From the IMG/VR virus record IMGVR_UViG_3300043435_000395, positions 1 through 26,473 of that record: a stretch of 26,473 nucleotides of DNA; one strand, written 5' to 3'. The stretch comes from a virus. A program made the translations under genes and the position numbers. The notes under the pieces were generated by a model, which was not told the origin of the DNA, did no database searches, and was given only the letters and a program-made list of their open reading frames with translations. Shown one piece after another: positions 1 through 26,473 of this stretch (within the stretch, counting starts at the first letter, position 1; every line of letters begins with the position of its first letter).

Positions 1-351
1 CTCTGTAGCGCTGTCTCTATTGACACGTAGAACGGTTTGCTGGTGTTCGTCACCGTTTGAAAGTAGGTTATCATATTCTTTTTTAAATTCGTTAATCACC
101 GACAAATAGGCAAGGTTTCCCTTGATCTCCATACCATTGTAATCATAGGTCTCAGACATCATCTTCTCATGTGTCTTGATTCCATGAATGACCAATGAAT
201 GTCTCCTATTGAACAACCTACCGATCTCTTGAAGCGTCATGTTTTCTCGAAGTATACTGAACAAATAGTTGCGCTTGTATACCAAGTCAATGCGCTGACT
301 AGGGCCATCTAGGCCGTCTCTTTCAATCCATTCTTTTATTTTATCTAGCAT
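1..351 (-). CDS. DnaA domain IV-like DNA-binding protein (3' end outside window)
   Basis: The reading frame starts at an ATG at 351 and stays open to the window edge (117 codons seen). Residues 38-64 resemble the helix-turn-helix of DnaA domain IV: 'LQEIGRLFNRRHSLVIHG' fits the family pattern of an EIG.xF.R.H.xV..(A/G) signature helix that reads DnaA boxes. No AAA+ ATPase part precedes it, so this is a stand-alone domain-IV-like protein rather than a full DnaA. A role in origin recognition, or as a repressor of DnaA-type sites, is inference. It is the last visible gene of the leftward operon, 2 bases after the 21-codon membrane gene. Confidence 0.62.
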   Translation of the reverse strand, partial: MLDKIKEWIERDGLDGPSQRIDLVYKRNYLFSILRENMTLQEIGRLFNRRHSLVIHGIKTHEKMMSETYDYNGMEIKGNLAYLSVINEFKKEYDNLLSNGDEHQQTVLRVNRDSATE

Positions 352-353
352 AC

Positions 354-419
354 TTAAAATATTAAATAACCTATTGCTATTCCTGATAGTAATAATAGGA
401 TTCGTTCGTAGTTTTTCAT
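354..419 (-). CDS. 21-residue single-span membrane peptide
   Basis: This tiny frame (MKNYERILLLLSGIAIGYLIF) overlaps the stop of the preceding gene in an ATGA arrangement and ends 2 bases before the next gene. Charged residues at positions 2-6 are followed by about 15 hydrophobic residues, which would make one transmembrane segment. I recognise no family. The exact fit between its neighbours is the main support, because a frame this short could occur by chance. Confidence 0.4.
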   Translation of the reverse strand: MKNYERILLLLSGIAIGYLIF

Positions 420-523
420 TTTGTAATAAAATGAATGATTAGTGATATTGATATTACGCCTACCAGTATCATTGTGCCAATAGCAGCCATTTCTTCTCTG
501 CGGTCGTCTTTGTTTAGTTTCAT
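416..523 (-). CDS. 35-residue small membrane protein
   Basis: The product has a charged N-terminus (KLNKDDRREE) and a hydrophobic stretch at about residues 13-33, so one membrane span with an N-in orientation is likely. It starts 12 bases after the stop of the MazG-like gene and overlaps the next small gene by ATGA, which suggests translational coupling. Two consecutive tiny membrane proteins could be lysis-related or host-modulating, but nothing in the sequence decides this. Confidence 0.5.
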   Translation of the reverse strand: MKLNKDDRREEMAAIGTMILVGVISISLIIHFITK

Positions 524-535
524 TGTTCTTGTTGT

Positions 536-874
536 TTAAATGTTAGCCATTAGTCTTGCTGATCCGAAAATATTCATCTTCTCGTTGTGCGTAAGCTCGT
601 CCCACTTTGTTTTGTAAAGCTGCTGCTCAAGCCATTCGAACGCATCGGCATACATCTTCTTCTTCACAATCATCTTTTCAAGATATAGGCTAAGATCAAG
701 AGCTTCCTCCTGAGCATGCGTGAGCCAGTCAACGTCAGACAAGTCCTTTCGGTCCATCGTGACGCCATACTTCTCAATCCCTAGCTTAGACCTCTGCTTA
801 TACTTATTGATTACAGACTCAACAATAGAGTCGCTGACCATCTGTTGGTCAGCCGTAGATGTGGTTGTATACAT
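536..874 (-). CDS. MazG-like phage protein (putative nucleotide pyrophosphohydrolase)
   Basis: The central part (residues about 24-68) carries the pattern seen in phage MazG-like proteins: a Gly-Lys/Glu-Lys-Tyr-Gly segment ('GIEKYGVTMDRKDLSDVDWL') followed by a helix with clustered acids, 'HAQEEALDLSLYLEKMI'. In the family, EExxD helices bind Mg2+ and hydrolyse (d)NTPs, often cleaning nucleotide pools during infection. The second EXXD helix of full MazG domains is not obvious, so catalysis is uncertain. It lies downstream of a terminator hairpin that ends the HNH gene, and upstream of two tiny membrane genes. Confidence 0.5.
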   Translation of the reverse strand: MYTTTSTADQQMVSDSIVESVINKYKQRSKLGIEKYGVTMDRKDLSDVDWLTHAQEEALDLSLYLEKMIVKKKMYADAFEWLEQQLYKTKWDELTHNEKMNIFGSARLMANI

Positions 875-886
875 AATTAAATTAGA

Positions 887-917
887 TTAAAAATGGGTGC
901 ACTAGGATACACCCATT
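887..917 (-). terminator. Intrinsic terminator for the HNH gene (leftward)
   Basis: AATGGGTG (892-899) and CACCCATT (910-917) form an 8-bp stem with a 10-base loop. Read leftward, the stem runs into a T tract. It sits 40 bases past the HNH stop codon. The loop contains CTAGGA, which is complementary to the loop of a second small hairpin at 934-947. Confidence 0.65.
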
Positions 918-956
918 AAACCAAAACAACAAACCTGTCCTAGCAGGCGCTATACT

Positions 957-1472
957 TTAATCTTCAAAGTTTTTGATACAATAATTTATAAAATCTAAAT
1001 GCTTTTCTTTAGAGTCTAGCAATTCATTAGTATCAAATCTTCTATACATCATTCTCTCTTGATCGTATACTATAAACCTATGTGCTTTTAAATGGTCTTT
1101 AGCTGAAATATCTATCACATCTTTTGCATGCTCATAATTATATGACCAGTGGTGATTATGCCCAAGTAGTGATTTTATTCTTTGAGATGCATTTCTGGCT
1201 AAATATTTTTCAGGATATTTATCCTTGTAGTTTTTTTGATAGTGTTGTTTTTTTGGACTAACTACACCGGTATAAAATTTCCTGTATTTTAACCTGCCTC
1301 TTTTTCTCTCACTATTGATCCAGTCAATATCTTTTGATTTATTAGAATAATTATCTAAACTATCTTTTCTAGCGCACTCCTTGCACTTATTTAAGTGACC
1401 ATCCCCCATCTGCTTATGCTTGTAAAAGTCAGATAGGGGCTTGGTTACTTTACATTTAAAACATTCTTTCAT
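957..1472 (-). CDS. HNH homing-type endonuclease
   Basis: The N-terminus has a zinc-ribbon pair C4-x2-C7 ... C30-x2-C33, the arrangement that precedes the HNH fold in many free-standing phage homing endonucleases. Further on, '[17 protein letters not shown]' (residues 104-120) followed by H127 and H131 in 'DHLKAHRF' fits a His-rich, divergent HNH beta-beta-alpha metal site. Such proteins nick or cut DNA and spread their own gene. The gene is more A+T-rich than its neighbours and has its own TATATTTG promoter and its own terminator, so it looks like an autonomous insert in the operon between DUF3127 and the MazG-like gene. Catalytic residues are assigned by eye only. Confidence 0.72.
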
Positions 1473-1476
1473 AATA

Positions 1477-1484
1477 CAAATATA
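1477..1484 (-). promoter_or_regulatory. Bacteroidota-type -7 box for the HNH gene
   Basis: Read leftward the bases are TATATTTG, a perfect match to TAnnTTTG. Only 4 bases separate the box from the HNH start codon at 1472, so the transcript would begin at or very near the ATG (leaderless or nearly so). No clear TTG element is seen upstream. Confidence 0.6.
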
Positions 1485-1535
1485 TGCATTTTCTAGAATA
1501 TTATTTTAGTTTTTCTAAACGAGATACTATAACTC

Positions 1536-1889
1536 TTAATTAAAAGGTAGGTCATCCTGGTCGTCAGTGTGACCTGATCCTGGTGTGCTAGGCGCTGGAA
1601 CGAATGCCGGTTTCTCAGCAGTAACAGCGAACCCCTCAATAGTTGAGAAGAACTTCACCTGACCCTGTGGACTAGTCCACTCACGCCCCTTTAAACTGAA
1701 CGACACCTCGACCTCTTGGCCTTCAGCAATGCTCTCCAATAAGTCACACTTGTCGTTAACAAATGTGAATGGAATGTACTGCGGATACTGGTCAGCACCA
1801 TCGGTTAATACTAGCTCACGCTTACGAAATTTGTCGGAGATGGTCTCCACATTGCCCACCTTGTAGGCAATTCCTTTGAATTTAAACAT
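1536..1889 (-). CDS. DUF3127 single-stranded DNA-binding protein (OB fold)
   Basis: The sequence matches the DUF3127 family well: 'SDKFRKRELVL' (18-28), 'YPQYIPFTFVNDKCDLL' (35-51) and 'VSFSLKGREW' (62-71) are its hallmarks, followed by 'GQVKFFSTIEGF'. The C-terminus 'DDQDDLPFN' copies the acidic tip of SSB proteins, which binds partner replication and repair enzymes. The expected role is to coat ssDNA during phage replication and recombination. It lies downstream of the exonuclease genes, separated by one small membrane-protein gene, and probably shares the promoter at 3415-3446. Length (117 residues) is usual for the family. Confidence 0.85.
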   Translation of the reverse strand: MFKFKGIAYKVGNVETISDKFRKRELVLTDGADQYPQYIPFTFVNDKCDLLESIAEGQEVEVSFSLKGREWTSPQGQVKFFSTIEGFAVTAEKPAFVPAPSTPGSGHTDDQDDLPFN

Positions 1890-1898
1890 ATATATTAA

Positions 1899-2159
1899 TT
1901 AAAAGATTACTAAAATAATTGTGACAATACATATTATTGCCACTGCAATACCTAAGACATAGTTTTCAGCATTGTCTTCTACCGCCTCTAAAAAATAGAC
2001 ATGGTCCTGGATTACCTCAACCTCATCTGCATAGAAGTATAACTCATCAGTACCTACATTAACTAGGTAACCGTAGTTATGTCGCTTGGCCTCATAGATC
2101 TTACCGACCTCATCATGACGTAAGCCATAGCCTCCATCTGTTAACAACCGGACTCTCAT
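1899..2159 (-). CDS. Small protein with C-terminal membrane anchor, unknown function
   Basis: Residues 1-48 look like a small beta-rich (SH3-like) domain ('RVRLLTDGGYGLRHDEVGKI', then 'YLVNVGTDELYFYADEVEVI'). Residues about 66-86 are a single hydrophobic C-terminal anchor (AVAIICIVTIILVIF). Its start overlaps the stop of the exonuclease gene by ATGA, so it is probably translated by coupling. I do not recognise a family. A membrane-attached accessory to the recombination cluster is possible but unsupported. Confidence 0.6.
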   Translation of the reverse strand: MRVRLLTDGGYGLRHDEVGKIYEAKRHNYGYLVNVGTDELYFYADEVEVIQDHVYFLEAVEDNAENYVLGIAVAIICIVTIILVIF

Positions 2160-2941
2160 AGGTTCTTGGTTTTTAATATGCTGATATACTCATTGGCATA
2201 ATCATCAGCCACTTTCAGCCAACTCTCGATCGTTGCGATGTTGTCGTCAGTGAGGGTGACTCTCACAATTGTCGCACGCATGTTGTCATCGACATCATCC
2301 ATGTAGTGCAGCGTCGGTTCGTCCCATTCACCCAACAATTCCTCAGGTGTGTTGCACAGCATGTATGCCACCTCACCATCACGCCAATCAAGCCCGGTCA
2401 TTTGACGTAGCATCCATAGGTATGCCTTCACCTGCCAGTCATACCCTGACTCCTTAACCTTCTTAGCGGCCTTCTCCTCAGTCTTTGGGAACGTCTTTTT
2501 TGTGTATGATGACTTTATGTCAAGCACCTTGAGCCTGTCAGCGTCAACGACGTCAGGATGTCCATGCATGAGCGGTGTGCTGAGGTATGCGTACTTGTCA
2601 CCGTCAGACAACTTGTTGTAGTTGGTGAAAAAGATGCGGTTGTATAGCTCAATAGCCTCGTCCTCAACAGCAGTGCCCTTGTCAGTCTCCTTGCTCCAGA
2701 AGTGATCCTTGTACTGGTATATCTTCTCGTCAATGATCTCCTCGATCAACGTCTTGGCACCTTGACTTAGCTCAGGGTTGGCATCGCGCTTGGCAATCAG
2801 CTCATCACGCTTTGCCGCCTGTAGTTCAGTCAACTTTATCTTGGCTAGTAGACCATCAAGGGTTGCTTGTTGATTAGGCGTCAGACCTGGTGTGCCACTA
2901 TTAAATAGCGGTGCACACTTACTTGCCCGTAACTTCAGCAT
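2156..2941 (-). CDS. YqaJ/RecB-like PD-(D/E)XK exonuclease
   Basis: The PD-(D/E)XK nuclease core is visible in order: a helix with the first acid, 'GTAVEDEAIELY' (89-100); 'HGHPDVVDADRLKVLDIKSS' (126-145), giving G-x-PD with D130 and the D141-x-K143 metal/catalytic pair; and 'YDWQVKAYLWML' (167-178), the Q-x3-Y motif of YqaJ, lambda-exonuclease and Cas4-like enzymes. The 261-residue length is typical. Such enzymes resect DNA ends to prime strand annealing. Immediately upstream and overlapping by 23 bases is a conserved partner gene, and the DUF3127 ssDNA-binding gene is close downstream, which together make a recombination module. Confidence 0.8.
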   Translation of the reverse strand: MLKLRASKCAPLFNSGTPGLTPNQQATLDGLLAKIKLTELQAAKRDELIAKRDANPELSQGAKTLIEEIIDEKIYQYKDHFWSKETDKGTAVEDEAIELYNRIFFTNYNKLSDGDKYAYLSTPLMHGHPDVVDADRLKVLDIKSSYTKKTFPKTEEKAAKKVKESGYDWQVKAYLWMLRQMTGLDWRDGEVAYMLCNTPEELLGEWDEPTLHYMDDVDDNMRATIVRVTLTDDNIATIESWLKVADDYANEYISILKTKNL

Positions 2942-3398
2942 GTTGCTCAGATGTTAGATTAAAGTCATTGATTAACTTCTCAGCCGTGGTTTTGCCATCA
3001 GCAATGGCCTGCAAGGCCTTAGCAAATCGCTCAGGTGCGATGCTTGGCTTCTCCTTCTTAGGTAACGGACGTGTGCTGAAACGCAGCGCATCAGTCATTC
3101 CTTGTGGACTCTTGACCTTCTCAACACCAAGGACAATCTCTTTGCCGATGTATTCGTTGAAATCAAAGGACCCGAAATAAACTTCGAGACGCTTGAAGTT
3201 CGTCCGGTTGGCAACCATGCTCTTCTGAAATTCTTTGAGCTTGATGAACACCTTGTCTTCTTTACCCATCTCTCCGACCATTACGTCCTGATAGACCTTC
3301 TCAATTGTGACGACTTTTGGCTCGTACTTACCATTGACCTCTAAGTCCCAACTCCCTAGGTACTTGTTGTCCTTCATTAAATTTCTCCAGTGCGACAT
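2919..3398 (-). CDS. Conserved phage recombination-module protein (exonuclease partner)
   Basis: The N-terminal pattern 'SHWRNLMKDNKYLGSWDLE' followed by 'VVTIEKVYQDVM' recurs in my memory of phage proteins encoded next to YqaJ-like exonucleases. The middle has 'FIKLKEFQKSMVANRTNFKRL' and the C-terminus (about 115-159) is a charged helical tail. A role in binding or annealing ssDNA is inferred from position only. It is the first gene of the recombination module, 16 bases downstream of a good promoter, and its end overlaps the exonuclease start by 23 bases. Confidence 0.62.
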   Translation of the reverse strand: MSHWRNLMKDNKYLGSWDLEVNGKYEPKVVTIEKVYQDVMVGEMGKEDKVFIKLKEFQKSMVANRTNFKRLEVYFGSFDFNEYIGKEIVLGVEKVKSPQGMTDALRFSTRPLPKKEKPSIAPERFAKALQAIADGKTTAEKLINDFNLTSEQHAEVTGK

Positions 3399-3414
3399 GT
3401 AAATTAAGTTTTAA

Positions 3415-3446
3415 CAAAATTAATATATTTCTTTCTTTATTCCAAA
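3415..3446 (-). promoter_or_regulatory. Bacteroidota-type promoter for the recombination module
   Basis: Read leftward: TTTG (3446-3443), a 20-base spacer, then TAATTTTG (3422-3415), matching the TTTG-N19-21-TAnnTTTG consensus. The start codon at 3398 lies 16 bases downstream. It would drive the 3398-to-1536 gene set independently of the long operon. Confidence 0.7.
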
Positions 3447-3453
3447 TAAATTG

Positions 3454-3930
3454 TCAACTTTTTTTATACTCAAGGACGGCATATTCTTCCTCAAATTCAG
3501 TTGTTACGTCAGTTATGTACCTGAACCATATGACATAGCCAGCCTTTGTTCTTGCCACGTAGACGATGTAGACTTGGTCAGGTGCGCTTGACCGGTGGAA
3601 GTAATTGAACAATGGTGTGTCGATGTCCTTGCGGTTGACATTTAAGCTGTGCATCTTGGCTCCATTGTATTCAAGGGTGTTGAGAGCGATGCTTAGCGCT
3701 GTGTTCATGTCGTGGGCAGTGGTGTAGAAGTTGCCAGAGCTTAAGACCTCGTAGTCTGGGCGGTCTGGTTTCCATTGGGCACTGATTACTAATGCTAACG
3801 TCATCATACCAAGGCAGAACATTGCAACGACCATAGGTATGCCAATGGCAGCCCTGATGATGTCGTTCTTAATTCGTGCAACAAGGCCCATCCCGAGCAT
3901 TGTTGCGATAAATAAAATGAAATAAGTCAT
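3454..3930 (-). CDS. Membrane protein with two N-terminal spans, unknown function
   Basis: Residues about 1-17 and 28-51 are hydrophobic and separated by a short basic loop ('ARIKNDIIR'), so two membrane spans are likely. The remaining 105 residues are soluble and include a patch 'YFHRSSAPDQVYIVYVARTK' that looks beta-stranded. I recognise no family. It follows the previous gene with a 1-base gap and closes the leftward sub-operon that begins with the methyltransferase block. The 55 bases beyond it hold the promoter of the recombination module. Confidence 0.6.
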   Translation of the reverse strand: MTYFILFIATMLGMGLVARIKNDIIRAAIGIPMVVAMFCLGMMTLALVISAQWKPDRPDYEVLSSGNFYTTAHDMNTALSIALNTLEYNGAKMHSLNVNRKDIDTPLFNYFHRSSAPDQVYIVYVARTKAGYVIWFRYITDVTTEFEEEYAVLEYKKS

Positions 3931-3931
3931 A

Positions 3932-4120
3932 TTAGTTTGGATTTATTTTGTTAATACTGATCTGTACAACATCCTTGGTTATGTCGGTGATGATCTGATT
4001 ACTGACAATTAGACCAAGTGATAGGGCTGTCATTGGATTGGTAGCGAATAACTTTAGTGACTTGCCGTTGTCATAGGTTACGATGTACCGCTTTAAGGTT
4101 GGCGACATAGATGATTTCAT
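3932..4120 (-). CDS. Small hypothetical protein (62 residues)
   Basis: The product is basic at the start, then 'YIVTYDNGKSLKLFATNPMTALSLGL' and 'IITDITKDVVQISI', a beta-alpha-beta-like pattern. Its start overlaps the end of the upstream gene by 50 bases in another frame; the next in-frame ATG, four codons later, would give a 58-residue product. The upstream neighbour has a similar layout ('VTIEAYNVKEAINKSKI'), so the two may be diverged tandem copies. No family recognised. Confidence 0.5.
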   Translation of the reverse strand: MKSSMSPTLKRYIVTYDNGKSLKLFATNPMTALSLGLIVSNQIITDITKDVVQISINKINPN

Positions 4121-4238
4121 GTTCAGGTATTTTAGATTTATTGATTGCCTCTTTAACGTTATATGCCTCGATGGTTACACCTGAGCAGAGGATTGGACTC
4201 AGGTGATAGCATATGTGGTACTTACTGTAATTCATCAT
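4071..4238 (-). CDS. Small hypothetical protein (55 residues)
   Basis: The frame begins with two consecutive ATG codons (4238 and 4235). The first overlaps the upstream stop by ATGA, which favours it. The product contains 'YHICYHLSPILCSGVTIEAY' and 'NVKEAINKSKIPEHEIIYVA'. It overlaps the following 62-residue gene by 50 bases, which is long for this genome but plausible given the tight packing. Function unknown. Confidence 0.5.
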   Translation of the reverse strand: MMNYSKYHICYHLSPILCSGVTIEAYNVKEAINKSKIPEHEIIYVANLKAVHRNL

Positions 4239-4360
4239 AACTTTATAGATATTCCGTGTAATAAAAAATGGATGAGTATCTCCCTGTCATCCAAACTCAG
4301 GGCAATAGACAGGCCGATAGTCCTACCGGCCGGCCAACTTTCAGTTATTCTTATTTTCAT
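4235..4360 (-). CDS. Small hypothetical protein (41 residues)
   Basis: An ATGA overlap joins it to the stop of the methyltransferase gene, and another ATGA overlap joins it to the next small gene. The product ('MKIRITESWPAGRTIGLSIA...') has no motif I know. Two exact coupling overlaps are the evidence that it is real. Confidence 0.48.
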   Translation of the reverse strand: MKIRITESWPAGRTIGLSIALSLDDREILIHFLLHGISIKL

Positions 4361-5181
4361 AGGTTCTTGAATATATGTGTGATTACTGATACGGTCCAAG
4401 AGTTACCTAGGGCCTTGTATCTTTGAGTATTGCTTACACCCTCGGTGAAGTGATCAGGAAACGTCTGCAATCGCTCGCACTCTACTGGTGTAAGCTTGCG
4501 GAAGTTCTTTGGGTCTACAGCTACCATGCTACGTTGCTTGCGCTCTATGCTGTTCCACGCCACAGCGCCATCATAACGTGCCGTGAGGCAGTATGCCTTG
4601 CCGTCAGACGTCACCATCCGCTCGTCAATTGGGTTAACTAAATCGCTATTGGTTTCTAATATGTCACGCAAGATTATGCCCTGATCATCGGGTTGAGTCA
4701 CGTTTGGAATGTTTGTCCAGTATAATCGGTAGCGGTTCTGAGCTGAAACAAGCGAGCTGTTGATTGCAATGGGCTCCACTCCCATGTATCTCGTTATCAC
4801 CGCCTGGCTTTCCTTCTTCATGCGCACATTCTCTAGCAAGAATCGCATCTTTGGGTTGTGGTCGGCTACGTGATGGCAGATGTCAACGAACACAAAGAAT
4901 AAGGCCGACCTTGGGTCGTCAAAGTTCAACTGCTTACCAGCAAAGCTGAACCCCTGACATGGACTGCCCCCCATCACTAGGTCAATCTCCGCCCATGGGA
5001 TGTCCCACTCTCTCCAATTGTTCACGTCACCAAGTTGGATGGTGTTCGGGAAGTTGCGTTGGGTTAGTTGGATTGCATACTTGTCAACCTCACTTGCGAA
5101 GTATTGGTCGACTGTTTGGTTTGCTTGTTTTAATGCAAGCTGACCGGCACTGATGCCGTCGAATAAGCTTAATACTTTCAT
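4357..5181 (-). CDS. C5-cytosine DNA methyltransferase (orphan)
   Basis: All main motifs of m5C methyltransferases are visible: motif I 'LFDGISAGQLAL' (6-17, SAM binding), motif IV 'GGSPCQGFSFAG' with catalytic C75, motif VI 'LLENV' with the Glu at 117, motif VIII 'QNRYRLYW' (148-155), then a short target-recognition region (about 165-225), 'RKLTPVECERLQTFP' (motif IX) and 'ALGNSWTVSVITHIF' (motif X). It transfers a methyl group from SAM to cytosine C5. No restriction enzyme lies nearby, so a role in shielding phage DNA from host restriction is likely. It overlaps both neighbours by ATGA. The 274-residue length is short for the family but complete. Confidence 0.9.
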   Translation of the reverse strand: MKVLSLFDGISAGQLALKQANQTVDQYFASEVDKYAIQLTQRNFPNTIQLGDVNNWREWDIPWAEIDLVMGGSPCQGFSFAGKQLNFDDPRSALFFVFVDICHHVADHNPKMRFLLENVRMKKESQAVITRYMGVEPIAINSSLVSAQNRYRLYWTNIPNVTQPDDQGIILRDILETNSDLVNPIDERMVTSDGKAYCLTARYDGAVAWNSIERKQRSMVAVDPKNFRKLTPVECERLQTFPDHFTEGVSNTQRYKALGNSWTVSVITHIFKNL

Positions 5182-5735
5182 TGTTGATTATAATATTTAG
5201 GTGGTACAATAATAAAGTGATTGACACAAAACACGTTTGATGTCTCCAGAGTTACAACTCTGGAAGGTATTTTATTGCGCTTGAGCTCAGCCAATTTTGC
5301 GCTAAGATTTAGCGCAGCATTTGGATACGGGCTGTCGTCCCATGAACCAGTGTCAGGCTCCATGTGAATTGAGTAGATTGGTTTGGCATAGCCTCTCCAA
5401 CCATCCAAGCGGATGTACTCTTGGCTCTCGTCGAAACACATGCCGACATGCGGGGCATCTGGTTGTGGATTGTGATTAACACGCGTCATCTCGCCGTCCC
5501 ATTGGTTGCCGTTTAGGATTGGTTTTTTCTTGTGCATACGTACATATGTATTCGGAAGCATGTTCAACCATTTATTGGTTGTCCTGGTCGGCCATCCTGC
5601 GTTGGTGACATATAGACCATCGGTTTTGTGTTCGGCAATTAAATTGCCAAATAGAAATAATGATCGGCCATCCGTTTGGCCGTTACCTTGTTTTTTCTTT
5701 TTGCCTTCAAGGAAGGATTGGATTACTGCGTTCAT
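5178..5735 (-). CDS. Conserved phage hypothetical protein next to the methyltransferase
   Basis: After a lysine-rich N-terminus (GKKKKQ, residues 11-16) comes 'LFLFGNLIAEHKTDGLYVTN' and 'AGWPTRTTNKWLNML'. This pattern of a glycine turn followed by T-x-TT-x-x-x-LN recurs in phage hypotheticals, as does 'PILNGNQWDGEMTRV'. No catalytic motif is clear. It overlaps the methyltransferase start by ATGA, so the two are probably translated together. Its own start lies inside the end of the preceding decayed HNH gene (29-base overlap). Confidence 0.6.
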   Translation of the reverse strand: MNAVIQSFLEGKKKKQGNGQTDGRSLFLFGNLIAEHKTDGLYVTNAGWPTRTTNKWLNMLPNTYVRMHKKKPILNGNQWDGEMTRVNHNPQPDAPHVGMCFDESQEYIRLDGWRGYAKPIYSIHMEPDTGSWDDSPYPNAALNLSAKLAELKRNKIPSRVVTLETSNVFCVNHFIIVPPKYYNQQ

Positions 5736-5997
5736 GTGGGTATATGTTTAAGAAGTGAAATAATTGCACTAGCTCAGTCTCGCTTTTGGCTGTCTTGAGC
5801 GGAGTGCGGAATTTAAGATACCAATAGGTCCCGAAGTTGTCCCATGTCATTTCATCGGTGAATTGGGATTCGAGATACATGCGGAATTTCTCACGATTCA
5901 GACAAACAAGTTGTCTGATTGTCGAGTTCTTGTTCCATCGGTTTGACTTTATTGAGTCGTTCAATAATTGTCTGTAGCGTAATTTTATTTTTTCCAT
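5707..5997 (-). CDS. Degenerate HNH-fold protein (catalytic pair lost)
   Basis: The segment 'FRMYLESQFTDEMTWDNFGT' (38-57) followed by 'YWYLKFRTPLKTAKSETELV' matches the C-terminal half of a common phage HNH endonuclease domain. In active members the second part reads W-H-x-D-H-x-x-P-L-x-x-A; here the Asp-His pair is replaced by Leu-Lys. The later 'FHFLNIYP' corresponds to the usual H-(Y/F)-x-N-L-x-P. So this is either an inactive nuclease remnant retained as a gene, or a DNA-binding protein derived from one. It is the first gene downstream of the heptamer array, with an intact frame. Confidence 0.6.
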   Translation of the reverse strand: MEKIKLRYRQLLNDSIKSNRWNKNSTIRQLVCLNREKFRMYLESQFTDEMTWDNFGTYWYLKFRTPLKTAKSETELVQLFHFLNIYPHERSNPILP

Positions 5998-6076
5998 CGT
6001 ATAACTTTTAGTGCATTAAAAGTACTACAAATAAATTTTAGTTATGGTGATTTGATGGTAAAAATGGGTAAAATGC

Positions 6077-6369
6077 ATGACGACTTTTGTCAATATATGA
6101 CGACTTTTAGGCCTTTATGACGAAATTATGACGAGTTTTTTTGCTGTATCCCTTATTGTTATTGACTTTATGACGATATGACGACTTTTTACCCTTTATG
6201 TAGAAAAAAAAAAAAAGTAGTATAACTTATAAGTATATAGATATATAGTAGTTTTATTTTCTCCGTATAGGGGTATTTTTTCGTCATTTCGTCATATTTC
6301 AGTGTATCTTGCTGATAATCAGCGAGATATATGAAATAATTTCGTCATAAAGTCGTCATGAGTCGTCAT
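6077..6369. repeat. ATGACGA iterons, 6 direct plus 5 inverted
   Basis: Direct copies are at 6077-6083, 6097-6103, 6117-6123, 6128-6134, 6170-6176 and 6178-6184. Inverted copies are at 6281-6287, 6289-6295, 6342-6348, 6353-6359 and 6363-6369. The spacing of the first two is 20 bases and of the last two 10 bases, close to whole helical turns. All direct copies lie left of the AT core and all inverted copies right of it. Confidence 0.85.
6305..6329. repeat. Long imperfect dyad inside the iteron array
   Basis: TATCTTGCTGAT and ATCAGCGAGATA face each other across one central A, giving 12-base arms with a single T-G mismatch. Outside them ATTTCA (6296-6301) and TGAAAT (6332-6337) add a further offset inverted pair. 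It could be a protein-binding dyad or a hairpin. Confidence 0.75.
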
Positions 6370-6426
6370 GAACGTAGTGTTTATAAGGGTTATAGCGTCA
6401 TACGCCATTGATGATTGTGACATTTT

Positions 6427-6696
6427 TTAATCTGCCGCTAAGTCCCATGGTTGTAAATTTTTAAAGTTGATCAAGTGTCTTTCCTTCAGCGTTGAAACAA
6501 TGAACTGAGCTAATTTCTTGTTGGTCTTCTCATTTGTCAGGTCGTTGTCACCGATTGAGCGGACGACGTCGCGTGGATGCATTTGAAGGATGCGGTTGCA
6601 GAACTTTACGTCCTGGCCTAGATGGAAACGTTTGTTCCGGTAGATTAATGTCCAATAGTGGGCAAACCCGTAGTGTTGTGTGATTACGATTTTCAT
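6427..6696 (-). CDS. Hypothetical protein (89 residues)
   Basis: A basic soluble protein with a beta-like N-terminus ('MKIVITQHYGFAHYWTLIYR') and a helical middle ('NRILQMHPRDVVRSI'). I recognise no family. Its start overlaps the upstream 49-codon gene by ATGA. It is the last gene before the heptamer array. Confidence 0.55.
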   Translation of the reverse strand: MKIVITQHYGFAHYWTLIYRNKRFHLGQDVKFCNRILQMHPRDVVRSIGDNDLTNEKTNKKLAQFIVSTLKERHLINFKNLQPWDLAAD

Positions 6697-6842
6697 GGCT
6701 TGATTATAAATACTTGGTTAGACATTGGGCACTGAACTGCAATTGTGTTGTCAGTTACATTGCCGATTACTTTGTAGTCGCCCGTCAGGACGAACTGCCG
6801 ACCGCTCACAATGAGTGTCTCTTGGTTGGATAGTTTAATCAT
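6693..6842 (-). CDS. Small hypothetical protein (49 residues)
   Basis: The frame is tied by ATGA overlaps to both neighbours. The product ('MIKLSNQETLIVSGRQFVLT', then 'GDYKVIGNVTDNTIAVQ') looks like a small all-beta fold. The 'GDYKVIGN' segment resembles 'GRYEIIGF' in the 36-residue gene at 7843-7953, hinting at a shared small fold. Function unknown. Confidence 0.5.
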   Translation of the reverse strand: MIKLSNQETLIVSGRQFVLTGDYKVIGNVTDNTIAVQCPMSNQVFIIKP

Positions 6843-7054
6843 AGGTCTCGAATGTATACTTTTTGTAACCCATCGTCAAGGTGTACATAGAACTCATCTA
6901 CCTCATCGGTGTATAGTTCTACAATTGGAAGATGTCTTTCTATTTGTGATTTGATTTGATTGAATAACTCAAGCGCCTCAGCATAGCTTGAGAAATAGTA
7001 GTGCTCGTTATCATCTAGAGTATCGAACACATGGTGAACTGCGTATTTTATCAT
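6839..7054 (-). CDS. Small acidic hypothetical protein (71 residues)
   Basis: The product is strongly acidic ('HVFDTLDDNEHYYFSSYAEA', 'ELYTDEVDEFYVHLDD') with an amphipathic helix in the middle. Such acidic, DNA-like charge is seen in phage anti-defence or host-inhibitor proteins, but that is only a thought here. Its stop overlaps the next start by ATGA. Confidence 0.52.
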   Translation of the reverse strand: MIKYAVHHVFDTLDDNEHYYFSSYAEALELFNQIKSQIERHLPIVELYTDEVDEFYVHLDDGLQKVYIRDL

Positions 7055-7065
7055 GGTTTCTAATT

Positions 7066-7212
7066 TTAAAATTCTTCTACTCCAGCTGCTTCTAATAATT
7101 CTACGTCATCTTTTTCTATGAACTCAGCCAGGCTTTGTAGTTCAATTAATTCACCTAGGCTTATTGTCTCTGATCTAAGTTCTTGTCTTAGGTATTCTAG
7201 TCTATCTTTCAT
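7066..7212 (-). CDS. Small acidic helical protein (48 residues)
   Basis: The ATG at 7212 is chosen because it lies 4 bases after the stop of the upstream gene; a start at 7248 would run 36 bases back through that gene. The product ('MKDRLEYLRQELRSETISLG', 'ELIELQSLAEFIEKDDVELL') is helical and acidic. It resembles its upstream neighbour in layout, possibly a diverged tandem copy. Function unknown. Confidence 0.5.
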   Translation of the reverse strand: MKDRLEYLRQELRSETISLGELIELQSLAEFIEKDDVELLEAAGVEEF

Positions 7213-7216
7213 ATTG

Positions 7217-7369
7217 TTAGTTTTCTCTGTCTCTAAAAAATTCTGCAAGGTGGATTAAGTCATCGAGCAACTGCTCGTCCGTTTTTAAGGCTAACTGGAA
7301 TACATCGTCAGCCGTTTCAAATTCGTCTCGTGCCATGTCGTAGATGGCGTTAATTAGTTTCTCTCTCAT
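7217..7369 (-). CDS. Small acidic helical protein (50 residues)
   Basis: The product ('MREKLINAIYDMARDEFETA', 'DQLALKTDEQLLDDLIHL' in approximate form, ending FFRDREN) is helical and acidic. It fits exactly between the 49- and 48-residue genes with gaps of 5 and 4 bases. No family recognised. Confidence 0.5.
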   Translation of the reverse strand: MREKLINAIYDMARDEFETADDVFQLALKTDEQLLDDLIHLAEFFRDREN

Positions 7370-7374
7370 GATTT

Positions 7375-7524
7375 TTAGTTGTTATTCCATACCTCATCAA
7401 CCGAGTAACTATACTCGATGAACATGAAGTTTAGGTAGTTATTAAAATGATTTTTGTCAACAAACGTTTTGTCGACATAGATGACTTGACACCACCTATT
7501 TAGGAATTTGATTTTGACTTTCAT
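7375..7524 (-). CDS. Small hypothetical protein (49 residues)
   Basis: The start at 7524 overlaps the stop of the 40-residue membrane gene by ATGA; the longer in-frame version beginning at 7605 would lie wholly inside that gene and is less likely. The product is basic and aromatic ('MKVKIKFLNRWCQVIYVDKT', 'FVDKNHFNNYLNFMF'). Function unknown. Confidence 0.5.
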   Translation of the reverse strand: MKVKIKFLNRWCQVIYVDKTFVDKNHFNNYLNFMFIEYSYSVDEVWNNN

Positions 7525-7643
7525 ATTGACATGCCTCCTACCTGGTTTGTTACTACTTTGTACAAGGCGAATGCGATTGCAATGCCTACTGAACTTGCCA
7601 TGCATATTTGGATGGCTTTTGCGATGATTAATAAAGCTTTCAT
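7521..7643 (-). CDS. 40-residue small membrane protein
   Basis: The product (MKALLIIAKAIQICMASSVG IAIAFALYKVV...) is hydrophobic over about residues 4-29, long enough for one membrane span. ATGA overlaps link it to the genes on both sides. No family recognised; a signal-peptide-like or holin-like small protein is possible. Confidence 0.48.
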   Translation of the reverse strand: MKALLIIAKAIQICMASSVGIAIAFALYKVVTNQVGGMSI

Positions 7644-7846
7644 GTTGTTTGTTTTTGAGGGTTTAAATTCCAAAATTCATTTGCGCTGAGTATTGTCTCT
7701 TCGTAAACAATTGTCCAACCATGGTTGGTGTACTCGGTTCGATGCAATTTGTAGCGGATGTCCTGGCGTCCGTTGTTGCCTTTTAGTTGATCAACTACCA
7801 CCAACGTCCCGTTGATGATAGCTTTGAATGTTTGTAGTGTTGTCAT
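7640..7846 (-). CDS. Small hypothetical protein (68 residues)
   Basis: The product has a beta-rich look ('FKAIINGTLVVVDQLKGNNG', 'WTIVYEETILSANEFWNLNP'). Both ends are ATGA overlaps with neighbours. No family recognised. Confidence 0.52.
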   Translation of the reverse strand: MTTLQTFKAIINGTLVVVDQLKGNNGRQDIRYKLHRTEYTNHGWTIVYEETILSANEFWNLNPQKQTT

Positions 7847-7953
7847 CTGTATCTGAATGGTATTAATAACTTGCGTGTCTTAATGAGCACGCCTTCCTGA
7901 AAAAAGCCAATTATCTCATAACGGCCTTCTATTCTGATTACTCTTGTTTCCAT
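7843..7953 (-). CDS. Tiny basic hypothetical protein (36 residues)
   Basis: The product ('METRVIRIEGRYEIIGFFQE', ending RKLLIPFRYR) is basic and probably beta-stranded. Its stop overlaps the next start by ATGA and its start lies 2 bases after the upstream stop. Only this exact fit supports it. Confidence 0.42.
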   Translation of the reverse strand: METRVIRIEGRYEIIGFFQEGVLIKTRKLLIPFRYR

Positions 7954-7955
7954 GG

Positions 7956-8195
7956 TTATATATTATTTAATAATGATTCGTATTTCTTAGGGATTTTGTT
8001 ATATAGTCTAATGGTGTGTACGCTTGACCAAGATGTCTCAAACTTTTCTTGGATAACACAAAATTTTAAATTATCACCGAAGCAAATGGTTGTTCCATAT
8101 CCCAAAATACCTTCTACTAATTCAATTACTTGACCACCTTTACTTATGTATTGATTAGTCAATTTTTGTACTGAGTCTAAATTGTAAGTATTCAT
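7956..8195 (-). CDS. Hypothetical protein, first gene of the leftward operon
   Basis: The 79-residue product ('LDSVQKLTNQYISKGGQVIE', 'TSWSSVHTIRLYNKIPKKYE') shows no motif I can name. It is the first coding frame after the strong leftward promoter at 8611-8640, with about 400 untranslated bases in between. As first gene of the early-side operon it would be expressed soon after infection. Confidence 0.55.
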   Translation of the reverse strand: MNTYNLDSVQKLTNQYISKGGQVIELVEGILGYGTTICFGDNLKFCVIQEKFETSWSSVHTIRLYNKIPKKYESLLNNI

Positions 8196-8605
8196 GATTT
8201 CTATTTATTAAAGTTAGTGGTGCAGTGAGTATCGCTCTCATTAATTAGTCATTCTAACTACACCTAGTGTTTACATGCCACGTGAAACTGCATGCTCTCT
8301 TTTAGTCTCTACAGGCATCACCATTTGGCCTGTGAGGTTGACGTCGACCACCTGAGTAGTGTATCGAGCGCCCCGACGTAGCGGAGTCTTTATACTTACC
8401 GCATCGGCCTAGTGTGACTCACCTAGTTAGTTTATAGTCTTACCAATATGTCAATGAACTATGTAATGAGTAACTAATCTACTTTGAACCACTTTACCTC
8501 GGCGTGCTCCTCGAAAGGCGCTTAGTAAAACTTTATCTTTTCAATTCACCGCTTGAATACTGATTCGTCATCGTAACCTCTAGTGGTGTTGTTAGCTCGT
8601 TTGCT
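8196..8605 (-). other. Long untranslated leader, possible structured RNA
   Basis: About 400 bases lie between the leftward promoter and the first gene. No frame over about 15 codons with a start is present. Local structure includes ACAGGC (8311-8316) pairing with GCCTGT (8328-8333) and the near-palindrome GGTTGACGTCGACC (8336-8349). It does not look like a tRNA, and I could not match it to a riboswitch, intron or tmRNA. It may be a leader RNA, a small RNA gene, or a DNA control region. Confidence 0.4.
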
Positions 8606-8610
8606 TGATA

Positions 8611-8640
8611 CAAATATATGTATACTATTTTGATTGTCAA
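8611..8640 (-). promoter_or_regulatory. Strong leftward promoter of the early-side operon
   Basis: Read leftward: TTGACA (8640-8635), then TATATTTG (8618-8611). Counting from TTG, the spacer is 19 bases, matching the Bacteroidota TTG-N19-TAnnTTTG consensus perfectly. It is the best promoter in the window and points into the long leftward gene series. Confidence 0.78.
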
Positions 8641-8654
8641 CTATACTTTGACAA
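8634..8654. repeat. Dyad TTGTCAA-N7-TTGACAA over back-to-back -33 elements
   Basis: TTGTCAA (8634-8640) and TTGACAA (8648-8654) are exact inverted copies 7 bases apart. The left arm is the -33 element of the leftward promoter; the right arm would be the -33 element of a rightward promoter, whose best -7 candidate (TAATTTAT, about 8674) is weak and badly spaced. The dyad could be an operator. Confidence 0.5.
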
Positions 8655-9150
8655 TTATTTTCACATTTTATGCTAATTTATATTCATTCTAAATAAGGAC
8701 ATGTTGCTTATTAAATGTAAAGTGTTGATTTGTAGGTAGTTACGAATGAACGTTAACCAGGATCACACCAAACCGCTTTGGTATTTATTTTGGTAGGTAG
8801 GGGCAACCCCCACCTTACACACCTGCAACCAACCCGACAAACGCAACGAACGGCCGACCGATTGACCGACCGAACGGCCGATGCACTGGTTGGTCTTAAG
8901 TACATTCTATTTAACATAATGCAAATTATAAGACATGCCTAGCAAACGCAACGACAAAGCGGTAGTGCGGTCTGCAGGCCGTGTGTATTGGTATTGACGT
9001 CAAACGACCGGCCTACCGGAAAAGCCAAAAAGTTCGGCCGAAAAGTCTGAAAACCATACCCCCCGGGGTGAAATCAGATCGGTTTCCCTTCCGCGCCGGC
9101 TCGCGTCACATGGGGGTATTACCCAAACAATCCATATATCTAATAATCAT
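8655..9150. other. GC-rich, hairpin- and repeat-filled non-coding region
   Basis: I see no convincing gene here. The stretch 8765-9115 is clearly richer in G+C than the rest of the window. It holds a hairpin ACCAAA-CCGC-TTTGGT (8767-8782, followed by a T-rich run), a second hairpin AGGTAGGGG-CAA-CCCCCACCT (8795-8815), direct repeats CGAACGGCCGA (8847 and 8871) and CAAACGCAACGA (8838 and 8943), the outer pair ACCAACC/GGTTGGT (8828 and 8888), the palindrome TTCGGCCGAA (9033-9042), CCCCGGGG (9061-9068), and ATACCCCC/GGGGGTAT (9056 and 9112). Origin, packaging site or structured RNA are all possible. Confidence 0.5.
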
Positions 9151-9158
9151 TATATTTG
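9151..9158 (+). promoter_or_regulatory. Bacteroidota-type -7 box for the rightward genes
   Basis: TATATTTG matches TAnnTTTG exactly and lies 4 bases before the ATG at 9163, so the mRNA would be leaderless or nearly so. No clear -33 TTG is present at the expected distance. Confidence 0.58.
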
Positions 9159-9162
9159 CACT

Positions 9163-9291
9163 ATGACAATCATATTCTACCCAAACATCGGCCTATCAGT
9201 TGGTCTTGACTACATGCCAGCAGAGGACGATCTATCGGCAGAGTGGATGATACACTTGTTTATCTTTAAATTATCTATATCATGGCAATAA
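9163..9291 (+). CDS. Small conserved-looking phage protein (42 residues)
   Basis: The product (MTIIFYPNIGLSVGLDYMPA, ending 'IHLFIFKLSISW') follows a layout I associate with many short phage proteins: a hydrophobic start, a Gly-x-x-x-Gly-x-x-Tyr segment, an acidic middle, and a hydrophobic tail ending in Trp. It follows a perfect -7 box and overlaps the next gene by 10 bases. Function unknown. Confidence 0.55.
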   Translation: MTIIFYPNIGLSVGLDYMPAEDDLSAEWMIHLFIFKLSISWQ

Positions 9292-10118
9292 AACGCACAG
9301 ATCCACCTAAAAGAAGGTTAATCCCAGCAACTGAGCTAGAGGCTCAGGATGCTGCTTTTAAATCTGATAGAGATAGATACGAAGCTCAAGTCAGCACATA
9401 CAAGAACACACCAAAAACAGCTAAATCATACGCTACATTTGGAGGTGGTCCTGTTGACGTGAGCCCATCTGGTCTAGCTGAATATAATAAGAACAGACGA
9501 TACGATGAGCCAGAGGCAACTCGCATCGAAAGAGCAAGATCATTCGGTAGCGAGGCTGAATACTTGAAGAGGGTAAGTAAAGATAAAAATGTATTTGTCG
9601 GCCACATAACTTATAAGGAGCCAACCAAACCAACAGCACAAAAAGCCGACTGGTCTAAAGTTGAGCTAAACAAAATGCCAACCAAGAAGGCGACTGTTGC
9701 GCCTAAAGCTGGATCACTTAAGCAACTAAAATCTAAAAGCAAAGCTACTGAGGGTTGGTTCGGTGACGTCAATCCAAGCACAGCTGGTATGTCTAATAAA
9801 CAGCTTAAGCAGTTTGCTTCATACGCATCTAAGACCAACTTAGGTGAGAGCTTTATTGCGTCACCAAAGTCCACTATCAACCAATACAAAGGTGAGATGA
9901 AGTCTCAGCGTAAACAATACGCTAAAGAAGGCAACATGGCTGGTGTTAAAGCTACAACTGCTGACATTCGTCAGGCACGAAGTGCTAGTAAGTTTACCGG
10001 ATCTAAAAATCCGCTTGATGTGCCTGGCATGGCTACTGGCTACAGAGCTGCTCAGGACAACGCGGCCAATCGAAATACTATAAAAGAGCAAGTCGGAAGA
10101 CTAAAGAAGCTACGATAA
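9282..10118 (+). CDS. Basic, low-complexity protein of unknown function
   Basis: The 278-residue product is rich in Lys, Ala, Ser and Thr, with many charged turns ('KRTDPPKRRLIPATELEAQD', 'KSKSKATEGWF') and no hydrophobic core segment or membrane span. That composition suits a partly disordered, DNA- or capsid-associated virion protein, which is inference. It ends just before a good terminator and so forms a transcription unit separate from groEL. I recognise no family. Confidence 0.6.
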   Translation: MAIKRTDPPKRRLIPATELEAQDAAFKSDRDRYEAQVSTYKNTPKTAKSYATFGGGPVDVSPSGLAEYNKNRRYDEPEATRIERARSFGSEAEYLKRVSKDKNVFVGHITYKEPTKPTAQKADWSKVELNKMPTKKATVAPKAGSLKQLKSKSKATEGWFGDVNPSTAGMSNKQLKQFASYASKTNLGESFIASPKSTINQYKGEMKSQRKQYAKEGNMAGVKATTADIRQARSASKFTGSKNPLDVPGMATGYRAAQDNAANRNTIKEQVGRLKKLR

Positions 10119-10124
10119 TACATT

Positions 10125-10150
10125 AAAGCCCTCCAAGTGAGGGCTTTTTT
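10125..10150 (+). terminator. Intrinsic terminator before groEL
   Basis: AAAGCCCTC (10125-10133) pairs with GAGGGCTTT (10139-10147) across a 5-base loop, and the stem runs into a T tract. It lies 7 bases after the stop at 10118. Confidence 0.85.
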
Positions 10151-10182
10151 CATAATAATTAGACTAATACCACAAAATATAC

Positions 10183-10190
10183 TATTTTTG
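10183..10190 (+). promoter_or_regulatory. Bacteroidota-type -7 box for groEL-groES
   Basis: TATTTTTG fits TAnnTTTG and lies 18 bases upstream of the groEL start at 10209, just after the terminator of the previous unit. The chaperonin genes therefore have their own promoter. No CIRCE-type inverted repeat was seen. Confidence 0.62.
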
Positions 10191-10208
10191 TGGTATAAAT
10201 CTAATAAA

Positions 10209-11777
10209 ATGGTAGTAAAACATGTACATTTAGGCGATGAAGGTCGCCAAAAGCTCACTAGAGGCATCAAAACGATCGCTGGAGCAGTAAAAAGCACTCT
10301 CGGTGCGCGAGGACGGACAGTCCTAATCGAATCAGAACACCACGTAGGTGGTATTACAGTAACAAAGGACGGTGTGACGGTCGCTAAGTCGATCAATCTC
10401 TATGACCCGGTCGAGAACTTGGCTGTGATGATGATGCGCCAGGCTGCTGAGAAGACAGCCACTGTTGCAGGTGATGGGACAACCACGTCAATCGTGATCG
10501 CTGAGGCTATTGTTGACGGTGCATATGAGTTCCTCAGCCCAGACGAAAATGTTACTGAGGTGATTCGTGAGATCAATAGCATCACGACAGACGTCGTGAC
10601 ACACTTAACCAAACGAGCAAAGAAACTATCAGGCAAGAAGCTAAAAGACGTTGCGTCAATCAGTGCCAACAATGACACCACTATTGGTGGTATGATCGCT
10701 GACGCGTTCAGTGAGGTTAAGATGGTATCTGTTGAGAACAGTAAGGACCACAACACGTATGTTGAGGTGATCAAGGGGATTAAGGTTGACCGAGGTTGGA
10801 CTAGTCGCCACTTTGTCACTGACTACAAGCGACAAGAGGCTGTGCTAGAGAACCCATACATTCTGATCACTGATCAGGAGATTAATAACCTGCTCAACAT
10901 TGAGAAAGTACTGCAACATGTTGTCGCACAGAACAAGTCACTACTCATCATCGGTGAGATGACACCTGCTGCTTTGAACACATTGAACATCAATGTGTCT
11001 CAAGGCAAGATCAAGGCATGCCACATCATGCCTCCGAACTTCGGGTACCGTCAGAAAGACTTGTTGGAAGACCTAGCAATCGTATTGGACGGCACATACT
11101 TTAGTGAGGACACTGGTGATGACCTATCTCTTATTGACGTGGCACATCTTGGTCGTTGCGCTAAGGTGATCGTTGGTAAGGACAATACTATATTCATGCC
11201 CTATGCTAGCTCTCAAGATAGCATAGACGCCCGCATTGCTGACATCAACGAGACCATATTCGAAGGCATAACAAAAGAAGAGCTTGACAACCGCAAAGAG
11301 CGAGCAGCCAACCTATCGGGTGGTGTTGCTGTGATCCACGTTGGAGCGCTCAGCGACATTGAGCAGAAGGAGAAGCGCGACCGCATCGATGACGCTGTCT
11401 GCGCTGTTGAGGCTGCATTAGAGGAGGGAATCCTTCCTGGTGGTGGTGTTGCGCTGTATGAGTATGCTCATCAAAACCTAAAAGCCATTAACTCTGCATC
11501 GGCTCAGATCATGTACAAGGCATTAACATCACCTATGCGTCAAATACTTGACAACGCTGGTAAAGATGCTCAGTTCATCATGGACGGCATCCTTCCGTTC
11601 CCTAACGAGGGCTATGACGTGAAGGGTGAGCAGTATGGTGACATGATTAAGCTTGGTATCATTGACCCGGCTAAAGTCACTAAGAACGCTTTGTTGAACG
11701 CTGTGTCGGTAGCAACGACGATAATGAGCACAAACGCAATCATTACAAATATCAGAGCAGATGAAAGTATTAAATAA
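10209..11777 (+). CDS. groEL: Phage-encoded chaperonin GroEL (Cpn60)
   Basis: The 522-residue product is a full-length group I chaperonin subunit, which forms rings that fold proteins using ATP. The start at 10209 is chosen because residues 2-60 then align with GroEL. Visible are 'LGARGRTVLI' (31-40), 'KDGVTVA' (53-59), the ATP loop 'GDGTTTS' (88-94), 'RIDDAVCAVEAALEEG' with Asp-395 matching the ATP-hydrolysis residue D398 of E. coli, and 'PGGGVAL'. The C-terminal Gly-Gly-Met tail is absent. It precedes groES, the reverse of the usual bacterial order. A dedicated phage chaperonin probably folds virion proteins such as capsid or fibre. Confidence 0.95.
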   Translation: MVVKHVHLGDEGRQKLTRGIKTIAGAVKSTLGARGRTVLIESEHHVGGITVTKDGVTVAKSINLYDPVENLAVMMMRQAAEKTATVAGDGTTTSIVIAEAIVDGAYEFLSPDENVTEVIREINSITTDVVTHLTKRAKKLSGKKLKDVASISANNDTTIGGMIADAFSEVKMVSVENSKDHNTYVEVIKGIKVDRGWTSRHFVTDYKRQEAVLENPYILITDQEINNLLNIEKVLQHVVAQNKSLLIIGEMTPAALNTLNINVSQGKIKACHIMPPNFGYRQKDLLEDLAIVLDGTYFSEDTGDDLSLIDVAHLGRCAKVIVGKDNTIFMPYASSQDSIDARIADINETIFEGITKEELDNRKERAANLSGGVAVIHVGALSDIEQKEKRDRIDDAVCAVEAALEEGILPGGGVALYEYAHQNLKAINSASAQIMYKALTSPMRQILDNAGKDAQFIMDGILPFPNEGYDVKGEQYGDMIKLGIIDPAKVTKNALLNAVSVATTIMSTNAIITNIRADESIK

Positions 11778-12021
11778 GTTCTTACTTGTTCAGCGAGTAA
11801 ATGAACAAAAGCAGACCAAGAGTGGTCTACTCTTAACCGGAGAGGATTCCAACGACATGCGATACCATAAAGCCGTCGTCCATAGTGTTGGAGACAGCAT
11901 CACTGGTATAAATACCGGCGATACAATCCTATACGACAAAGTGCAAAGCCACGAGATCATCCTTGATAATGAAAGGATGACTATAATTCAGGAGAGGGAC
12001 GTTGTTTGCGTCTTCGGTTAA
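11761..12021 (+). CDS. groES: Phage-encoded co-chaperonin GroES (Cpn10)
   Basis: The 86-residue product is the lid partner of GroEL. It has the mobile-loop motif 'KSGLLLTG' (21-28), which matches the GroES 'GGIVLTG' tripeptide that docks on GroEL, then 'KAVVHSVGD' and 'GDTILYDKVQSHEIILDNER' with 'ERDVVCVFG' at the end, the normal Cpn10 C-terminal strand pattern. It starts 17 bases inside groEL in another frame, so the two are translated together. Its last 41 bases overlap the convergent gene on the other strand. Confidence 0.92.
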   Translation: MKVLNKFLLVQRVNEQKQTKSGLLLTGEDSNDMRYHKAVVHSVGDSITGINTGDTILYDKVQSHEIILDNERMTIIQERDVVCVFG

Positions 12022-12466
12022 AATCTGTAATCGCAATAGCTAAGGTCTTCTGATTGAACGGTGCGTTTTTTCTAAAGGCCTTATTGCGTCTTACAGATGT
12101 TGGTATTGGCTCTTCACCTGTCAACTTCTTATATATTGACGTGATCATTTTCTTGGCCTTAAAAGACACCTCATACAGCTGGCCTTCGTTGTAATTTTTC
12201 TGTCGCCATTCACTGATCCAGCCATCCTTTAACAATCTGTTGAAGCGGTCTCTATCCCAGGTCATGAAGTTCTTGTATTCGTCAAAGTCTGACTTTCTAA
12301 AAAACCTGTTGCCATGTAAAAAGAACAGCATCTCAAGATCTGATAGTCTTATGCCATAGTTCACTTGAGCCCATCGTCTAACGATTGCCCACTCTGTAAG
12401 AAAGTCATACTTCAGCGGTTCGCGTTGTATTATTCTTTCGTAGATGATTGTTTTTCTAACTTTCAT
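11981..12466 (-). CDS. Winged-helix-like putative DNA-binding protein
   Basis: The middle 'IRLSDLEMLFFLHGNRFFRK' and 'FDEYKNFMTWDRDRFNRLLK' with 'DGWISEWRQK...LYEVSFKAKKMI' looks like a MarR-type winged helix: a helix-turn-helix followed by a beta wing and a long helix. The C-terminus is very basic ('DFNRRRKQRPSPEL'). It is the only leftward gene in the right half, and starts 10 bases after one half of a palindromic promoter pair, so it could regulate itself and the rightward neighbour. Its 3' end overlaps groES by 41 bases. Confidence 0.55.
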   Translation of the reverse strand: MKVRKTIIYERIIQREPLKYDFLTEWAIVRRWAQVNYGIRLSDLEMLFFLHGNRFFRKSDFDEYKNFMTWDRDRFNRLLKDGWISEWRQKNYNEGQLYEVSFKAKKMITSIYKKLTGEEPIPTSVRRNKAFRKNAPFNQKTLAIAITDFNRRRKQRPSPEL

Positions 12467-12484
12467 TATATTTGTACAAATATA
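12467..12484. promoter_or_regulatory. Palindromic pair of facing -7 boxes
   Basis: TATATTTGTACAAATATA is a perfect 18-bp palindrome made of two TAnnTTTG boxes, one per strand, sharing a GTAC centre. The rightward box (12467-12474) serves the gene at 12491; the leftward one (12484-12477) serves the gene starting at 12466. The boxes point at each other, so both promoters cannot easily be occupied together. Confidence 0.7.
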
Positions 12485-12490
12485 TTGATA

Positions 12491-12643
12491 ATGGGACTAT
12501 ATAGCAACATTCACGCAAAAAGAGAGCGAATTAAAGATGGATCAGGCGAGAAGATGCGCAAACCAGGTCAAAAGGGAGCGCCTACTGCCAAAGCGTTTAA
12601 GGCTGCTGCTAAGACCGCAAAACCAAAGAAAAATGAAAAATAA
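12491..12643 (+). CDS. Small basic conserved phage protein (50 residues)
   Basis: The product 'MGLYSNIHAKRERIKDGSGE' followed by 'KMRKPGQKGAPTAKAF' is a pattern I recognise from many phage genomes, always as a short Lys/Arg/Gly-rich protein. The ATG at 12491 is chosen because it lies just after the palindromic promoter; the frame is open further upstream but through that promoter. Function is not known; a virion-associated or nucleic-acid-binding role is inferred from charge. Confidence 0.68.
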   Translation: MGLYSNIHAKRERIKDGSGEKMRKPGQKGAPTAKAFKAAAKTAKPKKNEK

Positions 12644-12764
12644 ACCAATGGTCGAGAAAAAGACCGGAGAGAAGTATGCGTCTAAGGGTGCTAAGATGAA
12701 GCATGAGAAGGTTGAGTCTAAGAAAGAACAGATGCGCGAATACGGAAAAGTAAAGCGTAAATGA
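12633..12764 (+). CDS. Small basic protein (43 residues)
   Basis: The product 'MKNKPMVEKKTGEKYASKGA' then 'KMKHEKVESKKEQMREYG' is almost wholly charged. The start at 12633 overlaps the previous gene by 11 bases; an alternative ATG at 12648 would lie 4 bases after it. Its stop overlaps the next start by ATGA. Confidence 0.55.
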   Translation: MKNKPMVEKKTGEKYASKGAKMKHEKVESKKEQMREYGKVKRK

Positions 12765-13060
12765 AAGACCCAAGATTAGAAAGAGCTGGCGTTCAGGGCT
12801 TTAACAAGCCCAAGCGCACTCCTAGTCACCCGACTAAGAGCCATGTCGTTGTGGCTAAATCTGGCGACCAAGTAAAATTAATTCGTTTTGGTCAGCAAGG
12901 CGTAAAGACCAACCAGACAGCCGGTCAACGTGAGGCTTTCAAAAGCCGTCACGCTAAGAATATTGCAAAAGGTAAGATGAGCGCGGCATGGTGGAGTTCC
13001 ACCGTGAAGTGGAGCCCAAGCAAGACTGCATCACCTAGCACTAAATGGAAGAAAGGATGA
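12761..13060 (+). CDS. Conserved phage protein with 'KSHVVVAK...IRFGQQG' core
   Basis: The stretch 'PSHPTKSHVVVAKSGDQVKL' and 'IRFGQQGVKTNQTAGQREAF' followed by 'KSRHAKNIAKGKMSAAWW' is characteristic of a family I recall from many phages, of unknown function. The 99-residue length is usual. ATGA overlaps join it to both neighbours. The basic, His/Lys-rich C-terminal half suggests nucleic-acid contact, which is inference. Confidence 0.7.
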   Translation: MKDPRLERAGVQGFNKPKRTPSHPTKSHVVVAKSGDQVKLIRFGQQGVKTNQTAGQREAFKSRHAKNIAKGKMSAAWWSSTVKWSPSKTASPSTKWKKG

Positions 13061-13431
13061 ACAATATACCATTCAAGAATAAGGACATTGAGTTTTTAGG
13101 AAAAAAGAAAAGGATCCGTGAGATGCGTGGCGAAGAGTATGTCAACATGCCAAACGGTGACGTATCGTCACACTTAATGTCTAGCCGCGACAAGGAGGCG
13201 TTTCCAACTGTTTTCCCAAACAAGCCAGGGTCGCATGAGTACAAAGACTGGACTGACATGCCAAACACCTCAGATGCCTACAATGAGGCCAAGAAGAGGG
13301 GTGAGGTCGTTAAGTTCGCCACAGCTAAGAGAGCTGAGAAGATGGCATTTGGCGCCTGGAAGAAAGGCGACGCTAGAAAAGAAGCAATGCAAGGATATGC
13401 TAATTATAAGAAAACACAAAGGTCTAGGTGA
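13057..13431 (+). CDS. Conserved phage virion-region protein (124 residues)
   Basis: The ATG at 13057 is preferred because it makes an ATGA overlap with the upstream stop and follows GAAAGG; an ATG four codons earlier is in frame but less well placed. The segment 'MPNGDVSSHLMSSRDKEAFP' and 'TVFPNKPGSHEYKDW', then 'AYNEAKKRGEVVKFATAKRA' and 'FGAWKKG', is a pattern I associate with structural-region phage proteins. Role in the particle is inferred from neighbourhood. Confidence 0.6.
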   Translation: MNNIPFKNKDIEFLGKKKRIREMRGEEYVNMPNGDVSSHLMSSRDKEAFPTVFPNKPGSHEYKDWTDMPNTSDAYNEAKKRGEVVKFATAKRAEKMAFGAWKKGDARKEAMQGYANYKKTQRSR

Positions 13432-13624
13432 CACTGTCGCAGCTTTAGCTGAGGCAACCGGCATCAAGACACTAGTCGAGAGTATAACTGAGGACTGCGG
13501 GTGTCAAGAGAGGCAAGCCTCTCTTAACAACCCAGACCTACTAATCAATAAACTGTTCTATGGGACAAAGCAAGACATCGAAGTATTACGCAGCCAACCC
13601 GAAGGCAGCGGAGAAGAGGCGTGA
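13397..13624 (+). CDS. Small conserved phage protein with DCGC motif (75 residues)
   Basis: The core 'GLGDTVAALAEATGIKTLVE' followed by 'SITEDCGCQERQASLNN' fits a recurring phage pattern (GLGDT..x.x.TGI...V....DCGC..R...LN). The C-x-C pair may bind metal. The start at 13397 is chosen for this conserved part; the frame is open upstream only as a shadow of the previous gene, which it overlaps by 35 bases. It overlaps the next gene by 65 bases, an unusual length here, so the last 20 residues may vary in the family. Confidence 0.6.
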   Translation: MLIIRKHKGLGDTVAALAEATGIKTLVESITEDCGCQERQASLNNPDLLINKLFYGTKQDIEVLRSQPEGSGEEA

Positions 13625-13820
13625 ATATCAGCGCGATCTAAACTCAACTGAGGAGCGTAAGAAGTACCGGGCTGATCACACAAAGGCTCGTCGTGCCAAT
13701 GGCATAGACGGCAAGGGTGGCCCTGACATGAGTTCCACAAAAAGTGGTAAATTTGTAAAAGAAAACCCAAAGACAAACCGAGCTCGAAACGGTGCAAACG
13801 GCAATAGCGTAAAAAAATAA
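13560..13820 (+). CDS. Small basic conserved phage protein (86 residues)
   Basis: The product 'MGQSKTSKYYAANPKAAEKR' with 'REYQRDLNSTEERKKYRADH' matches a phage pattern of S-K-Y-Y-A-x-N-P followed by a Lys/Arg-rich helix. The C-terminus 'NRARNGANGNSVKK' is low-complexity. It starts inside the previous gene and is the last of the small basic set. Function unknown. Confidence 0.62.
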   Translation: MGQSKTSKYYAANPKAAEKRREYQRDLNSTEERKKYRADHTKARRANGIDGKGGPDMSSTKSGKFVKENPKTNRARNGANGNSVKK

Positions 13821-13823
13821 TAT

Positions 13824-14438
13824 ATGGCAACAATTCCATCGGGACAAAAGTTCCACACAGTACCGGCAGGTGTTCAAACAGTTGAGCGTGGATCAGCATT
13901 AGCTAATTCGCAGCGTGAGATCTATACAATGCAAGATGTTATTGACACTGTGTCTCAGAACGTTTCAGCAAACCCATCTGTTATTGATTTAAAAGTAACA
14001 AGCGGAACGGCTGTAACAGGTACGACAAACACTACAATCTCTCAAAATATTCTTATTCCTGCAAATACATTTACATCTGCAGGAGGAGCTCTTGAGTTTA
14101 TGGCTAGGTATCAAAAAACAGGTACTGCTGCAAATTATTCTTCTACTGTTTATATTAATACATCTAATACATTAACAGGAGCAAATGCTTTAGCATGGTT
14201 TAGTTCAAATCCAAATACTTTAATTCAGGGTATTAGAACTGCTAGAATAAGTGCAAATACACTAACTGTTTATCCTGCAAATACAACTGCATTGTCTGAT
14301 TATGCTGCAACAAGTACAGCACAAACATCTGTTGCATTTGACCCAACTGTTGACAATTATTTATTATTTGCTGTTCAATTAAACGATGGTACTGATTCAG
14401 CTTTGGTTCAAATGGCTAGAGCGGTGAAATACGAATAA
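13824..14438 (+). CDS. Tail/receptor-binding protein, shared N-terminal module
   Basis: Residues 2-45 ('TIPSGQKFHTVPAGVQTVER', 'GSALANSQREIYTMQDVIDT') are nearly the same as the start of the gene at 22231, while the rest differs. The C-terminal 130 residues look like a jelly-roll head ('NILIPANTFTSAGG', 'STVYINTSNTLTGANALAWF') and resemble the head of the gene at 21636. So this is a modular tail protein: a fixed attachment part and an exchangeable head. Receptor binding is inference from layout. A terminator follows. Confidence 0.65.
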   Translation: MATIPSGQKFHTVPAGVQTVERGSALANSQREIYTMQDVIDTVSQNVSANPSVIDLKVTSGTAVTGTTNTTISQNILIPANTFTSAGGALEFMARYQKTGTAANYSSTVYINTSNTLTGANALAWFSSNPNTLIQGIRTARISANTLTVYPANTTALSDYAATSTAQTSVAFDPTVDNYLLFAVQLNDGTDSALVQMARAVKYE

Positions 14439-14461
14439 AACTAAACTAATATAAAAAGTCG

Positions 14462-14485
14462 AGCCACCTTAACCGGTGGCTTTTT
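14462..14485 (+). terminator. Intrinsic terminator, copy 1 of duplicated cassette
   Basis: AGCCACC (14462-14468) pairs with GGTGGCT (14475-14481) over a 6-base loop, followed by a T run. A near-identical hairpin follows the gene ending at 22728. Confidence 0.82.
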
Positions 14486-14516
14486 CGTTTTAAAATATTG
14501 CCTATCTTTGTCTTAT
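14471..14516 (+). repeat. 46-base terminator-promoter cassette, copy 1
   Basis: This stretch matches 22761-22806 in 44 of 46 positions. It spans the second half of the terminator and the -7 box of the next gene. Confidence 0.85.
14503..14510 (+). promoter_or_regulatory. Bacteroidota-type -7 box, copy 1
   Basis: TATCTTTG fits TAnnTTTG and lies 19 bases before the ATG at 14530. Together with the terminator it forms the duplicated cassette. Confidence 0.65.
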
Positions 14517-14529
14517 AAATTAAAAAGAG

Positions 14530-14796
14530 ATGGCATATCAAAAACTACAAGTACAACGCGCGGCATTAGTTACACCGAGCAACACTGTTGACATCCCATA
14601 CGTAGGTGGTGACGGAACAACTCCAAGCTGGCCTTGTGTCCTTTATATCGGCACTGGCGGTAATCTTCGCGTTCTAACCGAAGGAGGTGATGACGTGGTA
14701 TTCACAAACGTATTAGGCGGGACAACTCTTCCTGTCAATGTTGTAAGAGTATTTGCTACCAACACAACGGCTAGCAATATTGTAGCAATGTGGTAA
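14530..14796 (+). CDS. Small conserved phage structural-region protein (88 residues)
   Basis: The product 'MAYQKLQVQRAALVTPSNTV' with 'PCVLYIGTGGNLRVLTEGGD' and 'PVNVVRVFATNTTASNIVAM' matches a phage pattern I recall, a small all-beta protein that often sits among virion genes. It may be a head decoration, spike or tail-tip protein; the sequence does not decide. It has its own promoter and starts the tail-fibre run. Confidence 0.65.
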   Translation: MAYQKLQVQRAALVTPSNTVDIPYVGGDGTTPSWPCVLYIGTGGNLRVLTEGGDDVVFTNVLGGTTLPVNVVRVFATNTTASNIVAMW

Positions 14797-14797
14797 T

Positions 14798-14953
14798 ATG
14801 TGGATATTTAGCGCCATAGCAAATGCCGTAGGAGCCAACTACATAGGTGACCCTAATTATATCGCTGTATCGTTTCGTAACAGAGTGCAAGCTGACGGCG
14901 GTACATTTGAGGCGCAGAACTGCTTGGTATCATTCTTAAATAGTTTATCATGA
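14798..14953 (+). CDS. Small tail-region protein with RVxADGG motif (51 residues)
   Basis: The product contains 'FRNRVQADGGTFEAQNCLVS', a motif of the form F..RV.xDGG..E...C that also occurs in the fibre at 17897 ('FEKRVLDDGGVVESLDCMES'). The N-terminus is 'MWIFSAIANAVGANYIGD'. It starts 1 base after the previous stop and overlaps the next gene by ATGA. Its role is unknown; the motif sharing suggests a fibre-associated element. Confidence 0.55.
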   Translation: MWIFSAIANAVGANYIGDPNYIAVSFRNRVQADGGTFEAQNCLVSFLNSLS

Positions 14954-16644
14954 GTCTATTATCACAGGCTAGTCTTTGCGTTACGCCTTCAGCTTACAAA
15001 GAAGGCAAACTTTATTCCGTTATTCCGTCCGATGGTTCGGGCGATATGTCCGTTGTAAGAGCAACAACTGCAACAAGAGTTAACTCTGCGGGGTTGGTTG
15101 AGTTAGTGCCTTATAATTTGTTGACGTATTCAAATACATTCAGTAATGCAGCTTGGACAAAAACCAATACAACTGTAACAAGTGGGCAAAGTGGTTACGA
15201 TGGCACATCAAATGCGTGGAAACTTCAAGCAACTGCAACCAATAACTGCGAAGTTGACCAAGGATTCAGCGAAAGCGAAACCAAAAATTTTAGCATTTAC
15301 GCTAAAGCGGGCAACGTTAACTTTGTAGCGATTTCAGTATTTGGTGCGGGCTATGGTTGGTACAATTTGAGTAACGGAACTTTAGGTTCGAGTGGTGGTA
15401 CTTTTGTTTCTCGCAATATCGAAAGTGTTGGAAATGGTTGGTATCGTTGCTCAATCGTTACAAATGTTAGTGCAAGCGGTGTGGCAGTTTATGTAGCAGA
15501 TGCCGACAACTCAATCGCTACCACAATAGGAAGTAATATATTTATTCAAGATTCACAACTTGAAAGCGGAAGCGTACCGACTACCTACCAAAAAACGGAA
15601 ACAAGACTTAACATCCCAAGACTTGACTACTCAAACGGTACTTGTCCAAGTTTGTTAGTAGAACCGCAAAGGACAAACCTCTTGACTTATAGTTCGTCTT
15701 TTGATAATGCGGGGTGGACTACTAATAATGCAACAATAACCGCAAATGCTATTATATCACCAAGCGGTATTCAAGACGCCGAATTATTAACATCAACGTC
15801 AACAACCGAAACTGGAGTATTTAGGTTGATTTCAGTTACTGGAACAAATACTTGGAGTGTATACGCTAAAAAAGGAAGTGGTAAATATTTGCTAATAAAT
15901 ACAAATGCACCTTTAATATCTGCAAAATTTGATTTAGAAAGTGGGCAAGTAGTTGGAACGCCAAGCGGAGGAGCAACTGCAACTATACAAGATTCGGGCA
16001 ATGGATGGTATCGTTGTGTTGTAACTTCAACAACTGCGCAAAATAGATTTACCATATTTATAACAAACAATACTATTGCAGATGACTTTACTTCATCAGT
16101 AGGTTTAAGTTGCTACATTTGGGGTGCACAACTCGAAGCGGGAAGTTATAGCACAAGTTTCATACCTACAACCTCTGCAAGTGTAACACGCAACGCTGAC
16201 GTAATATCAAAGACGGGTATTAGTTCGCTTATAGGGCAAACAGAGGGTACGTTGTTTTTAGATTTACAATATTCTAACACAAATGATATAGATATGTTTT
16301 TAAGTATTAGACCTAATGCATCAAATAAATTAGAAATATTTAGAGATGGCGGAGTTATTTATGCAGAAGTTGCAGCAAGTAATTCAATTTCTATTTTTTC
16401 AACACAACCAATCGGGTCTTATAAAATAGCTTTTGCTTATAAAAGTGGTAGTACAGCTCTATATATTAACGGAACTTTAATTAGTCAAAGCGCAACTACA
16501 TTTACTTTCACTAATACATTAGCAGATTTATATTTGAATAGTAGAGGCGGTTCAAGTTTTATTGAAGCAGCAAATTTCAACGCCGCCGCCCTTTGGAAAA
16601 CTCGCTTAACAAATACACAGTTGCAGACTCTGACAAGTTTATAA
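14950..16644 (+). CDS. Tail protein with two CBM-like jelly-rolls and a LamG-like domain
   Basis: Two repeats resemble carbohydrate-binding jelly-rolls (CBM_4_9 type): about 55-215 ('NLLTYSNTFSNAAW', 'FSIYAKAG', 'GNGWYRCSI', 'DSQLESGS') and about 243-415 ('NLLTYSSSFDNAGW', 'WSVYAKKG', 'GNGWYRCVV', 'WGAQLEAGSYSTSFIPTT'). Residues about 430-564 look like a concanavalin/LamG sandwich ('GTLFLDLQYS', 'TALYINGTLIS', 'RLTNTQLQTLTSL'). Such proteins bind sugars on the cell surface, so a receptor-binding tail or appendage role is likely. It is translated with the neighbouring 51-residue gene, and the homing endonuclease gene follows at once. Confidence 0.78.
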   Translation: MSLLSQASLCVTPSAYKEGKLYSVIPSDGSGDMSVVRATTATRVNSAGLVELVPYNLLTYSNTFSNAAWTKTNTTVTSGQSGYDGTSNAWKLQATATNNCEVDQGFSESETKNFSIYAKAGNVNFVAISVFGAGYGWYNLSNGTLGSSGGTFVSRNIESVGNGWYRCSIVTNVSASGVAVYVADADNSIATTIGSNIFIQDSQLESGSVPTTYQKTETRLNIPRLDYSNGTCPSLLVEPQRTNLLTYSSSFDNAGWTTNNATITANAIISPSGIQDAELLTSTSTTETGVFRLISVTGTNTWSVYAKKGSGKYLLINTNAPLISAKFDLESGQVVGTPSGGATATIQDSGNGWYRCVVTSTTAQNRFTIFITNNTIADDFTSSVGLSCYIWGAQLEAGSYSTSFIPTTSASVTRNADVISKTGISSLIGQTEGTLFLDLQYSNTNDIDMFLSIRPNASNKLEIFRDGGVIYAEVAASNSISIFSTQPIGSYKIAFAYKSGSTALYINGTLISQSATTFTFTNTLADLYLNSRGGSSFIEAANFNAAALWKTRLTNTQLQTLTSL

Positions 16645-17240
16645 TGCCAATAGTTTATTTACATAGAAAACCAATTGATAATTCGATATTTTATGTCGGT
16701 ATAGGCAATGATAAAAAAAGAGCTTATCATTTTCACGGGCGTAATGCTCATTGGAAAAACACATATAATAAATATTCTGTATTTGTAGATATTGTAGCTA
16801 ATGTAGAAACAAGGGAAATTGCAAACGAACTTGAAGAGTTTTTAATTCAAGAAATAGGAATTAATAATCTTTGTAATAAAACTGCTGGTGGTGACGGATT
16901 TAAAGGATACCATACTAAGGAGGTAAAAGATAAAATGAGCAAATCTCGCAAAGGAATGTATGCTGGTAAAAAAAGAAGTAAATATTTTTGTGAACAAGTT
17001 AAGAAATCCAAAATAGGATATTGCCCAAGTCGACAAGCGATAGAAAACGGAGTGCAAAAAAGAAAAGAAAAAGCCGCTTTAATTATTGAGATTAATAGTG
17101 GTTTTATTGGTAAGATTTGGGAAATAGAAAAACAATTCAATATTGACAGAAGGGCAGTTTATTATAACTGCAAAAAAGATAAGGCTATTTTAACAAGAGA
17201 GTGGAAGGGACTAAACTTTAAAAAATACACAACTTTATAA
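16644..17240 (+). CDS. GIY-YIG homing endonuclease with NUMOD-type DNA-binding repeats
   Basis: The N-terminus 'PIVYLHRKPIDNSIFYVGIG' (2-21) is a GIY-YIG catalytic core variant (VYLH ... FYVGIG), followed by 'KKRAYHFHGRNAHWKN', an acidic catalytic helix 'NELEEFLIQEIG' and 'LCNKTAGGDG'. Residues about 90-104 ('HTKEVKDKMSKSRKG') are a NUMOD3 DNA-binding element, and about 148-180 a NUMOD1/helix-turn-helix-like part. The ATG at 16644 overlaps the tail-gene stop (TAATG), so that start is preferred. Such genes spread by cutting sites that lack them. The coding is A+T-rich compared with its neighbours. Confidence 0.85.
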   Translation: MPIVYLHRKPIDNSIFYVGIGNDKKRAYHFHGRNAHWKNTYNKYSVFVDIVANVETREIANELEEFLIQEIGINNLCNKTAGGDGFKGYHTKEVKDKMSKSRKGMYAGKKRSKYFCEQVKKSKIGYCPSRQAIENGVQKRKEKAALIIEINSGFIGKIWEIEKQFNIDRRAVYYNCKKDKAILTREWKGLNFKKYTTL

Positions 17241-17242
17241 CT

Positions 17243-17596
17243 ATGGAAAATATCTTTAAACTGACTTATTCAGACAAGGCGGCAGCAGTTGCCGACCTTT
17301 ACGCAAAAGGAATACTAATCGAGGTTGATGGTATTGATGGAGAAAAACACGAAGCATACGGCAACGGAGTAGCTGCTGTGGTCGAAATCGGTCTCATCCT
17401 ATTGACCCCTCCAGTAATGGAAGGAATGGAAGTAATTACCGAACCTATCTACGCTGATGGATATCACTACGACGTTATGAGTTCTGAGCTTTACGACTTC
17501 GGTGCTAACTTAGTAGAACCAAAGAACCCAAAGCACGCATTTGCTGGTCACGCAACAACTGAGGAATACATTCCACATGACGGGCAAATTCAGTAA
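17243..17596 (+). CDS. Hypothetical tail-region protein (117 residues)
   Basis: The product 'MENIFKLTYSDKAAAVADLY' with 'GVAAVVEIGLILLTPPVMEG' and 'IYADGYHYDVMSSELYDFGA' is acidic and mixed alpha/beta. I recall similar short proteins between fibre genes in phages of this kind but cannot name a family. It follows the homing endonuclease by 2 bases and overlaps the next gene by 20. A fibre assembly or chaperone role is possible. Confidence 0.58.
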   Translation: MENIFKLTYSDKAAAVADLYAKGILIEVDGIDGEKHEAYGNGVAAVVEIGLILLTPPVMEGMEVITEPIYADGYHYDVMSSELYDFGANLVEPKNPKHAFAGHATTEEYIPHDGQIQ

Positions 17597-17906
17597 TCAA
17601 GGTACTTTATCAACGTCCGGGACTGTATTACATACAGGCCCTGATAATAATATATCTGAGTTGTATTCAATGAGATTTAATAATCCTGCTGCCTATACAT
17701 TAACTGTTTCTAAATATACAGCCTCCACGACTGTCACTACTCAAGTATATTCAATAAACCTTTCAGCAGGTGATACAGTGACAGACACTTTTAAGTATCA
17801 TTTAGATGAGGGAGACTATATCACAGCGACATCTAGCGTAGCAGGGACAACTTTTATAGTAGAGGGATCTGACTTACCTAATGTTAATGTGATAAGATGC
17901 AAGTAG
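17577..17906 (+). CDS. Small beta-rich tail-region protein (109 residues)
   Basis: The product 'MTGKFSNQGTLSTSGTVLHT' continues with Thr/Ser-rich strands ('AAYTLTVSKYTASTTVTTQV', 'GDTVTDTFKYHLDEGDYITA'), typical of a small beta-sandwich in tails or fibres. The start at 17577 is chosen as the earliest ATG that gives only a short overlap. It overlaps the big fibre gene by 10 bases. Confidence 0.6.
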   Translation: MTGKFSNQGTLSTSGTVLHTGPDNNISELYSMRFNNPAAYTLTVSKYTASTTVTTQVYSINLSAGDTVTDTFKYHLDEGDYITATSSVAGTTFIVEGSDLPNVNVIRCK

Positions 17907-19819
17907 TAGATGTAAATGGCAATATGTTTGGTTACGACCACCTAGAGATTATAGGTGCGGATGGTAGACCAAAAACATTAGACAGCGGACTGACATCAGT
18001 CGGCCTTTCAATGCCATCTGCGTTCTCTGTATCTAACAGTCCTTTAACATCAAATGGTACTATAGGCGTTACGGGCGCAGGTACAAATTCTCAATACATT
18101 GACGGTACTGGTGCATTAAGGACTTTTCCGTCATTAACAGGCTATGTCACAGCAGTCACCGCATCAGCTCCTCTAAGCTCATCAGGTGGAACTACACCTA
18201 ACATATCATTACTTAGAGCCAATACAACTACAGATGGCTACTTAAGCGCTATTGATTGGAATACCTTCAATAACAAACAGCCGGCAGGCAACTATATCAC
18301 TACAAGCAGAACGCTTACCATCAATGGTACTGCTTACGACCTAAGCGCTGACCGCTCATGGTCAGTTGGTACCGTAACGAGCGTTGCGATGACTGTGCCT
18401 ACAGGGTTAACAGTTGCGGGATCTCCAATAACAGGAGCAGGTACATTTGCATTAAGTCTTCAGTCAGGGTATTCAATACCAACTACAGCTAATCAATCTA
18501 ACTGGACAACTGCATATAACAGATCTTTAACTGCATTTAGTATTAATTATGGTGCATTTAGTACTAACCTTATATTAACAGAACAAGACTCAAGTACACT
18601 AAGTTTAAGCTTAATTGCAGGCGCTGCAGCGCAGGGGAAAATTGTATTCTTCAACGGAAGTAATTTAGCATATACCTCATTGAATGCTTCGGCACCTTTG
18701 AGTTTTGATATCAATACATATACATTTTCAATCAGCCAAGCAGGAGCGTCAACAAACGGGTTCTTAAGCTCAACTGATTGGAATACCTTCAACAATAAGC
18801 AGAACGCAATTACACTTACCACTACAGGATCAAGTGGAGCGGCTACGCTTATTGGCAGTACTTTAAATATACCAAACTACTCATCGGCATTAAGTGGCTA
18901 TGTTCCGACAAGCCGTCAGTTGACAATAAATGGCACGTCATACGACCTCTCTGCTGACAGGTCTTGGTCGGTAGGTACTGTTACTAGTGTCGCTACTACA
19001 GGTCCAATTACAGGCGGTACTATTACGGGTAGTGGGACGATAGGCATCACACAAGCTACTACATCTACAGATGGCTATCTAAGTTCAACAGACTGGAATA
19101 CATTTAATGACAAGCAGGAAGAGATTACATTAACAACTACAGGTACGAGTGGTCCTGCTACATTGACGTCAAATTCATTAAACATACCTGACTACTCATC
19201 TGCACCAAGAGGTAACTTTGCCCAGACAGCAAAAAGTGTACCTATTACAAACACAACTCAAGAACAATCACTAATATATGTTGATTTTGAGAAAAGAGTT
19301 TTAGATGATGGCGGTGTTGTTGAGTCTTTAGACTGCATGGAATCCGATTTAAGAAATTACGGTAGCGTTGGATCTTTATTCGTACCTGCAAATTCATTCA
19401 AAGTAGGTGACTCTTTTTATGTCAACTTGAGTGGAGTTATTAGTTCTTTAAATAATCAATCTATGGCAATACGAATTCAGTCAAATGGCGGTGTTGTGTT
19501 TTTTCCAGAATTAACTTCTACTTTAGCAATAACTACACTTACTTTAGCAGCAACCACTAATAAGTTTTTTGATCTAGTGATTACATTTACAATCAGAGCT
19601 ATTGGAGGAAGAGGTGTCGCTAAAATTTTAACTTCAGGTCAATTTACATACTCAAAAAATGCATCAAGCGCTTTCGAAGGTGCTGATTTTACTTATTTAA
19701 ATGAGGATACATTTGACACAACGATTGACAACACTTTAGATATAACAGCTCAATTTACAACAGCTAGTACATCAAATACAATATACAGCGAATTATTTAC
19801 ACTTCAAAAAATATATTAA
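17897..19819 (+). CDS. Long tail fibre with repeats and a C-terminal head
   Basis: The 640-residue product has a fibre shaft of repeats: 'DGYLSAIDWNTFNNKQ' and close copies at residues 113-128, 287-302 and 392-407; 'TSRTLTINGTAYDLSADRSW' and a copy at about 136-164 and 338-366; and 'ITLTTTGSSGAATLIGSTLN' and a copy from 305 and 410. Residues about 440-640 form a separate beta-rich head that ends in 'SELFTLQKIY' and contains the motif 'FEKRVLDDGGVVESLDCMES'. The layout is that of a phage tail fibre carrying a receptor-binding head. It is the largest virion gene seen apart from terminase. Confidence 0.8.
   Translation: MQVVDVNGNMFGYDHLEIIGADGRPKTLDSGLTSVGLSMPSAFSVSNSPLTSNGTIGVTGAGTNSQYIDGTGALRTFPSLTGYVTAVTASAPLSSSGGTTPNISLLRANTTTDGYLSAIDWNTFNNKQPAGNYITTSRTLTINGTAYDLSADRSWSVGTVTSVAMTVPTGLTVAGSPITGAGTFALSLQSGYSIPTTANQSNWTTAYNRSLTAFSINYGAFSTNLILTEQDSSTLSLSLIAGAAAQGKIVFFNGSNLAYTSLNASAPLSFDINTYTFSISQAGASTNGFLSSTDWNTFNNKQNAITLTTTGSSGAATLIGSTLNIPNYSSALSGYVPTSRQLTINGTSYDLSADRSWSVGTVTSVATTGPITGGTITGSGTIGITQATTSTDGYLSSTDWNTFNDKQEEITLTTTGTSGPATLTSNSLNIPDYSSAPRGNFAQTAKSVPITNTTQEQSLIYVDFEKRVLDDGGVVESLDCMESDLRNYGSVGSLFVPANSFKVGDSFYVNLSGVISSLNNQSMAIRIQSNGGVVFFPELTSTLAITTLTLAATTNKFFDLVITFTIRAIGGRGVAKILTSGQFTYSKNASSAFEGADFTYLNEDTFDTTIDNTLDITAQFTTASTSNTIYSELFTLQKIY
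18233..19117 (+). repeat. Fibre shaft repeats
   Basis: The DGYLS..DWNTFN.KQ unit is encoded at 18233-18280, 18755-18802 and 19070-19117, and the LTINGT.YDLSADRSWSVG unit at 18302-18388 and 18908-18994. Protein-level identity is high while codons differ, so the copies are old. Confidence 0.8.
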
Positions 19820-19821
19820 CC

Positions 19822-19956
19822 ATGACAAAAGAACAAGCTTACCAAGTATTAGTAGATGCAGTAAACGTAGCAACTACAAAAGGAGCGTTTAACCTACAAG
19901 ATGTGTCTGCAATCATCGCAGCACTTCAAGCATTAAAGCCTGAAGAAGATGTATAA
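19822..19956 (+). CDS. Small conserved helical phage protein (44 residues)
   Basis: The product 'MTKEQAYQVLVDAVNVATTK' then 'GAFNLQDVSAIIAALQAL' fits a short helical pattern I recall from phages in the fibre-lysis region (..x.AL..L..A...A...GA.sLqda..I..A...). It starts 2 bases after the fibre stop and overlaps the spanin gene by 8 bases. Function unknown. Confidence 0.6.
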   Translation: MTKEQAYQVLVDAVNVATTKGAFNLQDVSAIIAALQALKPEEDV

Positions 19957-20380
19957 ATTAATACTACCTTTAATTATGTTAATAATGGCCTGTTCACCGA
20001 CTAAAAGGTTTACACGCCTTATTACTAAGTACCCGTATTTAATTACAACTGATACAGTTGTAATAAAAGACACCATCACCCTCTACGTGCCAGAGGTGCA
20101 CACAGACACTGTGGTGACATTACAGCAGCTTACTGACACCATTACTCTCACCAAGGAGAGAGTAACAGTGAGAGCATGGTACGTCCCAAAAGAAAAGAAG
20201 GTTTATATACAAGGTAAATGCGACCCTATATACATCACAAAGATTGTTGATAGGAAAATTCCTATCAAGTATTATGAGAAGTACCCTTGGTGGAAGAAGC
20301 TGCTAAACAACCTATTGGCTATTTTTATTATCTTTGTTGTAGTCTATACAGTGTATAGACTATATAAAAAACTACCATGA
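19949..20380 (+). CDS. Putative unimolecular spanin (u-spanin)
   Basis: The product starts with a lipoprotein signal (MYKLILPLIMLIMAC, lipobox L-I-M-A-C with C15) and ends with a transmembrane segment at about 114-136 ('LLNNLLAIFIIFVVVYTVYR') followed by basic residues. Between them lies a Thr/Val-rich beta-like part ('DTVVIKDTITLYVPEVHTDT'). A lipid-anchored N-terminus plus a C-terminal inner-membrane span in one small protein is the u-spanin arrangement, which links the two membranes and fuses them at lysis. Holin and amidase genes follow directly, with an ATGA overlap to the holin. The host must be Gram-negative for this to work. Confidence 0.7.
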   Translation: MYKLILPLIMLIMACSPTKRFTRLITKYPYLITTDTVVIKDTITLYVPEVHTDTVVTLQQLTDTITLTKERVTVRAWYVPKEKKVYIQGKCDPIYITKIVDRKIPIKYYEKYPWWKKLLNNLLAIFIIFVVVYTVYRLYKKLP

Positions 20381-20820
20381 AAACTAACGCATTAATTATT
20401 TTGTCTGGAATCATAACAATCCTTGCACCGGTAGGCCCGTTGCTAACCATAGCTTTAATTTCCATTCTATTAGATGTTTGTTTTGGTGTATGGCGTTCAT
20501 ACAAGAAACGTGAAGACCAAGAGGCAAAATTTTGGGATGTAGTTCAGAGTCAACGTTTATACGCTACAGCAGTTAAGTCTGCTATTTACGCAGCAGCAAT
20601 CACATTCTTCTTTTTAGTAGAAAAATTTATTGCAGGTGATATCATATCACACTTTATATCAATAGAGTTATTACTGACTAAAGCAGTGGCTCTATTTTTT
20701 GTTTTTATTGAAGTAAAGAGCATGAATGAGAGTTACAAAAACGTTACAGGTAGAGATATACTATCTTCATTTAAAAAGTTCATTACAGGACTTAAATCAG
20801 AAAGCGATAAGTGGCGATGA
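20377..20820 (+). CDS. Putative phage holin
   Basis: The 147-residue product has hydrophobic segments at about 5-35 ('ALIILSGIITILAPVGPLLT' onward) and 67-115, enough for three or four spans, around a basic loop 'LDVCFGVWRSYKKREDQE' that is characteristic of the holin_4_1-like (toxin-secretion/phage-lysis holin) family. Holins form pores that trigger lysis. It sits between the u-spanin and the amidase, with ATGA overlaps on both sides, which strongly supports the call. The C-terminus is charged, as is usual. Confidence 0.75.
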   Translation: MKTNALIILSGIITILAPVGPLLTIALISILLDVCFGVWRSYKKREDQEAKFWDVVQSQRLYATAVKSAIYAAAITFFFLVEKFIAGDIISHFISIELLLTKAVALFFVFIEVKSMNESYKNVTGRDILSSFKKFITGLKSESDKWR

Positions 20821-21491
20821 AACTACCATCCAACATTAAGCAAGTTCCAATGAAAGAATCTCAGTACATAAAAACTGAGACTAAAAAGAACATGATCGTA
20901 TTGCATCACACAGCTGGTAACAGCTCAGGTGCAAGCACAATTCAAATGTGGGATAATGACGGGAGAGGCCGTATTGCTACTTGCGTTGTTATATCAGGAA
21001 AAGGACAATCTAAAAATACATACGACGGAGAGATCTGTCAGGCGTTCAGTTCAAAATATTGGGGGTATCACCTTGGCTTGAAGCAAGACATATTTAGAGC
21101 AAAAGGTGTTCCATACAAGTCAATCGACCCGATGTCAATTGGTGTTGAGATATGTAACTGGGGTCCGCTTACAAAGAAAGTTGACAAGTTCTATAACTAC
21201 GTCAACAGAGAAGTTCCTATTGATCAGGTATGTGAGCTAGATAAGCCATACAAAGGCCGTAAATATTACCATGCATACACAGACGCTCAGATTGAATCTG
21301 TGCGGCAGCTAATGTTATACTGGGGTGATATTTATAATATTGATCTGACGTATCGAGAAGAAGATATGTGGGATATTTCAGTTAGAGGGTTAAAAGGCGA
21401 GAACGGTGTCTACACTCACAACTCGTTTAGAAAAGATAAGAGTGACATCTACCCATGCCCGAAAATGATTGCAATGCTTAAAACCCTTTAA
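20817..21491 (+). CDS. N-acetylmuramoyl-L-alanine amidase (endolysin)
   Basis: The product carries the Amidase_2 zinc site: 'IVLHHTAG' (27-34, with His30/His31), 'YWGYHLG' (81-87), and 'HNSFRKDKSDIYPCP' (201-215), giving the second zinc His201 and Asp/Cys near 210-214. The enzyme cuts the bond between muramic acid and the L-alanine of the stem peptide. The ATG at 20817 gives an ATGA overlap with the holin; the GTG two codons earlier is less likely. No signal peptide or wall-binding domain is seen, consistent with holin-dependent release. It closes the lysis cassette. Confidence 0.86.
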   Translation: MKLPSNIKQVPMKESQYIKTETKKNMIVLHHTAGNSSGASTIQMWDNDGRGRIATCVVISGKGQSKNTYDGEICQAFSSKYWGYHLGLKQDIFRAKGVPYKSIDPMSIGVEICNWGPLTKKVDKFYNYVNREVPIDQVCELDKPYKGRKYYHAYTDAQIESVRQLMLYWGDIYNIDLTYREEDMWDISVRGLKGENGVYTHNSFRKDKSDIYPCPKMIAMLKTL

Positions 21492-21501
21492 TTATTTTTA
21501 C

Positions 21502-21509
21502 TAACTTTG
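21502..21509 (+). promoter_or_regulatory. Bacteroidota-type -7 box
   Basis: TAACTTTG matches TAnnTTTG and lies 4 bases before the ATG at 21514, another leaderless-looking arrangement. It restarts transcription after the lysis cassette. Confidence 0.6.
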
Positions 21510-21513
21510 CTAC

Positions 21514-21639
21514 ATGAAGAAGGTTGAGTCTAAATCAATTGTAAAGATTAAGGTCAAGCGACCGGGCGTTCATGCAAAAAGTAAGACGTCTAAGCTAAAG
21601 TCTTCTAAAAACTACAAAAAGAAAAACAGAGGTCAATGA
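21514..21639 (+). CDS. Small very basic conserved phage protein (41 residues)
   Basis: The product 'MKKVESKSIVKIKVKRPGVH' then 'AKSKTSKLKSSKNYKKKNRG' is a pattern I recall as recurring in phages ('KIKVKRPGVHAK.KTS....SKNYKK..RGQ'). The density of Lys and Arg suggests nucleic-acid binding. It overlaps the next gene by ATGA. Confidence 0.6.
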   Translation: MKKVESKSIVKIKVKRPGVHAKSKTSKLKSSKNYKKKNRGQ

Positions 21640-22229
21640 AAATACAGAACTATACAACAGACCAGCCTGCTCCTGATGATATATTATTAGGTAGCAACGT
21701 ATCATCTAACAATGCTACAGCTAATTTTAAAGTTAGCGATATATTGGCTTTAGGTAATGGAAACATATTAAAGTTTGATGATATGGTTGGTGGCGCCTTG
21801 ACAGGTGTTGGAACTACTGTTAAATTATCAAGTGTTTTGATACCAGGTGGTAGCCTTTCATCAGCTTGTACACTTAATGCTAATTTTAGATTTGTAAAGT
21901 CAGATGTGGCAGTAACGAGTTCTACTGTTGGCCTTTATGTAAATACTACTGACTCACTTGTTGGTGCAACAGGTTTAGGTTTTGCAGTGGCAACAACAAC
22001 ATCAAATAGAGCTTCTTCATTTTCTAGAAACTTTTATATAAAGGGTGGTGCGCTTGGAGGATTAAACTTTGGAAGTAGTGTGCTATTAGATGAAAGTGAG
22101 ATTAATTTTGTAGATAGTTCTTTAAGTATTGATATAAACTCAGGCTTATACTTCATGGTCGCTGCAACTAATGTAGGATCATCAACCACAATAACTGTTC
22201 CTTATTCAAGGTACTTAATTTATAGATAA
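21636..22229 (+). CDS. Tail protein with jelly-roll-like head
   Basis: Residues 1-40 ('TTDQPAPDDILLGSNVSSNN', 'TANFKVSDILAL') follow a short attachment pattern common to phage tail proteins (D..L.G.....T..f...di). The remaining 150 residues are beta-rich ('SSVLIPGGSLSSACTLNANF', 'STVGLYVNTTDSLVGATGLG') and resemble the head of the gene at 13824. So the same head type is mounted on two different N-termini. Receptor binding or capsid/tail decoration is inference. Confidence 0.62.
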   Translation: MKIQNYTTDQPAPDDILLGSNVSSNNATANFKVSDILALGNGNILKFDDMVGGALTGVGTTVKLSSVLIPGGSLSSACTLNANFRFVKSDVAVTSSTVGLYVNTTDSLVGATGLGFAVATTTSNRASSFSRNFYIKGGALGGLNFGSSVLLDESEINFVDSSLSIDINSGLYFMVAATNVGSSTTITVPYSRYLIYR

Positions 22230-22230
22230 T

Positions 22231-22728
22231 ATGTCAACAATTCCAACGGGACAAAAGTTCCACACAGTAGCTAGTAATGTAGTAACACAAGAGAGAGGCT
22301 CAGCATTAGCTAACTCACAGCGTGAGATTTTCACAATGCAAGATATTGTAGACACAGTAAGCGCAGAGATTCCTGCATATAAAGTATATACTGCTATATT
22401 AAATCAGAGTGGAACTAGTGTTCCCGTAGCTACTGTATTAGAAAATACTTTAGGTGGAACTGTTGTATGGAGTTATTCCGGCACTGGAAGTTATCAAGCC
22501 ACATTAACAGGAGCTTTTACTTCTAAAACATTTTTATACATATCTAGTGAAGCTGATTATAACAATGGACCTCAACTTTACGCTCAAGAAATTAGAACAT
22601 TAACTAGGATAACTGACGATATTGTTGCTTTAAAAAATATAGGATTAAATTTTACAGCAGGTGTATATTCTTCGGGTGCAGTAGATAATTTCACAAATGT
22701 ATCTATTGAAATTAGAGTATATCCATAA
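22231..22728 (+). CDS. Tail protein, second copy of the IPxGQKFHTV module
   Basis: Residues 2-45 ('TIPTGQKFHTVASNVVTQER', 'GSALANSQREIFTMQDIVDT') repeat the N-terminus of the gene at 13824 with few changes. The C-terminal 115 residues are different and beta-rich ('GTVVWSYSGTGSYQATLTGA', ending 'FTNVSIEIRVYP'). It begins 1 base after the previous stop and is followed by the second copy of the terminator-promoter cassette. Confidence 0.65.
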   Translation: MSTIPTGQKFHTVASNVVTQERGSALANSQREIFTMQDIVDTVSAEIPAYKVYTAILNQSGTSVPVATVLENTLGGTVVWSYSGTGSYQATLTGAFTSKTFLYISSEADYNNGPQLYAQEIRTLTRITDDIVALKNIGLNFTAGVYSSGAVDNFTNVSIEIRVYP

Positions 22729-22751
22729 ATAAACTACTACTAATAATACAA

Positions 22752-22775
22752 AGCTACCCTAACCGGTGGCTTTTT
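22752..22775 (+). terminator. Intrinsic terminator, copy 2 of duplicated cassette
   Basis: AGCTACC (22752-22758) pairs with GGTGGCT (22765-22771), with one T-G wobble where copy 1 has C-G, followed by a T run. The fold is kept although the base changed. Confidence 0.78.
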
Positions 22776-22806
22776 CATTTTAAAATATTGCCTATATTTG
22801 TCTTAT
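22761..22806 (+). repeat. 46-base terminator-promoter cassette, copy 2
   Basis: Matches 14471-14516 at 44 of 46 positions. Both copies follow a gene with the IPxGQKFHTV N-terminal module. Confidence 0.85.
22793..22800 (+). promoter_or_regulatory. Bacteroidota-type -7 box, copy 2
   Basis: TATATTTG, 18 bases before the ATG at 22819. It would drive the packaging genes. Confidence 0.65.
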
Positions 22807-22818
22807 TAATTTATTATA

Positions 22819-23058
22819 ATGGAAAAGAAAATCAAAAAAGAAGAGCTCGAAGCGTTGGTTAACGCTAACCGAGTTTACAGAGATTTAAAATTTAATCTAG
22901 CAGACATCGAGATGAGCGTTCGTCGTTTAGGCGAGCAGAAAGAGCTCACAATGCAGCAACTTGAAATTGCGGCAGCAACGCTCACACAAGAGCAGCAGTC
23001 CATCTTTGAAAAGTATGGCGATGTCAGTGTAAATCTACAAACAGGTGAGTATAATTAG
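22819..23058 (+). CDS. Helical coiled-coil-like phage protein (79 residues)
   Basis: The product is a charged helix ('EELEALVNANRVYRDLKFNL', 'ADIEMSVRRLGEQKELTMQQ') ending in 'EKYGDVSVNLQTGEYN'. I recall the KYG....N.QTGE ending from phage proteins encoded a few genes before the large terminase. A virion or packaging role is likely by place. It has its own promoter and overlaps the next gene by 14 bases. Confidence 0.62.
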   Translation: MEKKIKKEELEALVNANRVYRDLKFNLADIEMSVRRLGEQKELTMQQLEIAAATLTQEQQSIFEKYGDVSVNLQTGEYN

Positions 23059-23266
23059 AAAAATTTCCATTGGTCCTGATTACATGAAGTCTATGCACTA
23101 CATGGTTGGTCAGACTGTCCTAGATAGAACTTGGGAGATCAACACCATCCGTAAAGAGGATGATGGGTCTATCTGCGTTTGGGTTATAAAGGACGGTGAG
23201 ATTATTAAATGGAAGTCTTTCTCAGCAACAGTTCCTGTAGCTATAGAGTACAAAATAGATTACTAA
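23045..23266 (+). CDS. Small conserved phage protein (73 residues), GTG start
   Basis: The product 'MSIIRKISIGPDYMKSMHYM' with 'VGQTVLDRTWEINTIRK' and 'GEIIKWKSFSATVPVAIEYK' fits a short beta-rich phage pattern (GPD....MHY.VGQ ... WK.F...P). The GTG at 23045 is accepted because the conserved part needs it and the next ATG would remove the N-terminal strand. It overlaps the next gene by 1 base (TAATG). Confidence 0.58.
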   Translation: MSIIRKISIGPDYMKSMHYMVGQTVLDRTWEINTIRKEDDGSICVWVIKDGEIIKWKSFSATVPVAIEYKIDY

Positions 23267-23829
23267 TGAAATCACCATACTGCTTCATCATTAAACCAGT
23301 TGGTCTGAGGCGGTACGATAACATAAGGAAGTTCGGAGATACCGACTTCTATATCAGCTCCTCCCAAGAAGACCACAAGACATCCAATCGCTTTGCTGAA
23401 GTGATTAGTGTTCCTATTTACTATAACGGCCCGGTTCAACCTGGAGACACTGTGGTAGTGCACCATAATGTTTTTAAATACTATTACGACATGAAGGGCC
23501 GTCAGAAGAGCAGCTGGAACCATTTAATGGATGACTTATTTTTAGCAGAGGTTGATCAAATATATCTATATAAAAGAGATGTCAATTGGCAGGCTGTTGA
23601 TCCGTTTATATTTATCAGACCGATACCGACTGAGGATAAGTTAATTAGCTCTACCGGTGCGCATGAGTCGCTATGGGGTGAGGTTGTGTATAAAACCTCC
23701 ACACTGACAAATGTCAGTGTCGGTGATACAGTCTCATTCACACCAGACAGCGAGTATGAATTTATAATAGATGGTGAGACCATCTACAGAATGTATAACA
23801 AGAACATATGTCTAAAAAGGGAGAAATAG
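23266..23829 (+). CDS. Protein with two tandem GroES-like (Cpn10) folds
   Basis: The 187-residue product shows two Cpn10-like halves. The first (about 4-105): 'FIIKPVG', a long polar loop, 'RFAEVISVPIYYNGPVQPGD', 'TVVVHHNVF' and a closing strand 'VDQIYLYKRD'. The second (about 113-187): 'FIFIRPI', a loop, 'LWGEVVYKTSTLTNVSVGDT' and 'SEYEFIIDGETIYRMYNKNI', which follows the GroES pattern GeV...V..GD.V.F......I.gE.y......I. The ATG at 23266 overlaps the previous stop. It may be a co-chaperone or an assembly factor for packaging. The match is structural in nature and weak by residue identity. Confidence 0.5.
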   Translation: MKSPYCFIIKPVGLRRYDNIRKFGDTDFYISSSQEDHKTSNRFAEVISVPIYYNGPVQPGDTVVVHHNVFKYYYDMKGRQKSSWNHLMDDLFLAEVDQIYLYKRDVNWQAVDPFIFIRPIPTEDKLISSTGAHESLWGEVVYKTSTLTNVSVGDTVSFTPDSEYEFIIDGETIYRMYNKNICLKREK

Positions 23830-24083
23830 TAGAGGCGGCCAAGCAAGCAATCGATGAGTTGATCAAGGTGCTAAAGTCACCTATCATCACTCACGCTGAG
23901 GACGATATATCGGCCGATAAGATGAAGAACGCAGCGTCAGCTAAGCGTTTGGCATTTGAGGATGCCATGTATATGCTCAATAAGATTGAGGAGGAGGAGA
24001 ACAAGGCTGCAGAGGGCCCAATTGTCGAGGTTACACTCGGCAAATCAGGATTTGCTGAAGGAAGAGCAAGACATGGAAAATAA
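23808..24083 (+). CDS. Conserved protein upstream of large terminase, possible small terminase
   Basis: The product 'EIVEAAKQAIDELIKVLKSP' and 'DISADKMKNAASAKRLAFED' 'AMYMLNKIEEEENKAA' is helical, with a Phe-Ala-Glu-x-Arg-Ala end ('GFAEGRARHGK'). I recall a family with 'ADKMKNAA.AKR.A..DA' directly ahead of the large terminase in this phage type. A small terminase subunit is the natural guess, but no clear DNA-binding helix-turn-helix is seen. It overlaps both neighbours (22 and 11 bases). Confidence 0.6.
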   Translation: MSKKGEIVEAAKQAIDELIKVLKSPIITHAEDDISADKMKNAASAKRLAFEDAMYMLNKIEEEENKAAEGPIVEVTLGKSGFAEGRARHGK

Positions 24084-26292
24084 GCTGTACTCCATAGTAA
24101 ACGACTACATTCACAAGACTGCTCTTAATACTAAGAACAGCAAGAAGTCATGGGACTATGGTTACAACAAAGAGTATGACCTGATAGTTATATCTAAGGA
24201 TGGAACCATTGGTGATATCTATGAAATAAATGGACTAAAGGTTGCTTTACCTCAACAGCCAAAGACTGTTGAGAGCAGAGGTAACAGATGGCAGCCAGTA
24301 GAGTATCCAGCTGAGCTGCAGAAAATTAAGTCAATATTTGACTGGAACCGTAGAGATAACGCGTTCAAGTCTAAGTATGTGGATATGATCGAAGATGAAT
24401 TTGAGAGACGAGAGCAAGGCTTTTGGTTCATTAACAACGGAACACCGACATACATCACCGGAACACATTACATGTATCTACAGTGGACAAAGATTGATAT
24501 TGGTCTTCCTGACTTCCGTGAGTCCAACCGAATATTCTACATATTTTGGGAGGCATGCAAGGTAGACAGCCGAGCGTTTGGTATGTGCTACTTAAAGAAC
24601 CGTCGTTCAGGATTCTCATTCATGTCGTCTGCAGAGGCGTCAAACACAGGCACAATTGTTAGAGACGCTAGACTTGGTATTCTATCCAAAACAGGATCGG
24701 ATGCCAAGAAGATGTTTACCGACAAGGTTGTACCTATCGTAAGAAATTACCCATTCTTTTTCAAGCCGATCCAGGACGGTATGGACAACCCGAAGACGGA
24801 GTTGGCCTTCCGTGTTCCTGCGAGTAAGATTACTCGTAAGAATATGGATGAGGAGCGCGATGATGATATAGATGGGTTAGATACTACCATTGACTGGAAA
24901 AACACAGCAGACAACAGCTATGACGGTGAGAAGCTGCTTCTACTTGTACATGACGAATCAGGAAAATGGGAAAAGCCAGAGAACATCTTAAATAACTGGC
25001 GAGTTACTAAGACTTGTTTACGTCTTGGTAGCCGTATCATTGGTAAGTGTATGATGGGATCAACATCAAACGCGCTTAGTAAGGGTGGTGAGAATTTTAA
25101 GAAGTTGTTCTACGACAGTGATCCAACCAAGCGATCTGCCAATGGTCAAACCAAGTCAGGGCTTTACTCTTTGTTTATTCCAATGGAGTGGAATATGGAG
25201 GGTTTTATTGACGAGTATGGATGGCCTGTATTTGAGGATCCTAAGAAGCCTATTATGGGTATCGATGGTGAGGAGATTACCATGGGTGTCATTACCTATT
25301 GGAACAATGAGGTGGCTGCAATGAAGTCAGACTCAGACGCACTCAACGAATACTACCGTCAGTTCCCTAGAACGGAGTCACATGCTTTCCGTGACGAGAG
25401 TAAGTCATCTTTATTTAACTTAACAAAGATATACCAACAGATTGACTACAACGATGCGATGATCAAAGATCGCGTCCTAACAACCGGTTACTTCCATTGG
25501 AAGAATGGAGAGAAGGATAGTGAGGTTATTTGGACTCCTGATCCTAAGGGGCGGTTTGTGGTATCATGGATTCCTGACGTTAAGATACGTAACAATGTCG
25601 TTAAGAAGGACGGCAAGTTCTACCCAGGCAATAAAGACATCGGTGTGTTTGGTTGTGACCCTTATGACATATCAGGTGTAGTTGGTGGCGGTGGATCTGC
25701 AGGTGCGCTCCACGGTATAACCAACTTTCACATGGAGAACGCGCCAACCAATCACTTCTTTTTGGAATACATTGCTCGTCCTCAAACTGCTGAAATATTT
25801 TTTGAGGATGTATTGATGGCTTGTTTTTTCTATGGAATGCCTATACTTGTAGAGAATAACAAGCAGCGACTATTGTATCACTTTAAGAACAGAGGTTATC
25901 GTCCATTCTCAATGAACAGACCTGACAAGCATACGTCTAAACTATCAAAAACAGAGCTTGAGCTAGGCGGTATTCCTAACTCTTCAGAAGATATAAAGCA
26001 CGCTCATGCCAATAGTATCAACACTTACATTGAAGAGTACGTCGGAATTGACGCAGAAGGTAATTATCGAGAAAATGACAGTATGGGTGACATGTACTTT
26101 ACGAGAACGTTAAATGACTGGGCACGATTTGACATCAATAACCGAACAAAACACGATGCCTCTATTAGCTCAGGACTAGCATTAATGGCATCTAGAAGAC
26201 ACCTATTTATACCTGTTAAGCAGGAATCTAAAATAAGTGTTAAATTTGTAAGATATAAGAATACTGGCATAAGAAGCGAAATTATCGAATAA
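24073..26292 (+). CDS. Terminase large subunit
   Basis: The 739-residue product is the packaging motor. The ATP site is a deviant Walker A, 'LKNRRSGFSFMSS' (174-186), with the lysine moved to K175 as in lambda gpA (K..R.G(Y/F)S). Walker B is 'LLLLVHDESGKWEK' with D294-E295, and the coupling motif 'MMGSTSN' is at 328-334. The RNase H-like nuclease has 'FGCDPYDISG' with D529, 'ILVENNKQ' with E594, and 'SMGDMYF' with D673. The ATG at 24073 is chosen as the start of the homologous part; upstream codons are a shadow of the previous gene. It overlaps the portal start by TAATG. Confidence 0.85.
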   Translation: MENKLYSIVNDYIHKTALNTKNSKKSWDYGYNKEYDLIVISKDGTIGDIYEINGLKVALPQQPKTVESRGNRWQPVEYPAELQKIKSIFDWNRRDNAFKSKYVDMIEDEFERREQGFWFINNGTPTYITGTHYMYLQWTKIDIGLPDFRESNRIFYIFWEACKVDSRAFGMCYLKNRRSGFSFMSSAEASNTGTIVRDARLGILSKTGSDAKKMFTDKVVPIVRNYPFFFKPIQDGMDNPKTELAFRVPASKITRKNMDEERDDDIDGLDTTIDWKNTADNSYDGEKLLLLVHDESGKWEKPENILNNWRVTKTCLRLGSRIIGKCMMGSTSNALSKGGENFKKLFYDSDPTKRSANGQTKSGLYSLFIPMEWNMEGFIDEYGWPVFEDPKKPIMGIDGEEITMGVITYWNNEVAAMKSDSDALNEYYRQFPRTESHAFRDESKSSLFNLTKIYQQIDYNDAMIKDRVLTTGYFHWKNGEKDSEVIWTPDPKGRFVVSWIPDVKIRNNVVKKDGKFYPGNKDIGVFGCDPYDISGVVGGGGSAGALHGITNFHMENAPTNHFFLEYIARPQTAEIFFEDVLMACFFYGMPILVENNKQRLLYHFKNRGYRPFSMNRPDKHTSKLSKTELELGGIPNSSEDIKHAHANSINTYIEEYVGIDAEGNYRENDSMGDMYFTRTLNDWARFDINNRTKHDASISSGLALMASRRHLFIPVKQESKISVKFVRYKNTGIRSEIIE

Positions 26293-26473
26293 TGGATAAA
26301 ACATCAGTTGTTATCTCCTCATTACCCTTTCCGGACCAAATGGCGTCAGATGAAATCAAGGCGACGTTTGATTACGGATTAAAGGTAGGAAAAGCTATCG
26401 AAGGGGAGTGGTTTAAGAGGAAGTCTAATTCAAGCAGATTTTATCAGCAGTGGGGTGAATTCCACCGCTTGAG
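26292..26473 (+). CDS. Probable portal protein, N-terminal fragment (cut by window edge)
   Basis: Sixty codons are seen. 'SSLPFPDQMASDEIKATFDY' and 'GLKVGKAIEGEWFKRKSNSS' 'RFYQQWGEFHRL' fit the N-terminus of a portal protein type I recall next to this kind of terminase (P.P....S...K....G...G..IE.EWF). Its position immediately after the large terminase, with a TAATG overlap, is the usual one for the portal. The rest lies outside the window, so the call rests on a short stretch and on order. Confidence 0.6.
   Translation, partial: MDKTSVVISSLPFPDQMASDEIKATFDYGLKVGKAIEGEWFKRKSNSSRFYQQWGEFHRL

Follow-up and report, generated by a model that had tools for sequence, protein, structure and literature searches.

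The window, by which we mean the whole stretch analyzed, is a 26,473-bp virus record that represents a fragment of a genome. Between positions 6077 and 6369 (293 bp), it contains 11 exact copies of the 7-bp word ATGACGA, six on the direct strand followed by five on the opposite strand, and leftward ORFs border the array on either side (5707-5997 and 6427-6696; Table 1). Elsewhere in the window the word occurs only twice, at 8565 and 24950; the total of 13 copies, against 2.56 expected, was not reached in any shuffle. First-order random copies of the array interval contained on average 0.09 and at most three occurrences of ATGACGA (n = 5000), and the best non-AT 7-mer in random copies of this interval never exceeded five copies (1000 trials). 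The array of six direct and five inverted words that an earlier note had described from the sequence is thus borne out by exact matching and shuffling, and the possibility that the word might be equally dense elsewhere is dispelled. The accompanying features named there, namely the A13 tract, the dyad with 12-base arms, the leftward genes on both flanks and the genes for an ssDNA-binding protein and an exonuclease in the same arm, were found as well. What that note did not mention is the exactness of the mirror, the 8-bp spacing of the inner pairs, the spacing of about 10.5n for all other distances in the window array, and the presence of a single cluster in each relative. The inner pairs and the 17-nt arms are all centred on position 6232.5, and the core enclosed by them is among the lowest 0.2 % of the 90-mers of the window by GC content.

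Table 1 Features of the repeat array and of the neighboring genes in the window
Feature	Position	Strand	Remarks
DnaA domain-IV-like protein	1..351	-	117 aa within the window (140 aa in G007); PF08299 match, 3.2e-07, 30.7 bits (cut-off 31.5)
Primase/SF3-type helicase	1..74	-	First 24 codons, cut by the window edge; translation MITYFQTVTNTSKPFYVSIETALQ, identical to the N terminus of L077/G007
ssDNA-binding protein	1536..1889	-	phrog_4932
PD-(D/E)XK exonuclease	2156..2941	-	phrog_5715; tracks the word class
185-aa protein	5178..5735	-	phrog_554, no known function; in most close relatives encoded a short way downstream of the array
Left outer iterons	6077..6134	+	ATGACGA at 6077, 6097, 6117 and 6128; exact matches, helical phasing; spacing 20, 20 and 11 bp
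17-nt arm	6113..6129		Perfect complement of 6336-6352, midpoint 6232.5 (repeat search)
Left inner iteron pair	6170..6184	+	Starts at 6170 and 6178, 8 bp apart; 8-bp pair also found in relatives
AT-rich core	6185..6280		96 bp, GC 0.22; A13 run 6204-6216, TATA-rich centre; proposed DNA-unwinding element
Right inner iteron pair	6281..6295	-	Inverted, starts at 6281 and 6289 (8 bp apart); shares the midpoint 6232.5 with the left pair
Dyad between inner and outer right sites	6305..6329		12-nt arms, 11/12 paired, 1-nt loop
Right outer iterons	6342..6369	-	Starts at 6342, 6353 and 6363, inverted; exact matches

With the two flanking genes as queries, viral contigs yielded 27 loci, distributed over about 20 contigs with lengths up to 65 kb. 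In nearly all relatives that cover the site, a mirror cluster is situated next to these genes or in the interval between them, so that the related-phage comparison proposed in the earlier note came out in its favor. The array is unique in each of these contigs, with the next densest 400-bp stretch containing one to four copies of the word. The geometry of the array is kept across the relatives while the word changes: among the close relatives, the word is ATGACGA, ATGTYRA (mostly ATGTCAA or ATGTCGA) or ATGTTRA-like. The usual order consists of outer sites 10-21 bp apart, a step of 42 or 53 bp, an inner pair 8 bp apart, a gap of approximately 97-111 bp before the inverted inner pair, a step of 31 or 42 bp, and the outer sites of the other arm. 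In the arrays of G010 and G020, dyads of unrelated sequence are located in the gap that separates the outer from the inner sites, as is the dyad of the window. In the 17 arrays analyzed, like-oriented sites follow one another with a period of 10.4 bp (R = 0.756, compared to a largest R of 0.255 at any period between 9 and 12 in 2000 jittered controls), which places the sites of one arm on one face of the helix. Furthermore, when all 90-mers of a contig are ranked by GC content, the core comes lowest in seven of the nine contigs tested (G001, G003, G004, G005, G007, G012 and G019), six of which span 57-65 kb; the GC content of these cores is 0.13-0.18.

The exact class I pattern, that is, the one built on ATGACGA, produced six matches in 2.9 million viral contigs, five of them in the family of the window phage and one in an unrelated phage (L033/G017, see below). 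The corresponding exact mirror pattern for ATGTCRA had no match in the viral contigs because the inner right sites are often ATGTTGA or GTGTTGA. A wider view was obtained through the primase/helicase encoded at the edge of the window, the family of which is represented in at least 573 viral-contig stretches. Among 80 helicase loci and one record, 18 mirror arrays scored above every shuffled control, and a de novo word scan added three more arrays among the helicase loci; most of the array-less loci stop short of the expected array position. The words in distant helicase relatives (50-62 % identical) are RTGTTRA and GTGTCGA. MW202828, a complete circular podovirus whose helicase is 48.5 % identical, carries a mirror array of ATGTCGA at 42,620-42,806 that adjoins groEL, a neighborhood different from that of the window array. 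Nine direct CGCGACG repeats lie approximately 170 bp from the mirror array of this genome (L157 5243-5435). In elemoviruses, where the N-terminal part of the protein is 37.9 % identical, no comparable array was detected in the 28 kb read.

Phased, oriented intergenic repeats are also typical of repressor arrays, and dyads and promoter-like sequences lie near the array in relatives, so the words might be the operator or silencer sites of an early transcription regulator rather than parts of an origin. We regard this as quite unlikely given that the content of the downstream genes varies among relatives, that the neighborhood in MW202828 is a different one, that mirrored arms around the lowest-GC stretch of a genome would not be expected of an operator, and that in unrelated phages such arrays are associated with D5/SF3 helicase genes. 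Repeated oriented words are found in packaging starts and in partition or centromere-like sites, too, but we give hardly any credence to a function of this kind: the terminase large-subunit gene (23956-26292) is 17.5 kb away from the array, and no ParA/ParB-type or TubR-type partner was detected among the left-arm proteins searched. The GC skew, which the earlier note had suggested plotting, has its minima 0.4-5 kb from the array in G003, G004, G005, G007, G019 and MW202828 (in the latter at 43,505, 0.7 kb from the array). However, it is weak support for an origin because these minima coincide with the switch in gene direction, and with this confounding we set the skew aside as an independent test.

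Which protein reads the word is a separate question. The earlier note pointed to a DnaA-domain-IV-like gene in the same arm, and the gene is indeed recognizable by a profile match slightly below the cut-off (Table 1). It is located immediately upstream of the helicase gene and overlaps it, and several genomes (G005, G007, G010, G013 and G019) encode two different DnaA domain-IV-like proteins, so that an origin read by one of these proteins, with the helicase loaded afterwards, has to be considered. What makes such recognition unlikely is that the helix-turn-helix of the DnaA-like protein is identical in G019 and G001, the words of which are ATGACGA and ATGTCAA, respectively. Moreover, the best between-class identity of the two DnaA-like proteins is as high as 95 and 88 %, and the interval 5990-6430 contains no DnaA box (TTATCCACA, up to one mismatch). 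Because it does not track the word, the DnaA-like protein was rejected as the determinant of specificity; it could still bind the array if it read only the shared positions TG..YRA.

The primase/SF3-type helicase is a better candidate for the initiator and, judging from its pattern of conservation, likely reads the 7-bp word. The protein, as predicted, consists of 777 aa and combines a BT4734-like primase with a DUF5906/SF3-type helicase domain (Walker A motif GGTGKG; profile matches to PF19263, DUF5906, above the cut-off, and to PF08800); it belongs to phrog_28855, a family with no assigned function. The gene sits downstream of the DnaA-like gene, and the array is located approximately 6 kb upstream of it (G007). 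A C-terminal fragment of the helicase, preceded by a match to an intein splicing domain, is encoded on the minus strand of L050 (5531-6640; G007 25531-26640). Identity between helicases is at least 88 % within a word class and at most 82 % between the two word classes. Fourteen other protein families among approximately 58 tested, including the exonuclease, separate the word classes too, some of them (a 92-aa protein and the exonuclease) more sharply than the helicase does, so the helicase signal could also stem from a module whose genes are inherited together. Within the helicase, class specificity is strongest in a linker (residues 275-309) and in the C-terminal wing (748-777). Residue 757 of the wing is Lys in class I only and Arg in the rest of the family, and class I is also the sole class with A at word position 4; since this amounts to one evolutionary event, the correspondence is only suggestive.

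Residues 675-765, at the C terminus, were modelled by AlphaFold2 as a winged helix, and the secondary structure fits this assignment; the model of the full protein is poor over residues 494-641. A Foldseek search with the full model retrieved primase-helicases (AsfvPrimPol, poxvirus D5/E5 and SaPI5). The C-terminal domain alone had no significant match in the PDB (best E 0.14), with many of the top matches resembling winged-helix proteins, and a PDB sequence search with the helicase profile gave nothing significant.

An independent case is provided by the unrelated phage L033/G017, in which a perfectly symmetric array of ATGACGA (L033/L067 3206-3507) starts 46 bp after the gene of a P4-family helicase (D5_N + DUF5906). 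This phage has no detectable protein in common with the family of the window phage and encodes a GpA-type terminase and a lambda-type portal. It uses the identical seven bases together with a differently built helicase C terminus. Occurrence of the same word in such a phage might indicate that it is read by a host factor and so reflects the host. We deem this very improbable because G017 encodes its own P4-family helicase beside the array without sharing detectable proteins with the window phage's family, and because close relatives of the window phage have other words.

The earlier note, which knew of no described origin with ATGACGA, may be right as far as the word is concerned, but the layout itself is already known. 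The annotated rep_origin of Lactobacillus phage A2 (AJ251789, 32208-32717), directly downstream of a D5-like primase gene, consists of four ACGGGAG words pointing rightward and four pointing leftward (one with a mismatch), and its core (GC 0.20) ranks lowest in GC content among the 60-mers of the 6 kb examined. It shares with the window array the short mirrored words, an 8-bp inner pair (in A2 on one side), the AT-rich core and a link to a primase of this kind, in A2 an adjacent D5-like one, but differs in the word, in its position directly downstream of the gene and in the shorter core (~70 bp). Phage phi105 is similar to A2, its AT-rich core being surrounded by AGTAACA pairs with a spacing of 9 bp. 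In contrast, no clear mirror array was found downstream of the gene in the D5-helicase phages MaGuCo, Cen1621 and Pthi1, so the mirror-array rule is not universal.

Iteron plasmids and lambda-type origins likewise have short repeats beside an AT-rich element, but there the repeats are direct and lie on one side of the element, whereas the window array has two inverted arms that enclose it. Replication of phage P4 requires a second site, crr, and this two-site plan (ori1 and crr) is not matched by the single array per genome among the relatives of the window phage. P4 alpha is, nevertheless, comparable, as this primase-helicase uses a winged helix for binding the repeats of its origin (PMC4234260), a domain that in the window phage is predicted; the primase of P4 is of the TOPRIM type. 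The Rep protein of SaPIs is a self-loading helicase that recognizes the origin by its C-terminal domain, and the related SCCmec helicase Cch2 binds repeats in the same way (PMC7581432). With the SaPI/PICI origin, for which we used the published definition (PMC6092414), the putative origin of the window phage has in common that the initiator would be a helicase, and the SaPI5 primase-helicase is among the Foldseek matches of the full model. The differences are that the origin is directly downstream of rep in PICIs, as opposed to approximately 6 kb upstream of the helicase gene here, that the primase domain of the window phage is BT4734-like, and that the array resides in full-size phages, not in satellites. 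Adjacency to rep is a positional trait of the SaPI, PICI and A2 members, also present in the unrelated G017, rather than a requirement of the mechanism.

Collectively, the linkage to the helicase, the G017 case and the anatomy of the A2 origin point to a self-loading-helicase origin of the SaPI/P4/A2 type. That the array is a phage replication origin, as the earlier note proposed, is very probable from comparative sequence evidence, considering the conserved single-copy array, its phasing, the lowest-GC core, the nearby skew minimum, the likeness to phage A2 and the link to a P4-family helicase in an unrelated phage. For the fuller reading, in which the array is the origin of a large, mostly aquatic phage family with its own primase/SF3-type helicase as the initiator, we estimate a probability of roughly 0.78. 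Under this reading, the helicase would bind the 7-bp words via its C-terminal winged helix, and the opposed arms, each on one face of the helix, would recruit two oppositely oriented helicase assemblies that the 8-bp inner pairs would position at the edges of the AT-rich core. The core would then melt, and the helicases would load and prime, giving rise to bidirectional replication. By analogy, the origin would be of a known kind, carried by a large phage family that is new and in which the words drift. The host is probably a member of the Bacteroidota, as suggested by helicase relatives in phages of Flavobacterium, Cellulophaga, Nonlabens and Polaribacter; the matches from a scan of genome contigs were for the most part bins assembled from metagenomes, with mixed labels.

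A more general and tentative proposition, to which we assign about one chance in three, is that mirrored iterons around an AT-rich core constitute an origin grammar common to phage SF3 (D5/P4-type) helicases, in which the word would be set by a few residues of the winged helix (Lys or Arg at 757 for A or T at position 4). If so, the sequence alone would suffice to read origins and their word specificity and to compare them between phage families. The origin and its likely initiator would together represent the replication module of a phage group that is abundant and has been little studied, and an origin layout that the PICI literature termed unique to PICIs (PMC6092414) is here found in full-size phages. 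With words that vary naturally while the geometry stays fixed, the specificity between initiator and origin lends itself to direct testing, and origins in metagenomic phages may be located by means of the array.

In addition to these features, the window contains a gene for a C5-cytosine methyltransferase near the array (4357-5181, minus strand), for which the related loci collected first contain no match, and phage-encoded chaperonin genes on the plus strand, for GroEL (phrog_5725, 10137-11777) and for a GroES-like protein (phrog_13932, 23209-23829), approximately 11 kb apart. Both groEL and groES are also carried by MW202828 and by elemoviruses.
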